A DNA stretch of 64,000 nt, taken from contig NZ_LFBV01000010.1 of the NCBI RefSeq assembly GCF_001905345.1, forward strand, positions 348,224 to 412,223. Reading direction: 5' to 3'. Under the pieces are notes generated by a model. It did not search any database. It was given only the letters and a program-made list of their open reading frames with translations, and had not been told where the DNA came from. The translations under genes and the position numbers were made by a program. This DNA comes from Streptomyces uncialis (GTDB lineage: Bacteria > Actinomycetota > Actinomycetes > Streptomycetales > Streptomycetaceae). Positions 1 through 64,000 of this stretch are shown in pieces; the first letter of the stretch is position 1; every line of letters starts with the position of its first letter.

Positions 1-230
1 CCGGGTGGGCGTACCTGTTCCTGTGCCGTCGTCCGGGGGTGCGCAGTTCCCCGCGCCCCTGGGTGCTGCCCCGGTCCGTTGTCCGTCGGGTGCGGGCCTG
101 TCCTCGTCCGTGCGCGGTTCCTCGCGCCCCTGAGGTCTGTCCGGGTGGGCGTACCTGTTTCTGTGCCGTCGCTCGGGGGTGCGCAGTTCCCCGCGCCCCT
201 TTGGGGCGACCCTTGAGGCCGGCTCCCGGG
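1..230 (+). repeat. Dispersed intergenic repeat block, left-edge copy
   Basis: Three copies of the core GCGCAGTTCCCCGCGCCCCT (or a one- to two-base variant) lie at 41-60, 112-131 and 181-200. Longer flanking text beginning GGTGGGCGTACCTGTT repeats at about 4 and 145. The same core and flanks occur at 2.44-2.86 kb and 17.24-17.63 kb. No coding is supported before 291. It may be the 3' flank of a gene left of the window. Confidence 0.85.
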
Positions 231-290
231 TGCGGGCAGACGGGAACCCGGGAACCGGTGTCTGTCTCGGTGGGGAACTATCGTCGGGGG

Positions 291-1100
291 ATGCGCCAGT
301 ACTCACCGGATCTGACACCGCCCTGGAAGAAGAAGGGGCCGATCGCCGAGGTCGTCGCGGAGGCGGGCCTTGTCGTGGAGGAGGCGACCACGGGCTTCTG
401 CGGCGCGGTCACCCGCGTGGAGGCCGGCACCGTCACCCTGGAGGACCGCTTCGGCAAGCTCCGGGTCTTCCCCCTGGAACCCCGGGGCTTCCTGCTGGAC
501 GGCAAGCCGGTGACCCTGACCCGCCCCCCGGCCGGTGGGTCCCGTCGGCCGGCGCGTACCGCGTCCGGCTCCGTCGCCGTCCCCGGCACCCGGGCCCGGG
601 TCGCCCGCGCGGGCCGCATCTACGTCGAGGGCCGCCACGACGCGGAACTCGTCGAACGGGTCTGGGGCGACGACCTCCGTATCGAGGGCGTGGTCGTGGA
701 GTACCTGGAGGGCGTGGACGACCTCCCGGCGATCGTCGCGGAATTCGGCCCGGGCCCCGACGCCCGTCTCGGCGTCCTGGTCGACCATCTGGTCCCGGGC
801 AGCAAGGAGTCCCGTATCGCGGCCTCCGTGACCGACCCGCACACCCTGGTCGTCGGGCATCCGTACATCGATGTGTGGCAGGCGGTGAAGCCCGCGTCCG
901 TCGGTATCCGCGCCTGGCCGCAGGTCCCGCGCGGACAGGACTGGAAGACGGGCGTGTGCGCGGCCCTCGGCTGGCCCGCGAACACGGGCGCGGCCTGGCA
1001 GCACATCCTGTCCCGGGTCCGTACGTACAAGGACCTGGAACCCGAGCTGCTGGGCCCGGTGGAGCATCTGATCGACCATGTGACGGTCGGCACGAGCTGA
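291..1100 (+). CDS. DUF3097 family protein
   Basis: A 269-residue protein resembling the actinobacterial DUF3097 family; no biochemical role is known to me. The frame is open upstream to 39, but that stretch is repeat DNA. The ATG at 291 gives the family-like N-terminus MRQYSPDLTPPWKKKG. A conserved-looking central block (about residues 105-200) carries YVEGRHDAELVERVWGDDLR and GVLVDHLVPGSKE, which resembles a TOPRIM-like acidic pattern (E-G-R-H-D, later L-V-D-H-L); that reading is inference. It converges on hemW with a 16-base gap and no clear terminator between them. No transmembrane segment or signal peptide is seen. Confidence 0.8.
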   Translation: MRQYSPDLTPPWKKKGPIAEVVAEAGLVVEEATTGFCGAVTRVEAGTVTLEDRFGKLRVFPLEPRGFLLDGKPVTLTRPPAGGSRRPARTASGSVAVPGTRARVARAGRIYVEGRHDAELVERVWGDDLRIEGVVVEYLEGVDDLPAIVAEFGPGPDARLGVLVDHLVPGSKESRIAASVTDPHTLVVGHPYIDVWQAVKPASVGIRAWPQVPRGQDWKTGVCAALGWPANTGAAWQHILSRVRTYKDLEPELLGPVEHLIDHVTVGTS

Positions 1101-1116
1101 CGGCCCCGGCGGCGGG

Positions 1117-2349
1117 TCAGTCGACCAGGTCCCGGACCACCGCGTCCGCCAGCAGCCGTCCCCGCAGGGTCAGCACCGCCAGCCCCCGCTCGAAGGGCGC
1201 GCGCTCCAGGAGCCCGTCCCCGAGGGCGCGCCCCGCCGCTTCGAGGCCCGCCGGACGCAGCAGGTCCAGCGGGCAGCCGTCCCGCAGCCGCAGCTCCAGC
1301 AGCACACGCTCCACCCGGCGGTCCTCGTCGGACAGCAGCTCGCGTCCCGCCCCGGGCGAACGCCCCTCCGCGAGGGCGGCGGCGTACGCGCCGGGGTGCT
1401 TGACGTTCCACCAGCGCACCCCGCCCACATGGCTGTGCGCACCGGGTCCCGCGCCCCACCAGTCGGCGCCCCGCCAGTACAGCTCGTTGTGCAGACAGCG
1501 GCCGCCGGGCGAGTTCGCCCAGTTCGACACCTCGTACCAGTCGTACCCGGCGGCGGCGAAGGTCTCGTCGGCGATGAGATAGCGGTCGGCGTGGACGTCG
1601 TCGTCGGTCATGGGGATCTCCCCGCGGCGGATCTGGCGGGCCAGCCGGGTGCCGTCCTCCACGATCAGCGCGTACGCCGACACATGGTCCGGCGCGGCGC
1701 CGATCGCCGCGTCGAGGGAGGCCCGCCAGTCGTCGTCGGACTCACCGGGGGTGCCGTAGATCAGATCCAGGTTGACGTGCTCGAACCCGGCGGCCCGCGC
1801 CTCCGCGACACACGCCTCGGGGCGGCCGGGGGTGTGGGTGCGGTCGAGGATCTTCAGGACGTGCGGGCGGGCGCTCTGCATCCCGAACGACACCCGGTTG
1901 AAGCCGCCCTCGCGCAGGGCGGTCAGGTACGCCGGGTCGACGGACTCGGGGTTGGCCTCCGTGGTGATCTCCGCGTCGGGCGCCAGCCCGAACTCGTCAC
2001 GGACCGCGGCGAGCATCCGCACCAGGTCGTCGGCGGGCAGCAGGGTGGGCGTGCCCCCGCCGACGAAGACGGTCCGGACCGGACGGGTGTCGTCCCCGAG
2101 CACCTTGCGGGCGAGGCGGACCTCGTCGACAAGGGTCGCCGCGTAGTTGTCACGGGACGCGAGGACGCCACCCGTGCCGCGCAGCTCGGTGGCGGTGTAC
2201 GTGTTGAAGTCGCAGTAACCGCAGCGGGTCGCGCAGTAGGGGACGTGGAGGTAGAACCCGAGGGGCCGGGTGTCCGCGCCTTCGAGCGCGGCGGGGGGCA
2301 GCACGCCGCTCTCGGGCACGGGTTCCCCCTCGGGGAGTACGGAAGGCAT
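1117..2349 (-). CDS. hemW: HemW, radical SAM heme chaperone (HemN-like)
   Basis: A 410-residue radical SAM protein. The cluster-binding motif is HVPYCATRCGYCDFN with Cys at about residues 39, 43 and 46 (C-x3-C-x2-C), followed by VGGGTPTLL near residue 97. These are typical of HemW, which binds heme and a 4Fe-4S cluster and is thought to deliver heme to haemoproteins. True coproporphyrinogen dehydrogenase HemN has an extra cysteine in the cluster motif, and this protein lacks it. The frame extends upstream to 2397, but the ATG at 2349 starts a normal-length protein. It is convergent with the DUF3097 gene. Upstream (2350-2860) is repeat-filled intergenic DNA. Confidence 0.9.
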   Translation of the reverse strand: MPSVLPEGEPVPESGVLPPAALEGADTRPLGFYLHVPYCATRCGYCDFNTYTATELRGTGGVLASRDNYAATLVDEVRLARKVLGDDTRPVRTVFVGGGTPTLLPADDLVRMLAAVRDEFGLAPDAEITTEANPESVDPAYLTALREGGFNRVSFGMQSARPHVLKILDRTHTPGRPEACVAEARAAGFEHVNLDLIYGTPGESDDDWRASLDAAIGAAPDHVSAYALIVEDGTRLARQIRRGEIPMTDDDVHADRYLIADETFAAAGYDWYEVSNWANSPGGRCLHNELYWRGADWWGAGPGAHSHVGGVRWWNVKHPGAYAAALAEGRSPGAGRELLSDEDRRVERVLLELRLRDGCPLDLLRPAGLEAAGRALGDGLLERAPFERGLAVLTLRGRLLADAVVRDLVD

Positions 2350-2440
2350 ACCCCCATTGTCCCCCCGGGCCCACCTCCCCCCGCCCCTCCGGACCACCCC
2401 GGGTGAGCGTTCTCACGTCGATACGGGCACCCGGCGGCCC

Positions 2441-2541
2441 GCGCGGTTACCCGCGCCCCTGGATGCTGCCCCGATCCGTTGTACCTCGGGTGCGGGTCGC
2501 CCTCGTCTTTGCGCAGTTCCCCGCGCCCCTTTGGGGCGCCT
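2441..2541 (+). repeat. Dispersed intergenic repeat, forward copy
   Basis: Core copies at 2441-2460 (GCGCGGTTACCCGCGCCCCT) and 2511-2530 (GCGCAGTTCCCCGCGCCCCT, then TTGGGGCG) share intervening text with 41-200. This copy faces the inverted copy at 2592-2860, so the 2350-2860 gap is a head-to-head pair of the same element. Confidence 0.85.
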
Positions 2542-2591
2542 CAGCCTCCTGAGGTTGTCTTTCACCCTCCTCCCCGCGCACCCGCCCGACT

Positions 2592-2860
2592 ACCGAAGGG
2601 GGTGGGCGGGAATCTCTGCCCGCAGACTCCGATGCTCTTCAGTAGCTCCACTGGACGTGTTACCGAGCGCGTTGGAGCGAGGACGGAGAATCCCGACCGG
2701 CACCGACCCGAAGAACCGGCAGATGGCGCCCCGATAGGGGCGCGGGGAACTGCGCAAAACCCACGAACGACGGCACAGGAACGAAGTGCGCCCCGCCGGA
2801 CAGACCTGGGAAGCGCAAGCGAAGGCGACCCGCGCAGAAAACCCGGGGCGGGCCGCACGG
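2592..2860 (-). repeat. Dispersed intergenic repeat, long copy abutting a stop codon
   Basis: About 270 bases of a long element: GGGCGGGAATCTCTGCCCGC (about 2603), a block near 2665-2700 with GAGCGCGTTGGAGCGAGGAC, the inverted core at about 2737-2756, then GGCGACCCGCG ending about 20 bases from the stop of the phosphatase gene. The same order of blocks, in the same orientation, sits at 17245-17630 downstream of degV. On the minus strand it begins immediately after the upstream gene, so it may act as an RNA 3' element. Confidence 0.85.
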
Positions 2861-5188
2861 CTACGTCGCCTGGAGGACCAAGATCGCCAGGTCGTCCTCA
2901 GGCGGCTCGACCGCGAACCCGTGGACCTCCGCCCGGATCCGCTCCGCCACCGCCTCCGCCGAAAGCCCCACGCAGTGGGACAGCGCCACGGCGAGCCCCT
3001 CGCCGTCATCGAACTGCCGCCGCCCGGACCTCCGCTCCGTGACCCCGTCCGTGACGCAGAGCAACGTGTCGCCGGGCGCGAGATCGAAGGACTCGGCCCA
3101 GTACGTCGCGTCCTCGACCACCCCGAGCAGCACCTGGGGCCCGGACACCACCGACACCTCCCCGTCGGGCCGCAGCACCAGCGGCAGCGGATGTCCGGCC
3201 GACGCGAGGGTGCACCGCACACCGTGCGGGGTGGGCACGAGCTCCCCGTACAGCGCGGACAGGAACCGCGGCATGAAACCCTCGGGCGGCATCCCGATGC
3301 CGCCCGTACCCGCGAGGGCCCGCGCCCCCGCGTCCGCCGCCTCCGTCGCGTCGTCGAGCAGCAGCTGGTTGAGCCGGTCCAGCACCGCGCCGACGGCGTA
3401 CCCCTCGCGGGCGAGCAGCCGCAGCCAGGGCCGGGCCAGCCCGATGACGACGGCCGCCTCGGGGCCCTTGCCCTGGACGTCGCCGAGGGCGAAGCACCAG
3501 CGGCCGTCCCCGGCGGGGAACACGTCGTAGAAGTCGCCGCCGGGGCCGCCCCGCTCCCGGGGCTCGTAGACGAGGGCGCTGCGCATGCCCGGGATCTCGG
3601 CGACGGCGCTGGGCAGCAGCCCCCGCTGGAGGACCCGGCTGATGGTGGCCTGCCGGGCGTACTGACGGGCCGCGCCGATCGCGAGCGCGACCCGGCGGCA
3701 GAAGTCCTCGACCAGCCCGGTCACCTCGTCGGGGAACCGGGTCGCCCCGGACCGGCCGATCAGCAGGGCGCCCAGCGGCCGGCCGCCCGCGACCAGCCGG
3801 AACGCCACGGCCGCGCCGGTCGGCTCGGCCTCCCCGAACGACGCGCCGGGCCAGGGGACGGGCAGCGGACCGGACCGGGCCGGGTCCCCGCCGAGGACAG
3901 GCGGCTCCTTCTCCAGGACGCGGCGCAGCTCCTCCATCCGGTTCTCGCTGCCGTGCCACACCCGGGCCAGCCGGGGGCCGCCGCCGGTCGTGGCGCCCGC
4001 GCCGGGGTCGGAGCCGGAGCGGTCGGCCTCGTCGCTGAGCCAGACCGCGCACCACTCCGCGAGCCGGGGTACGAGGAGCTGCCCGGCCAGGGCGGCGACC
4101 AGGTCCTCGTCGAGCTGTCCGGCGAGCAGTTCGGAGGCTTCCGCGAGGAAGGACAGCGCGCCCCGGTTGACCCAGTCCTGGCCGCCCTGACCGCACGAAC
4201 CGTCCTCCGCGCAGCTGCCCTCCTCGCCGCTCCGGGCGCACGCGGCGGTGCCGTCGGGGACGCGGGACGGGAGGGCGGGCGCCGGGCCGGAGGGCAGCGG
4301 TCCGGCCGGGCCGGGGGTGTGCCCGGGTGCCGCTCCCCCGGTGTCGTCGCCCGGTTCGGGCCAGCCGGGTCCGGTGGGGCGCGGCCCGCCGGGCTCGGAG
4401 CCCGCCATCACGCCGTACCCGGCGACGGCCTCGTACCCCGGCATCGCCTCGTCGGGCCGGGCGTCCGGTCCGGCGGCGGGGTGGTCGGGGCGGTGTGCGG
4501 GGAGCCGCGCCCAGACGGTCTTGGTACCGGAGCGGTAGGTGACACCCCAGGCGGTGGCGAGCCGCGCGACCAGTTGCAGCCCCCGGCCGTACTCGGGGGC
4601 GTCGCTGCTGCGGGCGGCAGGGGCGCCGTTGATGGGGCGCGCGGGGTGCTGGTCGGACACCTCGATGACCAGTGCGCCGGGGTCGTGCCCGCCGGCGTCC
4701 CCGTCGTGCCCGTGCGCCGCGCCATCGATGTCATCGGAGTCCGCCGCGGAGCCGTCAGAACCCTCGGACCCGCCGGAGCCACCGGAGCCCTCGGTACCGT
4801 CCCCGCCCCCGGCCCCGGCCCCGACCTCGTCCGCTTCCTCGCCCTCGTCCCCGCCCTCGTCCTCCGTGTCGGCGGACCGTTCCTCCCAGCGGCAGAGCAG
4901 TCCCACGTCCGTGCCCGCGTGGACGACGGCGTTGGTGACCAGTTCGCTGACCAGGAGGGTCGCGTCCTGCATCAGCCGCTCGGGTATCCGTACCCGGCCG
5001 GACGGCGCGCCCGGCGTGCCGCCGCGCGACCACTCCCCGAGGACGCTGCGGGCGAACACCCGCGCGGCCGAGGGCGCCGCGGAGTTCCCGGGCAGCGATG
5101 TGCGCGCCACGCGCGCCCGTGGGCGCCCCCGGCCACGGCGTACTCCGGCACGGACCGTGTTCTCCCGTCGCATCGGAACGGACCCCAC
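2861..5188 (-). CDS. SpoIIE-type PP2C phosphatase with HATPase and GAF-like domains
   Basis: A 775-residue regulator, probably a Ser/Thr phosphatase acting in an anti-sigma/anti-anti-sigma switch. Residues about 40-230 form an RsbW-like ATPase (LLVSELVTNAVVHAG near 78-92; LVIEVSDQ near 173). A GAF-like region spans about 330-480. The C-terminal SpoIIE/PP2C domain carries metal-binding acidic motifs GGDFYDVF, ALGDVQGKG, VTDGVTERRSG and EDDLAILVLQ. An acidic Gly/Ser-rich insert (about 103-171) splits the ATPase domain. Start: GTG at 5188, or ATG at 5173; a GAGGAG lies just before the GTG, too close for the GTG and far for the ATG. The stop abuts a long dispersed repeat. Confidence 0.88.
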   Translation of the reverse strand: MGSVPMRRENTVRAGVRRGRGRPRARVARTSLPGNSAAPSAARVFARSVLGEWSRGGTPGAPSGRVRIPERLMQDATLLVSELVTNAVVHAGTDVGLLCRWEERSADTEDEGGDEGEEADEVGAGAGGGDGTEGSGGSGGSEGSDGSAADSDDIDGAAHGHDGDAGGHDPGALVIEVSDQHPARPINGAPAARSSDAPEYGRGLQLVARLATAWGVTYRSGTKTVWARLPAHRPDHPAAGPDARPDEAMPGYEAVAGYGVMAGSEPGGPRPTGPGWPEPGDDTGGAAPGHTPGPAGPLPSGPAPALPSRVPDGTAACARSGEEGSCAEDGSCGQGGQDWVNRGALSFLAEASELLAGQLDEDLVAALAGQLLVPRLAEWCAVWLSDEADRSGSDPGAGATTGGGPRLARVWHGSENRMEELRRVLEKEPPVLGGDPARSGPLPVPWPGASFGEAEPTGAAVAFRLVAGGRPLGALLIGRSGATRFPDEVTGLVEDFCRRVALAIGAARQYARQATISRVLQRGLLPSAVAEIPGMRSALVYEPRERGGPGGDFYDVFPAGDGRWCFALGDVQGKGPEAAVVIGLARPWLRLLAREGYAVGAVLDRLNQLLLDDATEAADAGARALAGTGGIGMPPEGFMPRFLSALYGELVPTPHGVRCTLASAGHPLPLVLRPDGEVSVVSGPQVLLGVVEDATYWAESFDLAPGDTLLCVTDGVTERRSGRRQFDDGEGLAVALSHCVGLSAEAVAERIRAEVHGFAVEPPEDDLAILVLQAT

Positions 5189-5333
5189 TCCTCAACTGCT
5201 GGGAACTTCGGGCGAATACGCCTCGGGCGACACGGACAGAGTGACAGACCGAGCGCACCCGTACGCGCCGGGTGACCGAAGTGCCCCGTCCCGATCAGGG
5301 GACGTGTACTGGCCGTGCGACTGAGAACACCCG

Positions 5334-5361
5334 CTCCGTACCGGGCCGGTCCGGTACGGAG
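5334..5361 (-). terminator. Intrinsic-type hairpin after the acyl-CoA ligase gene
   Basis: Eleven-base perfect arms CTCCGTACCGG and CCGGTACGGAG with a six-base loop, 44 bases past the stop of the ligase gene. There is no good U tract, as is common in Streptomyces. Confidence 0.6.
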
Positions 5362-5404
5362 AACGGCGTACCCGGACCCATGGGCCCGGTGCCGCGGCGT
5401 CCGC

Positions 5405-7294
5405 TCAGGCCTCCCTGGCCCCGGTGTACATCTCGTCGAGAAGGTGCTTGAACTCACGTTCCACGGCGGGCCGCTTGAGCTTGAGGCTCGGGGTGAGGTC
5501 ACCGTGCTCGACATCGAGGTCGCGCGGCAGGAGCCGGAACTTCTTCACGGTCTGCCAGCGCTGGAGCCCCTGGTTCAGCTCCGTGACATAGCCCTGGACG
5601 AGCGCGTTCGTCTCCGGCGCGGCGAGCACCTCGCCGTACGACTTGCCCTCCAGGCCGGTCTCCGCGGCCCAGCCGAGGATCGCGGGCTCGTCCAGGGCGA
5701 TCAGCGCGGTGCAGAAGTTCCGGTCGGCGCCGTGGACGACGATGTTGGAGACGTACGGGCAGACCGCCTTGAACAGTCCCTCGACCTCCGCCGGGGCGAC
5801 GTACTTGCCGCCCGAGGTCTTGATGAGGTCCTTCTTGCGGTCGGTGATCCGCAGATAGCCGTCCTCGGAGAGTTCCCCGATGTCCCCGGTGTGCAGCCAG
5901 CCGTCGCTCTCCAGCACCTCGGCGGTCTTCTCGGGCAGTCCGTGGTAGCCCTGCATGATGCCGGGGCCGCGCAGCATCACCTCGCCGTCCTCGGCGATCC
6001 GCACCTCGGTACCGGGCAGCGGTTTGCCGACCGTGCCCGTGCGGTACGCCTCGCCCGGGTTGACGAACGACGCCGCCGACGACTCGGTGAGGCCGTAGCC
6101 CTCCAGGATGTGCACCCCGGCCCCGGCGAAGAAGAACCCGATCTCCGGGGAGAGGGCCGCCGAGCCGGAGATACAGGCCCGCAGCCGTCCGCCGAACGCG
6201 TCGCGGAGCTTGCTGTAGACGAGGGCGTCGGCCACCTTGTGCTTGGAGCGCAGCCCGAACGGGACATCGGCGCGGCCGGTGCGGCGGAAGCTGTCCTGGC
6301 TGGTCCGCGCGTACTCGCGGGAGACCCCGGCGGCCCACTGGAAGATCTTGTACTTGGCGGGTCCGCCCGCGCGGGCCTTGGCGGCGACGCCGTTGTAGAC
6401 CTTCTCGAAGATGCGGGGTACGGCCGCCATATAGGTCGGCTGCACCACCGGCAGATTCTCGATGATCTTGTCGATACGGCCGTCGACGGCGGTGACGTGC
6501 CCGAGCTCGATCTGTCCGGAGGTGAGCACCTTGCCGAAGACATGGGCGAGCGGCAGCCACAGGTACTGCACGTCGTCGGCGCCGATCAGACCCGTCGCCG
6601 CGATCGCCTTGGCCATGTACGACCAGTTGTCGTGCGGCAGCCGTACGCCCTTGGGGCGGCCGGTGGTGCCGGAGGTGTAGATGAGGGTGGCGAGCTGGTC
6701 GGCGGTGATCGCGGCGACCCGGTCCTTGACCACACCGGGCTCGCGTTCCAGCAGGGCCGCGCCCCGGGCCTCCAGCTCGGCGAGGGTGAGGATCCAGCCC
6801 TCCGGGTCACCGGGGTCGGCCTGGTGGCCGGCGGCGTCGATGAGGACGACATGGTCCAGCTCGGGCAGCGCGGCGCGCTGGGTACGGGCCTTGGCGAGCT
6901 GTTCGGCGTTCTCCGCGATGAGGACCTTGCTCGCGGAGTCCGCGACGATGAACGCGGCTTCCTCGGCGTTGGTCTGCGGATAGACGGTGGTCGTGGCGGC
7001 GCCCGCGCACAGGATCGCCAGGTCCGTGAGGATCCACTCGACCCGGGTGGCGGACATCAGCGCGACACGGTCCTCGGCCCGGAGCCCGAGATCGACCAGT
7101 CCGGCGGCGATGGCGAACACCCGCTCGGCGGTCCCACCCCAGGTCAGGGACTTCCACTCATCGGGTCCCGTGCCGGACGCGGCCGGTACGGGATACCGGT
7201 ACGCCTCGGCGTCCGGTGTCTTGACGACGCGCTCCAGGAACAGATTCGCCACCGAGGGCGGCCGGTTCTCGATCAGGGTCTGTGTGTCGCTCAC
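5405..7294 (-). CDS. Long-chain acyl-CoA synthetase (AMP-forming)
   Basis: A 629-residue ANL-superfamily enzyme that activates fatty acids with ATP and CoA, FadD15-like. The P-loop is LIYTSGTTGRPKG (about 204-216), the acyl-adenylate motif GYGLTESSA (about 399-407), and the hinge and C-terminal motifs TGDIGELSEDGY and DRKKDLIKTSGGKYVAP (about 469-501). It is cytoplasmic or membrane-peripheral. The GTG at 7294 is chosen because GGAGG sits five bases upstream (GGAGGATGTCGTG); the longer frame to 7486 runs through the promoter region. A palindrome-like site at 7361-7380 may control it. A hairpin at 5334-5361 ends the unit. The chain-length preference cannot be read from sequence. Confidence 0.92.
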   Translation of the reverse strand: MSDTQTLIENRPPSVANLFLERVVKTPDAEAYRYPVPAASGTGPDEWKSLTWGGTAERVFAIAAGLVDLGLRAEDRVALMSATRVEWILTDLAILCAGAATTTVYPQTNAEEAAFIVADSASKVLIAENAEQLAKARTQRAALPELDHVVLIDAAGHQADPGDPEGWILTLAELEARGAALLEREPGVVKDRVAAITADQLATLIYTSGTTGRPKGVRLPHDNWSYMAKAIAATGLIGADDVQYLWLPLAHVFGKVLTSGQIELGHVTAVDGRIDKIIENLPVVQPTYMAAVPRIFEKVYNGVAAKARAGGPAKYKIFQWAAGVSREYARTSQDSFRRTGRADVPFGLRSKHKVADALVYSKLRDAFGGRLRACISGSAALSPEIGFFFAGAGVHILEGYGLTESSAASFVNPGEAYRTGTVGKPLPGTEVRIAEDGEVMLRGPGIMQGYHGLPEKTAEVLESDGWLHTGDIGELSEDGYLRITDRKKDLIKTSGGKYVAPAEVEGLFKAVCPYVSNIVVHGADRNFCTALIALDEPAILGWAAETGLEGKSYGEVLAAPETNALVQGYVTELNQGLQRWQTVKKFRLLPRDLDVEHGDLTPSLKLKRPAVEREFKHLLDEMYTGAREA

Positions 7295-7360
7295 GACATC
7301 CTCCGGGCCCGCGACAGTGCGTGCGTCCGACTGCGTGCGGCTGCTTGGTTTCGGCTTGTT

Positions 7361-7380
7361 GTTTAACTCACCAGTAACTA
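7361..7380 (-). promoter_or_regulatory. Imperfect inverted repeat upstream of the acyl-CoA ligase (operator/promoter candidate)
   Basis: The AT-rich stretch GTTTAACTCACCAGTAACTA has half-sites TTAACT and AGTAAC around CACC, about 70 bases before the ligase start in otherwise GC-rich DNA. It resembles a TetR-type operator in layout; the regulator is unknown. Confidence 0.4.
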
Positions 7381-7425
7381 CCGGGCAGTGATCAGAGTAG
7401 AGCGAGGTCGCCCGCCGCGTAAGAG

Positions 7426-7572
7426 TCCGTGAGCTGTCACTTCCACGGGCCCTGTCCTGCCACGCCCGCAGTCCGTGAGCTTTCACTCCGCGGCCCGCGG
7501 CCTGTCACTTCCGCGGCCCCCGAGCTGTCACCCCGCGGCCCGTGAGCTGTCGCTTCCGCGGTCCGTGCCGGG
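7426..7572. repeat. Short imperfect tandem repeats between the ligase and lepA
   Basis: About five imperfect units built on CCGTGAGCTGTCACTTCCGC follow one another. No gene is seen in 7295-7732 apart from this and the ligase upstream region. Confidence 0.6.
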
Positions 7573-7732
7573 ACCGGGCGCGCCGGGCGGGGGAGGATCG
7601 CCGCCCCGGAACGGCCGGGGGAACGTCCGGGGAAACGGTCCGGCGGAACGGCCTCGGGGACCGGCGGAGGGATGTCCCCCCAACCGATCCCCGAGCCCGA
7701 CGACCGTCACGGACCCCACGGGGCCCGCTCCG

Positions 7733-9610
<1,878 letters not shown>

Positions 9611-9699
9611 GCAGGGTCCTGTCTCTTGAGGCTTCTCACGCCTCGGCGCGGATCGTTACGTAGCCTCCATCGTCCCATGGGCGCGGCACTGCGACCGGT

Positions 9700-9729
9700 T
9701 TGGGCCGCCGGGAGCACGGCTGATAACCT
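9700..9729 (+). promoter_or_regulatory. Candidate housekeeping promoter for rpsT
   Basis: TTGGGC (9700-9705) and TAACCT (9724-9729) are 18 bases apart, a reasonable HrdB-type -35/-10 pair, about 185 bases before the rpsT start in the lepA-rpsT divergent gap. The rest of 9611-9913 shows nothing recognisable. Confidence 0.4.
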
Positions 9730-9913
9730 AGGTCATTGTGTCTCCTGCCCCTCTCAGCGGGGACACGCGCGGCGCACCGGGTCCCGGTGTCCGCTCGGCA
9801 CCCCGGTCCGGCCGGTTCTCCGGTCCTGGCCCGTGGCGCCACCCGAAGATTCAAATCATCGGCGGGTACGGACCGAGGTCCGTGCGCGCCTCTGAACCTG
9901 AGAAGGCTCATTC

Positions 9914-10180
9914 GTGGCGAACATCAAGTCCCAGATCAAGCGGATCAAGACCAACGAGAAGGCGCGGCTGCGCAACAAGGCCGTCAAGTCTTCCCTGAAG
10001 ACCGCGATCCGCCGTACCCGTGAGGCCGTCGCCGCCGGCGACGTCGAGAAGGCCACCGCCGCGAACCGCGAGGCTTCGCGCAAGCTGGACAAGGCCGTCT
10101 CGAAGGGCGTCATCCACAAGAACCAGGCCGCCAACAAGAAGTCGGCCCTGGCTTCGCAGGTCGCCTCCCTCAAGGGCTGA
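9914..10180 (+). CDS. rpsT: 30S ribosomal protein S20
   Basis: An 88-residue, Lys/Arg/Ala-rich protein starting [20 protein letters not shown] and ending [11 protein letters not shown], matching bacterial S20 over its whole length. S20 binds 16S rRNA early in 30S assembly. The start is the GTG at 9914, with GAAGG eight bases upstream. It stands alone, divergent from lepA, with a strong hairpin terminator at 10382-10440. Confidence 0.98.
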
Positions 10181-10381
10181 GCCGAGGGCGTGGGGCCCCG
10201 CCCCACGGACCCGGCAGCGGCACGGACCGCCCGGCCCCCAGGGCCGGGACCGACGGACCCGTCCGCACCGACTTGACCGCCGGAAGGGACCCAGCGGGCC
10301 CTCTCTCTCCGCTCCCGTCCGGCACCCCGAGCCTGTACGCGGCCTGCGTTCGCCACGCGGGTACGGGCTCAGCATCGTGAA

Positions 10382-10440
10382 CCGAGGACCCCGCGTCCGC
10401 CGCCTTCCCCAGGCGCCGGACCCGGGGTCCTCGGCGTTTT
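10382..10440 (+). terminator. rpsT terminator
   Basis: Twelve-base perfect arms CCGAGGACCCCG (10382-10393) and CGGGGTCCTCGG (10423-10434), followed by CGTTTT, about 200 bases past the rpsT stop. Confidence 0.75.
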
Positions 10441-10722
10441 CACATCTGTACGTTACGTACGCTTACGTTCCGCATGCGTACGTTCCGTATGCGTGCGGGA
10501 GCCGTCCGTATCTGCACGGGGACCTGGGGGCGCGCCTGCGGGTACGGGAGCCGCAGGTACTGAGTCGTACGGGTACGGGGCCGTGACTACGGGGCGCTCT
10601 GGGTACGGGGGCTCTGGGTATGGGGCCGGTACGGGGAGCCGGGTGCGGGGCCGGTACGGGGAGCCGGGCACGGGGGCCACGCCCACACCCACACCGTCAC
10701 GTCACGTCACGTCGAATGGGCC
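10441..10722. repeat. Low-complexity intergenic stretch (TACGT-type and GGTACGGGG-type repeats)
   Basis: The first part has repeated TACGT/CGTACG words. The middle has near-perfect copies of GGCCGGTACGGGGAGCCGGG (about 10624 and 10650), and the end has CACGTCACGTCACGTC. Frames through it are periodic and not gene-like. No coding is supported between rpsT and holA. Confidence 0.6.
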
Positions 10723-11709
10723 TCAGCCTCGTCGCGAACGGGCCGCGCGGGCGATCGTGACGACCGCCTTCTCCAGCGCGTACTCCGGATCGTCACCGCC
10801 GCCCTTGACCCCCGCGTCGGCCTCCGCGACCGCGCGCAGCGCGACCGACACCCCGTCCTGGGTCCAGCCGCGCATCTGCTGACGCACCCGGTCGATCTTC
10901 CAAGGGGGCATACCCAGCTCGCGGGCGAGGTCGGCGGGACGGCCGCCCCGCGCGGACGACAGCTTCCCGATCGCCCGCACCCCCTGCGCCAGCGCGCTGG
11001 TGATCAGCACGGGCGCGACACCCGTCGACAGCGACCAGCGCAGCGCCTCCAGCGCCTCCGCCGTCCGTCCCTCGACCGCCCGGTCCGCGACCGTGAAGCT
11101 CGACGCCTCGGCCCGGCCCGTGTAGTAGCGGCCGACGATCGCCTCGTCGATGGTGCCCTCGACATCCGCGACGAGCTGCGCCACCGCCGACGCCAGCTCC
11201 CGCAGATCGCTGCCGATCGCGTCGACCAGTGTCTGGCACGCCTCCGGGGTCGCCGCCCGGCCGAGCGCGCGGAACTCCCCCCGGACGAAGGCCAGCCGGT
11301 CCGCGGGCTTCGTCATCTTCGGGCAGGCGACCTCCCGCGCACCCGCCTTGCGCGCGGCGTCCAGCAGGCCCTTGCCCTTGGCGCCGCCCGCGTGCAGCAG
11401 CACCAGCGTGATCTCCTCGGCGGGCGCTCCGAGATACGCCTTCACGTCCTTGACGGTGTCGGCGGACAGGTCGTGCGCGTTACGGACGACGACGACCTTG
11501 CGCTCGGCGAACAGCGAAGGACTCGTCAGCTCGGCGAGGGTGCCGGGCTGGAGCTGATCGGACGTGAGGTCACGGACGTCCGTGTCCGCGTCGACCGCGC
11601 GGGCGGCCGTCACCACCTGCTTCACGGCGCGGTCGAGCAGGAGGTCCTCCTGGCCCACGGCGAGCGTGAGGGGGGCGAGCGGATCGTCGTTTGCGGTCTT
11701 CTTGGCCAT
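10723..11709 (-). CDS. holA: DNA polymerase III subunit delta
   Basis: A 328-residue protein starting MAKKTANDDPLAPLTLAVGQ. It has the HolA order: an N-terminal ATPase-like region where the Walker A is degenerate (VGQEDLLLDRAV), DVRDLTSDQL and LFAERKVVVVRNA, then the clamp-loader collar with GMPPWKIDRVRQQMRGW. Delta opens the beta sliding clamp during loading. The ATG at 11709 gives a normal length; the upstream frame extension to 12219 is spurious, running through G-rich repeats and the next gene. It is usually near comEC in Gram-positive genomes, as here. Confidence 0.93.
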   Translation of the reverse strand: MAKKTANDDPLAPLTLAVGQEDLLLDRAVKQVVTAARAVDADTDVRDLTSDQLQPGTLAELTSPSLFAERKVVVVRNAHDLSADTVKDVKAYLGAPAEEITLVLLHAGGAKGKGLLDAARKAGAREVACPKMTKPADRLAFVRGEFRALGRAATPEACQTLVDAIGSDLRELASAVAQLVADVEGTIDEAIVGRYYTGRAEASSFTVADRAVEGRTAEALEALRWSLSTGVAPVLITSALAQGVRAIGKLSSARGGRPADLARELGMPPWKIDRVRQQMRGWTQDGVSVALRAVAEADAGVKGGGDDPEYALEKAVVTIARAARSRRG

Positions 11710-11763
11710 CACGGTCCAGCATCCCACGCCCCACCGACAGTCCCCGCGTGGACGACGCGCTGA

Positions 11764-11850
11764 GCGGTTCCGTTGCGGGGGGAGCCGTTGCCGGGGGGGG
11801 GTCCGTTGCCGGGGGGGTCCGTTCCCCTGGCGGTCCCGTTTCCCGGGCGG
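11764..11850. repeat. G-tract tandem repeat upstream of holA
   Basis: Units CCGTTGCCGGGGGGG recur with G runs of 6, 9 and 7, a possible quadruplex-forming stretch. The rest of 11710-11989 shows no gene. Confidence 0.55.
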
Positions 11851-11989
11851 CGCGGGGTACCTCGCCTCAACGGTGCCCCGCTGCCCTGGCGTGGATGCCG
11901 ACCCACCCGGGCGGCACCGAAGAACTCGCCGGGTACGGCCGCCGGAACCGACCAGTGACGGCCGCCGCACCCACACGGCCGGCTCGCCG

Positions 11990-12232
11990 CTACGGCGCCT
12001 CGCGCCAGCCGTCCCACTCACCGGCGAAGGCGTCGAGCGCGGCGGCGTCCAAGCGGGCGTCGGGGTCCTCGACGACCACCAGCCACTGGGCGTCCTCGGC
12101 GTCGTCCTCCCCCGCCAGCGCGTCCCGGACGAGCTGCGGTTCCTCCCGCACCCCGAACCGGTCGCCCAACGCCTCGGCCGCTTCCTCCGCCGCGTCCCGG
12201 TCGGGCAGCACCAGCACATGTCTCACATCGCT
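11990..12232 (-). CDS. Small conserved hypothetical protein
   Basis: An 80-residue acidic, Ala-rich protein whose N-terminus VRHVLVLPDRDAAEEAAEAL looks like a single alpha/beta unit, followed by ALAGEDDAEDAQWLVVVEDP and AGEWDGWREAP. I do not recognise a family; I believe similar short proteins occur in Streptomyces. The start is uncertain: GTG at 12232 (VSDVRH) is preferred, and another GTG lies at 12253. There is no convincing ribosome-binding site. Between it and the YceI gene are heptamer repeats of GGTCAGC (about 12287-12308). Confidence 0.6.
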   Translation of the reverse strand, partial: SDVRHVLVLPDRDAAEEAAEALGDRFGVREEPQLVRDALAGEDDAEDAQWLVVVEDPDARLDAAALDAFAGEWDGWREAP

Positions 12233-12412
12233 CACCGGAACATTGTCCGGCACCGGCGGAACGCCGGGGACAGCGGCCGGCCCGGTCAGCGGTCAGCGGT
12301 CAGCGGTAAGTCCAGCCGCCAGCGGAGGTCCGGCCGTCAGCGACCAGCGGGCGTCGCGGCTGTCGGTGGGCGTCACGACTACCGGCGGTCAACTGCGGTC
12401 AACGGCCGAGGG

Positions 12413-13297
12413 TCACCCCGCCGCCATGGGGACGACCTGCACGTCGAGGGTGATCCCGATACTCGGGCCGACCACGGCTATCCCGCGCGCGAGCATCGTC
12501 TGCCAGCTGACCGTGAAGTCGTCACGGTGCAGTTCGGTGGTGGCCCGGCACGCGGCTCGTGTCTCGCCCTCCATACCGTTGCCCAGGCCCAGGTACTCCG
12601 CGTCGAGCGTCACGGTCCGTGTCACCCCGTGCAGCGACAGGGCCCCGGTGATCGCCCATCGCTGACCACCCCGGTGAGCAAAGCGTTCGCTGTAGAACTC
12701 CAGGGTCGGAAAGCGCTGGACGTCGAGAAAGTCCGCCGACCGCAAATGATCGTCACGCATCCGCACATTGGTGTCGATGGACGCCGCGTCGATCACCACA
12801 TGCATCGCCGACTCCTCCATCCGCTCACCGATCCGCAACGCCCCCGCGAACCTGTTGAACCGTCCGTGAATCCGCGCCAGCCCGATATGCCGTGCCGTGA
12901 AACCGATCGAGGAATGCGTGGGCTCGATCTCCCAGTCCCCGGTCGAGGGCAGCGGTTGCGCCGGGGCGAGTTGCAGCACCACGTCACCGAGGGAGGAGTG
13001 CGTGCCCTCCGCGACCGTGACATCGGCCCGGTACGGTGCGTAGCCGTCCGAGGTCACCACGATCCGGTACTCCCCCGCCGGTACGGCCGCCACGAAAGAT
13101 CCGTACGGGTCCGTGCCGCCGTTCACCGTCATACGTCCGTCGCTGTCCGTCACGGTCAGTGTCGCGCCGCGCGCCGGTTCATGCACCGGGTCGAGCACCC
13201 GGCAACCGAGCACCCCGGCGCTCGGCGGCACGTTCACCGCCGACACGGGACCGACCCGCTGAGCGTTCCTACGATTTCCCAGCCAACGGCCCAGCAT
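12413..13297 (-). CDS. YceI family protein with N-terminal carboxypeptidase-regulatory-like domain
   Basis: A 294-residue protein. Residues about 25-105 resemble a transthyretin-like/CarboxypepD-regulatory fold (GATLTVTDSDGRMTVNGGTD, GSFVAAVPAGEYRIVVTSDG). Residues about 115-290 are YceI-like (WEIEPTHSSIGFTARHIGLA, LRSADFLDVQRFPTLEFYSE, GALSLHGVTRTVTLDAEYLG). YceI proteins are lipocalin-like beta barrels that bind isoprenoid-type lipids. There is no signal peptide, so a cytoplasmic lipid-binding role is inferred. The ATG at 13297 has GGAG eleven bases upstream. It is a monocistron between comEC and the small hypothetical gene. Confidence 0.85.
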   Translation of the reverse strand: MLGRWLGNRRNAQRVGPVSAVNVPPSAGVLGCRVLDPVHEPARGATLTVTDSDGRMTVNGGTDPYGSFVAAVPAGEYRIVVTSDGYAPYRADVTVAEGTHSSLGDVVLQLAPAQPLPSTGDWEIEPTHSSIGFTARHIGLARIHGRFNRFAGALRIGERMEESAMHVVIDAASIDTNVRMRDDHLRSADFLDVQRFPTLEFYSERFAHRGGQRWAITGALSLHGVTRTVTLDAEYLGLGNGMEGETRAACRATTELHRDDFTVSWQTMLARGIAVVGPSIGITLDVQVVPMAAG

Positions 13298-13539
13298 TCC
13301 CGAAAACACTCCAGTGCGGCGCGACGTCGTTCGATTCGATAACGCATTCGACCATCCGCAGCGCATTCCCGGCAAACGCGTGCCGTATCCGCACCACCCC
13401 CACCGTCCGGTCCCGCTGCCCGCGACTTCCCCGGCACCGCCCATTCCCTCCCTCGCACGTTGATCCGCGGCTCCGTTCCCACCGTTCCGCCCGCTCCCCC
13501 CTTCCCCCTCCGCTTTGCCAACGCGATGCCCGGTGCCGG

Positions 13540-16035
13540 TCAGCGGTGCGCGACCGTCGCGGGACCCCGCCCGTCCCCGTCGAGCACGGCCACCGAACCG
13601 TCACGGTCCGTGCGCGACACCTGTGCCCCGGCCGCCTCCAGCGCCCCGATCGTCCTCGCCGAGGGATGCCCGTACGGGTTGTCCCGGCCGCAGGAGATCA
13701 GGGCGAGCCGCGCACGGGTCAGCTCCAGCAGCTCCGGGTCCTGGAAGGGCGACCCGTGGTGCGCCACCTTCACCACGTCCACCCGCGCGGACCGGCCGCC
13801 GAGCGGCCCCCGCACCAACGCCCGCTGCGCGGGCGGCTCCAGATCACCGAGCAACAACATCCGCAGCCCGCCGCTGCGCACCAACAGCGTCACGCTCGCG
13901 TCGTTCGGCTCCAGCGGACCCATCGCACCGGGCGCCCGTGTGTCCTGCGGCCACAGCACCTCCCACTCGACGGGTCCGGTGCGCCGCCGTTCCCCCGCCA
14001 CCGCGTGCCGCAGCGCGATCCCCCGCCCGGCGGCGGTCCGTCGCACCGCCGCGGCTTGCGCGGCGGGCTCCGCGAGGCCCGTCGTCTCGATCACCCCCAC
14101 GTCCCGGCCCCGCAACACCCCCTCCAGTCCCGCCACATGGTCCAGATGGAAGTGGGTGAGCAGCACCAGTGGCACCCGGGTGATCTGGAGCCGCCGCAGA
14201 CACCGGTCGACCCGCCCCGGATCGGGCCCCGCGTCGACCACCACCGCACTGCCCCCACCCGCCGCCAGCACCAACGCGTCCCCCTGCCCCACGTCGCACA
14301 TCACCAACCGCCACCCGGGCGGCGGCCATCCCGTCATGACCCGGGTCAGCGGCACCGGCTGCACCACGGCCAGCACCAGGGCGAAGGCGCACGCCGACGC
14401 GAGGGGCGGACTCCGCAGCAACCGCCGTACCGTCGGCACGGCCAGCGCGACCGCCGCCGCCAATAGCAGCGCGCCCCGCCAGCCGCCCGGCCACCCCAGC
14501 GAACCGCCCGGCAAGGCGGCCCCCGTCCGGGCGATCCCGGCGATCCACCCCGCCGGCCAGCCGCCGCACCACGCGATGACCTCCGCCACCGGCATCGCCA
14601 CCCACGCCGTGATCAGGGCGCCGAACCCCAGGACCGTCGCGGGGGCCACCGCGAACTCCGCCAGCAGATTGCACGGCACCCCGACGACACTCACCCGCTG
14701 CGCGAACGTCGCCACCACCGGCGCGCACACCGCCTGGGCGGCGGCCGCCGCCGCCAGCGCCTCGGCGACCCGGCCGGGCACACCGCGCCGCCGCAGTGCG
14801 GCGCTCCACCCCGGCGCCACCGTGAGCAGGGCGCCCGTCGCGAGGACGGACAGCAGGAAGCCCGGCTTCCGGGCCAGCCACGGGTCATGGAGCACCAGCA
14901 GCAGGACGGCCGCCGCCAGCGCGGGCAGCAACGATCTCCGGCGTCCGGTGACCATCGCGAGCAGCGCGATCCCGCCGCAGGCCGCCGCCCGCACCACACT
15001 CGGCTCCGGTCCGCACACCACGACGAACCCGAGACTGAGCCCTGCGGCCAGGACCGCCGTCGCCCGCAGTCCGATGCCGAGCCTGGGCGCCAGCCCCCGC
15101 CGTTCCACGGACTGCGACATCCCCGGCGGGCCGACGAGCAACGCGAGCAGCACGACGAAGTTCGAACCGCTCACCGCCATGAGGTGCGTCAGATCCGTCC
15201 TCTCGAACGCGTCCCGCAGCTCCGGGGTGACCCGCGAGGTGTCCCCGACCACCAGTCCCGGCAACAGCGCCCGCGCGTCCTCGGGCAGCCCCGCGGTGGC
15301 CCGGCGCAGGCCCGTCCGTAACTCCCCGGCGATCCGCTGCACCGCCGATGGCGGCGCGACCACACGCGGCGGTCCCTCCCCGTCGACCCGTACGACGGCC
15401 GCGATGTCACCGCCGCGCCGCTGGGGCGGGGCGAGCCGTCCCATGACCCGCAGCCGGGTGGACGGCAGTACTTCCAGCCACCGCCCCGGCGCCCGGCCGG
15501 CGTCCACCATGAGCAGCACGGGCGTACGGGTCCGGGTGACCGCGCCGTCCGCCGCCGTCACCCGGACCACCCGGGCGTCGACCAGCACGAGCGGCGGCGC
15601 CGCGGCTCCCGTTGGACGCGGGCGCGCCCGGCGCGGGTCCGCCGCCACCTCCACCTCGAAGGTCGCCGCCGCGTACCGGTCGGCGAGCTCCGGGACCGGC
15701 CCCCGCCATAGATCGGCCCCGTGCAGACCGGCCGCGGCAGCCGAGGCCGCCACACACAGCAGCACCGCAGCCCAGGTCACCCGCCGTGCCGCCGTCCAGC
15801 CACCACTCGGGCGCCAGGGCACAAGCAGCGCCACGGCCGCGACCGCGGCGCACAGCACCACCCCCGCCGTCCACCACGGTGAGGCTCCGAGGAGCAGCGC
15901 GGCGGTCAGCCACACGGCAAGCGCGGGCGGCACCAGCCGGAGGTCCGCGGCCGTGTTGCCGAGCGCCGTGTTGCCGGATGCTGTGCTGCCAAGGGCTGGG
16001 CTGCCGGAGGAGACGACCCCAGGAGCCCCGCTCAC
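13540..16035 (-). CDS. comEC: ComEC/Rec2 DNA-uptake channel with metallo-beta-lactamase domain
   Basis: An 831-residue polytopic membrane protein. Two hydrophobic helices follow the short N-terminus, then a DUF4131/OB-like external region (about 60-225), the Competence transmembrane domain (about 230-540), and a C-terminal metallo-beta-lactamase-like nuclease (about 555-831; LTHFHLDHVAGLEG, VVKVAHHGSPFQD). In competent bacteria ComEC carries single-stranded DNA across the membrane. Natural competence is not established in Streptomyces, so the role here is open. The start GTG overlaps the comEA stop by four bases (GTGA), indicating translational coupling. Confidence 0.93.
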   Translation of the reverse strand: MSGAPGVVSSGSPALGSTASGNTALGNTAADLRLVPPALAVWLTAALLLGASPWWTAGVVLCAAVAAVALLVPWRPSGGWTAARRVTWAAVLLCVAASAAAAGLHGADLWRGPVPELADRYAAATFEVEVAADPRRARPRPTGAAAPPLVLVDARVVRVTAADGAVTRTRTPVLLMVDAGRAPGRWLEVLPSTRLRVMGRLAPPQRRGGDIAAVVRVDGEGPPRVVAPPSAVQRIAGELRTGLRRATAGLPEDARALLPGLVVGDTSRVTPELRDAFERTDLTHLMAVSGSNFVVLLALLVGPPGMSQSVERRGLAPRLGIGLRATAVLAAGLSLGFVVVCGPEPSVVRAAACGGIALLAMVTGRRRSLLPALAAAVLLLVLHDPWLARKPGFLLSVLATGALLTVAPGWSAALRRRGVPGRVAEALAAAAAAQAVCAPVVATFAQRVSVVGVPCNLLAEFAVAPATVLGFGALITAWVAMPVAEVIAWCGGWPAGWIAGIARTGAALPGGSLGWPGGWRGALLLAAAVALAVPTVRRLLRSPPLASACAFALVLAVVQPVPLTRVMTGWPPPGWRLVMCDVGQGDALVLAAGGGSAVVVDAGPDPGRVDRCLRRLQITRVPLVLLTHFHLDHVAGLEGVLRGRDVGVIETTGLAEPAAQAAAVRRTAAGRGIALRHAVAGERRRTGPVEWEVLWPQDTRAPGAMGPLEPNDASVTLLVRSGGLRMLLLGDLEPPAQRALVRGPLGGRSARVDVVKVAHHGSPFQDPELLELTRARLALISCGRDNPYGHPSARTIGALEAAGAQVSRTDRDGSVAVLDGDGRGPATVAHR

Positions 16036-17093
16036 GGCCGGACCAGGTCCTTCAGCGTGGCGAAGCGCCGGTCACCGATCCCGGTCACCTCGCGGAGCTG
16101 TGCCACGGTGCGAAAGCCGCCCTGCTGGGCGCGGTGGTCGACGATCCGCTGGGCGAGCACCGGTCCCACCCCGGGCAGCGTGTCGAGTTGGGCGGCGGTG
16201 GCGGAGCTGAGCGAGAGCGGCGCGGACCCCGGTGCGCCGCCCGCGGAAGGTCCTGCGCCGGTCACCGGCCCCGCCGGGGAACCGGCCACCGACCCGGCAC
16301 CGGTCGCCGTCCCCGGTCCTTCGGGACGTGCCCCCACGACGATCTGCTCACCGTCCACGAGCATCCGCGCGCGATTGAGCCCGGTGAGGTCCGTGCCCGG
16401 TTTCACGCCGCCCGCCGCGCCCAGCGCGTCGGCCACCCGGGACCCGGCGGGCAGCCGCTGGAGCCCCGGATCACGTACCTTGCCGCCGACGTCGACCACC
16501 ACCCGTGGCCCGGCGAGTCGCGCGGACGCGGTCGGTCCGGGAGGAGCCGCGCGCACCAGCTCCGGGGCGCGTACGGGCTGCGGACGGCCAGCCCAGAAGT
16601 GCTGGACAGCGAACCCGACCGCGATCACCAGGACGACGGTCAGCGCCACCAGGCTCCGGCGCTCCAGCCCGCAGCGCGTCCGGAGCCACAGCGGCAGCCG
16701 CTCGCGTACCGCGAGCACCGCCCGTGCCCCACGCGACAGCTCAGCGTCGGGGCCCGGAGGCAGTCGGCCCCCGGACTCCCGCCCGCCGAGGCCGGACCCC
16801 TCCGGCCCGGGGCGCGAAGACCCCCCACCCAACGGCCCGCGCTCCACAGGCCCGTGCCGCGAGACCCCGTCCCGCGACGGCCCGTACCGCTCCCCCGGCC
16901 CGGGTCCCCGCCGCCCGTACTCCGCGAACGACGCGTCCGCCCGCCGCCGCACCCGCCCGTCCGACCCCGCGGCCCGGCCGGGACCGCTGCCCGCTCCACT
17001 CGGCCCGCGCCGCCGCCGCGCTACCTCGGCCGGGGGCTCCGCGAGCTCCGCCGACGCATCCGTACCCTCACCAGGAAGAATTCGAGAACTCAT
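16032..17093 (-). CDS. comEA: ComEA-like membrane DNA-binding protein
   Basis: A 353-residue protein: a long Arg/Gly/Pro-rich cytoplasmic N-terminus (1-140), one membrane helix (SLVALTVVLVIAVGFAVQHF, about 148-167), an SLBB-like domain (VVVDVGGKVRDPGLQRLPAG, DGEQIVVGARP, about 197-260), and a C-terminal helix-hairpin-helix DNA-binding domain (LDTLPGVGPVLAQRIVDHR, LREVTGIGDRRFATLKDL, about 305-350). ComEA binds incoming double-stranded DNA at the cell surface. The start is ATG at 17093; the upstream frame to 17612 runs through repeat DNA. It overlaps comEC by four bases. Confidence 0.9.
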   Translation of the reverse strand: MSSRILPGEGTDASAELAEPPAEVARRRRGPSGAGSGPGRAAGSDGRVRRRADASFAEYGRRGPGPGERYGPSRDGVSRHGPVERGPLGGGSSRPGPEGSGLGGRESGGRLPPGPDAELSRGARAVLAVRERLPLWLRTRCGLERRSLVALTVVLVIAVGFAVQHFWAGRPQPVRAPELVRAAPPGPTASARLAGPRVVVDVGGKVRDPGLQRLPAGSRVADALGAAGGVKPGTDLTGLNRARMLVDGEQIVVGARPEGPGTATGAGSVAGSPAGPVTGAGPSAGGAPGSAPLSLSSATAAQLDTLPGVGPVLAQRIVDHRAQQGGFRTVAQLREVTGIGDRRFATLKDLVRP

Positions 17094-17244
17094 GCCTTCG
17101 ACGGTAGGGATTTCGCCCGACTCGCGATGATCATGAACGATTCCCGTGGACAGCACCCCACTTGTGGATAACTCCACCCCCCGAAGGAGTGACGGACACC
17201 TCCGGAACACACTTGGGCCCCCTCCTCGCGCGGTCGCAGGACTC

Positions 17245-17633
17245 ACGGAAGGGGGTGGGCGGGAATCTCTGCCCGCAGACTCCGACGCCCCCACTACAGC
17301 CACTGAACGCCCGTACCGAGCGCGTTGGAGCGAGGACGGAGAATCCCGACCGGCCCCGACCCGAAGAACAAACAGAACGCGCCCCAAAGGGGCGCGAGGA
17401 ACTGCGCGAAGACGAGGACAGACCCGCACCCGACGAACAGACCCGAAGGGGCAGCACCCAGGGGCGCGAGGAACTGCGCAAAACCACCGACCGACGGCAC
17501 AGGAACAAGTGCGCCCAGCACAGGAAACCCAGGGGCGCGAGGAACTGCGCAAAACCCACGAGCGACCGCACAGGAACAAGCGCGTCCCGCCGGACAGACC
17601 TACGAAGCGCAAGCGAAGGCGACCCGCGAGGGA
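17245..17633 (-). repeat. Dispersed intergenic repeat, long copy abutting degV
   Basis: It has the same ordered blocks as 2592-2860: GGGCGGGAATCTCTGCCCGC near 17255, GAGCGCGTTGGAGCGAGGAC near 17318, inverted cores at about 17392, 17460 and 17533 (three tandem copies instead of one), then GGCGACCCGCG touching the degV stop. With 17094-17244 this fills the comEA-degV gap; no gene is supported. Confidence 0.88.
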
Positions 17634-18482
17634 CTACCGTCCGGACACCACGACCCCGAGCAGCCCGGGCCCGGTATGCGCCCCGATCACCGCGCCCACC
17701 TCGCTGACGTGCAACTCCCCCAGCCCGGGGATACGTTCCCGCAGTCGCTCGGCGAGCGCCGCGGCCTTCTCGGCCGCCGCGAGGTGATGGACCGCGATGT
17801 CGACCGGTCCCCCGACCCCCGCCCGGTCCGCCGCGATCTCCTCCAGCCGGGCGATCGCCTTCGCCGCGGTGCGTACCTTCTCCAGCGGTTCGATCCGCCC
17901 GTCGGCCAGTTGGAGCAGCGGTTTCACGGCGAGCGCGGACCCGAACAGCGCCTGGGCCGTCCCGATCCGTCCGCCGCGTCGCAGATAGTCGAGGGTGTCG
18001 ACGTAGAAGTAGGCGGAGGTGGCCGCCGCGCGCTTCTCGGCCGCGGCGACCGCCTCGTCGATCCCCGCGCCCGCCGCGGCGGCCTCCGCCGCGGCGACGG
18101 CGCAGAACCCGAGGGCCATGGCGATCATGCCGGTGTCGACCACATGGACGGGCACCGGAGCGTCCCGCGCGGCGAGCACGGCCGCGTCGTACGTACCGGA
18201 CAGTTCCGAGGAGAGGTGGAGCGAGACGATGCCCGGGGCTCCCGACCGGGCGACCTCGCGGTAGGTGGCGGCGAAGACCTCGGGGGCGGGCCGGGAGGTG
18301 GTGACGGGGCGGCGCTTCTGGAGGGCCTGGGCGAGCGAGCGGGCGGAGATCTCGGTGCCCTCCTCCAGCGCCTGGTCACCGAGGACGACGGTCAGCGGAA
18401 CCGAGGTGATGTCGTGCTGCCGCATCGCCCGCTCCGGCAGGTAGGCCGTGGAATCGGTGACGATGGCGACATGGCTGGACAT
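17634..18482 (-). CDS. DegV family fatty-acid-binding protein
   Basis: A 282-residue protein with the DegV signature: VAIVTDSTAYLP at the N-terminus, SRPAPEVF (the loop that holds the carboxylate), LHLSSELSGTYDAA, VVDTGMIAMALG, and the second-domain motif LDYLRRGGRIG. DegV/FakB proteins bind fatty acids and can present them to a FakA kinase; no fakA is seen nearby, so that role is inference. The ATG at 18482 gives the family N-terminus. The stop codon abuts a dispersed repeat. Confidence 0.93.
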   Translation of the reverse strand: MSSHVAIVTDSTAYLPERAMRQHDITSVPLTVVLGDQALEEGTEISARSLAQALQKRRPVTTSRPAPEVFAATYREVARSGAPGIVSLHLSSELSGTYDAAVLAARDAPVPVHVVDTGMIAMALGFCAVAAAEAAAAGAGIDEAVAAAEKRAAATSAYFYVDTLDYLRRGGRIGTAQALFGSALAVKPLLQLADGRIEPLEKVRTAAKAIARLEEIAADRAGVGGPVDIAVHHLAAAEKAAALAERLRERIPGLGELHVSEVGAVIGAHTGPGLLGVVVSGR

Positions 18483-18556
18483 GGGCTGGAGATTACCCGC
18501 CGGGCCTGCGGAGCGGCAGTCCGGGCCGTCGGGGAGCGGTGACCGGAGGGGCCCGG

Positions 18557-19351
18557 TCAGGTGGTGCTCTCCGGGCGGGGCTTCTTCTCCCACGAGTAGG
18601 TGGGCCGGGCGACGGGCGGCGCGATGGCCGGAGCGGCCGGCTCGGCACCGCCTGCGGGCCAGGTCTGCTCCTGGGCCCCGGCGCGGCCTTCGGGACCGGC
18701 GGGCGCGGGCCAGGGCGCGGGGCCGTCCTTGGCGGGCTCGGCGGACGCGGACGCGGTGGACGCCGACGAAGGGGCGGCGGCCGGGTCCTGCGCGCCGGGG
18801 GCCGCTTCGGTGGTCCAGTGCCGCAGGGCGCCCGCCTCCATGTCGATCTGGAGGCTGAGGGAGTCCAGGTCGTCGTTGGCGAAGCGGTGGGCGCGGTCGC
18901 GGGCCGCCCAGCGCAGGGCGTCGGCGGACTTGGTGATCTGGTCGGTGCGCTCACGCATCTCGGGCAGCGCGGCGGAGAGCCGGGAGCGGTCGGGCTCGGT
19001 CTCCAGCCGCTTCAGCTCGCGGTCGAGCTCATGGCCGTGGGTGCTGAGCCGGTCGAAGAGGCTGAGGGACTCCCGCAGCGACTCGTCCTCGCCGACGGCC
19101 GCCTGGAGGGCGTCCTGGGTGGCCCGCATGGAGGTGCGCAGCTTCAGCCGCAGCTGGGCCAGCTCCCCGGCGGCACCCGGCTGGGTGTAGGACTTCGCCT
19201 TGAGGGTGGTGTCCTCGACGGTGCGCCGCGCCTGGTGGATCGTGCGGTCCACGCCGCGCTTGGCCGCGCCGACGACCTTGACCGTGGCGTACACCCCGAG
19301 CGCGACCAGCAGGACGAAGAGCAACGCCACGACGGCGATCACGGCTTCCAT
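18557..19351 (-). CDS. Membrane-anchored coiled-coil protein
   Basis: A 264-residue protein with one N-terminal membrane helix (VIAVVALLFVLLVALGVYAT, residues 4-23), then a long charged helical region (about 60-165) rich in heptad-like Leu (LAQLRLKLRTSMRATQDALQ, FDRLSTHGHELDRELKRLE), then an Ala/Pro-rich tail ending SWEKKPRPE. Topology suggests a cytoplasmic coiled coil tethered to the membrane. I recognise no named family. The start ATG follows GAGAGGACCGTC. It lies between leuS and degV on the same strand, with gaps of 185 and 74 bases, so it is probably its own unit. Confidence 0.75.
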   Translation of the reverse strand: MEAVIAVVALLFVLLVALGVYATVKVVGAAKRGVDRTIHQARRTVEDTTLKAKSYTQPGAAGELAQLRLKLRTSMRATQDALQAAVGEDESLRESLSLFDRLSTHGHELDRELKRLETEPDRSRLSAALPEMRERTDQITKSADALRWAARDRAHRFANDDLDSLSLQIDMEAGALRHWTTEAAPGAQDPAAAPSSASTASASAEPAKDGPAPWPAPAGPEGRAGAQEQTWPAGGAEPAAPAIAPPVARPTYSWEKKPRPESTT

Positions 19352-19471
19352 GACGGTCCTCTCCCGGTCCTGCGACGTCTCTTCAACGGTAAACGCAAAA
19401 GGCGGTGCGCGAGTTCCATCCCGGCCCCCGTCCCACCCGTAGGGGATACCCCCGGCCCGCCGACCGGGTCC

Positions 19472-19500
19472 GGTCCCCGAGGACAGTGTCCCCGGGGGCC
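19472..19500 (-). terminator. Possible leuS terminator
   Basis: A compact hairpin with arms GGTCCCCGAGGACA and TGTCCCCGGGGGCC (12 of 14 pairs match), 37 bases past the leuS stop. Confidence 0.4.
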
Positions 19501-19536
19501 GGGCCGTTCAAGCGGGCGGGCCGGTGGATCGGCGGG

Positions 19537-22527
<2,991 letters not shown>

Positions 22528-22604
22528 GATCCCTAAAGCTCCATCGATCGTCATCTGCCTGCGGGCGTCGACCCGTTCGGGTCCGGTCGCGGCACGGTCC
22601 GGAA

Positions 22605-22632
22605 ACGAAAAAACCCCTCGCACAGGAGGGGG
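22605..22632 (-). terminator. leuS attenuator hairpin with U tract
   Basis: Reading toward leuS: CCCCTC, a six-base loop CTGTGC, GAGGGG, then six T residues, ending about 80 bases before the leuS start. A real intrinsic terminator inside a 5' leader, placed 44 bases after the Leu-rich leader peptide stop. A second hairpin (CCGACGGAT with ATCCGGTCGG, about 22646-22671) lies between them and could be the competing structure. Confidence 0.8.
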
Positions 22633-22675
22633 CGCCGCGCCGATGCCGACCGGATTCGTCATCCGTCGGGACTGA

Positions 22676-22714
22676 TCAGCGCGGCCCGCTAAGCAGAAGG
22701 CGTACGGCACGCAT
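22676..22714 (-). CDS. Leader peptide of leuS (three consecutive Leu codons)
   Basis: A 12-residue open frame [12 protein letters not shown] with Leu codons CTT-CTG-CTT in a row, followed by TGA, then the attenuator hairpin. CTT is rare in this GC-rich genome, which would make stalling sensitive to charged tRNA-Leu. Classical attenuators upstream of leuS have been predicted in some Streptomyces (comparative genomics, from memory). No clear Shine-Dalgarno is seen, so translation is inferred from position and codon content. Confidence 0.7.
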
Positions 22715-23017
22715 GGCGCCAGGGTACCGCAGGGCCCGCATCGTCGCGACGGTACAGGCGTGCGGTCGCCGCGCGCGCGTGGGAGCCCTCTCACCCGGAC
22801 ATGGGAGCGCCCTCACGCGCGCGGGGTGACCGGCGGCGAGCTGTGGGTGGGGGCGTCCGGCACGGGAGTCCCCACGCGTGCGTGGATGCGACCGAAGGGG
22901 CGCGGTGTCCGGCGTCATGTGAGAGACCGGTGACGTCTTGATGAGGATCGGCACACAGAATCATTGGCCATCGATTACTTCGCGTACCGCCCGCTAACGG
23001 GACAACACAAAGATCAT

Positions 23018-23056
23018 GCGCCTCTTTGATAACAGGGTAATAACTCAAACCCCGCA
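23018..23056 (+). promoter_or_regulatory. AT-rich promoter/operator candidate for the redox operon
   Basis: A rare AT-rich island in the 22715-23124 gap includes TTTGATAACAGGG and TAATAACTCAAA; TTTGA and TCAAA form inverted ends. It lies about 75 bases before the ATG of the membrane protein. A -10 such as TAATAA is plausible. Apart from the leuS leader, nothing else is recognisable in this gap. Confidence 0.4.
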
Positions 23057-23124
23057 CCCCTCGGTATGGGGCCACTTAGAGTGCGGCGGCGGGACCACTG
23101 TGCCGCGTCGTTCGGAGTCGCCCC

Positions 23125-24402
23125 ATGAACCCTCGTCGGAAAGTCCGCCCCTCTCGCGCCCCGAAACCGTGGGCCCGGGGAGGCACGGCAGCCGGAGTGA
23201 TGCTGCTGATACCCCTGCTCGTCGTCATCGGAGGTGAGGGATTCCGTGATTTCGTCAACCACGGCGCGGGAGTGCTCTCCCTGGTCTCGCTCACCTCCTC
23301 GGTGCTCTGGGGACTCGTCGCGTCGGACCGGGTCTTCCTGAACTCCCGTCAGCGACTGGTGGCCCAGGGCATCCACCGCGCGACGGCCGTCGCCGCGATC
23401 GTCTTCCTCCTGCTGCACATCAGCGTCAAGATCGCGCTGGACCACACCACCGTCCTCGCCACCCTGGTCCCCTTCGGGCTCGGCGTGGACGGCGCCGCCG
23501 GACTCATCGGGTTCGGCTCGCTGGCGGCCCTGCTGATGGTCGCCACGGGCCTCACCGGCGCCCTGCGCAGCGCCTTCGCCTCCCCGGCCCCGGTGGCCGC
23601 CCGCTGGCGTGCGGTGCACACGCTGGCGTACCCCGCCTGGTGCTCGGCCCTGGTGCACGGGCTGTTCGCCGGACGCCCCGCGGCGGGGTGGATCACGTTC
23701 CTGTACGGCATGAGCCTGGTGGCCGTCATCGGGGCGCTCGGGCTGCGTGCGGCGCCCGCCCCGGTGCGGCGGAGGGTCACCGCCCAGGTGCTCGCCGTCC
23801 TGGGGTCCGGCCCCCGGCCGGGCGGCCGGGCCCCGCGCGACACCGCCGAGATGCCGCTGCCGGGTGTCGCGCCCCCCACGCGCGGGTGGGCCACGGCATC
23901 CCGCGCGTGGGACACCGGTCCGCCGCCCCTGTCCACCACGCTCCGGCCCCGCTCCGGCGAACCCCCGGCGCCCGCCCCGGCCGCCCGGGTCACCGCGTCC
24001 CCGGGGCGCCCCGACGAACCGGGCGGCGGGCTCGGGATGGCCGCCGCGTACCGGACCGTCCCGACGCCCCCGCCGCCGTACCCGGAGGCGCCGCCCGGCG
24101 CCTTCCCCGACGACCACCGGGCGGTACCGGACAGCTACCCGGGCAGCCGGGTCCCCGTGGATGTGCGGCCCACCGGCGGCGTCCCCCGCCAGGGCGACGG
24201 CGCGGAGCGCTGGCCGGCCCCGTCACCCCGGCCGCCCGCCGAGGCCCCGCGGTCGCTCTACGACCCGCTCGCCTCGACGCCCTACGGAAGCACCCCCACG
24301 TACCCCGCGACCGGCCACACCCCTACCGAACAGCTCCCGGGGCCCTTCCAGGCGCCCAGCTCCGGTGAGCCCTGGAACGCGCCCACCGGAGGAGTCAATT
24401 GA
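23125..24402 (+). CDS. Ferric-reductase-like heme membrane protein with Pro-rich tail
   Basis: A 425-residue protein. Residues about 20-215 contain roughly six membrane helices with paired histidines in helices (FVNHGAGVLSL, GIHRATAVA, LLLHISVKIALDH, RAVHTLAYPAW, ALVHGLFAG), as in cytochrome b561/ferric reductase-like domains that bind b hemes. Residues 235-425 are a Pro/Ala/Gly-rich cytoplasmic tail with no flavin or NAD motif. The next gene starts in its stop codon (TTGA overlap) and encodes an iron-sulfur flavoprotein, so this subunit probably receives or passes electrons from it. Heme binding and direction of flow are inference. Confidence 0.75.
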   Translation: MNPRRKVRPSRAPKPWARGGTAAGVMLLIPLLVVIGGEGFRDFVNHGAGVLSLVSLTSSVLWGLVASDRVFLNSRQRLVAQGIHRATAVAAIVFLLLHISVKIALDHTTVLATLVPFGLGVDGAAGLIGFGSLAALLMVATGLTGALRSAFASPAPVAARWRAVHTLAYPAWCSALVHGLFAGRPAAGWITFLYGMSLVAVIGALGLRAAPAPVRRRVTAQVLAVLGSGPRPGGRAPRDTAEMPLPGVAPPTRGWATASRAWDTGPPPLSTTLRPRSGEPPAPAPAARVTASPGRPDEPGGGLGMAAAYRTVPTPPPPYPEAPPGAFPDDHRAVPDSYPGSRVPVDVRPTGGVPRQGDGAERWPAPSPRPPAEAPRSLYDPLASTPYGSTPTYPATGHTPTEQLPGPFQAPSSGEPWNAPTGGVN

Positions 24403-26009
24403 ACGGCGGAGCGGCCCTGCCCGACGTGCCCGAGGTCCGGGTCGTCGGACTGCCTCAGCTGACCTCGGGGTTCGACCTCGTGGAACGGCTCGACCTCGGC
24501 ACGCATCTCCAGGTGCACGGTCCCCTCGAACCGATCGGCGGGGAGCGGTTGGCCGCGCTGGCCGAGCGGATCTCGCTGCGGGGGCGCGGCGGCGCCGGGT
24601 TCCCGTTCGCCAGGAAACTGCGTTCCGTGGCCGACGCCGCGATCCGCCGGGGAGTGCGCCCCGTGGTCGTCGTCAACGGCAGCGAGGACGAGCCCGCGTG
24701 CCGCAAGGACACGGTCCTGATCAACCGGGCCCCGCATCTCGTCCTCGACGGGGCGCTGCTGGCCGCGGAGGCCGTCGGTGCGCGGACCCTGGTGGTCGGG
24801 GTGACCAGGGAGTCCACCCAGCGGTCCATGGAGCGGGCACTCGCCGAACGTGGTCTGTCCAACCGGCGCGGGGCCTCCATGCGCGCGCGGGTGCAGCGCA
24901 ACCCGGTGCGCATGGTCACCGGTGAGTCGTCGGCGTTGATCCGCTCGGCCGACGGGGGCCCGGCCCGGCCGCCGGGGCGCAAGGTGCGCGCCTCGGAGGC
25001 GGGTGTCGGTGGCGCCCCGACGCTGCTGTCCAACGCGGAAACGTTCGCGCAGCTCGCGATAGCCGCCCGGACGGGCGCCGACCGGTACCGCAGGACCGGT
25101 CTGCGGGACGAGCCGGGCACGGTGCTGCTGACGGTGTCCGGCGCGGTCGCCCGGCCGATGGTCCTGGAGGCGCCCTCGGGTGTCCCCCTGCGATACGTCC
25201 TGCAACTGGCCGGCGCCCCACCGCTGCCGCAGGGCGTGCTGACGGGCGGCTACCACGGCAGATGGCTCGACACGGCCACCGCGCACGACGCGATCGTCTC
25301 CCGCGCGGCGCTGGAGGCGGCGGGCGGCGCGCTCGGCGCGGGCGCGATCCTGCCTCTCGGCCAGGACACCTGTCCGCTGGGCGAGGCCCTGCTGGTGGCA
25401 CGGTGGCTGGCGGGCGAGAGCGCCGGGCAGTGCGGCCCCTGCTACCGGGGGCTCCCGGCCGCCGCCCGGGGCCTGGAGGACGTGCTGAACGGCGGCGGAC
25501 CGGCCGCTCTGGAGGCGTTGCGGCAGATCACCCACGCCGTGAAGCGGCGGGGCGCGTGCAAGCACCCGGACGGTTCCGCGGCGTTCATCGAGTCCTCCGT
25601 CTCCGCGTTCACCGACGACCTCGCGGCGCATGTGCTCGGCAGCGGCTGCGGCCGTCCCGTGCGGGGCGTGCTGCCGCTCCAGGAGGAGCCCGCGGCGGGT
25701 ACGGGTACCGGGGGCGACGCGGGCCCCAGCGGACAGCGCCTCGCGGTGGACTGGACGCTGTGCCAGGGGCACGGGCTGTGCGCCGACATCGTGCCCGAGC
25801 TGATCCAGCTCGGGCAGGACGGCTATCCGTCCGTGGCGGAGGCCGCGGTGCCGCGCTACTCGCAGGCCCGCGCGGTGCGGGCCGTGCGCCGCTGCCCGGC
25901 CCTGGCGTTGCGGCTGGAGGAGGACCCCGCGAAGGCGGCGGGCCGTTCGGTGCTGCCGATGCTCCAGCCGGGCCGGGGCCGCCGCGCCCTGGGCAGCGGC
26001 CGGGAGTGA
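24399..26009 (+). CDS. NuoF-like iron-sulfur flavoprotein fused to a ferredoxin
   Basis: A 536-residue soluble protein of the Complex I 51-kDa (NuoF) family. FMN loop GRGGAGFPFARKL (about 62-74), VVNGSEDEPACRKD (about 90-103), GESSALI, an SLBB region (VSGAVARPMVLEAPSGVPLR), then ESAGQCGPCYRG (about 338-349) and RRGACKHPDG for the 4Fe-4S site. NuoF normally has four cysteines (ESCGxCxPC plus one later); the first is Ala here. Residues about 445-505 add a single-cluster ferredoxin (DWTLCQGHGLCADI, AVRRCPALAL). It starts TTG with GGAGG six bases upstream, coupled to the heme membrane protein. Likely an electron-transfer partner; electron donor and acceptor are unknown. Confidence 0.8.
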   Translation: MNGGAALPDVPEVRVVGLPQLTSGFDLVERLDLGTHLQVHGPLEPIGGERLAALAERISLRGRGGAGFPFARKLRSVADAAIRRGVRPVVVVNGSEDEPACRKDTVLINRAPHLVLDGALLAAEAVGARTLVVGVTRESTQRSMERALAERGLSNRRGASMRARVQRNPVRMVTGESSALIRSADGGPARPPGRKVRASEAGVGGAPTLLSNAETFAQLAIAARTGADRYRRTGLRDEPGTVLLTVSGAVARPMVLEAPSGVPLRYVLQLAGAPPLPQGVLTGGYHGRWLDTATAHDAIVSRAALEAAGGALGAGAILPLGQDTCPLGEALLVARWLAGESAGQCGPCYRGLPAAARGLEDVLNGGGPAALEALRQITHAVKRRGACKHPDGSAAFIESSVSAFTDDLAAHVLGSGCGRPVRGVLPLQEEPAAGTGTGGDAGPSGQRLAVDWTLCQGHGLCADIVPELIQLGQDGYPSVAEAAVPRYSQARAVRAVRRCPALALRLEEDPAKAAGRSVLPMLQPGRGRRALGSGRE

Positions 26010-26061
26010 GACCACGCGCACGCACGCGCGCGGGACGTTGACTGAGACGACGGGGTGAACG

Positions 26062-26099
26062 CGGAAGGTCCCGCCCGGAGTACCGGGCGGGACCTTCCG
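26062..26099. terminator. Strong bidirectional hairpin between the redox operon and tRNA-Ala
   Basis: Perfect 17-base arms (CGGAAGGTCCCGCCCGG and its complement) around the loop AGTA. It serves the + strand operon and possibly the minus strand tRNA transcript. No U tract. Confidence 0.75.
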
Positions 26100-26110
26100 T
26101 CAACCGCTTG

Positions 26111-26183
26111 TGGAGCTAAGGAGAATTGAACTCCTGACCTCCTGCATGCCATGCAGGCGCTCTACCAACTGAGCTATAGCCCC
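26111..26183 (-). tRNA. tRNA-Ala(GGC), copy 1
   Basis: A 73-base cloverleaf: acceptor GGGGCTA with TAGCTCC, D arm GCTC-AGTTGGTA-GAGC, anticodon stem CCTGC/GCAGG with loop ATGGCAT (anticodon GGC, reading GCC/GCU), and T arm AGGAG-TTCAATT-CTCCT. The discriminator is A and CCA is not encoded. Identical to the copy at 27105-27177. Confidence 0.97.
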
Positions 26184-26222
26184 TCGTGGTGCACCGCCCG
26201 GTCTCCCCGGCGGCGACGCCAA

Positions 26223-26251
26223 CATTAACGGTCCTCCCAGCCGTTCACCAA
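26223..26251 (-). promoter_or_regulatory. Promoter of tRNA-Ala copy 1
   Basis: On the minus strand TTGGTG and TTAATG are 17 bases apart, and the -10 lies about 40 bases before the tRNA 5' end. This is a good match to a housekeeping promoter for a stable RNA gene. Confidence 0.5.
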
Positions 26252-26320
26252 ATCGATTCCGGTTCGCGGCGGCGCGGAGGATTCCGCCCGGGATGTCCCC
26301 CGCCGGGGCGGGCGGGCGGA

Positions 26321-26554
26321 TCAGGCCGTGGCGAAGGAGTAGAAGCGTTTGAGGGTGCAGTGCTCGTCCAGCAGCCGGCCGTAGATCGGCTCGCCCTCCA
26401 GCTCACGGTAGGTCTCGATGGGGTCGCCTTTTATGATCAGCGCCCGCGCGCATTCCTCGCACCAGTACTGGTAGTCCGGGTTGACCGGCTCCATGTCCCG
26501 GACGATCGGCGTCCCGCTGCCGCACCAATCGCATTTGCGCCTGTGTGCACCCAT
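26321..26554 (-). CDS. Small zinc-ribbon-like protein, conserved hypothetical
   Basis: A 77-residue protein with two CxxC pairs (CDWCGSG near 8-14 and WCEECARAL near 31-39), consistent with a zinc ribbon, then a helical C-terminus ending KRFYSFATA. There is no signal or membrane segment. The ATG at 26554 is three bases after the stop of the upstream zinc-ribbon gene, so the two are co-transcribed and probably act together. Function unknown; protein-protein or nucleic-acid binding is a guess from the fold. Confidence 0.75.
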   Translation of the reverse strand: MGAHRRKCDWCGSGTPIVRDMEPVNPDYQYWCEECARALIIKGDPIETYRELEGEPIYGRLLDEHCTLKRFYSFATA

Positions 26555-26557
26555 CGA

Positions 26558-26755
26558 TCAGCTCCAGGAGTGGCCGCAGGCCGTGCACATGAAGGAGACC
26601 CCGCCGTTGTCGCCGAGCAGCTGGGCGACCTGGGTGGAGCCGCAGGAGGGGCAGTCGATGAGGGACCTGGTGGGGCGCCCGGGGAGTATGCCGTCCCCGC
26701 GTGGCACCGCCAGGGCGAGGAGGTGGTCTTCCCCCTCGCGGATGCTCGCAGGCAT
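26558..26755 (-). CDS. Small zinc-ribbon protein
   Basis: A 65-residue protein MPASIREGEDHLLALAVPRG followed by a C-terminal zinc ribbon: DCPSCGSTQVAQLLGDNGG and FMCTACGHSW (two CxxC knuckles about 20 residues apart, as in TFIIS/RPB9-like ribbons). The ATG at 26755 has GGAGGGAGAAGCG upstream, an excellent ribosome-binding site; longer frames run into the tRNA region. It is the first gene of a two-gene unit between two identical tRNA-Ala genes. Function not recognised. Confidence 0.75.
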   Translation of the reverse strand: MPASIREGEDHLLALAVPRGDGILPGRPTRSLIDCPSCGSTQVAQLLGDNGGVSFMCTACGHSWS

Positions 26756-27104
26756 CGCTTCTCCCTCCCGTCGGGACGCGTCCCCCATCCGGCCGTTTGA
26801 TTCTGCCACGACGGGAGCACCACGGTCAGCGACGTACGCGTACCGGTCCGGACACGGCGTCCGCCCAGGGCCCAGGCTTGTACGAGGACCCGTGCGCGGG
26901 GAACGCGTCCACCGGTGCGATACGTCTGTGCCCCTCCACGTACCTCGACGGAGCGCCGGGCAACCGCGCGGGCCGGGAAAATGGCCACGAAGAACCCGCG
27001 TTTGTCCAGTACCCGTGCCCCGCACAGGCGTCCTGTCTCGGCACGGGCATACGCGAAGGGCGACCGGGCCGCGTCCCGCGCGGTACCGATCGCCCTTCCA
27101 AGTG

Positions 27105-27177
27105 TGGAGCTAAGGAGAATTGAACTCCTGACCTCCTGCATGCCATGCAGGCGCTCTACCAACTGAGCTATAGCCCC
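27105..27177 (-). tRNA. tRNA-Ala(GGC), copy 2
   Basis: Identical in all 73 bases to copy 1 (same GGC anticodon, no encoded CCA). The similarity stops at the tRNA ends apart from a couple of bases, so the duplication is not a longer segment still recognisable today. Confidence 0.97.
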
Positions 27178-27213
27178 TTGCGTTCTTCCCGCCCTGCGGG
27201 CTGAACAAGAAGA

Positions 27214-27243
27214 ACTTTAGCCTGGGAGCCGCCGGAAAGTGAA
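27214..27243 (-). promoter_or_regulatory. Promoter of tRNA-Ala copy 2
   Basis: On the minus strand TTCACT and TAAAGT are 18 bases apart, with the -10 about 37 bases before the tRNA 5' end. Confidence 0.45.
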
Positions 27244-27290
27244 ATCCGTGCCGACGGCCGCCCGACCGGTCACGCGGTGGCGTGAACCCG

Positions 27291-27971
27291 TCAGTCGTCG
27301 TCGCCGAGGACCGGCTCCGGGAGGGTGCCCGCGTTGTGCTCCAGCAGGCGCCAGCCGCGCGCGCCGCGGCCCAGTACGGACCAGCAGCAGTTGGACAGGC
27401 CGCCGAGGCTCTCCCAGTGGTGGGAGTCGAGCCCGAGGAGGCGCCCGATGGTGGTGCGGATGGTGCCGCCATGGCTGACGACGACCAGCGTGCCCTCGTC
27501 GGGAAGCTTCTCGGCGTGCGCGAGGACCACGGGGGCCGCGCGGTCGGCGACCTCGGTCTCCAGCTCGCCGCCGCCCCGGCGGATGGGCTCGCCGCGCTTC
27601 CACGCCGCGTACTCGTCACCGTGCCGCGCGATGATCTCGTCGTGCGTGAGGCCCTGCCACACGCCCGCGTACGACTCGCGCAGGCCCTCGTCGTGGGTGA
27701 CGTCGAGGCCGGTGAGCGCTGCCAGCTCGGCGGCCGTGGAGGCCGCGCGCTGGAGGTCCGAGGCGATGATCGCGTCGGGGTTCAGCGAGGCGAGCAGCCG
27801 GGCGGCACGACGGGCCTGGAGGACACCCGTACCGGTCAGGCCGATGTCCGTGGTGCCCTGGAAGCGCCGCTCCAGGTTCCACGCGGTCTGGCCGTGCCGC
27901 CAGAGGATGATCCGGCGGCTGGGGCCCGACTCGGAGAAGGGCTTGAGGTCCGTGCGGGAGGAAGCGCTCAC
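27291..27971 (-). CDS. Histidine phosphatase family protein (phosphoglycerate mutase-like)
   Basis: A 226-residue enzyme of the PGM/acid-phosphatase superfamily: catalytic RHGQTAWN near residues 24-31, second-Arg and acidic motif RESYAGVWQGLTHDE near 95, and SHGGTIRTTIG near 169 holding the second catalytic His. The substrate is not determined by sequence; probably a phosphatase rather than glycolytic mutase, given its length and coupling to rsfS. The GTG at 27971 overlaps the rsfS stop by four bases (GTGA), so the two are translationally coupled, an arrangement seen widely in actinobacteria. Confidence 0.9.
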   Translation of the reverse strand: MSASSRTDLKPFSESGPSRRIILWRHGQTAWNLERRFQGTTDIGLTGTGVLQARRAARLLASLNPDAIIASDLQRAASTAAELAALTGLDVTHDEGLRESYAGVWQGLTHDEIIARHGDEYAAWKRGEPIRRGGGELETEVADRAAPVVLAHAEKLPDEGTLVVVSHGGTIRTTIGRLLGLDSHHWESLGGLSNCCWSVLGRGARGWRLLEHNAGTLPEPVLGDDD

Positions 27972-28426
27972 AGCATTTCCCCGCCGAGCTCGCGCAGCCC
28001 TGAAGCCTCCTCGGCCGCCTGGGTGCGCTGGGAGTGCTCGGCGCCCTTGCCGCGGGTCGCCTTGGCCTCTTCGGGCAGGTCGATCTCGGGGCAGTCCTTC
28101 CACAGCCGCTCAAGGGAGTAGAAGACGCGCTCCTCGCTGTGCTGCACATGGACGACGATGTCGACGTAGTCCAGCAGGACCCAGCGGGCCTCGCGGTCGC
28201 CCTCGCGGCGCACGGGCTTGACGCCCAGCTCCTTGCTCAGCCGCTCCTCGATCTCGTCGACGATCGACTTGACCTGGCGGTCGTTGGGCGCGGAGGCCAG
28301 CAGGAAGGCGTCCGTGATCGACAGGACGTCACTGACGTCGTAGGCGATGATGTCGTGCGCGAGCTTGTCGGCAGCGGCCTGTGCGGCGGCGGAGATCAGC
28401 TCAAGGGAACGGTCAGTTGCGGTCAC
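27968..28426 (-). CDS. rsfS: Ribosomal silencing factor RsfS
   Basis: A 152-residue protein, usual Iojap/RsfS core plus a short charged tail. Motifs: LAHDIIAYDVSDVLSITDAF, LLASAPNDRQVKSIVDEIEE, GDREARWVLLDYVDIVVHVQ and SEERVFYSLERLW. RsfS binds L14 on the 50S subunit and blocks joining to the 30S under nutrient limitation. The GTG at 28426 gives the family N-terminus; the frame upstream to 28855 is a shadow inside the LCP gene. It is coupled to the phosphatase gene and lies 154 bases after the LCP gene, from which a strong hairpin separates it. Confidence 0.95.
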   Translation of the reverse strand: MTATDRSLELISAAAQAAADKLAHDIIAYDVSDVLSITDAFLLASAPNDRQVKSIVDEIEERLSKELGVKPVRREGDREARWVLLDYVDIVVHVQHSEERVFYSLERLWKDCPEIDLPEEAKATRGKGAEHSQRTQAAEEASGLRELGGEML

Positions 28427-28538
28427 TGCGCGGCTTTCCTTCGACGGTCGGGTGTCTCCCAAGCGTCTCACGGACCGCTGACAGCTCACGAAACGGTCAC
28501 CTTCCGTGGCCGCACGGATACGCCCCGCCTGGGCGGAG

Positions 28539-28568
28539 GCGGGGGTCCACGCGCGCGTGGACCCCCGC
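28539..28568. terminator. Perfect 30-base palindrome after the LCP gene
   Basis: Self-complementary run with arms GCGGGGGTCCACGCG and CGCGTGGACCCCCGC and no loop, 13 bases past the stop of the LCP gene. Probably a terminator or attenuator before rsfS. Confidence 0.65.
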
Positions 28569-28580
28569 TCCGAACACTCG

Positions 28581-30800
28581 CTACGGGCTGTCGGCGCCCT
28601 TCTTGGGGGTGTAGTCCGGACCGAGGACCACCGCGACCTCCGCGTTGCCGTCGACCTCGCCCTTGCGGACCGCCGACGCGGGCAGGTCCAGGGTCTTGGC
28701 GACCTCCACGGCGTCGGACTTGCGGGCGTCACTGGCGTAGAGCACCCGGGTCGTCGCGACAGTGTCGCCCTTGCCGCCCTCGACGAAGGTGTAGCCGCCG
28801 TTGACGAGGACGACCCGCGCGGCTTCGGTGGCGTCACCGGAGCCGCCGGCGTCACGGACGCTGACCCGGACGGCGTCGCCCTGTTCGGGGCTCTTCACGG
28901 TGCCGCCGAGCAGCGGTTTGACGACGGTCTCGGTGGCCTGCGCGGTGAGCGCGCCGTCGGACTCGACGGGCAGCAGCGCGGTCTTGTAGTCGCCGCCCTT
29001 GGCCCGGTCGGAGAGCCTCGCCAGGAAGGCCCCCAGGTCCTTCTCCGACAGGGACGGGTCGAGGATCTGCGCGAGCGACTCGACGGTGACGGTGGCGGAC
29101 CCGGCGTCGGACGAGATCTTGCGCAGGATGCCCTGCATGACCTGGCCGAAGCGGGCGAGCTGGAACTCCTCGCCCTCCCCCGGGGCGCGGTAGGTGGCGT
29201 AGGCGACGGCCATCCGGCCGCTGAGGGTCTGCTGAGCGCCCTGCTTGACGAGCGGCGCCTCGCCCTTCCTGGCCTTCTCCGAGGGCACGTTCGCGTCGGT
29301 GTCGATGTCGATGTTGCCGACCAGGTCGACCAGGTTGCTCAGGAACGGGGTGTCCAGTCGCCAGGTGCCCTCGATACGGGTCCCCAGGAGGGTGTCCACG
29401 GACTCGCGGGTGCCGCTGGAGCCGTCGGCCTCGACGGACTTGGCGAGCGTGGTGGTGGAGCCGTCGTCGGCGCTGACGGAGAGCGCGTTGGGCAGCAGGA
29501 CGGTGTTGCCCTGCTTGGTGGTGGTGTTGTCGACGAGCAGCGCGGTGGAGGTGCCGCCCTTCTTGGTGTTGTGCAGGTGCACGAGGACCACGTCGCGCTT
29601 CTGCGGTCCCGCCGCCGGGCCGCCGGACCCCTCGTCGTCCGAGAGTCCGGGCAATTTGCCGGCGAGCCACAGATAGCCGACGCCGCCGACCACGATCAGC
29701 GCGAGGACGACGACGAGCGCGACGACCCGGCCCCGCGCGCGGCGCTTGGCCTCCTCGCGGCGCTCGGTGCGGTTCTCGGTGAACGAGAGCCAGTCGATGA
29801 CGTCCTCGGGTTCGCCCTCGGGTTCCTCCACGAAGGCGAACTGTTCGGTGCGGTAGTCGCGTTGTCCGTCCGCCTGGTCCGACGCGTCCGGACCGGTCGG
29901 CCCGGCCGCGGTGTCCGGTGCGGCGGCCTCGGCCGCGTACTGCGTCCCGGGGCCGCCGTCGGTCTGTCCGGGGTCCGTCCCGTGGCCCGGGTACGCCGTG
30001 GGTCCGGCCGGGTGGGCGGCGGTGGGCGCGGCGGTCTGCTGGGGGATGTAGGCGGTCTGTTCGGCGGTGCCGGGGGCCGGCGCGTCGGCGTGCTGCCGCT
30101 GTCCGGCGCCGCCCGCCTGGCCGTAGGGGTCGTAGGGGTCGGCCTGGACTTGGCCCTGGGCCCCGGGCCCGTCCCCGTAATCGCCGTAGGAGGGCGCTGG
30201 GGCCGCGTAGGAGCCGTAGCCCTGGTCCTGGCCGCCATGGGCGTCGCCGTGGCCCTGAGCGGCGCTCACGTGGCCCTGAGCGGCGTTCCCGTAGCCCTGG
30301 GAGGGGTCACCGTAGCTCTGCCCGGTGTCGCCATAGTTCTGCCCGGTGTTGCCGTAGCCCTGGGAGGCGCTGTCGTAGCCCTGGGAGGAGTCGCCGTAGC
30401 CCTGGCCGGTCCCGTAGCCGCCGCCCTGGCCCTGCGCCGGGTCGTAGCCCGTGGCCGTGCCGTAGGGCTGCTGCTGGTCGGCCGGGAAGGTGCCGTACGA
30501 CTGCTGCTGCTCGCCGTAGCCGCCGTGGTCCTGTGGGGTGCCGTAACCCTGGGCGTCCGGGGTGCCGTAGCCCTGCTGGGCGTCGTACGACTGCCCCGGT
30601 GCCTGGCCCTGGCCGCCGTACGGGTCGGTCCACTCCGGCTGCCGGCGGGACTGCTCGGGGGCGTTCGCCTGCTGGTAGACGGGACGGCCGTACTCGTCGT
30701 AACCGGCCAGTTCGTAGCTGGCGAATCCGTCGGAGCCGTCGGAACCCTCGGGGTCCGTCCCGCCCGGATGGCCGTCGTAGCGGTCGTCTCGACCGTTCAC
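28581..30800 (-). CDS. LytR-CpsA-Psr family glycopolymer transferase with long Gln/Gly/Tyr-rich N-terminus
   Basis: A 739-residue type II membrane protein. Residues 1-350 are low-complexity cytoplasmic sequence with many QGYG-type repeats; the membrane helix is VVALVVVLALIVVGGVGYLW (about 358-377). An LCP-like domain covers about 395-560 (LVDLVGNIDIDTDANV, GRMAVAYATYRAPGEG), and a LytR_C-type domain lies at the C-terminus (VSVRDAGGSGDATEAARVVL). LCP proteins attach teichoic-type polymers to peptidoglycan outside the cell. The usual PRDT loop is replaced by LPNALS here. By gene order it corresponds to S. coelicolor SCO2578/PdtA (from memory). The start GTG follows GGGAGGGGGACCT. nadD lies 16 bases upstream, likely co-transcribed. 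Confidence 0.85.
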   Translation of the reverse strand: MNGRDDRYDGHPGGTDPEGSDGSDGFASYELAGYDEYGRPVYQQANAPEQSRRQPEWTDPYGGQGQAPGQSYDAQQGYGTPDAQGYGTPQDHGGYGEQQQSYGTFPADQQQPYGTATGYDPAQGQGGGYGTGQGYGDSSQGYDSASQGYGNTGQNYGDTGQSYGDPSQGYGNAAQGHVSAAQGHGDAHGGQDQGYGSYAAPAPSYGDYGDGPGAQGQVQADPYDPYGQAGGAGQRQHADAPAPGTAEQTAYIPQQTAAPTAAHPAGPTAYPGHGTDPGQTDGGPGTQYAAEAAAPDTAAGPTGPDASDQADGQRDYRTEQFAFVEEPEGEPEDVIDWLSFTENRTERREEAKRRARGRVVALVVVLALIVVGGVGYLWLAGKLPGLSDDEGSGGPAAGPQKRDVVLVHLHNTKKGGTSTALLVDNTTTKQGNTVLLPNALSVSADDGSTTTLAKSVEADGSSGTRESVDTLLGTRIEGTWRLDTPFLSNLVDLVGNIDIDTDANVPSEKARKGEAPLVKQGAQQTLSGRMAVAYATYRAPGEGEEFQLARFGQVMQGILRKISSDAGSATVTVESLAQILDPSLSEKDLGAFLARLSDRAKGGDYKTALLPVESDGALTAQATETVVKPLLGGTVKSPEQGDAVRVSVRDAGGSGDATEAARVVLVNGGYTFVEGGKGDTVATTRVLYASDARKSDAVEVAKTLDLPASAVRKGEVDGNAEVAVVLGPDYTPKKGADSP

Positions 30801-30816
30801 AGGTCCCCCTCCCGGT

Positions 30817-31443
30817 TCAGTCGCCGCGGTACAGGTCGCGCTTGTCGATGTAGCGCACCACGCCGTCGGGCACCAGGTACCAGACGGGGGCTCCCGCCGA
30901 GACTCTCGCGCGGCAGTCGGTGGACGAGATGGCGAGTGCCGGGACCTCCACGAGGGAGACACCGCCCTCGGGGAGTCCGGGGTCGGTGAGGGGGTGGCCC
31001 GGCCGGGTGACCCCGACGAAGTGTGCCAGGGAGAACAGCTCTTCCGTGTACCGCCAGGTCAGGATCTGGCCGAGGGCGTCGGCGCCCGTGATGAAGAAGA
31101 GGTCCGTGTCCGGGTTGAGCGCGCGCAGATCACGCAGCGTGTCGGTGGTGTAGGTGGGGCCGCCGCGGTCGATGTCGATCCGGCTCACGGAGAACTGGGG
31201 GTTCTCCGCGGTGGCGATGACCGTCATCAGATAGCGGTCCTCGGCGGGCGACACGCGCGTGTCGCTCTTCTGCCAGGGCTGCCCGGTCGGCACGAACACG
31301 ACCTCGTCGAGATGGAACTGCGCGGCGACCTCGCTCGCCGCCACGAGGTGCCCGTGGTGGATCGGGTCGAACGTTCCGCCCATGACGCCGAGGCGGCGCT
31401 TGCCGCTGTCCGCCGGGCCGGTAGGCATGTCCTGCTGTCCCAT
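30817..31443 (-). CDS. nadD: Nicotinate-nucleotide adenylyltransferase
   Basis: A 208-residue nucleotidyltransferase, normal length. The ATP-binding motif is [20 protein letters not shown] (about 19-38) with the HxGH signature, and the C-terminal [10 protein letters not shown] replaces the family's ISSTxIR. It forms nicotinate adenine dinucleotide from NaMN and ATP in NAD synthesis. The ATG at 31443 has TAGGG upstream; an internal ATG at 31428 is possible. It is followed by the LCP gene with a 16-base gap and preceded by a small membrane-protein gene. Confidence 0.95.
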
Positions 31444-31552
31444 GCGTGCAGACCCTACCGGCCCGTACCGCGGGACCGGACGCCGGAGGGATTCCGTCAC
31501 GTTCGGCGGGCGCGGTGGCTCAGCGGGCCGGTGATCCGCCTGCGTACGAAGG

Positions 31553-31711
31553 TCAGCGGTCCCGGTTGAAGCGGGTGGTGATCCAGAGCAGCAGGAGCAG
31601 GGCGAGAAGGGCGCCACCACCCGTGACGAACGGGTTGATGCTCGCGTGGGGGCCGTGGTGCCCGCCCTCGGCGAGGGTGACGAGCTGGGCCGCGTTGCTG
31701 TGCAGAGTCAT
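31553..31711 (-). CDS. 52-residue single-pass membrane protein
   Basis: A short frame, [20 protein letters not shown] at the start, then [19 protein letters not shown] and [13 protein letters not shown] to the stop. It has one strong membrane helix (about 31-46) with a positively charged end, so the C-terminus is probably inside. I believe near-identical peptides sit next to nadD in many Streptomyces, which argues it is real, but I cannot test conservation here. It lies 109 bases upstream of nadD on the same strand. Function unknown. The gap to the next gene (31712-32053) shows nothing recognisable. Confidence 0.7.
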
Positions 31712-32053
31712 CTTCGGGAGGACCAATCCGGAGTGGGAACGGGCTGGAGACAGGAAGCCTCTGAGGCCATCGTAAGCGTGAGGTAAAGCGGATTCGCGGG
31801 AGGGCCGTGGTTACGGGGACCCGGGTCGCCGCGGCGGCGGTCACGCCCCGTCACCCGGGGAGTCCCGACCGGACCCCGGGCAACGGCACGGCGCTGTTCG
31901 GCGTCCCTCTCCACGACCGCGCCCCGCGCCCCGCGGCGAGCCGTCCGTGACGAGCCGTCGCCACGAGCCGTCCGGGCGGAACGGCGCGGCACGGGAACCG
32001 AAGCGGACGGCCACCCGTTCAACCGGACGACAACGCGAGACATGGGGGGCGTC

Positions 32054-33208
32054 ATGAGCGACGACAACACCAACGGCACACCGCGGCCGACGGGCGAGGA
32101 CACCGGCGCGGAGAATCTGCCCGGCAGGCGGCGCAGGCGTTTCCCCGGTATCTCCTCGCGGGCGTACGAGCATCCGGCCGACCGCTCGGCGCTGGTGGCG
32201 CTGCGCAAGCTCAGCGGTTTCGACACGGTGTTCAAGGCGCTGAGCGGGCTGCTTCCCGAGCGGAGCCTTCGGCTGCTGTTCCTCTCGGACTCGGTGCGGG
32301 TCTCCGACGCCCAGTTCGCCCATCTCAACGACATGCTGCGGGACGCGTGTTACATCCTGGACCTGGAGAAGGTCCCCGCGATGTACGTCAGTCAGAATCC
32401 CCAGCCGAACGCGATGTGCATCGGTCTCGACGAGCCGATCATCGTCGTCACCACCGGTCTGATCGAGCTGCTGGACGAGGAGGAGATGCGGGCCGTCGTC
32501 GGCCATGAGGTCGGGCACGCCCTGTCGGGGCACGCGGTGTACCGCACGGTCCTGCTGTTCCTGACGAATCTGGCGCTGCGGGTGGCGTGGATACCGCTCG
32601 GCAATGTCGCGATCATGGCGATCGTGACGGCGCTGCGCGAGTGGTTCCGCAAGTCGGAGCTGTCGGCCGACCGCGCGGGGCTCCTGGTGGGCCAGGACCT
32701 CCAGGCGTCGATGCGGGGCCTGATGAAGATGGCGGGCGGCAACCACCTCCATGAGATGAACGTCGACGCGTTCCTCAAGCAGGCCGAGGAGTACGAGCAG
32801 GGCGGCGATCTGCGGGACTCCGTCCTGAAGATCCTGAACGTGCTCCCGCGTACGCACCCCTTCACCACGGTGCGGGCGGCCGAGCTCAAGAAGTGGGCCG
32901 AGTCCCGTGACCACCAGCGGCTCATGGACGGTCACTACCCGCGGCGCGACGAGGACAAGGACACCTCCGTGACGGACTCGTTCCGTCAGTCGGCCTCGGC
33001 GTACGCCAGTGATGTCCGTGATTCCAAGGACCCGCTGATGAAGCTGGTGACCGACATAGCGGGCGGCGCGGGCGACCTCGGCGGCCGGGTGCGCAGCAGG
33101 TTCGGCGGCTCCGGCAAGAGCTCGGGCGGCTCCGGCAGAGGTGCGGACGCCTCCGGCGAGGAGAGCGGCGGGAGCGGCGAGGCCAAGGGCGGCCCCTCCG
33201 CGACCTGA
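32054..33208 (+). CDS. M48 family zinc metalloprotease
   Basis: A 384-residue protease. The zinc motif VVGHEVGHALSGH lies near 149-161, and the third-ligand motif SELSADRAGLL near 200-210. Hydrophobic segments (VLLFLTNLALRVAWIPLGNV, about 165-184, extending to AIMAIVTAL) flank the active site, as in HtpX/Ste24-type membrane proteases. The C-terminus (about 345-384) is Gly/Ser-rich and disordered. The second ATG (32054) is preferred because GGGGG sits six bases upstream; the first ATG is at 32042. Likely a membrane protein quality-control protease. It is the only + strand gene between nadD and the teichoic-acid cluster. Confidence 0.9.
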   Translation: MSDDNTNGTPRPTGEDTGAENLPGRRRRRFPGISSRAYEHPADRSALVALRKLSGFDTVFKALSGLLPERSLRLLFLSDSVRVSDAQFAHLNDMLRDACYILDLEKVPAMYVSQNPQPNAMCIGLDEPIIVVTTGLIELLDEEEMRAVVGHEVGHALSGHAVYRTVLLFLTNLALRVAWIPLGNVAIMAIVTALREWFRKSELSADRAGLLVGQDLQASMRGLMKMAGGNHLHEMNVDAFLKQAEEYEQGGDLRDSVLKILNVLPRTHPFTTVRAAELKKWAESRDHQRLMDGHYPRRDEDKDTSVTDSFRQSASAYASDVRDSKDPLMKLVTDIAGGAGDLGGRVRSRFGGSGKSSGGSGRGADASGEESGGSGEAKGGPSAT

Positions 33209-33334
33209 GCGCCTGGCGTCCCGCGCCGCGGCCTGAGCGCCCCGGGTCCCGCGATCCGCGCCCGCCGAGCCCGCCGAGCCGGACACTCCGGTGCCCCGAC
33301 GAGCCCGGTGCCCCGTGGAACCTCACCGCGGGAC

Positions 33335-34405
33335 TCAGTCGCGGGGCGGATCCGGCTGGGCCTTCGAGGAGAGCGTCCCGCACAGACTCGTCGGGGTGCC
33401 CGTGGCGTAGGGGTCGGTCCCCGGGGGCGTCCCGGCCCCGGGGACCTGCCCCGCGAGCAGTGGCCGCAGATGCCTCGCCCAGTCGGCCGCGCAGGCCAGC
33501 GGCCCGGCCTGCGCGTAGGACATCACCAGCTCGGTCTGATGCCGCCGCAGATCGTCCCGGTCGAACCGGAACAGCAGCTCGCGGCGGACCGTGAACAGCG
33601 ACGCCGGTGCCGAGGGTCCGCCCCGCGCGGGCCGCAGCGCGTACACGAAGGTGTGGTCGCTGCTGACCTCCAGGGTGTCCGGCCCGGTCTCGGCGGCCCG
33701 CAGCGTCCCCTGGACATGGACGCGGGGTTCCGCGAGGGCGGCGCGGGCGGGGTCGAACCGCACCAGCCATCCGGTCGCGGCGTGCAGTCCGTCGGTGGCC
33801 GGGCGGGCGAAGCTGCGGTCGAACTGGGTGAGCTGCTCCGGGTCCAGCAGGATGCGTACCGGCCGGACGGCGCGGCCGGTGAGCACGTCCGGGTCGAGGG
33901 AGGACTCCACCAGATAGTCCTTGGCGGTGGTCAGCGCGGTGACGACCTGGCTGTCGGAGAAGTTCGCCGTACGCCGTGCGGCCGGAAGGGTGATGCCCTC
34001 GGCCCCGATCCGGAACTGGGCGGCGGGGCTGTGCGCGTAGAGCCGGGACGGGACGCCCCCGGGCACGGCGGACAGGGGCGCCAGCGGGATGACCGTCATC
34101 CGCAGCGCGCCGGGCGGTCTGACCACCGGGGTGTCGTACGGATGGCGGACACCGAGGTAGACGGCGGTGACGAAGGCCATGGCGATCAGCAGGACGAGGA
34201 GCAGGGCCTGCCGGGGCATACCGCCACGGCGCTGCGGGGCGCGGCGGCGGACGGCGGGCGCGTGCTCGGTGATGCGTTCTTCGGCGGAGAACTCCTGGAG
34301 CCGGGCAGCACGGACGAACGACTCGTCGAAGACGACGGATCGGTACTCGTCCTCGCCGGGGCCGCCCTCGGGTGTCCCCGGCGGTGGGTCTCCTGGCCCG
34401 CCCAT
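33335..34405 (-). CDS. Single-pass membrane protein, paralogue of the 34.5 kb gene
   Basis: A 356-residue protein. The cytoplasmic N-terminus carries DEYRSVVFDESFVRAARLQE and FSAEERI (about 19-45), followed by one membrane helix (QALLLVLLIAMAFVTAVYLG, about 66-85) and a roughly 270-residue extracellular domain with no motif I recognise (TANFSDSQVVTALTTAKDYL, ELLFRFDRDDLRRHQTELVM, two Cys near 311 and 345). The N-terminal motif is shared with the next gene upstream, which ends 100 bases away. Conserved in actinobacteria as far as I recall; function unknown. Confidence 0.75.
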   Translation of the reverse strand: MGGPGDPPPGTPEGGPGEDEYRSVVFDESFVRAARLQEFSAEERITEHAPAVRRRAPQRRGGMPRQALLLVLLIAMAFVTAVYLGVRHPYDTPVVRPPGALRMTVIPLAPLSAVPGGVPSRLYAHSPAAQFRIGAEGITLPAARRTANFSDSQVVTALTTAKDYLVESSLDPDVLTGRAVRPVRILLDPEQLTQFDRSFARPATDGLHAATGWLVRFDPARAALAEPRVHVQGTLRAAETGPDTLEVSSDHTFVYALRPARGGPSAPASLFTVRRELLFRFDRDDLRRHQTELVMSYAQAGPLACAADWARHLRPLLAGQVPGAGTPPGTDPYATGTPTSLCGTLSSKAQPDPPRD

Positions 34406-34505
34406 ACCTTCAGGGTAGGTCTGAAGAGGGCACGGTAAACGCGCTGCCGCGCGACAACTTGCCCCAGGGGTGAGGGCGGCCGGAACCCTACGGTGCCGTG
34501 CGGTG

Positions 34506-35081
34506 TCAGGGGGTGCGGGGCAGTGCCGTCACGGGGGGCCGGGAGTGGTCGGCGGACGTGGCGGGGCCCGTCGGGAGGCTCTTCTCCAGTCCGGTGGAAC
34601 TGGGCCGGGGCACCGGGTCCTGCCGGCTGGAGGAGGCTCCCCGGTAGACCGCGGCGAAGGCGAGGGCGACCATGCCGACGCCCATGACGAGGGCGAGCAG
34701 CCAGGCCACGGGCCGGTGCCAGCGGGCGTGTCCCATGAAGGTGGCGGAGCGGCCGTAGGACTCCTCCAGGATGTCCCGGGCGTACCGGTCGTCGGGGTCG
34801 TAGTCGCGGTGCGGACCGAATCCGTCCTGGTCGGAGCCGTCCGGGTCGTCATGGCGACCCGCGCGTGAGCCCGTGCGGCGGGCCTCCGCCTCGGTCGCCT
34901 CGGCCCGGGCCTCGGCGGCGGCGAGCAGTCGCTCCACCGCGCTGGGCTCGCGGATCTCGGCGGCCCGGATGAAGTCCTCGTCGAGGACCACGGAGGCGAA
35001 CTCCTCGTCCGCACTTCCGTGGTCGCGGTCGTCGGGCTCCTCGCCGCCCGGAAGCGGCCTGCCCCCCACGTCCTCCGGCAC
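34506..35081 (-). CDS. Single-pass membrane protein, shorter paralogue
   Basis: A 191-residue protein with the N-terminal motif DEEFASVVLDEDFIRAAEIR and EPSAVERLLAA (about 25-56), an acidic linker (DDPDGSDQDGFGPHRDYDPD), RDILEESYGRSATFMGHARW, one membrane helix (PVAWLLALVMGVGMVALAFA, about 124-143) and a short external tail. The first motif matches that of the 33.3 kb protein over about 30 residues. The start GTG at 35081 has GGAG two bases upstream, rather close. The proA stop-side gap is about 110 bases. Function unknown. Confidence 0.7.
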   Translation of the reverse strand: MPEDVGGRPLPGGEEPDDRDHGSADEEFASVVLDEDFIRAAEIREPSAVERLLAAAEARAEATEAEARRTGSRAGRHDDPDGSDQDGFGPHRDYDPDDRYARDILEESYGRSATFMGHARWHRPVAWLLALVMGVGMVALAFAAVYRGASSSRQDPVPRPSSTGLEKSLPTGPATSADHSRPPVTALPRTP

Positions 35082-35194
35082 GTCTCCAGAGTAGACCCGG
35101 GGGGTCGTTTTGGGCAGACGGACGGAGGATTCCCGGCCGCCCGTCCCCCGGCGCGGACGGGGCCGTCCGGGGGGGGGTGGACGCCCGGTCGGGG

Positions 35195-36508
35195 TCAGCC
35201 CCGGATGTGCCCGTCGCCCGTGACGATGTACTTGGTGCTGGTGAGCTCGGGGAGGCCCATGGGGCCCCGGGCGTGCAGCTTCTGGGTGGAGATACCGATC
35301 TCGGCGCCGAAGCCGAACTGTCCGCCGTCGGTGAAGCGGGTCGACGCGTTGACGGCGACCGTCGTGGAGTCGACCAGCTGGGTGAAGCGGCGGGCCGCCT
35401 GCTGCGAACCGGTGACGATGGCCTCGGTGTGGCCGGAGGACCACAGCCGGATGTGCTCGACGGCCTTGTCGAGGGAGTCCACGACGGCGGCGGCGATGTC
35501 GTACGAGAGGTACTCGGTGTCCCAGTCCTCGGCGGTGGCCTCCACCACGGTCGCCTTGCTGCCCTCGGCGTACGCCTGGACGCGGGGGTCGGCGTGGACG
35601 GTGACCCCGGCCTCGGCGAGCGCTTCGAGGGCGCGCGGCAGGAAGGCGTCGGCGATGTCCGCGTGGACGAGGAGCGTCTCGGCGGCGTTGCAGACGCTGG
35701 GGCGCTGCGCCTTGGAGTTGATGAGGATGTCGACGGCCATGTCGAGGTCGGCCTGCGCGTCGACGTAGACATGGCAGTTGCCGGTGCCGGTCTCGATGAC
35801 CGGGACGGTGGACTCCTCCACGACCGTACGGATCAGGGAGGCGCCGCCGCGCGGGATGAGCACGTCGACCAGGCCGCGGGCGCGCATCAGCTCCCGGACC
35901 GACTCACGGCTCTCGCCGGGGACGAGCTGGATGGCGTCGGCGGGCAGTCCGGCGCCGCCGACGGCGTCCCGCAGCACCCGGACGAGTGCGCTGTTCGACT
36001 CGTACGCGGAGGACGAGCCGCGCAGCAGGACCGCGTTGCCGGACTTGAGGCAGAGCGCTGCGGCGTCGACGGTGACGTTGGGCCGGGCCTCGTAGATGAT
36101 CCCGACGACGCCGAGGGGGACCCGGACCTGCCGCAGGTCGATGCCGTTGGGCAGGGTGGAGCCGCGGACGACCTCACCGACGGGGTCGGGCAGCGCGACG
36201 ACGTCCCGTACGTCGGAGGCGATGGCGCGGACCCGCTCCGGGGTCAGGGTGAGCCGGTCGACGATGGCCTCGCTGGTGCCCGCCTCGCGTGCCTTGGCGA
36301 TGTCCCGGGCGTTGGCCTCGACGATCTCGCGGGCCCGTACCTCCAGGGCGTCGGCGATCGCCAGCAGCGCGTCGTCCTTGGTGGCCCTGGGCAGCGGCGC
36401 GATGTCGGCGGCGGCGGCGCGGGCACGGTAGGCGGCGCGGGCGACCTCGGACATGTTGTCGTACGGCGAGGGCGCGGAGAGCGGGGGATGCGGCGGCAGC
36501 GACGTCAT
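35195..36508 (-). CDS. proA: Gamma-glutamyl phosphate reductase
   Basis: A 437-residue aldehyde dehydrogenase-superfamily enzyme making glutamate semialdehyde from gamma-glutamyl phosphate with NADPH in proline synthesis. Motifs: [40 protein letters not shown], the catalytic Cys in [15 protein letters not shown], and the C-terminal [20 protein letters not shown]. Start: ATG at 36508 ([11 protein letters not shown]) or internal ATG at 36454 ([11 protein letters not shown]); neither has a strong ribosome-binding site. proB lies upstream on the same strand but is separated by a small gene and a 0.5 kb tandem repeat. Confidence 0.95.
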
Positions 36509-36643
36509 GACGGCAGGGTAATGCGCCGCCGCGCGCCCGTCGGCGGTTGTCCCATCCCCCGAGACAGGCGTCCGGAGGATGGAACGGCGCGGGTCGCCGG
36601 TGGTCCCGGGCGGCCCGCCGCGCACCCCGCGCCCGGCGGCGGC

Positions 36644-37111
36644 TCAGTACGGGTGGACCCCGACGGGGGTCGCCGGAGCCGGGCCGTAGCCCGCCGCGAC
36701 GCGCTGGTGGTACGTCTCGCGGTCGATCACCTCAAGGCCGACGATCTCCCACGGCGGCAGCTTCGCGGTCTGCCGGTGCTCGCCCCACAGCCGCAGCGCG
36801 ACGGCGGCGGCGTCGTGCAGGTCACGTGCCTCCTCCCAGTACCGGATCTCCGCGTGGTCACGCGCGTACCGGCTGGTCAGCAGGAAGGGGTGGTCGTGGG
36901 CGAGCTGCTCCAGCCCCCGTCTCACCTCCGCGAGCGGCGCCTCGGCGCCGGAGACGCTGAGCGTCACGTGCCACAGCCGGGCCACCGGCCCCGGGCCCTC
37001 CCCGGCTGTTCCGCCCGCCAGGTTCGTCACCGCGCGCTCCTCCCCCACCGACTGGAGGGTGTGGGAGGCACGGGCGCCACGTGTTGCCGCCCCTTGGCGC
37101 ACTCGTCTCAC
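36644..37111 (-). CDS. Conserved hypothetical protein between proB and proA
   Basis: A 155-residue protein. The N-terminus is basic (VRRVRQGAATRGARA), the core reads RLWHVTLSVSGAEAPLAEVR, then LLTSRYARDHAEIRYWEEA, VALRLWGEHRQTAKLPPWEI and VIDRETYHQRVAAGYG. I see no catalytic motif, membrane segment or signal peptide; the core looks like an alpha/beta ACT- or ferredoxin-like fold, which is a guess. The GTG at 37111 is chosen because GGAGG sits five bases before it. Conserved position beside proA in Streptomyces as far as I recall. Confidence 0.75.
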   Translation of the reverse strand: MRRVRQGAATRGARASHTLQSVGEERAVTNLAGGTAGEGPGPVARLWHVTLSVSGAEAPLAEVRRGLEQLAHDHPFLLTSRYARDHAEIRYWEEARDLHDAAAVALRLWGEHRQTAKLPPWEIVGLEVIDRETYHQRVAAGYGPAPATPVGVHPY

Positions 37112-37194
37112 GACGACCTCCTTCACGCAATGGTCATGCCGCTGGTCCCTGCAACAAAGTTGACAGCCGATCGACTCCGATGGGGCACTTTTAC

Positions 37195-37740
37195 GGAACG
37201 TCCACCTGGTAGGACGTTCGGATGGTGCGGTAAGTGACACCTGGGCCGGGGGTCCGGGGGTCGCCCCCCGGGTGGACGCAGCACGGAACGTCCACCTGGT
37301 AGGACGTTCGGATGGTGCGGTAAGTGACACCCCGGCCGGGGGTCCGGGGGTCGCCCCCCGGTGGACGCAGCACGGAACGTCCACCTGGCAGGACGTTCGG
37401 ATCGTGCGGTAAGTGACACCTGGGCCGGGGGTCCGGGGGTCGCCCCCCGGTGGACGCAGCACGGAACGTCCACCTGGCAGGACGTTCGGATCGTGCGGTA
37501 AGTGACACCTGGGCCGGGGGTCCGGGGGCCGCCCCCCGGACAGACACCGCACGGAACGTCCGCCTGACAGGCCGCGCCCCGGCCAGGATCTCGCGGACCA
37601 ACCCCCGGACGGACACCGCAGGGAGCGTCCAGCTGGCAGGACGTTCGAAGGGTGGGGCGAGTCGCGCGGGCCGGTCCAGGTTCCGGGGGCGTTCCCGGAA
37701 CGGCACCGCGCGACTCGCCCCACCCGGTAGGACGCGCGGA
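37195..37740 (-). repeat. Tandem array of 89-90 bp units with two hairpins per unit
   Basis: Four near-identical units start at 37195, 37285, 37374 and 37463 (90, 89, 89 and 90 bp), then decayed units from 37553 and about 37621. Each unit begins with GAACGTCC, eight spacer bases, GGACGTTC (perfect 8-8-8 inverted repeat), then GATGGTGCGGTAAGTGACAC (or GATCGTG), then a GC hairpin GTCCGGGGG-TCG-CCCCCCGG. The 89/90 alternation breaks any reading frame. It fills the proB-to-small-gene gap (37112-37831) with no gene. It is not CRISPR: there are no unique spacers. Confidence 0.95.
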
Positions 37741-37831
37741 TCGTGCCGTTGGTCACACGTCGGTCCGGGCCTCTTCGGTCACCGGTACCGGCACTGGCGT
37801 TCGGGATGTCCGCCGGACGGGGACCCCTGTC

Positions 37832-39103
37832 TCACGGAGCGAGCAGGACCAGATCGTCGCGGTGGACGACCTCCCGCTCGTACGCGGGCCCGAGGTCCCG
37901 GGCGAGGTCCCGGGTGGAGCGGCCGAGCAGCTGGGGCAGCTCCTTCGCGTCGAAGTTGACGAGGCCGCGGGCGACCGCCCGTCCCGCGGTGTCACGGAGT
38001 TCGACGGGGTCACCCGCCGTGAACTCGCCCTCGACCGCGGCGATCCCGGCGGGCAGCAGCGACTTGCGGCCCTCGACGACCGCCCGTACGGCGCCGTCGT
38101 CCAGGGTGAGGGCACCGCGCGGGGTCGACGCGTGCTGGAGCCACAGGAGCCGGTCGGCGGAGCGGCGGCCGGTGGCGTGGAAGAACGTCCCGGTGTCCCG
38201 TCCGGCGAGGGCGTCCGCCGCGTGGACGGCGGAGGTCAGCACGACGGGAATCCCGGCGGCGGCGGCGATCCGGGCCGCCTCGACCTTGGTGACCATGCCG
38301 CCGGTCCCGACCCCGGCGCGGCCGGTGCTGCCGATCTCCACCCCGTCGAGGTCGGCGGGCCCGCGGATCTCGGCGAGCCGGGAGGTGCCGGGGCGGCTCG
38401 GGTCACCGTCGTACAGACCGTCGATGTCGGAGAGGAGGACGAGCAGGTCGGCGCGGACCAGATGGGCGACCAGGGCCGCCAGCCGGTCGTTGTCGCCGAA
38501 GCGGATCTCGTCGGTGGCGACGGTGTCGTTCTCGTTGACGACGGGCAGCGCCCCCATCGCGAGGAGCTTGTCGAGGGTGCGCGACGCGTTGCGGTGATGG
38601 GCGCGGCGGCTGGTGTCGTCGGTGGTGAGGAGGATCTGGCCGACGCGGATGCCGTACCGGGCGAACGACGCGGTGTACCGGGCCATGAGCAGCCCCTGGC
38701 CGACGCTGGCGGCGGCCTGCTGCCGGGCGAGGTCCTTGGGGCGGCGGCGCAGCCCGAGCGGGGCGAGTCCGGCCGCGATCGCGCCGGAGGACACCAGGAC
38801 GAGTTCTCTCGCCCCGCCGTCGCGGGTCTTGGCGAGGACGTCCACGAGGGCGTCCACCCGGTCCGCGTCGAGTCCGCCCGCCGCGGTGGTGAGCGAGGAC
38901 GACCCGATCTTGACGACGATCCGGTGCGCCTGCCCGACCCCCCGCCGGATGTCCGCGTCCCGCCGGGGGTCCGCGTCCCGCCGGGCGTCCGTACCCTCCC
39001 GGGCGTCCGTGCCCTGACCGGAATCCGTGCCCTCCCGGGTGCCCGTACCGTCCCGGCCGCCCGCGTCCCGCTCCGTTCCCGGCACCCGCCTTGCCCCTGA
39101 CAC
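37832..39103 (-). CDS. proB: Glutamate 5-kinase with a repeat-built N-terminal extension
   Basis: A 423-residue enzyme phosphorylating glutamate for proline synthesis. The amino-acid kinase domain begins HRIVVKIGSSSLTTAAGGLD (about residue 55), with LVLVSSGAIAAGLAPLGLRR, PVVNENDTVATDEIRFGDND and TGGMVTKVEAARIA; a PUA domain ends the protein (about 330-415). The first 50 or so residues are an unusual Arg/Asp/Thr/Gly string made by six in-frame 18-base repeats. No later in-frame start precedes the kinase domain, so the extension is probably translated. The GTG at 39103 has GGGAGG six bases upstream. proA is downstream across a tandem array and one small gene. Confidence 0.93.
   Translation of the reverse strand: MSGARRVPGTERDAGGRDGTGTREGTDSGQGTDAREGTDARRDADPRRDADIRRGVGQAHRIVVKIGSSSLTTAAGGLDADRVDALVDVLAKTRDGGARELVLVSSGAIAAGLAPLGLRRRPKDLARQQAAASVGQGLLMARYTASFARYGIRVGQILLTTDDTSRRAHHRNASRTLDKLLAMGALPVVNENDTVATDEIRFGDNDRLAALVAHLVRADLLVLLSDIDGLYDGDPSRPGTSRLAEIRGPADLDGVEIGSTGRAGVGTGGMVTKVEAARIAAAAGIPVVLTSAVHAADALAGRDTGTFFHATGRRSADRLLWLQHASTPRGALTLDDGAVRAVVEGRKSLLPAGIAAVEGEFTAGDPVELRDTAGRAVARGLVNFDAKELPQLLGRSTRDLARDLGPAYEREVVHRDDLVLLAP
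38952..39059. repeat. Six in-frame 18-bp repeats inside proB
   Basis: Consecutive 18-base units at 38952, 38970, 38988, 39006, 39024 and 39042, such as TCCGCGTCCCGCCGGGGG, encode hexads like ARRDAD, PRRDAD and AREGTD in the ProB N-terminus. Confidence 0.85.
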
Positions 39104-39404
39104 GTGCTTCCTCCCAGCCGCCCCGCACACCGGTCCCGGCACAACGCCGGACGCCGCTTCGCAATCTACGGGAGACCTGTGACGGCCCCCGTGCCGGTCC
39201 GGTGACTGGAACCGTTGCGTCCCTCTCACGGAAATCTCACGGGTGGGTCACTGACCACAGGGAACGATTCCATAGCGTGAACCCGGAAACGAACCCGATA
39301 CCGGCACCCCCGCCCCAGCGTTGACCAGCAAGCCCGACAGCCGCGCCGCGTTCCCCACACGCCCGCGCGGATCTCGCGTTCGAGCTGCTAGGAGAGTCCC
39401 CATC
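39104..39404. other. Divergent intergenic region proB / teichoic-acid gene
   Basis: No gene, hairpin or clear promoter is recognised. Both flanking genes start at its ends with good ribosome-binding sites, so it must hold two divergent promoters. A TTG frame extends the rightward gene back to 39321 without a ribosome-binding site. Confidence 0.5.
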
Positions 39405-41471
39405 TTGCGTTCCATCCCCCCAACCCTGCTCCGCGTGGGGAAGCTCGGCCTTCCCGCTGTCCTGGTGCTGTCGTTCGCGGCCCAGGTCATGGGAGCCCTG
39501 CTGCCCGACATCCGGCTGCTGGTCGCGGCGACCGCGGCCGGACTCGCGGCCGAGGGCGTACTGCACCGCTGGCAGCGGCCGGTGGCGTCGGCGATCGCCC
39601 GTACCCGAGCCGATGTCACCGTCCGTGTGGTGCTCCGCGACCTGCTGCTGGTCGCCGGACTGCTCGGCCATCAGCATCAGCCGGAGCAGCGCACGGTGTA
39701 CCTGCCGCTGCTGCTCGGGCTGTTGACGTTCTACGCCCTGCACTTCGCGTGCCACGCCACGGCGCTGCTGGTGCGGCGCACCCGTACCCTGCCGGTCGTC
39801 ACCCGCAACATCGACGCCTCGGCGCTGCGGCTCAGTGCGGCGCCGCCCGCGCTGCTGGCCCGCAGGCCCAGCAACCGGCTGCTGCTCTTCGGACTGCCGG
39901 CCACGGCGGGGCTGATGGCGACGGCCCTCACCGACCGGCCCTGGTACGCGGCGGCGGGCGTGGGCCTGTCGATCGCCGCCGGGGCGGTGGGCCTCGCCGA
40001 GCTGCTGGTGCGGCTGCTGCCGGGACGGCGTCCCGCGCGGCCGGAGGAGGTCCTCGAATGGTTCGACGCGTGGCTGGCGGAGTACCGGCCGACGGTCGGC
40101 ATGTACTTCTCCGGCGGCACGTCGTCCGCCTACCAGGCGAACATGTGGCTCGACACCCTCGGCAAGGTGGAGGGCCGTCCGCTGATCGTGCTGCGGGAGC
40201 GGTTCATGCTCCAGAAGATCGGCGCGACGGACCTCCCGATCGTGTGTGTGCCGAAGGTCGCCGACCTGATGCGGCTGGAGCACTCGACGCTCCAGGTGCT
40301 GCTGCATCCGGCGAACTCCGGGAAGACCTCGCAGGTGCTGCGCATCCCGACGATCAAGCACGCGTTCGTGAACCACGGGGAGAGCGACAAGCTGTCGTCG
40401 GTCAACCCGTACTCGAAGGCGTACGACGAGGTGTGGGTGGCGGGCGCCGCGGCGCGGGAGCGGTACGCGCTCGCCGATGTCGGTGTCGAGGACAAGGACA
40501 TCGTGGAGGTCGGGCGTCCCCAGCTGGACGGTATCCGCGCGGACACCGGCGGGCCCGCGGGCGGTCCGGTCACCGTGCTGTACGCGCCGACCTGGGAGGG
40601 CTGGGACGGCAATCCCGGCAACACCTCGGTCGTCGAGGCGGGCGAGAACATCGTCCGGGAACTGCTCGCGGACCCGGGGGTACGGCTGCTGTACAAGCCG
40701 CATCCGATGACCGGTTCGGTCGATCCGTGCGCGGGCGCGGCGAACCTCCGTGTCCAGGAGCTGATCCGGGCGGCGAACGCGCGCCGGGAGGCAGCGCGGC
40801 CCGACCCCGGGGTCACGGCGGAACTGGAGCGGGCGACGGCGGAGCTGGAGCGGCTGACCAGCGGCGGGTTCCGGACGGCGGCGGACGAGGCGGAGCGGAT
40901 GCTGCTCCAGTCCACGCCGGAGCCGGGCCGCGCACAGGCGGTGGCGGAGGCGACCGCGCGCTGGGAGGACCTCTACTGGGCGTCGCTCCCGGCCGGTGAG
41001 CACCAGGTCGTGACGGGGTCGCGGCCCGCGCTGTACTCCTGCTTCGACCAGGCGCATCTGCTGATCAGCGATGTGTCGAGCGTGGTCTCCGACTATCTGG
41101 CGAGCGAGAAGCCGTACGCGGTGGCCAATACCAGCGGGCTGCCGGAGGAGACGTTCCGGGAGGTGTTCCCGACGGTCGGCGCGGCGGCGATCCTCACCCC
41201 GGACGGCGCCGGGGTCGCGGAGCTGCTGGACATGGTGCGGCATCCGGCGCGCGACGGACTGGCCGGGGCGCGGGCCACGCTCCGGACCCGGCTGCTGGGA
41301 CCGGCCTCCGAGGCGTCGGCCCTGCGCTTCCAGGACGGGGTCCGGGCCCTGGCCGAGGCCGCGCGGGCGCACCGGGAGCGGATCGTGTCGGCGATCCCGA
41401 CCCAGCCGGGCGCGCCCCGGCGGGAGGCGTCCGCGCGGGGCGCGGTGCCGTCGCGGACCGTGGAGGGCTAG
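39405..41471 (+). CDS. Membrane CDP-glycerol glycerophosphotransferase-like protein
   Basis: A 688-residue protein. Residues 1-190 contain several hydrophobic helices (LGLPAVLVLSFAAQVMGALL, LLLVAGLLGHQHQ, YLPLLLGLLTFYALHFACHA); residues about 220-640 resemble the TagF/TagB superfamily, with MYFSGGTSSAYQANMWLDTL, FVNHGESDKLSSVNPYSKAY, VLYAPTWEGWDGN, RLLYKPHPMT and LISDVSSVVSDYLASEKPYA. TagF-type enzymes polymerise polyol phosphate chains of wall teichoic acid. The TTG at 39405 has GGAGAG eight bases upstream. First gene of a + strand glycopolymer cluster (galE is on the other strand). The exact substrate is unknown. Confidence 0.82.
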   Translation: MRSIPPTLLRVGKLGLPAVLVLSFAAQVMGALLPDIRLLVAATAAGLAAEGVLHRWQRPVASAIARTRADVTVRVVLRDLLLVAGLLGHQHQPEQRTVYLPLLLGLLTFYALHFACHATALLVRRTRTLPVVTRNIDASALRLSAAPPALLARRPSNRLLLFGLPATAGLMATALTDRPWYAAAGVGLSIAAGAVGLAELLVRLLPGRRPARPEEVLEWFDAWLAEYRPTVGMYFSGGTSSAYQANMWLDTLGKVEGRPLIVLRERFMLQKIGATDLPIVCVPKVADLMRLEHSTLQVLLHPANSGKTSQVLRIPTIKHAFVNHGESDKLSSVNPYSKAYDEVWVAGAAARERYALADVGVEDKDIVEVGRPQLDGIRADTGGPAGGPVTVLYAPTWEGWDGNPGNTSVVEAGENIVRELLADPGVRLLYKPHPMTGSVDPCAGAANLRVQELIRAANARREAARPDPGVTAELERATAELERLTSGGFRTAADEAERMLLQSTPEPGRAQAVAEATARWEDLYWASLPAGEHQVVTGSRPALYSCFDQAHLLISDVSSVVSDYLASEKPYAVANTSGLPEETFREVFPTVGAAAILTPDGAGVAELLDMVRHPARDGLAGARATLRTRLLGPASEASALRFQDGVRALAEAARAHRERIVSAIPTQPGAPRREASARGAVPSRTVEG

Positions 41472-41492
41472 CCGGTCCGCCCTGACCGGCGG

Positions 41493-41539
41493 GAACGGCG
41501 CAGGACCCGCACACCGGGCGTGCGGGTCCTGCGCCGTTC
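41493..41539. terminator. Bidirectional terminator between convergent genes
   Basis: Perfect 20-base arms starting GAACGGCGCAGGACCCGCAC with a seven-base loop, 22 bases past the stop of the membrane TagF-like gene and upstream-facing to the galE stop. Confidence 0.75.
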
Positions 41540-41709
41540 GTACGCGGTGGGCCGGGCGCCTTGTACGCGGTGCGCCGGGCCCCAGGACCCGGCGCCGGAG
41601 GCCGGCAGCCCAGGACCAGGCCAAAGGTCCGGGCCGGAGCCCAGCGCCGGTCCGGAGGTCACCGGAGGTCGGCGACCGGGCCGGGGATCAGGACCGACCC
41701 GGCCGGAGG

Positions 41710-42681
41710 TCAGGGGTGGCGGTGGCGCCAGCCCGCCCACGCCGACTCGATCATCTCGTCCACCCCGTGCCGCGCGGACCAGCCGAGTTCCGCGCGGATA
41801 CGGTCGGCGGCGGCGACGACCCGGGCCGGGTCGCCCGGCCGGCGGGCGGTGACCTCGGGGGCGATGTCCTCGCGCCCGGTCACCTTGAGGATGCGTTCCA
41901 CCATCTCCTGGACCGAGCTGCCCTCACCGCGGCCGATGTTGAGGGTGAGCGCGGTGCCCGGCTCGGCGTCCGTGAGCCGCAGGGCCGCCGCGAGATGCGC
42001 GGAGGCGATGTCCTGGACGTGGATGTAGTCGCGTACGCAGGTGCCGTCGGGGGTGGCGTAGTCGTCGCCGAAGATCAGCGGGGCCTGGTCGGCCTCCAGC
42101 CGCTCGAAGACCATCGGGATCAGGTTGAAGACCCCGGAGTCGGCCAGTTCGGCGGAGGCGGCGCCCGCGACGTTGAAGTACCGCAGCGAGGCGGCCCGCA
42201 GCGCGTACGCGCGGGAGGCGCCGTTGATCAGCCACTCGCCGATCAGCTTCGTCTCGCCGTAGGGGCTCATCGGGGCACAGGGGGTGTCCTCGGTGACGAG
42301 GGTCACGTCCGGCATGCCGTAGACGGCGGCGGACGAGGAGAACACCAGCCGGTCGATGTCCGCGTCACGCATGGCGTCGAGGAGGGTCTGGAGTCCCGTG
42401 ACGTTCTCGCGGTAGTAGAAGAGCGGCTTCTCGACGGACTCCGCGACCTGCTTCTTCCCCGCGATGTGCACCACGCCCGTCACCCCGTGCTCGCGCAGGG
42501 CCGCGTCGAGCGCGGGACGGTCCAGGACGCTGCCGACCACGAGCGGCACCCCGTCCGGGAGCCGGTCGCGGCTTCCGGTCGACAGATCGTCGTAGACGAC
42601 GACCCGCTGGCCGCCCTCGGTCAGCGCGCGCACGACATGCGCCCCGATGTATCCGGCACCGCCCGTCACCAGCCAGCTCAT
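41710..42681 (-). CDS. galE: UDP-glucose 4-epimerase
   Basis: A 323-residue extended SDR enzyme: NAD-binding LVTGGAGYIGAHVVRAL at the N-terminus, FSSSAAVYG near 112, catalytic SPYGETK (Y-x3-K) near 137, and LRYFNVAGA. It interconverts UDP-glucose and UDP-galactose (or the N-acetyl forms) in the cytoplasm, so it can supply sugar nucleotides to the neighbouring glycopolymer genes. The ATG at 42681 follows GAAGGGAAGTCC. It is convergent with the membrane TagF-like gene and divergent from the GT2-TagF fusion. Assignment as GalE rather than another epimerase rests on these motifs only. Confidence 0.92.
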   Translation of the reverse strand: MSWLVTGGAGYIGAHVVRALTEGGQRVVVYDDLSTGSRDRLPDGVPLVVGSVLDRPALDAALREHGVTGVVHIAGKKQVAESVEKPLFYYRENVTGLQTLLDAMRDADIDRLVFSSSAAVYGMPDVTLVTEDTPCAPMSPYGETKLIGEWLINGASRAYALRAASLRYFNVAGAASAELADSGVFNLIPMVFERLEADQAPLIFGDDYATPDGTCVRDYIHVQDIASAHLAAALRLTDAEPGTALTLNIGRGEGSSVQEMVERILKVTGREDIAPEVTARRPGDPARVVAAADRIRAELGWSARHGVDEMIESAWAGWRHRHP

Positions 42682-43020
42682 GGACTTCCCTTCGTCGACG
42701 CTGTCCGAGGCAGAATCACCCGGCGGCGCCCGAAAATCGAATCGGACATTCCGTACGGCTTGCTGGTTTTGCGGTGAACGGCCGGTTCTGTGACACATCT
42801 CTCCACGATCGAAGCCGATCGTGTGCCGGTCATGTACCGACCATTACCATCCGATCCGGGTACGGGTTTCGACCGTCACAGGAGTGCGACGGTGTGCTAC
42901 CGCCCCCGGGAAACTTCGGGTGAATCCTTTAGGATTGGCCGGCGCGGTCTCGGCACTGGTCCGGCGAAGTCCCAGCGCAGCCCGACGCTCCCCCGGACAG
43001 TTCTCGGAACAGGTTGAAGG
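42682..43020. other. Divergent intergenic region galE / GT2-TagF gene
   Basis: 339 bases without a gene. A possible rightward promoter has TAGGAT at about 42930-42935 inside AATCC-TTTA-GGATT, with GGGAAAC (about 42908) roughly 15 bases upstream, reminiscent of ECF-type -35 elements. This is weak. Confidence 0.35.
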
Positions 43021-45252
43021 ATGCCCAGACTCACGCTCGTCGTTCCCGTTTTCAAGGTGCAAGGCTATGTGGCCGAGTGTCTCGACTCGATCCTGCGCCA
43101 GGACTGGACGGACTTCGAGGTCGTCGCGGTCGACGACTGCTCGCCCGACGGATCCGGCGCGATACTCGACGACTACGCGTCACGCGACGACCGAATACGC
43201 GTGATCCACCTCACGGAGAACGTCGGCCTCGGCCGCGCCCGCAACGCCGGCCTCGCGCAGGCCCGTGGCGACTACGTCCTCTTCCTCGACAGCGACGACA
43301 CGCTGGACCCGGGCGCCCTGGCGGCAATAGGCCACCGCCTTGAGGCAACCGGTGACCCCGACATCCTTGTCTATGACTATGTGCGCACCTACTGGAGCGG
43401 TGAGATACAGCCGAACAAGTGGGCCGGCGTACTGCGCGACGAGGGCGACGGGGCACTCCCCCTCCAGGACCGCCCCGAGCTGCTGGACCTGCTCCAGATC
43501 GTGTGGAACAAGGCGTACCGCCGGGAGTTCGTGGAGCGCGAGGGCCTCCGCTTCCCGCCCGGGTACTACGAGGACGCCCCCTGGACGTTCTGCGCGCTGA
43601 TCTCCGCGGAGCGCATCGCCGTACTGGACCGGGTGTGCGTCCACTACCGGCAGCGCCGTGAGGGCGGCAACATACTCGGTACGGTCAGCCGCGACCACTT
43701 CGACGTGTTCGAGCAGTACGAGCGGGTCTTCGGCTTCCTGGCGGCGCGTCCCGAGCGGGACCGGTGGCGGCCCCGGCTGTTCCGCAAGATGGTCGACCAG
43801 TACCTGACGATCCTCGGCCGTCCGGACCGCCTCCCGCAGGACGCGCGCGCCGAGTTCTTCCACCGGGCCGCCGCCGACTACGCCGCCCGGGTCCCGGAGG
43901 GCTTCACCCGCCCGTCGGGCCCCGTCGGCTACAAGTACGCGATGCTGGAGCGGGACTCCTACTCCGCGCTGGTGGGCGCCACCAAGGCGGTCCGGACCCG
44001 GGCGGCCGTCAAGCGCCGGGCCACCGCCGCGGTCAAGCGCTCCAAGCGCGGCGCGATGGGCCTCTACTACCAGTCTCAGCTGCGCGCCCCGATCGACGAG
44101 AACCTGGCGCTGTTCTCCGCGTACTGGAGCCGCAGCGTCTCCTGCAACCCGGCCGCGATCGCCGCGGAGCTGGCGCGGCTGGCCCCGCGGATGCGGCAGG
44201 TGTGGGCGGTGCGGGCCGACAGCACGGCCGGGGTGCCGAAGGGCGTGGAGATCGTCCGGGTCGGCTCCCGTGAGTACTGGTCGGCGCTCGCCCGCGCCAA
44301 GTACCTGGTGAACAACGTCAACTTCGCCGACGCGCTGGTCAAGCGCGAGGGCCAGATCCATCTCCAGACCCACCACGGCACCCCGCTGAAGACCATGGGG
44401 CTCGACCAGCGGAAGTACCCCGCGTCGACCAGCATGGACTTCGAGAAGCTGCTGGAGCGCTGCGACCGCTGGGACTACAGCCTCGCCTCCAACCGCCACT
44501 CCACCACCGTCTGGGAGCGGGTCTACCCCTGCTCGTACACCTCGCTGGAGACCGGCTACCCGCGCAACGACGTGCTGGTGAACGGCACCGCGGACGATGT
44601 CCGCCGGGCCCGTGCCGCGCTCGGGCTGTCCGACTCGACGACCGCCTTCCTCTACATGCCGACCCACCGCGAGTACCAGGGCGAGTTCCGCTCCCGGCTG
44701 GACCTCGCCCGGATCGTCGAGGAGCTGGGGGAGGACGTGACGCTGCTGGTGCGCGGTCACTACTTCTACTCCTCGTCACCGCAGCTCGCGGACCTCCAGC
44801 GCAGCGGCCGGGTCATCGACGTGTCCGGGACGCACCCCGTCGAGGACCTGTACCTGGCGGCGGACGCGCTGATCACCGACTACTCGTCGGCGATGTTCGA
44901 CTACGCCGTGCTGGACCGTCCGATCGTCGTCTTCGCGGACGACTGGGACGTGTACCGGGTGGTGCGCGGCACCTACTTCGACCTGATGGCGGAGCCGCCG
45001 GGTCCGGTGGCCCGTTCCGAGGACGCGCTGATCTCCCTGCTGCGTTCCGACGAGTGGCGCGGCGCCGACGCCGCGCGGCTGCGGTCGGCGTTCCGCCGCA
45101 GGTTCTGCGAGTTCGACGACGGCCGGGCCGCCGAGCGGGTGGTGCGCCGGGTGTTCCTCGGCGAGCAGACCCCGCTCCCCCTCGTGCCGTTCGACGAGCG
45201 TTCACACGCTCCGTATCCCGCCCAGCTGCTCGAACTGGTCGAGCGGGCCTGA
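43021..45252 (+). CDS. GT2 glycosyltransferase fused to a TagF-like polymerase
   Basis: A 743-residue two-domain protein. Residues 1-220 are a family 2 glycosyltransferase (LTLVVPVFKVQGYVAECLDS, VDDCSPDGSG near 39, FLDSDDTLD near 89). Residues about 350-740 are CDP-glycerol glycerophosphotransferase-like: LQTHHGTPLKTMGLDQRKYP (about 448), GYPRNDVLVNG (about 515), LYMPTHREYQGEF, and ALITDYSSAMFDY (about 617). A basic linker lies at about 325-345. It probably extends a mixed sugar/polyol-phosphate wall polymer in the cytoplasm. Its ATG directly abuts GAAGG, an unusually short spacing. The next fusion gene follows after 21 bases, so they form an operon. Confidence 0.88.
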   Translation: MPRLTLVVPVFKVQGYVAECLDSILRQDWTDFEVVAVDDCSPDGSGAILDDYASRDDRIRVIHLTENVGLGRARNAGLAQARGDYVLFLDSDDTLDPGALAAIGHRLEATGDPDILVYDYVRTYWSGEIQPNKWAGVLRDEGDGALPLQDRPELLDLLQIVWNKAYRREFVEREGLRFPPGYYEDAPWTFCALISAERIAVLDRVCVHYRQRREGGNILGTVSRDHFDVFEQYERVFGFLAARPERDRWRPRLFRKMVDQYLTILGRPDRLPQDARAEFFHRAAADYAARVPEGFTRPSGPVGYKYAMLERDSYSALVGATKAVRTRAAVKRRATAAVKRSKRGAMGLYYQSQLRAPIDENLALFSAYWSRSVSCNPAAIAAELARLAPRMRQVWAVRADSTAGVPKGVEIVRVGSREYWSALARAKYLVNNVNFADALVKREGQIHLQTHHGTPLKTMGLDQRKYPASTSMDFEKLLERCDRWDYSLASNRHSTTVWERVYPCSYTSLETGYPRNDVLVNGTADDVRRARAALGLSDSTTAFLYMPTHREYQGEFRSRLDLARIVEELGEDVTLLVRGHYFYSSSPQLADLQRSGRVIDVSGTHPVEDLYLAADALITDYSSAMFDYAVLDRPIVVFADDWDVYRVVRGTYFDLMAEPPGPVARSEDALISLLRSDEWRGADAARLRSAFRRRFCEFDDGRAAERVVRRVFLGEQTPLPLVPFDERSHAPYPAQLLELVERA

Positions 45253-45273
45253 ACGAAAGGAAACCCACGTCAC

Positions 45274-48200
45274 ATGGCCCCCCGGCTCAGTGTCGTCGTA
45301 CCCATCTACAACGTGGAGGAGTACCTTCCGGCGTGCCTCGACTCGCTGGAGGCGCAGACGCTGCGTGAGATCGAAGTCCTCATGGTGGACGACGGGTCCC
45401 CGGACGGCTCGGCGGCCATCGCCGCCGAGTACGCGGCCCGCGACTCCCGCTTCAAGCTCATACGCAAGGAGAACGGCGGTCTCGGGGCGGCCCGGAACAC
45501 CGGCATCGGCCGGATGTCCCCCGTGTCGGAGTTCCTGGCCTTCGTCGACAGCGACGACGTGATCCCGCCGGACGCCTACCGGCTGATGGTCACGAGCCTG
45601 GACGAGTCCGGCTCGGACTTCTGCACCGGCAACGTCTTCCATCTGCGGGGCGAGAAGTCCTGGCAGGTGCCGCTGTTCAAGATGCTCTCCGGTGAGGCGC
45701 AGCAGCGCACCCACATCTCGGAGATGCCGAAGCTGGTCGCGGACCGTATCGCCTGCAACAAGGTGTTCCGCCGGACCTTCTGGGAGAAGTACGACTTCTC
45801 CTTCCCCGAGGGCATCCTGCACGAGGACATCCCCGTCGTGCTGCCCGCGCACTACCGTGCCGAGGCCATCGACATCATCGGTGAGCCGACGTACTTCTGG
45901 CGGCTGCGCGAGGGCGAGGCGGCCCCGTCGATCACCCAGCGCCGCAAGGAGCCGCAGGCGATCCGGGACCGGGTCGCCGCGGTCAGCATGGTCAGTGAGT
46001 TCCTGGCCGCCCAGCCCGGCCCCGAGTTCGCCGAGTACAAGCGGAAGTACGACAACCGGGTCCTCCGTGACGACCTGCGGCTGTTCCTGCGGGTGCTCCC
46101 CGAGGCCGACGCGGAGTTCCACGCGGCGTTCCTCGAAGCCACCAACCGCTATCTCGACACGATCGACCAGAAGATCGTCATGGCGCTGCCGATCAGCCTG
46201 CGGGTGCAGTGGCTGCTGGTCCGCAAGCACCAGATGGCCGAGCTGATCGCGCTGCTCGCCTCGCAGCGCCGCAAGGACCCCATCGAGGTCACCGGCACGT
46301 TCCGCAAGTACGCCGGGTTCGCGCCGCTGGAAGCGGCCGGTATCGAGCTGCCGAAGGCCGCCCTGCGGATCGACAAGGACCTCGCGCTGAAGGCGCCGCT
46401 GCGTTCGGTGGAATGGCACGACGGCAAGCTGGTGCTGTCCGGTGACGCGTGGATCGACAAGGTCGACATGGCCTCCAAGCGCAGCAGCGTGAAGGTCGTC
46501 CAGCTCAAGCACGGCAAGTCGGGCCGCCGAATCTTCGCGCCCGCCAAGAACGTCCACCGCCCCGAGACGACCACCGACTCCGGTCAGAAGCGCTACAACT
46601 ACGACTGGGCCGGCTGGGAACTGACCGTCGACCCGGCCAAGCTGCGCAAGGGCGGAGCCTGGCAGGAGGGCATCTGGCACGTCGGCATCAATGTGTACGC
46701 CTCCGGTCTGGTGCGGCGCAGCGGTGTCTGGGCGCGCGGCGGTTCGGCCGCGAACTTCCCCATGTACCACTGGCTCGACAACGACCACCGGCTGCTCCCC
46801 GTGGTGGAGCGCAGTGCGCTGAAGCTGCGGCTGGAGAAGGTCAAGGCGGTCATCACCGACCGCCGGGTCGAGGACGACCACCTCGTGGTCATCGGTGAGC
46901 TGCGCGCGGGGGCGCCGTCCGCCGAGAACCTGACGCTGCGGCTCAGCAACTCCAAGAGCGGCGAGGCCATGGAGTACCCGGCCGACGTGCAGATCACGTC
47001 CGCGGGCCGGGTCTTCACCGCGCGGGTGCCGCTCGCGGAGGTGGCGCTGGTCCCCAACCCGGCTCTGGAGGGCAAGGCCCAGCCGCGCCGCCGGATGTGG
47101 AGCACGGTCCTCGTCGCGACCGACGCGGACGGCACCGAGCACCGCTACAGCAGCGTCATGCGGGACGGCCTGGTGGACCTGCGCCAGGACCTCCCGGCGT
47201 CCATGGGACCGGACGCGGCCCACCATGAGATCGCGATGATCTCCGGCAACAACGGCTATCTCAAGGTCGTCGGGCGGGCCCGTCGCGCGGTGCTGACCGC
47301 CATCGCCGAGCGCGGCGGCAAGCTCGTCCTCAACGGCTACAGCAGCGAGCGGCTCATCGGCGCGGAACTGCTGGTCAAGGCCCGCGGCCGGTACGACGAG
47401 CGGACCGTGCCCGTCGAGTGGCAGTCGGACGGGCGCTTCGCCGTGGCGTTCGACCCCTCGTCGCTGGGCGGCGCGGGCAACGTCTCGCTGAAGGCCGGCC
47501 GCTGGAACATCTTCCTGCGGCTGCCGGACCAGGACGAGGTGCCGAAGGCCGCGTTCGTCATCGAGCGCCTCGCGGCGAAGAGCTTCCCGCTCCATACGGT
47601 GATCGCCGGCCGCCGCTACTGGTTCGAGAACCGCTGGGGCGACTTCCCCCAGCTCAACTGCCGTTCCGAGCTCAACGACATGGAGCGCGGCCCCTACCGT
47701 CAGCTCCAGCTGCGCCGCGAGGTGTACGAGCCCAGCCGTCAGCTGCCGCTGAAGGACCAGGTGTTCTTCTTCAGCTACAACGGCAAGCAGTACTCCGACA
47801 GCCCCCGGGCCATGCACGAGGAGCTGCTGTCGCGCGGCAGCGACCTCAAGTACCTGTGGGCCGTGCGCGACGGACAGGTGGTCCTTCCGCCGTCCGCCGA
47901 CAAGGTCCGGATGTGGGGCCGGGAGTGGTTCGAGGCGCTGGCGACCTCCCGCTACATCGTCACCAACGGACATCTGCCCGAGTGGGTGGAGCGGCGGCCG
48001 GGCCAGGTCATCGTGCAGACGTGGCACGGCACCATGCTGAAGAAGATCGGCCACGACATCGAGACGCTGCACTTCGACCGCGAGTACCAGGCGCGGCTGG
48101 CCCTGGAGGCCAACAACTGGAGCCTGCTCGTCTCGTCCAACCGGTTCTCCACCCCGATCCTCAAGCGGGCCTTCTCGTACGACGGGGAGATCCTGGAGGC

Positions 48201-48840
48201 GGGCTACCCCCGCAACGACTATCTGTACTCCCCCGACCGGGACAAGATCACCGAGTCGGTGAAGACGAAGCTGGGGCTGCCGCCGGAGAAGAAGGTCGTG
48301 CTGTACGCGCCGACCTGGCGGGACGACCGGTCGCACAGCGCGGGCCAGTACCGGTTCGACATGAAGATCAACCTTGAGGACGCGAAGGCCCGGCTGGGCC
48401 ACGACCATGTGCTGCTGGTCCGGCGCCACTCGAACATCGTGGACGCGGTGCCCGGCGCGGGCAACGGCTTCGTGTACGACGTCTCCGAGTACCCGGACAT
48501 CGCCGAGCTGTACCTGGCCGCGGACATCATGATCACCGACTACTCGTCCGTGATGTTCGACTACGCGCACCTCAAGCGGCCGATGCTGTTCTTCACGTAC
48601 GACCTGGAGCACTACCGGGACACGCTGCGCGGGTTCTACTTCGACTTCGAGGAGGACTCGCCCGGTCCGCTGATCCGTACCTCGGAGGAGCTGATCGAGT
48701 CGATCCGGCGGATCGAGGAGGTCAAGGTGGAGTACCAGGCGCGGTTCGACCGCTTCCACCACCTGTTCTGCGACCTGGACGACGGGTCCGCGTCGAAGCG
48801 GGTCGTGGACCGGATGCTGGAGCAGGCCCGCCAGGGCTGA
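45274..48840 (+). CDS. Large GT2-TagF fusion, teichoic-acid synthase-like
   Basis: An 1188-residue protein. Residues 1-230: GT2 domain (LSVVVPIYNVEEYLPACLDS, VDDGSPDGSA, FVDSDDVIPPDAYRLM). Residues about 330-820: a long middle region, possibly beta-sandwich modules (GDAWIDKVDMASKRSSVKVV, VIAGRRYWFENRWGDFPQLN). Residues about 825-1185: TagF-like polymerase (VQTWHGTMLKKIGHDIETLH, EAGYPRNDYLYSP, VLYAPTWRDD, MITDYSSVMFDYA). The start ATG follows AAAGGAAACCCACGTCAC. It lies 21 bases downstream of the shorter fusion and shares its architecture, so the pair arose by duplication and expansion. A 20-base stem terminator follows. Confidence 0.88.
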   Translation: MAPRLSVVVPIYNVEEYLPACLDSLEAQTLREIEVLMVDDGSPDGSAAIAAEYAARDSRFKLIRKENGGLGAARNTGIGRMSPVSEFLAFVDSDDVIPPDAYRLMVTSLDESGSDFCTGNVFHLRGEKSWQVPLFKMLSGEAQQRTHISEMPKLVADRIACNKVFRRTFWEKYDFSFPEGILHEDIPVVLPAHYRAEAIDIIGEPTYFWRLREGEAAPSITQRRKEPQAIRDRVAAVSMVSEFLAAQPGPEFAEYKRKYDNRVLRDDLRLFLRVLPEADAEFHAAFLEATNRYLDTIDQKIVMALPISLRVQWLLVRKHQMAELIALLASQRRKDPIEVTGTFRKYAGFAPLEAAGIELPKAALRIDKDLALKAPLRSVEWHDGKLVLSGDAWIDKVDMASKRSSVKVVQLKHGKSGRRIFAPAKNVHRPETTTDSGQKRYNYDWAGWELTVDPAKLRKGGAWQEGIWHVGINVYASGLVRRSGVWARGGSAANFPMYHWLDNDHRLLPVVERSALKLRLEKVKAVITDRRVEDDHLVVIGELRAGAPSAENLTLRLSNSKSGEAMEYPADVQITSAGRVFTARVPLAEVALVPNPALEGKAQPRRRMWSTVLVATDADGTEHRYSSVMRDGLVDLRQDLPASMGPDAAHHEIAMISGNNGYLKVVGRARRAVLTAIAERGGKLVLNGYSSERLIGAELLVKARGRYDERTVPVEWQSDGRFAVAFDPSSLGGAGNVSLKAGRWNIFLRLPDQDEVPKAAFVIERLAAKSFPLHTVIAGRRYWFENRWGDFPQLNCRSELNDMERGPYRQLQLRREVYEPSRQLPLKDQVFFFSYNGKQYSDSPRAMHEELLSRGSDLKYLWAVRDGQVVLPPSADKVRMWGREWFEALATSRYIVTNGHLPEWVERRPGQVIVQTWHGTMLKKIGHDIETLHFDREYQARLALEANNWSLLVSSNRFSTPILKRAFSYDGEILEAGYPRNDYLYSPDRDKITESVKTKLGLPPEKKVVLYAPTWRDDRSHSAGQYRFDMKINLEDAKARLGHDHVLLVRRHSNIVDAVPGAGNGFVYDVSEYPDIAELYLAADIMITDYSSVMFDYAHLKRPMLFFTYDLEHYRDTLRGFYFDFEEDSPGPLIRTSEELIESIRRIEEVKVEYQARFDRFHHLFCDLDDGSASKRVVDRMLEQARQG

Positions 48841-48859
48841 GGTGTGGGCCGTTCGGCCC

Positions 48860-48902
48860 ACGCGTACGGGGCCGGGAGGTTACCTCCCGGCCCCGTACGC
48901 GT
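48860..48902. terminator. Bidirectional terminator after the teichoic-acid operon
   Basis: Perfect 20-base arms starting ACGCGTACGGGGCCGGGAGG with loop TTA, 20 bases past the + strand stop; a smaller hairpin (GTGGGCC, loop GTTC) precedes it. Confidence 0.8.
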
Positions 48903-49012
48903 CCCCGGCCCCGTCCCCGGCACCTGCGGACCTGCGGACCGGCGGATGCACGGACTCTTCCCCGCCCGCCCCGGGGTGCGCGGGGGCTTCGGGGCCGGGT
49001 AGGAACAGGGAC

Positions 49013-49040
49013 GCCCCCGGCAGGGAAACCTGCCGGGGGC
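49013..49040 (-). terminator. obgE terminator
   Basis: Twelve-base perfect arms GCCCCCGGCAGG and CCTGCCGGGGGC around GAAA, 23 bases past the obgE stop. Confidence 0.75.
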
Positions 49041-49062
49041 GCCGTGACGGTGTTCGGGCCGG

Positions 49063-50499
49063 TCAGAACGGCTCGAAGTCGTCGTACTCGCGCTGGGCCT
49101 CGTCCCGCTCCGCTTCCTTGTCCCGGCGGCGCTGCTCGGCCGGGCGGGGCGGCTCGAAACGGTGGTCCTCACCGCGGCGGCCGAGCATCTCCGCGCCGGC
49201 CATCATGGTGGGCTCCCAGTCGAAGACCACCGCGTTGTCCTCGGGTCCGATCGCGACCCCGTCACCGCTGCGCGCGCCCGCCTTCATGAGCGCGGCCTCG
49301 ACACCGAGCCGGTTGAGCCGGTCCGCGAGGTAGCCGACGGCCTCGTCGTTGCTGAAGTCGGTCTGCCGCACCCAGCGCTCCGGCTTCTCGCCGCGCACCC
49401 GGTACAGGCCGTCCTCCTCGGGAGTGACGGTGAAGCCCGCGTCGTCCACCGCCTTGGGACGGATGACGATCCGGGTCGCCTCTTCCTTGGGCTTGGCGGC
49501 ACGCGCCTTCGCCACGATGTCGGCGAGCCCGAAGGACAGCTCCTTCAGACCCGTGTGCGCGACCGCCGAGATCTCGAAGACACGGTATCCGCGCTTCTCC
49601 AGATCGGGGCGGACCAGCTCCGCGAGGTCCTTGCCGTCGGGGACGTCGATCTTGTTGAGGACCACGACGCGGGGCCGGTCGTCCAGCCCGCCGTAGCTCT
49701 TCAGCTCCTCCTCGATGACATCGAGGTCGGAGACGGGGTCACGGTCCGACTCCAGCGTCGCCGTGTCGAGGACATGGACGAGGACGCTGCACCGCTCCAC
49801 ATGGCGCAGGAACTCCAGGCCGAGGCCCTTGCCCTGGCTGGCGCCCGGGATGAGTCCGGGCACATCCGCGATGGTGTAGACGGTCGAGCCCGCGGTCACC
49901 ACCCCGAGGTTGGGCACCAGGGTGGTGAAGGGGTAGTCCGCGATCTTCGGCTTGGCCGCCGAGAGCACGGAGATCAGCGAGGACTTGCCCGCGCTGGGGT
50001 AGCCGACGAGCGCCACGTCCGCGACCGTCTTCAGCTCCAGGACCACGTCCTGGAGGCCGCCGGGCACACCCAGCAGCGCGAAGCCGGGCGCCTTGCGGCG
50101 GGCCGACGACAGCGCGGCGTTGCCGAGCCCGCCCCGGCCGCCCTGCGCGGCGACATAGGTGGTGCCGTTGCCGACGAGGTCCGCGAGGACATTGCCCTGG
50201 CCGTCGAGGACGACGGTGCCGTCCGGCACCGGCAGGACCAGGTCCTGACCGTCCTTGCCGGAGCGGTTGCCGCCCTCACCGGGCTTGCCGTTGGTCGCTT
50301 TGCGATGGGGGCTGTGGTGGTAGTCGAGCAGGGTGGTGACCGACTGGTCGACTACCAGGGTCACATCACCGCCCCGGCCGCCGTTGCCGCCGTCCGGGCC
50401 GCCGAGCGGCTTGAACTTCTCCCGGTGAACGGAGGCACAGCCGTGGCCCCCGTTACCCGCGGCGACATGCAGCTCGACGCGGTCCACGAAGGTGGTCAT
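49063..50499 (-). CDS. obgE: GTPase ObgE/CgtA
   Basis: A 478-residue GTPase with the Obg three-part layout: glycine-rich Obg fold (1-158; [14 protein letters not shown]), G domain ([10 protein letters not shown] near 166, DVPGLIPGA near 213, NKID near 281), and a C-terminal OCT domain (about 340-425; [20 protein letters not shown]) plus a charged tail. Obg assists 50S maturation and, in Streptomyces, influences the onset of aerial growth. The ATG at 50499 starts [20 protein letters not shown]. It is downstream of rplU-rpmA, from which a hairpin at 50594-50644 separates it. Confidence 0.98.
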
Positions 50500-50593
50500 G
50501 GTTCAGTGCCTCCAGTTACTACGGATGTCTGTGCGGTACGGCGTACTCGCCGTTCCGGCGAAGAGACGCCGGCTCCATCTACAACAAACGGAA

Positions 50594-50644
50594 GGCGGAC
50601 CAGCTTCCCCGCACACCATGGTGCACGGGAAAACCTGGTCCGCC
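50594..50644 (-). terminator. rplU-rpmA terminator or attenuator before obgE
   Basis: Ten-base arms GGCGGACCAG and CTGGTCCGCC enclose an inner GCAC/GTGC helix, 33 bases past the rpmA stop. Confidence 0.6.
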
Positions 50645-50677
50645 TCCGCGAAAGAGAACCGCTCTACGGCTGCCTGA

Positions 50678-50932
50678 TCAGGCGACCGGAACGATGTTCA
50701 CGACCTTGCGGCCACGGAACGTGCCGAACTCCACCGCACCGGGCAGAAGCGCGAACAGCGTGTCGTCCCCGCCACGGCCGACGCCGGAGCCCGGGTGGAA
50801 GTGGGTGCCACGCTGACGGACCAGGATCTCACCCGCGTTGACGACCTGACCGCCGAAGCGCTTCACGCCGAGCCGCTGGGCATTCGAGTCGCGACCGTTC
50901 CGGGTGGACGATGCGCCCTTCTTGTGTGCCAT
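50678..50932 (-). CDS. rpmA: 50S ribosomal protein L27
   Basis: An 84-residue protein [20 protein letters not shown] through VNIVPVA, full length for L27. The N-terminus reaches the peptidyl transferase centre. There is no Firmicutes-type cleavable N-terminal extension. It lies 14 bases downstream of rplU, in the standard L21-L27-Obg order. Confidence 0.98.
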
Positions 50933-50946
50933 CTCTCCTCAGTCCC

Positions 50947-51267
50947 TTACTTCGCAGCCGTGGGGATCGCCGTGACCTTGATCGCCGTGTACTGCTGGCG
51001 GTGGCCCTGACGACGGCGGTAGCCGGTCTTGTTCTTGTAGCGCAGGATGTCGATCTTGGCGCCCTTGTGGTGGTCCACGATCTCGGCCTGGACCTTGATG
51101 CCCGCCAGCACCCACGGGTCGCTGGTGACGGCGTCGCCGTCGACCACGAGCAGGGTCGAGAGCTCGACCGTGTCGCCGACCTTGCCGGTGGAAATCTTGT
51201 CAACCTCAACGGTGTCGCCGACAGCAACCTTGTGCTGGCGACCACCGCTGCGCACGATGGCGTACAC
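50947..51267 (-). CDS. rplU: 50S ribosomal protein L21
   Basis: A 106-residue protein starting with [23 protein letters not shown], and ending [16 protein letters not shown], full length for L21, a 23S rRNA-binding protein. The frame extends to 51321, but the GTG at 51267 gives the family N-terminus. It is first in the rplU-rpmA-(obgE) unit. Confidence 0.97.
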
Positions 51268-51514
51268 GCGGGTCTCACTCTCTGTTTTCGAAACGGAACC
51301 TCTGAAGCCAGCCGCCCACACAGGCCCGAGGGCCCGATGATCCGCAAGGATGAGCGGCCTCTCCGGTTCGGCCGAACGGCCCCACCTGGAGGGATTTGCT
51401 CAGAAGCGCGACGCAACAACGCCGACGGTCAAGGTTACGGTCCCCCACCCACACGGGTCAAACCGGCCCCGTCGGGGCCACCCGCCGTGACGGGGACCGC
51501 CACGGAAGGACAGC

Positions 51515-51563
51515 GCCCCCGTACGGTGCGCGCCGGAGGAACCGGCGCGCACCGTACGGGGGC
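51515..51563 (-). terminator. RNase E gene terminator
   Basis: Perfect 22-base arms (ending GGTGCGCGCCGG on the 5' side) with loop AGGAA, 7 bases past the rne stop. The rest of 51268-51569 must hold the rplU promoter; no convincing hexamers are seen. Confidence 0.85.
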
Positions 51564-51569
51564 TCGCAC

Positions 51570-54500
51570 TCACGCGTCGTCGGTGGTGGCGGTGACGGAG
51601 GGACCCGCCGCCTGCTCCGCCGCGACGGTCTTCTTCGCCGTCTTCTTGGCGACGGCCTTCTTGGCCGTGGTGGCCTTCTTCGCCGTCGTCTTCTTGGCCA
51701 CGGTCTTCTTCGCCGCCGTCTTCTTGGCGGCGGGTGCCTTCTTCGCCGCGGGCGCCTTCTTGGCGGCCTTGCGCGCGGTCTTCCTCACCGGCGCGGCCTC
51801 CTCGTCCGCCGAGGTCTCGTCGGCCGCGGCCTCCGCCACGGCCTCCTCGTCACGGCCCGCCGCCTCGTTCGCCTCGACGGGCGTCTCGGCCGCGGGGACG
51901 ACCACGACGGCCGCCTCCTCGGACGCGGTGGGCGCCGTGGCCTTGCGGACGGCACGCCGCTTGGGACGGGCGGGAGCCGCCTCGGCGGCCTCCGCGGCCG
52001 GGGCCTCGGGCTCCGGCGCGACCGGCTGCGGCTCCGGGGCCGCCACCGGGATCGTGACCTCGGCCTCGGCGGCCGGCGCCGCACCCTGCGGGGAGCCCGC
52101 CGGAGCGGACGCCTTACGGGTGGCCCGGCGACGGGTGCGCCCCTTCGGAGCGGCCTCCGCCACCGGCTCGACGGGAGCGGCCTCGGGCTCGGCGGCGACC
52201 GGCTCGGCGGCCGGCGCGGCCTCCTCGGCCACGGGCTCCGCGACCGGGGCCGGAGCCTCGGCACCGCGCGGCGCACCGGCCGGGGCGGACGCCCGACGGG
52301 TCGCCCGACGGCGCGAACGGCCACGGCCCGCCGCGGCCTCCGCCTCGGCGACGCTGCTGTACAGCTCCTCGTCCGCGGCGAACTCCGGCGCGCTCAGCGC
52401 GACGGGCTCGGCCGCCTCCGCCTCGACCTCGGCGGCCGACTCGTGCTCCGGGTGCTCCGCCACGGCCTCGTGCGCGGTGTCCTGGGTGTGCTCGTGCGTG
52501 TGCTCGTGGTCGTGCTCGCCACCGGCGCCGCGCCCGCGCTTCTTGCGCTTGCCGCCGCCACCGGTGGAGGTGGGCTGCTCCATGTGGACGATGACACCGC
52601 GGCCGTTGCAGTGGACACAGGTCTCGGAGAAGGACTCCAGCAGGCCCTGGCCCACCCGCTTGCGGGTCATCTGCACCAGACCCAGCGAGGTGACCTCGGC
52701 GACCTGGTGCTTGGTGCGGTCCCGGCCGAGGCATTCGAGCAGCCGTCGCAGCACGAGGTCGCGGTTGGACTCCAGGACCATGTCGATGAAGTCGATGACG
52801 ACGATGCCGCCGAGGTCCCGCAGCCGCAGCTGACGGACGATCTCCTCCGCCGCTTCGATGTTGTTCCTCGTCACGGTCTCCTCAAGGTTGCCGCCCTGAC
52901 CCGTGAACTTCCCGGTGTTGACGTCGACCACGATCATGGCCTCGGTCTTGTCGATGACCAGGGAGCCGCCCGAGGGGAGCCAGACCTTGCGGTCGAGCGC
53001 CTTCATCAGCTGCTCGTCGATGCGGTACGTCGCGAAGACGTCGACCTCGGAGGTCCAGCGCTGGAGCCGGTCGACCAGATCGGGCGCGACATGCGCGACA
53101 TAGCCCCGGATGGTCTCCCAGGCCTCGTCACCGCTGACGATGACCTTCGAGAAGTCCTCGTTGAAGATGTCGCGGACGACCCGGACGGTCATGTCCGGCT
53201 CGCCGTAGAGCAGCGTCGGGGCGTTGCCCGTCTTCGCCTTCTTCTTGATGTCCTCCCACTGCGACTGGAGGCGCTCCACGTCACGGCGCAGCTCGTCCTC
53301 GCTGGCGCCCTCGGCGGCGGTGCGCACGATGACGCCCGCGTCCTCGGGGACGACCTTCTTGAGGATGGACTTCAGCCGGGCCCGCTCGGTGTCGGGCAGC
53401 TTGCGGCTGATCCCGGTCATCGAGCCCTCGGGCACGTACACCAGGTAGCGGCCGGGGAGGGAGACCTGGCTGGTGAGCCGGGCGCCCTTGTGGCCGATGG
53501 GGTCCTTGGTGACCTGGACGAGGACGGACTGGCCGGACTTCAGCGCGCTCTCGATCCGGCGGGGACCGCCGCCGAGGGCCTCGAAGTTGACCTCACCCGC
53601 GTACAGGACGGCGTTGCGGCCCTTGCCGATGTCGATGAAGGCGGCCTCCATCGACGGCAGGACGTTCTGCACCTTGCCGAGGTAGACGTTGCCGACGTAG
53701 GAGGTCGACTGCTCCTTGTTGACGTAGTGCTCGACCAGGACGTCGTCCTCCAGGACGCCGATCTGGGTGCGCTCGCCGTGCTGGCGGACGACCATGACCC
53801 GCTCGACGGCCTCGCGACGGGCGAGGAACTCGGCCTCGGTGATGATCGGCACCCGGCGGCGGCCCTGCTCACGGCCCTCGCGGCGGCGCTGCTTCTTGGC
53901 CTCCAGGCGGGTCGAGCCCTTGATGGACTGGACCTCGTCGGACGCGGGCCGCTCCTCCTTCTTACGGGGTTCGCGGACCTTGACGACCGTGCGCTCCGGG
54001 TCGTCGGCCCCGGTGGGGGCGACGGCCTCGCCGGAGCTGTCACCGGCCCGGCGCCTGCGGCGGCGACGGCGACGGCTGCTGCTGGAGCCCGAGCCGTCCT
54101 GGTCGTCGCTGTCGTCGTGGTCGTCGTGCTCGGCGGGGCGCTGCTCGTCGGTGTCCTCGTCGGCGGCGCCGTCGTCCTCGGTGTCGTCGGCGGAGTCGCC
54201 GTTGCCCTCGGCGTGCTCGCCCCGACGGCGCCGGCGGCCGCCACGGCGGCGACGGCGGCGCGAGCCGGGCCCGTCGCTGTCGTCGTGGTCGTCGCCGTAG
54301 GCGTCGGCGCGCTCCTCGTCCTCGGTGTCGCTCCCGGCGGCCTCGACAGGCTCCTCGACCGGCTCGGCGGCGGGGGCCGGCGCGTCGGCGACGGGGGCGT
54401 CCGTGGTGGTGGCGGGGACGGCGACCCGGCGGCGGCGACGGCGACGGGAACCGGCGGTGTCGTCCTGGGCCTCCTGGGCCTCCTGAGCGGGGGCCTCGGG

Positions 54501-55805
54501 GGCCTCCACGACCGGCTCGGCGGCCTCGGCCGTCGCGGTGTCCTCGGGCTCGGGCTCCTCCTCGACGACGGCGTTGCGGGCCTGGGCGGCCTCGGCTGCG
54601 GCGCGCTCGGGGGTCTGGAACATCGGCTCGGCGAAGACCGGCGGCTGGAACACGGCCACGGCGGGCCGTGCGGGCCGGTCGTCGCCCTTGCCGCGGGTGC
54701 GCTGCTGGGCGGGCTCGGAGAATCCGACGGCGGCGCGGGCGACCCGGCGGCGGCCACGGCCACGCGGGGCCTCGTCGGCCTCGGGGGCGCTCTGCCGCGC
54801 CTCCACGGGTGCGGCGGGCGCGGCTTCCTGGGCCTCGGCGGGCGCGGCTTCGACGGTGCGGGTGGCGCGGGTCGCCCGGCGGCGGGGGCGCTTGGGGGCG
54901 GCGTCCTCGGCGGGCGCGGGCTCGGCGGCCCGCTCCTCGGCCACGGGCGCGGCGGCGGGCTCGACGGCCGGGGCCGTGTCGCTTTCGGCGGCGGAGGCGG
55001 CGGCGCGGGTGGCCCGGCGGCGACCGCGGGTGCGGGGCGCCTCCGTGCTCTCGGCGGGCGCAGGGCTCTCGGCGGGCGCAGGGCTCTCGGCGGGCGCCGC
55101 GGCGGGCTCGGGAGCCGCCTCGGCGGCGGGCGCGGCCTCGGCCGCGGGGGTGCTGTTCTGCGGCGCGGCGGCGGTCCCGGCGGCGCGGGTGGCGCGGCGG
55201 CGGGCGCGCTTGGGCGCGGCGGTGTCGTCGGTGGCGGAGGCGGGAACCTCCGGCTGGTCGGTCGCGGTCACGGCGACCTCCTCGGGTGCGGTGGCCTGGG
55301 GGGTGGTGGTCGCGGTGGCGACCTCCTCGGTGGCCTGCGGCGCGCCCGCGGGGGCGGCGGCACGGCGGGTGGCCCTGCGGCGGGTGCGCGCGGGCGGTGC
55401 GGCCTCGGTCGCCTCGGCGGCGGGTTCGGCGGCCTCGGCGGCCTCCTCCGCTTCGTCCGGGGCGGCGGGCTCGGCGGCGGCCGGTGCGGTCACCTCGGCG
55501 GCGGGCGCCCCGGTGGGCGCGGTGGCGCGGCGGGTGGCACGGCGGCGGCGGGGCGCGGGGGCCTCGGTGGCCTCGGTGGCCTCCGCCGGGTCGTCGGCCG
55601 GGCCGGCCGTACCGGAGGCGGCTGCCTCGGCGGTGTCGGCCCCGGCGGCGGCCGGTATGGCCGGATCGGCGACCGGGGGGCCCGCGGGGCGGGAGGCGGC
55701 GCGGCGCCGGCGGCGCGGCGGCAGGGTGTCGCTGGGGCTGTCGGCCCCGGCGGCGGGATCGTTGTCGGTGGCGGAACCCTTTACGGGTTCGGTCGGTTCG
55801 AGCAT
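51570..55805 (-). CDS. rne: Ribonuclease E/G (RNase E family) with long disordered arms
   Basis: A 1411-residue endoribonuclease. The conserved catalytic core lies in the middle (about 660-1075): S1 region STSYVGNVYLGKVQNVLPSM, MIVVDVNTGKFTGQ and GIVVIDFIDM holding the metal-binding aspartates, and the zinc-link CVHCNGRGVIVH (near 1060). The arms are Ala/Glu/Pro/Arg-rich and carry repeated RRRATR motifs (about ten) on both sides, acidic DDHDD stretches, and a lysine-rich AKK repeat tail. Streptomyces RNase E (RNase ES) has this centrally placed core with scaffold regions for degradosome partners. The ATG at 55805 has GGAG eleven bases upstream. Confidence 0.95.
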   Translation of the reverse strand: MLEPTEPVKGSATDNDPAAGADSPSDTLPPRRRRRAASRPAGPPVADPAIPAAAGADTAEAAASGTAGPADDPAEATEATEAPAPRRRRATRRATAPTGAPAAEVTAPAAAEPAAPDEAEEAAEAAEPAAEATEAAPPARTRRRATRRAAAPAGAPQATEEVATATTTPQATAPEEVAVTATDQPEVPASATDDTAAPKRARRRATRAAGTAAAPQNSTPAAEAAPAAEAAPEPAAAPAESPAPAESPAPAESTEAPRTRGRRRATRAAASAAESDTAPAVEPAAAPVAEERAAEPAPAEDAAPKRPRRRATRATRTVEAAPAEAQEAAPAAPVEARQSAPEADEAPRGRGRRRVARAAVGFSEPAQQRTRGKGDDRPARPAVAVFQPPVFAEPMFQTPERAAAEAAQARNAVVEEEPEPEDTATAEAAEPVVEAPEAPAQEAQEAQDDTAGSRRRRRRRVAVPATTTDAPVADAPAPAAEPVEEPVEAAGSDTEDEERADAYGDDHDDSDGPGSRRRRRRGGRRRRRGEHAEGNGDSADDTEDDGAADEDTDEQRPAEHDDHDDSDDQDGSGSSSSRRRRRRRRRAGDSSGEAVAPTGADDPERTVVKVREPRKKEERPASDEVQSIKGSTRLEAKKQRRREGREQGRRRVPIITEAEFLARREAVERVMVVRQHGERTQIGVLEDDVLVEHYVNKEQSTSYVGNVYLGKVQNVLPSMEAAFIDIGKGRNAVLYAGEVNFEALGGGPRRIESALKSGQSVLVQVTKDPIGHKGARLTSQVSLPGRYLVYVPEGSMTGISRKLPDTERARLKSILKKVVPEDAGVIVRTAAEGASEDELRRDVERLQSQWEDIKKKAKTGNAPTLLYGEPDMTVRVVRDIFNEDFSKVIVSGDEAWETIRGYVAHVAPDLVDRLQRWTSEVDVFATYRIDEQLMKALDRKVWLPSGGSLVIDKTEAMIVVDVNTGKFTGQGGNLEETVTRNNIEAAEEIVRQLRLRDLGGIVVIDFIDMVLESNRDLVLRRLLECLGRDRTKHQVAEVTSLGLVQMTRKRVGQGLLESFSETCVHCNGRGVIVHMEQPTSTGGGGKRKKRGRGAGGEHDHEHTHEHTQDTAHEAVAEHPEHESAAEVEAEAAEPVALSAPEFAADEELYSSVAEAEAAAGRGRSRRRATRRASAPAGAPRGAEAPAPVAEPVAEEAAPAAEPVAAEPEAAPVEPVAEAAPKGRTRRRATRKASAPAGSPQGAAPAAEAEVTIPVAAPEPQPVAPEPEAPAAEAAEAAPARPKRRAVRKATAPTASEEAAVVVVPAAETPVEANEAAGRDEEAVAEAAADETSADEEAAPVRKTARKAAKKAPAAKKAPAAKKTAAKKTVAKKTTAKKATTAKKAVAKKTAKKTVAAEQAAGPSVTATTDDA

Positions 55806-56041
55806 GCGGGCGGTTCTCCCGTCGGCTCCCGGGCGCCGCGCTGATCCGGTTGACGTCCGCGGCTCGCGCGTCCTGCGCGGAGCCGCCGTCCGGGGCGCGT
55901 GCGCCGCTCGGGAGCGATCTGTGTCCTGTCTCGCCGGTTCCGTACACCATGTCGCGTACGGCCTGGCGAAAGTCTTGTGGTCGGTGCGCTGCCCGACCCA
56001 GGTGGCTCCCGGATACAAGGGCGGCGCTACGACGTACGTCC

Positions 56042-56857
56042 TTACGCGGGGCCTTCCGGCGTCGGCGCCTTCGCGGCGGCGGCCTCGGCGGTCCCTGAAG
56101 CATGAACTGGGGCGGCCACGACTGCCTCGCGGTCGGGCGCGAGCGGGTCGGTCACCGTGCCGGTCTCGTCATCGAAAAGCCCCTGCGCCAGCCTGGTCAC
56201 CGCTGCGGGGACCGGCGGCGCCAGGTCGGCCACAGCTCGGAGACCGGACAGGACGTCGTCGGGTCGTACGGCAGGCGTCACGTGCCGAACAACCAGGCGC
56301 AGTATCGCACAGGGCCGGTCGCCCGGCCCATCAGCCGGGGTTCCGTGCGTGCCCGGGGCACCGGGCCCGGTGGTCGTGAGCTGGGCGACAGCGGCGCGCG
56401 CGTCGAACGTACGTACGCCGTTCTTCGTCTGACGGCTGACCTCGACCGACTCCGCCGCCAGGAAGGCGGCGGCGGCGTGGCGTGCCGCTTCCGGCTCGAC
56501 ACCGTCGAGCCGCAGCTCCCACACGGAGCCCGTCAGCCGGTCCGCGAGACCCGGGGTACGGGCCTCGACCGCGTCGACGATGTCGAGCCCGGTGGGCAGC
56601 GACTCGTCGAGCAGGGCCCGCAGCCCGTCGGGGTCACGCGGCTCGGTGAGCGCGATCTCCAGGTACTCCGCCTCACTGCCCGTGCCGGTGGGTGCGGCAT
56701 TGGCGTACGACACCTTCGGATGGGGCGTGAACCCCGCCGAGTACGCCATCGGCACCTCGGCTCGGCGCAGCGCTCTCTCGAACGCGCGCTGGAAATCACG
56801 GTGGCTGGTGAACCGGAGGCGGCCACGCTTGGTGTAGCGCAGTCTGATGCGCTGCAC
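56042..56857 (-). CDS. TIGR03936 family (DUF2344) radical SAM-associated protein
   Basis: A 271-residue protein starting MQRIRLRYTKRGRLRFTSHR and containing FQRAFERALRRAEVPMAYSA, GFTPHPKVSYANAAPTGTGS and EYLEIALTE, the signature of TIGR03936/DUF2344. This family is usually encoded next to, or fused with, a TIGR03960 radical SAM protein; here that partner is at 62.36-64 kb, 5.5 kb away. Biochemical role unknown, possibly RNA-related given the frequent link to rne and rplU. It lies 236 bases upstream of rne on the same strand. Confidence 0.9.
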   Translation of the reverse strand: MQRIRLRYTKRGRLRFTSHRDFQRAFERALRRAEVPMAYSAGFTPHPKVSYANAAPTGTGSEAEYLEIALTEPRDPDGLRALLDESLPTGLDIVDAVEARTPGLADRLTGSVWELRLDGVEPEAARHAAAAFLAAESVEVSRQTKNGVRTFDARAAVAQLTTTGPGAPGTHGTPADGPGDRPCAILRLVVRHVTPAVRPDDVLSGLRAVADLAPPVPAAVTRLAQGLFDDETGTVTDPLAPDREAVVAAPVHASGTAEAAAAKAPTPEGPA

Positions 56858-56904
56858 CGCCGGTGCGGGCGGAGGGCCTTCGGGCTGTCGCTTGCCCAGT
56901 GTCG

Positions 56905-58155
56905 TCAGTCCTTCGTGAGTGCGGTCGTGCTGCTACCTAGAGTACGTCGCGGATCGCCGCCGGGTTCCCGTGGCCCGGAACCCGTTGCGCGCGACCCGCC
57001 CGCCACGGCGGTCCCCGGTACGCCCTCCCCCGGCCCCGGCAGCGGTACGGGACGGGGTACGGGCCCGCTCGCGGCGGCCGGTGCGAGCGGGTCGCCGTAC
57101 CGTCCGCCCCCGGGAGCGCCGACCCGTGCGGGACCGGCGGTGGAACCGCCCGCGGCACCGGTCGCCGCGGGCTCCCGCGCGGCGGCCGGTACGGCCACGG
57201 CGACCGGCTCGCGCCGGGCACCGGAGAAGGCCCGGCGGATGTCGGCGCGGGTCTGGCGGGCGGCGTCCCGGACGGTCCCGAGCGCCTGGCGCGTCGCACG
57301 GCCGGCCTCCCGGGCGAGCCGCGCGGCGGGACGCCACAGGGTGTCCCGGACGGCGTGGCCCACCGGGACGCAGACCGCGCGGTAGAAACGGACGGCGGGG
57401 CCCACGACCAGCAGCCGCAGCAGCCCGCCGAGGAACCGGCCGACCGCGCGGGAGATCCGGCCCGCGATCCGCCAGGCGTGCCCGAAGGCGTCCCCGACCT
57501 CCCGCCCGACGACGGCGAGCCCCCGGCCCACCGGGGCGAGCAGCCACCGCCACAGTCCGAGCGCGGGGTAGTACAGCAGGACCCGCAGCGTCCAGTAGAG
57601 GCCGATACCGATACCGCGGGCGCCCTTGACCAGGACGTACCCGACCGCTTTGCCGACCGGTGCGAGCACCCAGGTCCACAGCCAGGACACGGGGACGACG
57701 ACCAGCACCCGGAGCACCCACAGCAGTCCGACCCCGGCACCGTCCGCCGCGCGGGCGAGGCCGCGCCCGAGCGGGGTGAGCACGGCCGCGTACAGCCACT
57801 TCGCCGGAACGGCGACCAGGACGCGCAGCAGCCAGGCGCATCCCGCCCACAGCCCCTTCAGCGTCCACAGCGTGCCCCGGCCCAGCGGTACGAGGATCCA
57901 CCGCACGCACCAGTTCAGCGGGGTCACGACCAGGACCCGCCCCAGCACGGCGAGACCCCGGCCGACCGGCCGCAGCACGGCCCGGTTCAGCAGCGCGCCC
58001 CCCGCGACCAGCACGTCCCACAGCAGCCGTACCGGCACGACGAGCACCAGGACCACGATGCGCACAGGCAGCCGGACCGCGACGGCGAGCCGCCCCTCGG
58101 CCTCCCGCGCGGGCCCCTGCCGCGCCCGCTCGCTCATTTGTTTGTTCAGGTCCAT
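56905..58155 (-). CDS. Membrane-associated protein built from tandem hydrophobic repeats
   Basis: A 416-residue protein. Residues about 30-260 consist of six or so repeats of 36-42 residues, each like LRVLVVVPVSWLWTWVLAPV followed by G-R-G and a spacer. The repeated features are V-P/T-P, W-L and V-L-x-P-x-G. Many short hydrophobic segments suggest a polytopic or amphipathic membrane protein. The C-terminus (about 300-416) is Arg/Ala/Gly-rich and disordered. Start ATG at 58155 (MDLNKQMSERARQG); a GTG at 58170 is possible. The stop is 47 bases before the TIGR03936 gene. I do not recognise a named family. Confidence 0.7.
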   Translation of the reverse strand: MDLNKQMSERARQGPAREAEGRLAVAVRLPVRIVVLVLVVPVRLLWDVLVAGGALLNRAVLRPVGRGLAVLGRVLVVTPLNWCVRWILVPLGRGTLWTLKGLWAGCAWLLRVLVAVPAKWLYAAVLTPLGRGLARAADGAGVGLLWVLRVLVVVPVSWLWTWVLAPVGKAVGYVLVKGARGIGIGLYWTLRVLLYYPALGLWRWLLAPVGRGLAVVGREVGDAFGHAWRIAGRISRAVGRFLGGLLRLLVVGPAVRFYRAVCVPVGHAVRDTLWRPAARLAREAGRATRQALGTVRDAARQTRADIRRAFSGARREPVAVAVPAAAREPAATGAAGGSTAGPARVGAPGGGRYGDPLAPAAASGPVPRPVPLPGPGEGVPGTAVAGGSRATGSGPREPGGDPRRTLGSSTTALTKD

Positions 58156-58286
58156 GCCCCCAGGAGACACGGACCGGCCCCGGATCGTTTCCCCGGGGTC
58201 GGCTCTGTGCCCAAGGTGTTACGCGATGTACCGTCACTCCCCCTTTGCCCGGGGGCACCCGGCGAGTGCCAGGGACCCGCCGGCTG

Positions 58287-58763
58287 TCAGATACGGGGCT
58301 GTCGGGAGGGGCAGGGCAGGTCGGGAGAGGCGCGGTTCGGGGAGCAGGTGACCAGGGCCACCGAGTGGAAGACCGCGCCCTTCAGATAGTGGCCGAGGGA
58401 GACGTCCCCTCCCCATGTCAGCCGCTCGACGGCAGTCTTCACCAGGAGGACGAGCCTGATCGCCTCCCGGTCCTGCCCAGAGGCGAACCGAGGAGCGAAC
58501 TCGGCGAGTTGGAGGCCCAGCCATACGCCGGCTTCCTTGGGTTCGGCCCATGTCCCCCGGATCATGGAGGGCGGTTTCATAAGCCAGTGCGCGGTCTGGA
58601 CCGGCGGCACGTCAGAGGTCGGGAACACGCTCACGGCTTCGCGGTACCGGTCGCGCACCTCCGTCTCACTGGTCGCCGTCGGGGCCTGACCAGGGGGTCT
58701 GCGGATGCTCTCCTTGTCGAACGTCTTCTTCTCCCCGAGCCATGCGTAGCCGTGGTGGTGCAC
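58287..58763 (-). CDS. Uncharacterised protein
   Basis: A 158-residue protein beginning MHHHGYAWLGEKKTFDKESI, with VFPTSDVPPVQTAHWLMKPP, AGVWLGLQLAEFAPRFASGQ and GHYLKGAVFHSVALVTCSPN. There is no signal peptide, membrane segment or known motif; it may be a toxin/immunity or effector-like cargo protein, but that is speculation from its position among accessory genes. The GTG start at 58763 has GGAG nearby (GGAGCGGCAGTG). Less GC-biased at third positions than core neighbours by eye. Confidence 0.55.
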   Translation of the reverse strand: MHHHGYAWLGEKKTFDKESIRRPPGQAPTATSETEVRDRYREAVSVFPTSDVPPVQTAHWLMKPPSMIRGTWAEPKEAGVWLGLQLAEFAPRFASGQDREAIRLVLLVKTAVERLTWGGDVSLGHYLKGAVFHSVALVTCSPNRASPDLPCPSRQPRI

Positions 58764-58790
58764 TGCCGCTCCGTTCCAAGGGACGGCGAC

Positions 58791-58819
58791 GGCCCCGCCC
58801 GCCGGTGCGGGACGGGGCC
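58791..58819 (-). terminator. Hairpin between the DUF397 gene and the unknown gene
   Basis: Arms GGCCCCGCCCG and CGGGACGGGGCC pair with one bulged base. It lies 75 bases past the DUF397 stop; the interval 58825-58893 also has three imperfect copies of CCGCGCTTCAGGC. Confidence 0.5.
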
Positions 58820-58893
58820 CTCGGTTCAGGTGTGGCCGCGTTCAGGCGGGGCCGCGCTTCGGACCGGGCCGCGCTTCAGGCCGGGCCCGCGCT

Positions 58894-59121
58894 TCAGGCG
58901 GGGAGGCCGAACCACACGGGGTCGATACCCGCCGCGGCCAGCTCCTCCGTGGTGAAGCGCAGCGGTTCGGCGTCCGGCCGTTTGCTGTCACCCACGGCCC
59001 AGGCACCCGGCGCGATCCTCGCGAGCGTCACGCACGACTCACCGTCCGGGTGCGTGTTGCCACCGCATGCCTTCGAGAACGCGACTCCGTGGAGGGGGAG
59101 CCCGTACAGATCGGTCGCCAT
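58894..59121 (-). CDS. DUF397 family protein, divergent form
   Basis: A 75-residue protein starting MATDLYGLPLHGVAFSKACG and containing CVTLARIAPGAWAVGDSKRP, EPLRFTTEELAA. The C-V-x-L and DSK-R-P...P-L-x-F pattern is DUF397. These small proteins are usually encoded beside XRE/DUF5753 regulators (the WhiJ-type loci of Streptomyces) and probably bind or modulate them. It follows the regulator by 65 bases on the same strand. Start: ATG at 59121 with AAAGGCG close upstream; another ATG at 59142 is possible. Confidence 0.75.
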   Translation of the reverse strand: MATDLYGLPLHGVAFSKACGGNTHPDGESCVTLARIAPGAWAVGDSKRPDAEPLRFTTEELAAAGIDPVWFGLPA

Positions 59122-59186
59122 CGCGTCGCCTTTCGCCTTCATCCGAATGCGTCGGGACCAATCATGTCCGGGCAGCGGGCCGGTTC

Positions 59187-60038
59187 CTAGACGGTTTCCT
59201 GTTCACGAAAAAGCTCGTCCCGAATGGCCGCGATCAGGGTGCGCATATCGTCGCCGGAAACAGCGACACCACTGAACCGTTCGAATTTGGCAACATACAG
59301 CGCGATGTCCCTAGGATCTGTCATCACTGTTTCCGCATGGATCATCTCGACGGTCACCGTACGCTCGTCCTTGATGGAGAACGAGTGGCCCGGAAATTCC
59401 GTCTGCGCGGCCGACAGCCCGACGATCCCGATGTCCACGCCGGGCAGCCGGGACACGGAGATCAGCCGGTCGAGCTGTCCCGCCATGACCAGTGGTGGAA
59501 CGATGCGCCACCGGAGGACGGATTCCGTGATGATGAAACGGAACGCCTTCTCTTCCGAGTACAGGATGCTTTGCCGAGCCAGCCTCACACCGACGGTTCG
59601 CTCCAGCTGCGCTTCGGTGAGACCTTTCCCGGCGAAGACCGCTCTCACGTATTCGGGGGTCTGGAGCAGACCAGGGACGAGCGAGTGCTGGAACAGGCGG
59701 AGCAGGGTTGTCTGTGATTCAAGTGCCTTTACCTGCTCCTGCTTCCGGCTGTACCCCAGCCGCCGCACGAGGCGCCACGCCGTGACCTCCGTGGTGGCCT
59801 CTCCGACCGCCGCCATGTACTCGCCCTTGACTTCGTCCGAGACACCGATGGCGGTGAGAATACAGTCGACGTCCGTGACGCTCGGAGCTGTCTTCCCGTT
59901 CTCGATCTTGGACAGCTTGGAACGGGACATGACAGCGCTACGGGCGACCGCTTTGGCCTCCAGTCCGGAGGACTCCCGCAGTTCCCGCAGCGCTGGCCCG
60001 AGGCCGGACTTCTTCACCCGCCGTACTCTGTCCACCAT
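59187..60038 (-). CDS. XRE-family regulator with DUF5753 domain
   Basis: A 283-residue regulator. The N-terminal helix-turn-helix (about 14-65; LRELRESSGLEAKAVARSAV, MSRSKLSKIENGKTAPSVTD) binds DNA. Residues about 100-280 are the DUF5753 domain (LLRLFQHSLVPGLLQTPEYV, GQLDRLISVSRLPGVDIGIV, FPGHSFSIKDERTVTVEMIH). Such WhiJ-like proteins act with DUF397 partners in development and antibiotic control. The start overlaps the DUF6879 gene by 25 bases. A perfect 8-4-8 palindrome lies upstream of the operon (60787-60806) and is the natural operator candidate. It sits in an accessory region between two core radical-SAM-associated genes. Confidence 0.9.
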   Translation of the reverse strand: MVDRVRRVKKSGLGPALRELRESSGLEAKAVARSAVMSRSKLSKIENGKTAPSVTDVDCILTAIGVSDEVKGEYMAAVGEATTEVTAWRLVRRLGYSRKQEQVKALESQTTLLRLFQHSLVPGLLQTPEYVRAVFAGKGLTEAQLERTVGVRLARQSILYSEEKAFRFIITESVLRWRIVPPLVMAGQLDRLISVSRLPGVDIGIVGLSAAQTEFPGHSFSIKDERTVTVEMIHAETVMTDPRDIALYVAKFERFSGVAVSGDDMRTLIAAIRDELFREQETV

Positions 60039-60541
60039 TCGGAGAACGGCACAGCCCGGTCCATGGCCGTGTCCCGGTAGGCCAAGAACCTGGAGAGCTG
60101 TTCCTCCCCATGGAAATCAGTACCCAGGTACCGGCCGTCCCCGTCGTACTTCATGGCTCCGACGGTCCGCTCGTCGAACAGCCAGAAGTCCGGCGCCTGA
60201 GGAATCGGGTTCTCCTGGTGCGTCGTGTCCAGGATGAAGAACTCTTCCCCGGCCGCCATGTTCCGACGGTATCCCCAGGAGAGCTCGAACCGGAGATAGT
60301 CCGTCAGCGGACGGGCCAGGACATGGACACGGTAGATCCGCTTTCCCGACCGGACCGCATCCCCGACCGTCTTCACCCACGCGGCCGTCTTGTACTCTTC
60401 CGGCTGCGGCTCACCTGCGAGAAACGCCCGGTACGCGTCGGCACCGCCCGACTTGCTGTAGTCGTCCAGGGTCTCCAGCCGGAACGCCTCCCGGTCGAAT
60501 TCCTTGAAGCAATCCCCCAGCGTCCTAGATGAGATCGTCAC
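60014..60541 (-). CDS. DUF6879 family protein
   Basis: A 175-residue protein starting MTISSRTLGDCFKEFDREAF, with RLETLDDYSK, WVKTVGDAVRSGKRIYRVHV, DYLRFELSWGYRRNMAAGEE and FWLFDERTVGAMKYDGDGRY. This matches DUF6879, a small family common next to XRE/DUF5753 regulators in Streptomyces; the PLTDYLRFEL-Y/W-G-Y core is typical. Function unknown; an effector or ligand-sensing partner is inferred. It overlaps the upstream small gene by 17 bases and the downstream regulator by 25 bases, so all three are made together. Confidence 0.85.
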   Translation of the reverse strand: MTISSRTLGDCFKEFDREAFRLETLDDYSKSGGADAYRAFLAGEPQPEEYKTAAWVKTVGDAVRSGKRIYRVHVLARPLTDYLRFELSWGYRRNMAAGEEFFILDTTHQENPIPQAPDFWLFDERTVGAMKYDGDGRYLGTDFHGEEQLSRFLAYRDTAMDRAVPFSEWWTEYGG

Positions 60542-60716
60542 GAACGGCCTTTCGGATGAGCTCCACGGGGATCTCCACCAGGGTTTCGTGGGCGGGGATC
60601 TCCAGTCCGTGTTCGGTGATCCTGGCCCCTTGGACAGCGAGCGTGCCCCGGTTCGTGAGGTAGAGGGCAGGACACTCGCCCTCTTCGCACTCGCCCACCA
60701 GCCGCGTCAGCTTCAC
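60525..60716 (-). CDS. 63-residue protein, first gene of the regulator operon
   Basis: MKLTRLVGECEEGECPALYL, then TNRGTLAVQGARITEHGLEI and PVELIRKAVRDDLI. It has two close cysteines (C10, C15) and a beta-rich look. Small proteins of this kind accompany DUF6879/XRE loci, but I know no function. The start ATG at 60716 has GGGGGAACATG-like purines upstream. It overlaps the DUF6879 gene by 17 bases. Confidence 0.7.
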   Translation of the reverse strand: MKLTRLVGECEEGECPALYLTNRGTLAVQGARITEHGLEIPAHETLVEIPVELIRKAVRDDLI

Positions 60717-60786
60717 ATGTTCCCCCTGCTCTTCGGGTGTCCCGACAGATGCTCGCGGTCCCGGCCGGGGAGAGACAAGGGGTTCG

Positions 60787-60806
60787 GGTTTCCACTACTG
60801 GAAACC
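60787..60806. promoter_or_regulatory. Perfect 8-4-8 palindrome upstream of the XRE operon (operator candidate)
   Basis: GGTTTCCACTACTGGAAACC: arms GGTTTCCA and TGGAAACC around CTAC, 71-90 bases before the first gene of the operon, in a 119-base gap that must hold its promoter. It suits a dimeric XRE repressor. Confidence 0.55.
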
Positions 60807-60835
60807 GGCCGGGCTCCCGCAACGGGGACAGAAAT

Positions 60836-60962
60836 GAGGCGGCAGGACATCGCTGTCCTGCCGCCTCTCACCTTGGCGGGTGTCCCGGTCGGCCCGGCGC
60901 GCGCTGCTACTTCACGACCGTCAGCGGCAGCAGCTTCTTGCCCGTGGGGCCGATCTGGATGG
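60836..60962 (-). pseudogene. Duplicated 3' end and terminator of the radical SAM gene (left copy)
   Basis: 60907-60962 is identical, base for base over 56 bases, to 62359-62414, the last 18 codons and stop (…IQIGPTGKKLLPLTVVK) of the TIGR03960 gene. The following terminator hairpin (60836-60867) is also identical to 62290-62321; the roughly 40 bases between differ at about six positions plus a two-base indel. The fragment has no start and cannot be functional. It is a direct repeat bracketing 60963-62289. Confidence 0.93.
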
Positions 60963-61000
60963 CGGGTCCGTCCCGAAGGCCGTGTGTCTCCGCCAGGCGC

Positions 61001-61213
61001 TCAGACGTCGCCGTCCCGGGCCAGCGTGACCAATCCGGCGAACGCGCCAGAGGTGAATATGAGGACCGGCCCATCAGACAGCTTGCTGTCCCGAACGGGA
61101 ACCGTACCGGTAGCGGACGCGTACGCAGGAGCCCACTCGACGCACTCGCCGCCGTTGCTCTGGCTGTAGCTCGAACTCGTCCAGTCCTGCTCAGGAATGT
61201 CGGTACGGGTCAT
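61001..61213 (-). CDS. DUF397 family protein, canonical form
   Basis: A 70-residue protein: DWTSSSYSQSNGGECVEWAP, then TVPVRDSKLSDGPVLIFTSG and AFAGLVTLARDGDV. This is the textbook DUF397 pattern (W-x-SSYS, CVE, VRDSK, P-x-L-x-F). Its ATG at 61213 overlaps the stop of a regulator remnant by four bases (ATGA), the arrangement normal for XRE-DUF397 pairs, but the regulator itself is lost. It ends 38 bases before the duplicated gene tail. It is therefore probably cargo of an inserted segment, now an orphan. Confidence 0.85.
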   Translation of the reverse strand: MTRTDIPEQDWTSSSYSQSNGGECVEWAPAYASATGTVPVRDSKLSDGPVLIFTSGAFAGLVTLARDGDV

Positions 61214-61359
61214 GAGTAACAGTCCTTCGAAATGGAGTCGATCAACTGTGCCGACTCATCCAACGGCGCACCGTGGACATCGGTGTACACCAACTCATCC
61301 TGGACACGCCCTTGTACTTCGCGCTCTGCGAAGCTCACAACGGGGGACGGTACAAGCAT
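61210..61359 (-). pseudogene. C-terminal remnant of an XRE/DUF5753 regulator
   Basis: About 49 codons (MLVPSPVVSFAEREVQGRVQ then DELVYTDVHGAPLDESAQLI and DSISKDCYS) end in a stop that overlaps the DUF397 start. The pattern Y-x3-G-A-P-L-D-E-S-A-x-L-I resembles the DUF5753 C-terminus (A-L-S-P-E-S-x-x-L-I). No HTH or earlier DUF5753 part is in frame upstream before the methyltransferase, so this is a truncated gene. GC3 is lower than in core genes. Extent and family are inferred. Confidence 0.5.
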
Positions 61360-61512
61360 CACACCCCGCTGATCGAGCGTCGCCGTGACGGAGTCGTGGC
61401 GCGCACTGCCGAACTCATCCGCGGCAACGGCTTCGCCGTCGATGACGAGCTGTGGGAGGTCGACGCGTCCGACTGCTCGCCGTGTGACAACAAGGTGCCC
61501 GACAGTCACTGA
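61273..61512 (+). CDS. Possible small protein overlapping the regulator remnant
   Basis: A 79-residue frame with about 80 percent GC3, including TPLYFALCEAHNGGRYKHHT, GVVARTAELIRGNGFAVDDE and LWEVDASDCSPCDNKVPDSH. The codon bias looks more coding-like than the opposite-strand remnant over 61360-61512, and it reads in the same direction as the methyltransferase. There is no ribosome-binding site before the GTG at 61273 and I recognise no family. Both this and the remnant cannot be fully right over 61273-61359. Confidence 0.35.
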   Translation: MDIGVHQLILDTPLYFALCEAHNGGRYKHHTPLIERRRDGVVARTAELIRGNGFAVDDELWEVDASDCSPCDNKVPDSH

Positions 61513-61609
61513 CGCGGCGCTACAGTTCCAGCCCCTGCCCTGCCTCCAAGGGGTCTCCAAGGGCGGGGGCACCGAAACTGCCCGTACCCATCCGACGAAG
61601 GACGCTCCG

Positions 61610-62281
61610 TTGCCGGCACGCCACGACATCGACGCCGAACGCGAACTCTGGAACGCCTACGCGACGAGCACACGGAAGGACGTGTACGAGTCGGAGCCGG
61701 TCTTTCGCTGGACGCAGTACGCCGGGCATGGTCCGGGCCCCGAACTTCTCGGGTCCCCGGAATCCGTCCTTGAGATCGGATGCGGGACGGGGCGCGCGCT
61801 CGCCTATCTGGCACAGCGAGGAGTGAAGGCCACGGGCGTGGACCTGTCCCCCGTGATGGTGGAGCACACGACGGAGCGATGGGGTCCCATGGGGGCACGG
61901 TTCGTCTGTGCGGAAGTCCTCGGCCACCTCGCCGACACGGGCGAGAAGTACGACGCGGTCTATTCGATGTTCGGCGCGGTCTGGTTCACCGATCCGACCA
62001 GGCTCTTCCCGCTGATCCCACCCCGGCTGAACCCAGGTGGGGTCCTGGTCTTCTCCCAGCCCCCCGCGATTCCGGGAGCCTACGGGCCGCAGGGAATGTA
62101 CAAGGGCGGGTTCGCCGGTCCGGCCATGTTCACCTACCGGTACAGCTATACGCCCCGCAAGTGGGAGAGCCTGCTGCTCAAAGCGGGGTTCCTTGAGGCT
62201 GAGGCGCGGGTGATCGAAGCCCCGACGCCCGGCCACATCGGAACCCTGATCGTCCGGGCCCGCATGGCTGAGACGTTCTGA
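61610..62281 (+). CDS. SAM-dependent methyltransferase
   Basis: A 223-residue class I methyltransferase. SAM-binding motif I is VLEIGCGTGRALAYLAQRG (about 47-65), followed by GVDLSPVMVEHT, KYDAVYSMFGAVWFTDP (about 110-126), and LNPGGVLVFSQPP. The substrate is unknown; small-molecule methylation is likely given the length and lack of an RNA- or DNA-specific domain. The TTG at 61610 is chosen because GAAGGA sits eight bases upstream. Its stop is 8 bases from a shared terminator. It lies inside the directly repeated bracket with the orphan DUF397 gene, so it is probably horizontally acquired cargo. Confidence 0.8.
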   Translation: MPARHDIDAERELWNAYATSTRKDVYESEPVFRWTQYAGHGPGPELLGSPESVLEIGCGTGRALAYLAQRGVKATGVDLSPVMVEHTTERWGPMGARFVCAEVLGHLADTGEKYDAVYSMFGAVWFTDPTRLFPLIPPRLNPGGVLVFSQPPAIPGAYGPQGMYKGGFAGPAMFTYRYSYTPRKWESLLLKAGFLEAEARVIEAPTPGHIGTLIVRARMAETF

Positions 62282-62289
62282 GAACAAAA

Positions 62290-62321
62290 GAGGCGGCAGG
62301 ACATCGCTGTCCTGCCGCCTC
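62290..62321. terminator. Shared terminator of methyltransferase and radical SAM gene
   Basis: Perfect 14-base arms GAGGCGGCAGGACA and TGTCCTGCCGCCTC, loop TCGC, preceded by AAAA (T-rich for minus strand transcripts). An identical hairpin is at 60836-60867. Confidence 0.85.
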
Positions 62322-62414
62322 TTACTTCGGCGGGTGTCCCGGTCAGGCCGGTGCGCCGCTACTTCACGACCGTCAGCGGCAGCAGCTTCTTGCCCGTGGG
62401 GCCGATCTGGATGG
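62290..62414. repeat. Right copy of the gene-tail direct repeat
   Basis: Matches 60836-60962 with 56 identical bases at the coding end and 33 at the hairpin end; the repeat period is 1454 bases on the hairpin side and 1452 on the coding side. Confidence 0.93.
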
Positions 62415-64000
62415 ACGTGTCCAACTGCGGGCACACCCCGCAGTCGAAGCACGGGGTCCAGCGGCAGTCGTCGACCTCGGTCTCGTCGAGGGCGTCCTGC
62501 CAGTCCTCCCAGAGCCAGTCCTTGTCGAGGCCGGAGTCGAGGTGGTCCCAGGGCAGGACCTCCTCGTAGGTGCGCTCGCGGGTGGTGTACCAGTCGACGT
62601 CGAGACCGACCGCGGGCAGTTCCTTCGCCGCGCAGGCCATCCAGCGGTCGTACGAGAAGTACTCACGCCAGCCGTCGAACCGGCCGCCGTCCTCGTAGAC
62701 GGCGCGGATGACCGGGCCGAGGCGGCGGTCGCCGCGGGACAGCAGGCCCTCGACGATGCCGGGCTTGCCGTCGTGGTAGCGGAAGCCGATGGAGCGGCCG
62801 TACTTCTTGTCGCCGCGGATACGGTCCCGCAGCTTGCCGAGCCGGGCGTCCGTCTCCTCGGCGGAGAGCTGGGGCGCCCACTGGAAGGGGGTGTGCGGCT
62901 TGGGCACGAACCCGCCGATGGACACCGTGCAGCGGATGTCGTTGGCGCCGGAGACCTCACGGCCCTTCTGGATGACGTTCATCGCCATGTCGGCGATCTG
63001 GAGGACGTCCTCGTCGGTCTCGGTGGGCAGACCGCACATGAAGTACAGCTTCACCTGGCGCCAGCCGTTGCCGTAGGCGGTGGCGACCGTGCGGATCAGG
63101 TCCTCCTCGGAGACCATCTTGTTGATGACCTTGCGCAGCCGCTCCGAGCCGCCCTCGGGGGCGAAGGTCAGCCCGGACCTGCGGCCGTTGCGGGTCAGCT
63201 CGTTCGCCAGGTCGACGTTGAAGGCGTCCACCCGGGTCGACGGGAGGGACAGTCCGATCTTGTCCTTCTCGTACCGGTCCGCGAGGCCCTTCGCCACGTC
63301 CGCGATCTCGGTGTGGTCGGCGCTGGACAGCGACAGCAGACCGACCTCCTCGAAGCCGGTCGCCTTGAGGCCCTTCTCGACCATCTCACCGATACCGGTG
63401 ATGCTGCGCTCACGGACCGGACGGGTGATCATGCCCGCCTGGCAGAAGCGGCAGCCCCGGGTGCAGCCGCGGAAGATCTCCACGGACATCCGCTCGTGGA
63501 CGGTCTCCGCGAGGGGGACGAGGGGCTGCTTGGGGTAGGGCCACTCGTCGAGGTCCATGACGGTGTGCTTGGACACCCGCCACGGCACGCCCGAGCGGTT
63601 GGGCACGACCCGGCCGATCCGGCCGTCCGGCAGGTACTCGACGTCGTAGAACCGGGGGACGTACACCCCGCCGGTGCGCGCGAGCCGGAACAGCACTTCC
63701 TCGCGCCCGCCGGGACGGCCCTCTGCCTTCCAGGCGCGGACGATGTCGGTGATCTCCAGGACGGCCTGCTCGCCGTCGCCGATGACCGCGCAGTCGATGA
63801 AGTCCGCGACCGGCTCCGGGTTGAACGCCGCGTGACCGCCCGCGAGGACGATCGGGTCGTCGATGTCCCGGTCCTTGGACTCCAGCGGGATACCCGCGAG
63901 GTCCAGGGCGGTGAGCATGTTGGTGTAGCCCAGCTCCGTGGAGAAGCTCAGCCCGAACACGTCGAACGCCTTGACCGGGCGGTGCCCGTCGACCGTGAAC
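62359..64000 (-). CDS. TIGR03960 family radical SAM protein (partial, runs off the right edge)
   Basis: 547 C-terminal codons are in the window; the frame is open to the edge (FTVDGHRPVKAFD precedes VFGLSFSTELGYTNM). A B12-binding-like region (ELGYTNMLTALDLAGIPLES, VLAGGHAAFNPEPVADFIDC) is followed by the radical SAM cluster motif EIFRGCTRGCRFCQAGMITR (C-x3-C-x2-C), then RSGLTFAPEGGSERLRKVIN, KLYFMCGLPTETDEDV, and a C-terminal Cys-rich site TPCFDCGVCPQLD. The family is normally adjacent to TIGR03936, here 5.5 kb downstream. The methylthiolation or other chemistry is unknown. Its 3' end is duplicated at 60.9 kb. Confidence 0.93.
   Translation of the reverse strand, partial: FTVDGHRPVKAFDVFGLSFSTELGYTNMLTALDLAGIPLESKDRDIDDPIVLAGGHAAFNPEPVADFIDCAVIGDGEQAVLEITDIVRAWKAEGRPGGREEVLFRLARTGGVYVPRFYDVEYLPDGRIGRVVPNRSGVPWRVSKHTVMDLDEWPYPKQPLVPLAETVHERMSVEIFRGCTRGCRFCQAGMITRPVRERSITGIGEMVEKGLKATGFEEVGLLSLSSADHTEIADVAKGLADRYEKDKIGLSLPSTRVDAFNVDLANELTRNGRRSGLTFAPEGGSERLRKVINKMVSEEDLIRTVATAYGNGWRQVKLYFMCGLPTETDEDVLQIADMAMNVIQKGREVSGANDIRCTVSIGGFVPKPHTPFQWAPQLSAEETDARLGKLRDRIRGDKKYGRSIGFRYHDGKPGIVEGLLSRGDRRLGPVIRAVYEDGGRFDGWREYFSYDRWMACAAKELPAVGLDVDWYTTRERTYEEVLPWDHLDSGLDKDWLWEDWQDALDETEVDDCRWTPCFDCGVCPQLDTSIQIGPTGKKLLPLTVVK

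Follow-up and report, generated by a model that had tools for sequence, protein, structure and literature searches.

The tandem array on the 3' side of proB, between proB and a small gene, probably arose by insertion of a mobile hairpin (E) that duplicated its target, followed by later expansion, a reading to which we give a probability of about 0.78. It lies in a window of 64,000 nucleotides, the whole stretch of DNA that was analyzed, from genome G000. The E sequence family is present at many unrelated loci, often with direct repeats of local DNA, and with regular junctions, and E-free relatives carry a single copy of the repeated local sequence (H). We infer that E moves, or has moved.

The array combines a local and a dispersed sequence

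Tandem Repeats Finder placed the array at 37193-37571, with a period of 89, 4.2 copies, 94% matches and a score of 649. Direct reading gave four good units at 37193-37282 (90 bp), 37283-37371 (89 bp), 37372-37460 (89 bp) and 37461-37550 (90 bp), followed by a decayed H5 and E5 (37551-37619) and a partial H6 from 37620. Every one of these units joins a local part, H (about 51 bp), to a dispersed part, E (about 39 bp). On the plus strand, the order is TTTT followed by H1-E1-H2-E2-H3-E3-H4-E4-H5-E5-H6, of which H1 to E4 are well kept while H5, E5 and H6 are decayed. The features are as follows.

37189-37192, plus strand: TTTT target (TTN type) directly before the first H copy; same position after TTTT in G049 and G001
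37193-37243, plus strand: H1, local, with GAACGTCC-N8-GGACGTTC, by direct reading
37244-37282, plus strand: E1, hairpin of 39 nt, GGCC-GGGGGTCCGGGGGTCGCCCCCCGGG-TGGACGCAGC
37283-37333, plus strand: H2
37334-37371, plus strand: E2 (38 nt)
37372-37422, plus strand: H3
37423-37460, plus strand: E3 (38 nt)
37461-37511, plus strand: H4
37512-37550, plus strand: E4 (39 nt), with one core mismatch and the tail CACCGC in place of CGCAGC
37551-37580, plus strand: H5, decayed
37581-37619, plus strand: E5, decayed, assigned by its position and its GGCC and CACCGC ends
37620-37652, plus strand: H6, last partial copy, right edge approximate (37622-37646 match with 2 mismatches)
37650-37725, no strand assigned: long inverted repeat with 31-nt arms and 14 nt between them, not part of E, on the proB side of the array

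These results bear out the preliminary description of this DNA, which reported four near-identical units of 89-90 bp with two decayed ones and a perfect GAACGTCC-N8-GGACGTTC inverted repeat; the latter is present in all four good units, within H. When up to three mismatches were allowed, GGAACGTCCACCTGGCAGGACGTTC had five matches in the 64-kb window, all inside the array, against 0.00 expected. As had also been argued, the alternation of 89 and 90 bp excludes one continuous reading frame. Protein coding is ruled out by these steps, and the open frames of the minus strand are those expected of GC-rich DNA. The strong GC hairpin described for each unit does occur once per good unit, as E, but it is no more stable than shuffles matched in composition: z values were +0.95 and -0.47 for E alone, and -0.85 and -1.22 for a single array unit. 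The stability of the E hairpin is not itself unusual at this base composition. Folded as one RNA strand, the whole array region was more stable than 100 of 100 shuffles (z -7.7). The inverted repeat at 37650-37725 (z -9.9 as RNA) lies about 106 nt past the proB stop and is a candidate proB 3' end structure.

The window holds another GC-rich palindrome, GCGCAGTTCCCCGCGCCCCT, in nine copies at up to two mismatches (0 expected). It too is found in tandem, at a spacing of about 70 nt, at 1-200, 2441-2755 and 17388-17550 of the window.

We give almost no credence to an assembly artefact. The genome is a draft (8.88 Mb, 16 contigs), but the array sits inside an 871-kb contig and homologous arrangements are present in other genomes. 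Point changes and a one-base difference in length separate the units, which are therefore not copies of a single read. The possibility of an artefact, which had been raised at the outset, is answered by these observations.

E is a dispersed sequence family

A search for the unit elsewhere in this genome and in relatives, as first proposed with the preliminary description, separates its two parts: H is local to proB, and the E core (at most one mismatch) occurs in 145 of 199 genomes of the genus, G000 included, at 0-22 copies each. A backward-read control pattern had 6 matches over all 199 genomes. The consensus from 22 representative loci reads C-[GT]-GCC-GGGGGTCCGGGGGTYGYCCCCCGG-NNNN-CRCAG[CT], with little information further upstream. 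Beyond the four array copies (0-1 mismatch), G000 carries the core once more at 1 mismatch and twice at 2 mismatches. Copies elsewhere adjoin dnaJ, tldD, ABC-transporter genes and tRNA-Lys. The closing base pair of the hairpin covaries: among 195 copies, which are related sequences and not independent events, it is C-G in 159, T-A in 28 and another pair in 8 (T-G in 5).

An exact-pattern scan of GTDB genomes gave at least 118 stretches. Among the 80 listed, 54 are from Streptomyces and the rest mostly from other actinobacteria; several of the non-Streptomyces matches have other tails and may be other elements. Carriage by phages or plasmids was considered and rejected: the same scan of viral contigs gave 0 matches, and BLAST against plasmids and phages gave no match, a weak result given its low-complexity filter. 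Searches of an open-access library found no description of E, and the strings GGGGGTCCGGGGG, CCCCCGGACCCCC and GGGGGUCCGGGGG were absent from its papers. E has the look of a very small mobile element of a kind not described so far.

Several E-like sequences are recorded here as separate observations. Within the apparent N-terminal coding sequence of gmk (guanylate kinase) in G000 lies an E-like stretch with 2 mismatches and a GCTGCA end (L069, G000:C13:113706-113726); copies of GGGGGTACGGGGGTCGTCCCC occur in several other genomes of the genus, possibly as an old E absorbed into the protein. In L367 (G191:C37:39800-42800), two E copies in opposite orientation flank an ABC ATPase gene, not a transposase, and the upstream copy is within the open frame, ahead of the conserved N-terminus of the ATPase. 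E-like hairpins follow one another head-to-tail every 35 nt, with no H between them, in L126 (a Streptosporangiaceae MAG) and L105 (Actinomadura rudentiformis). A different repeat is seen in L168 (Herbidospora mongoliensis) and L191, where a similar hairpin core is followed by AGCCCCGCGAAGGTGGTC-like sequence, in several copies kilobases apart.

Direct repeats of local DNA often flank E

At other loci, E-bearing arrays contain the same E and a different H, which is whatever local sequence adjoins. H consists of the last codons of tldD-like (L015, L024), ABC permease (L010, L018), ectD-like (L004) or ABC ATPase (L013) genes, and in L005, L006, L008, L009 and L012 of the region before an enoyl-CoA-hydratase-like gene. 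Arrays of 2-7 units were seen in 12 of the 29 loci L004-L032, and single copies of E also show the H-E-H arrangement. As in VNTRs or minisatellites, the number of units (69-104 bp) differs between genomes, whereas the unit here is a dispersed element plus local DNA.

To quantify these repeats, the 200 bp on either side of the E core were compared by local alignment. In a first set, which favours arrays because one array can contribute several copies and because loci retrieved through their likeness to the window array are included, 116 of 195 E copies scored above the 99th percentile (15) of 576 same-locus control positions. The fairer figure is 52 of 113, for the loci long enough to be analyzed among 118 of the exact-scan stretches, which were not chosen by array similarity. 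A further 48 places, at least six of which repeat earlier loci (L229, L231, L232, L235, L338, L339), gave repeats in 27 (20 of 30 chosen automatically and 7 of 18 hand-picked), all above the highest of 147 controls. Several E loci are common to many species, so that copies are not independent events.

Against the insertion reading, a flanking repeat was not detectable in 79 of 195, 61 of 113 and 21 of 48 copies (40-56% by set). The CRCAG tail is still present in 31 of the 61 repeat-less exact-scan loci, which may be old insertions. A larger autonomous element ending in E was also considered and, on the matches read in L101, L168 and L191, rejected. When the rest of the fetched locus was searched for the 79 repeat-less copies, 11 rows had some distant match (L101, L132, L136, L153, L168 twice, L187, L191 three times, and L203). 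In L101, the DNA that follows E recurs in diverged form about 2.9 kb downstream, within another gene; the matches of L168 and L191 were judged to be another repeat.

Junctions are regular and empty sites carry one H

The end of E that faces the second H mostly reads CRCAG[CT], and TTN usually precedes the first H, mostly as CTTC or GTTC (59 junctions listed). Among 37 target-locus clusters, T occupies -3 in 29 and -2 in 29; TT across the two positions is found in 24, compared with a TT background of 1.9%. TT is still found in 23 of 33 clusters without four doubtful ones: L222 and L236 duplicate the tldD and dnaJ clusters, and in L105 and L187 E is itself the repeated sequence. The other junction is variable, and in single units H spans 30-130 nt from the target cut to GGCC. 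GGC or GGCC is shared at the copy edges in L094, L014, L011 and L187 (where E lies beside E), and the G067 copies share GCC, so that this microhomology is read in four or five loci.

A difficulty for the insertion reading is that, at many loci, the two copies cease to match at the upstream stop codon or no more than a few bases from it, and a linker of 9-63 nt (97 nt in the tRNA locus L149) precedes E and is absent from the second copy. This linker would reflect decay of the unselected part of the first copy with homogenization of the rest, because the two copies within a locus are more alike than copies between species: 0.96 versus 0.88-0.90 for dnaJ, 0.94 versus 0.82-0.86 for tldD (with 1 of 11 rows, L180, shifted) and 0.97 versus 0.74-0.77 for the permease. 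Left out of this comparison were the ABC ATPase loci, which are out of register, and the enoyl-CoA-hydratase-like loci, where some distal copies are mispaired. Repeated insertion at the same site would also fit the linker.

Empty sites were found at proB, at tldD/tldE and at ABC genes. In G007, the proB site holds, in proB sense, one GCCGAAAACGGGG...GGACGTTCCGC followed by AAAACCGCC, while the filled site of G067 has a 55-nt block, 37 nt of E, the identical block again and then AAAATCGCC. G001 is arranged as G067 but with 57 nt, and G049 has two E. At tldD/tldE, the L024 query matches G000 in two pieces that overlap there by 38 bp; G000 has one H and L024 several. At the ABC genes, a single junction between genes is present in G000, and it is free of E. 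The filled loci set against G000 at tldD/tldE and the ABC genes were L024, L074 and L022. Thus, E-free relatives carry one H. These target genes overlap, and after the duplication the upstream one is still complete at its end and the downstream one at its start. In tRNA-Lys(CTT), the target is cut immediately after the anticodon, and E is followed by a copy of the 3' half of the tRNA (L109, L149, L178 and L225, and L076 by sequence only). ARAGORN found an intact tRNA in L109, L149, L178 and L225, with an odd second tRNA in L225, and none in L076, whose contig starts inside the tRNA.

These sites bear on an explanation without mobility, in which replication slippage, provoked by a stable hairpin at a gene end, duplicates the hairpin and its neighbour in tandem, each locus on its own. 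Hairpins promote slippage, arrays of 2-7 units occur, and copy number is clearly plastic. However, slippage cannot supply E, and in relatives that lack E there is no second H either. One and the same 39-nt sequence, with its CRCAGC end, also recurs at about 33 unrelated target loci (the 37 clusters less the four doubtful ones), and we consider this explanation very unlikely.

The array and the proB-proA neighbourhood

Three genes surround the array.

37832-38980, minus strand: proB, glutamate 5-kinase (Pfam AA_kinase and PUA); the ORF continues to 39229
36644-37111, minus strand: small conserved gene between proB and proA, no Pfam match
35195-36625, minus strand: proA ORF, Aldedh family (Pfam)

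The location of the array had suggested that it might uncouple a proBA-linked region. In 131 of 131 spacers, G000 included, proB is followed by a start that matches this small gene (81 with one pattern and 50 with a looser one), and a proA-like start is visible past the small gene in sequences that reach that far (L035, L039, L040, L054, L056 and L057). By this comparison of spacers, the genus usually has an intervening gene, which the array did not bring about, and the idea of uncoupling finds no support in that form. The G000 spacer is the longest of the 131, with 717 nt; the median is 171 nt for the 81, and the 50 measure 81-200 nt.

On the minus strand, 37189-37192 together with H1 contain a motif conserved in the genus, GGACGTTCCGYAAAA (37189-37203). 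Exactly one GGACGTTCCGYAAAA-like match precedes the small gene in 79 of 129 other proB loci. By pattern, it is found in 78 of the 81 spacers and in 4 of the other 50, which show a changed form in the examples seen. In an alignment of 31 sequences, only the 3' half, GGACGTTCCGYAAAA, is well conserved; a conserved hairpin upstream of the small gene was rejected, as its 5' arm is not conserved in these sequences.

The array multiplies the GGACGTTCCG part of this widespread motif, and the folded region is unusually stable, two points in favour of a selected regulatory array, in which repeated operators or a structured RNA tune proB and the downstream genes and E was recruited for that function. 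Yet the AAAA part of the motif is not multiplied, and E is present in only 5 of 131 proB spacers (G000, G001, G049, G067 and G097), one of which, G049, has a separate array of period 104 at the same proB site. At unrelated genes, E arrays multiply the local DNA, whatever it may be. A search of 36600-38000 gave neither a sigma-70-type promoter nor an intrinsic-terminator pattern, and no Rfam family reached its gathering score, be it in the window array or in any of 8 E loci. Four Rfam matches in the region, all far below gathering score and all on the inverted repeat at 37650-37725, were rejected as known RNAs. The multi-operator array and the processed structured RNA of the preliminary description both lose ground with these results. 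A selected regulatory array is in our view highly improbable, and the proline-regulation idea is unsupported. The added hairpins may still affect proB-proA transcripts.

E differs from known small repeats

Short palindromic repeats in bacteria are usually explained by REP/RAYT systems or by MITEs. A REP/BIME type of origin would have the E palindrome cut by a RAYT-like or IS200/IS605-like Y1 transposase, with arrays formed by rolling-circle copying of the hairpin and a captured neighbour. The overall architecture is the same: as in the REPs and BIMEs treated in PMC2817692, E is a short GC-rich intergenic palindrome with a conserved flank, found in tandem with unrelated segments between palindromes, with gene 3' ends caught between them (in that RAYT-defining paper, those of rayt genes) and with compensatory stem changes. 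The complementary strand of E even has a conserved 5' head, GCTGYG, before the GC-rich palindrome.

PMC2817692 defines a REP by a GT(A/G)G head directly before the palindrome, whereas E has CGGCC before and CRCAGC after its hairpin (22 loci) and no GT(A/G)G. REPs usually exceed 100 copies per genome, more than the 0-22 of E in 199 genomes, but copy number alone is no exclusion, for Table 1 of PMC2817692 lists some REPs that are as rare. Instead of the alternating orientation of REPs and BIMEs, all four good copies in the window array lie head-to-tail in one orientation. Single E copies are flanked by long direct repeats, at a TTN target, and no partner transposase was found.

A reverse transcriptase and a Y1 transposase were examined as partners of E; neither is significantly associated with it among the 199 genomes, a point that also weighs against our own reading of E. 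RVT_1 was present in 62 of 145 E-bearing versus 16 of 54 E-free genomes (p 0.10) and Y1_Tnp in 52 of 145 versus 14 of 54 (p 0.24). Neither was found in G000. Among E-rich genomes, G060 (13 copies) lacks both and G098 (20 copies) lacks RVT_1. We know of no REP or IS200 movement described with target duplications of 30-130 bp. By the tests made, on head, orientation and transposase, E is not a REP/BIME of the RAYT type, and we regard such an origin as unlikely. Of the first proposals, the bacterial interspersed mosaic element nevertheless came closest: a mobile-looking palindrome with captured local sequence in tandem is what we find, only not of the RAYT type.

MITEs are tiny, non-coding, dispersed and present or absent between relatives, as is E; the target duplications of MITEs measure 2-14 bp. 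The ends of E, CGGCC... and ...CRCAGC, are not inverted copies of each other as the terminal inverted repeats of MITEs would be, and its duplications are not short and fixed but variable, at 30-130 bp.

SINE-like retroposons that move by target-primed reverse transcription (TPRT) join one end precisely and the other by microhomology, at a T-rich target that they duplicate over long and variable stretches. E may resemble them in its CRCAGC end, which is precise, and in the GGC/GGCC overlap at the other end in four or five readable loci; its target duplications are likewise long and variable, and its target is T-rich. It differs in being only about 39 nt long and in the non-significant association with RVT_1 given above, and an RNA intermediate is hypothetical. 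In a SINE-like reading, a structured RNA of about 39 nt would be reverse-transcribed at a nick after TTN, and the cDNA end would find GGCC on the overhanging strand. With its wide stagger, this reaction would copy a target stretch of 30-130 bp, and an insertion where gene ends overlap would thus harm neither gene. That E is a bacterial SINE-like retroposon is a doubtful idea; we know of none described in bacteria, and if true it would add a mobile-element class that, to our knowledge, has no described bacterial counterpart.

A proposed model for insertion of E and expansion of the array

We propose that the 39-nt E entered at TTTT|ACGGAACG, in the spacer that separates proB from the next gene, and that about 50 bp of target, H with its conserved local motif, would have been duplicated to give H-E-H. 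An enzyme-made break after TTN would be joined precisely to the CRCAGC end of E. The GGCC end would join the opposite strand 30-130 bp away at GGC/GGCC microhomology, and gap filling would double the target. The junction pattern is that of target-primed copying; a DNA route may also account for it. The array would then have grown and been homogenized by recombination or slippage between copies to H-E-H-E-H-E-H-E, followed by the decayed H-E-H, and later changes in copy number would be ordinary recombination. Insertions at gene ends are probably nearly neutral, because the duplicated target restores both flanking genes.

What makes the window interesting is E, a tiny hairpin that looks mobile, comes with long target duplications and has apparently not been described before. 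It is smaller than the elements invoked for such repeats and is without the tested hallmarks of REP/RAYT or MITE, and its insertions record the target, a precise end, a long duplication and empty sites. A duplication that keeps both neighbouring genes whole would explain how E can settle at the ends of housekeeping genes (dnaJ, tldD, proB, a tRNA). The duplication also seeds tandem arrays that multiply local DNA. E offers a concrete handle for finding the enzyme, and it is a source of variable loci in antibiotic-producing bacteria.
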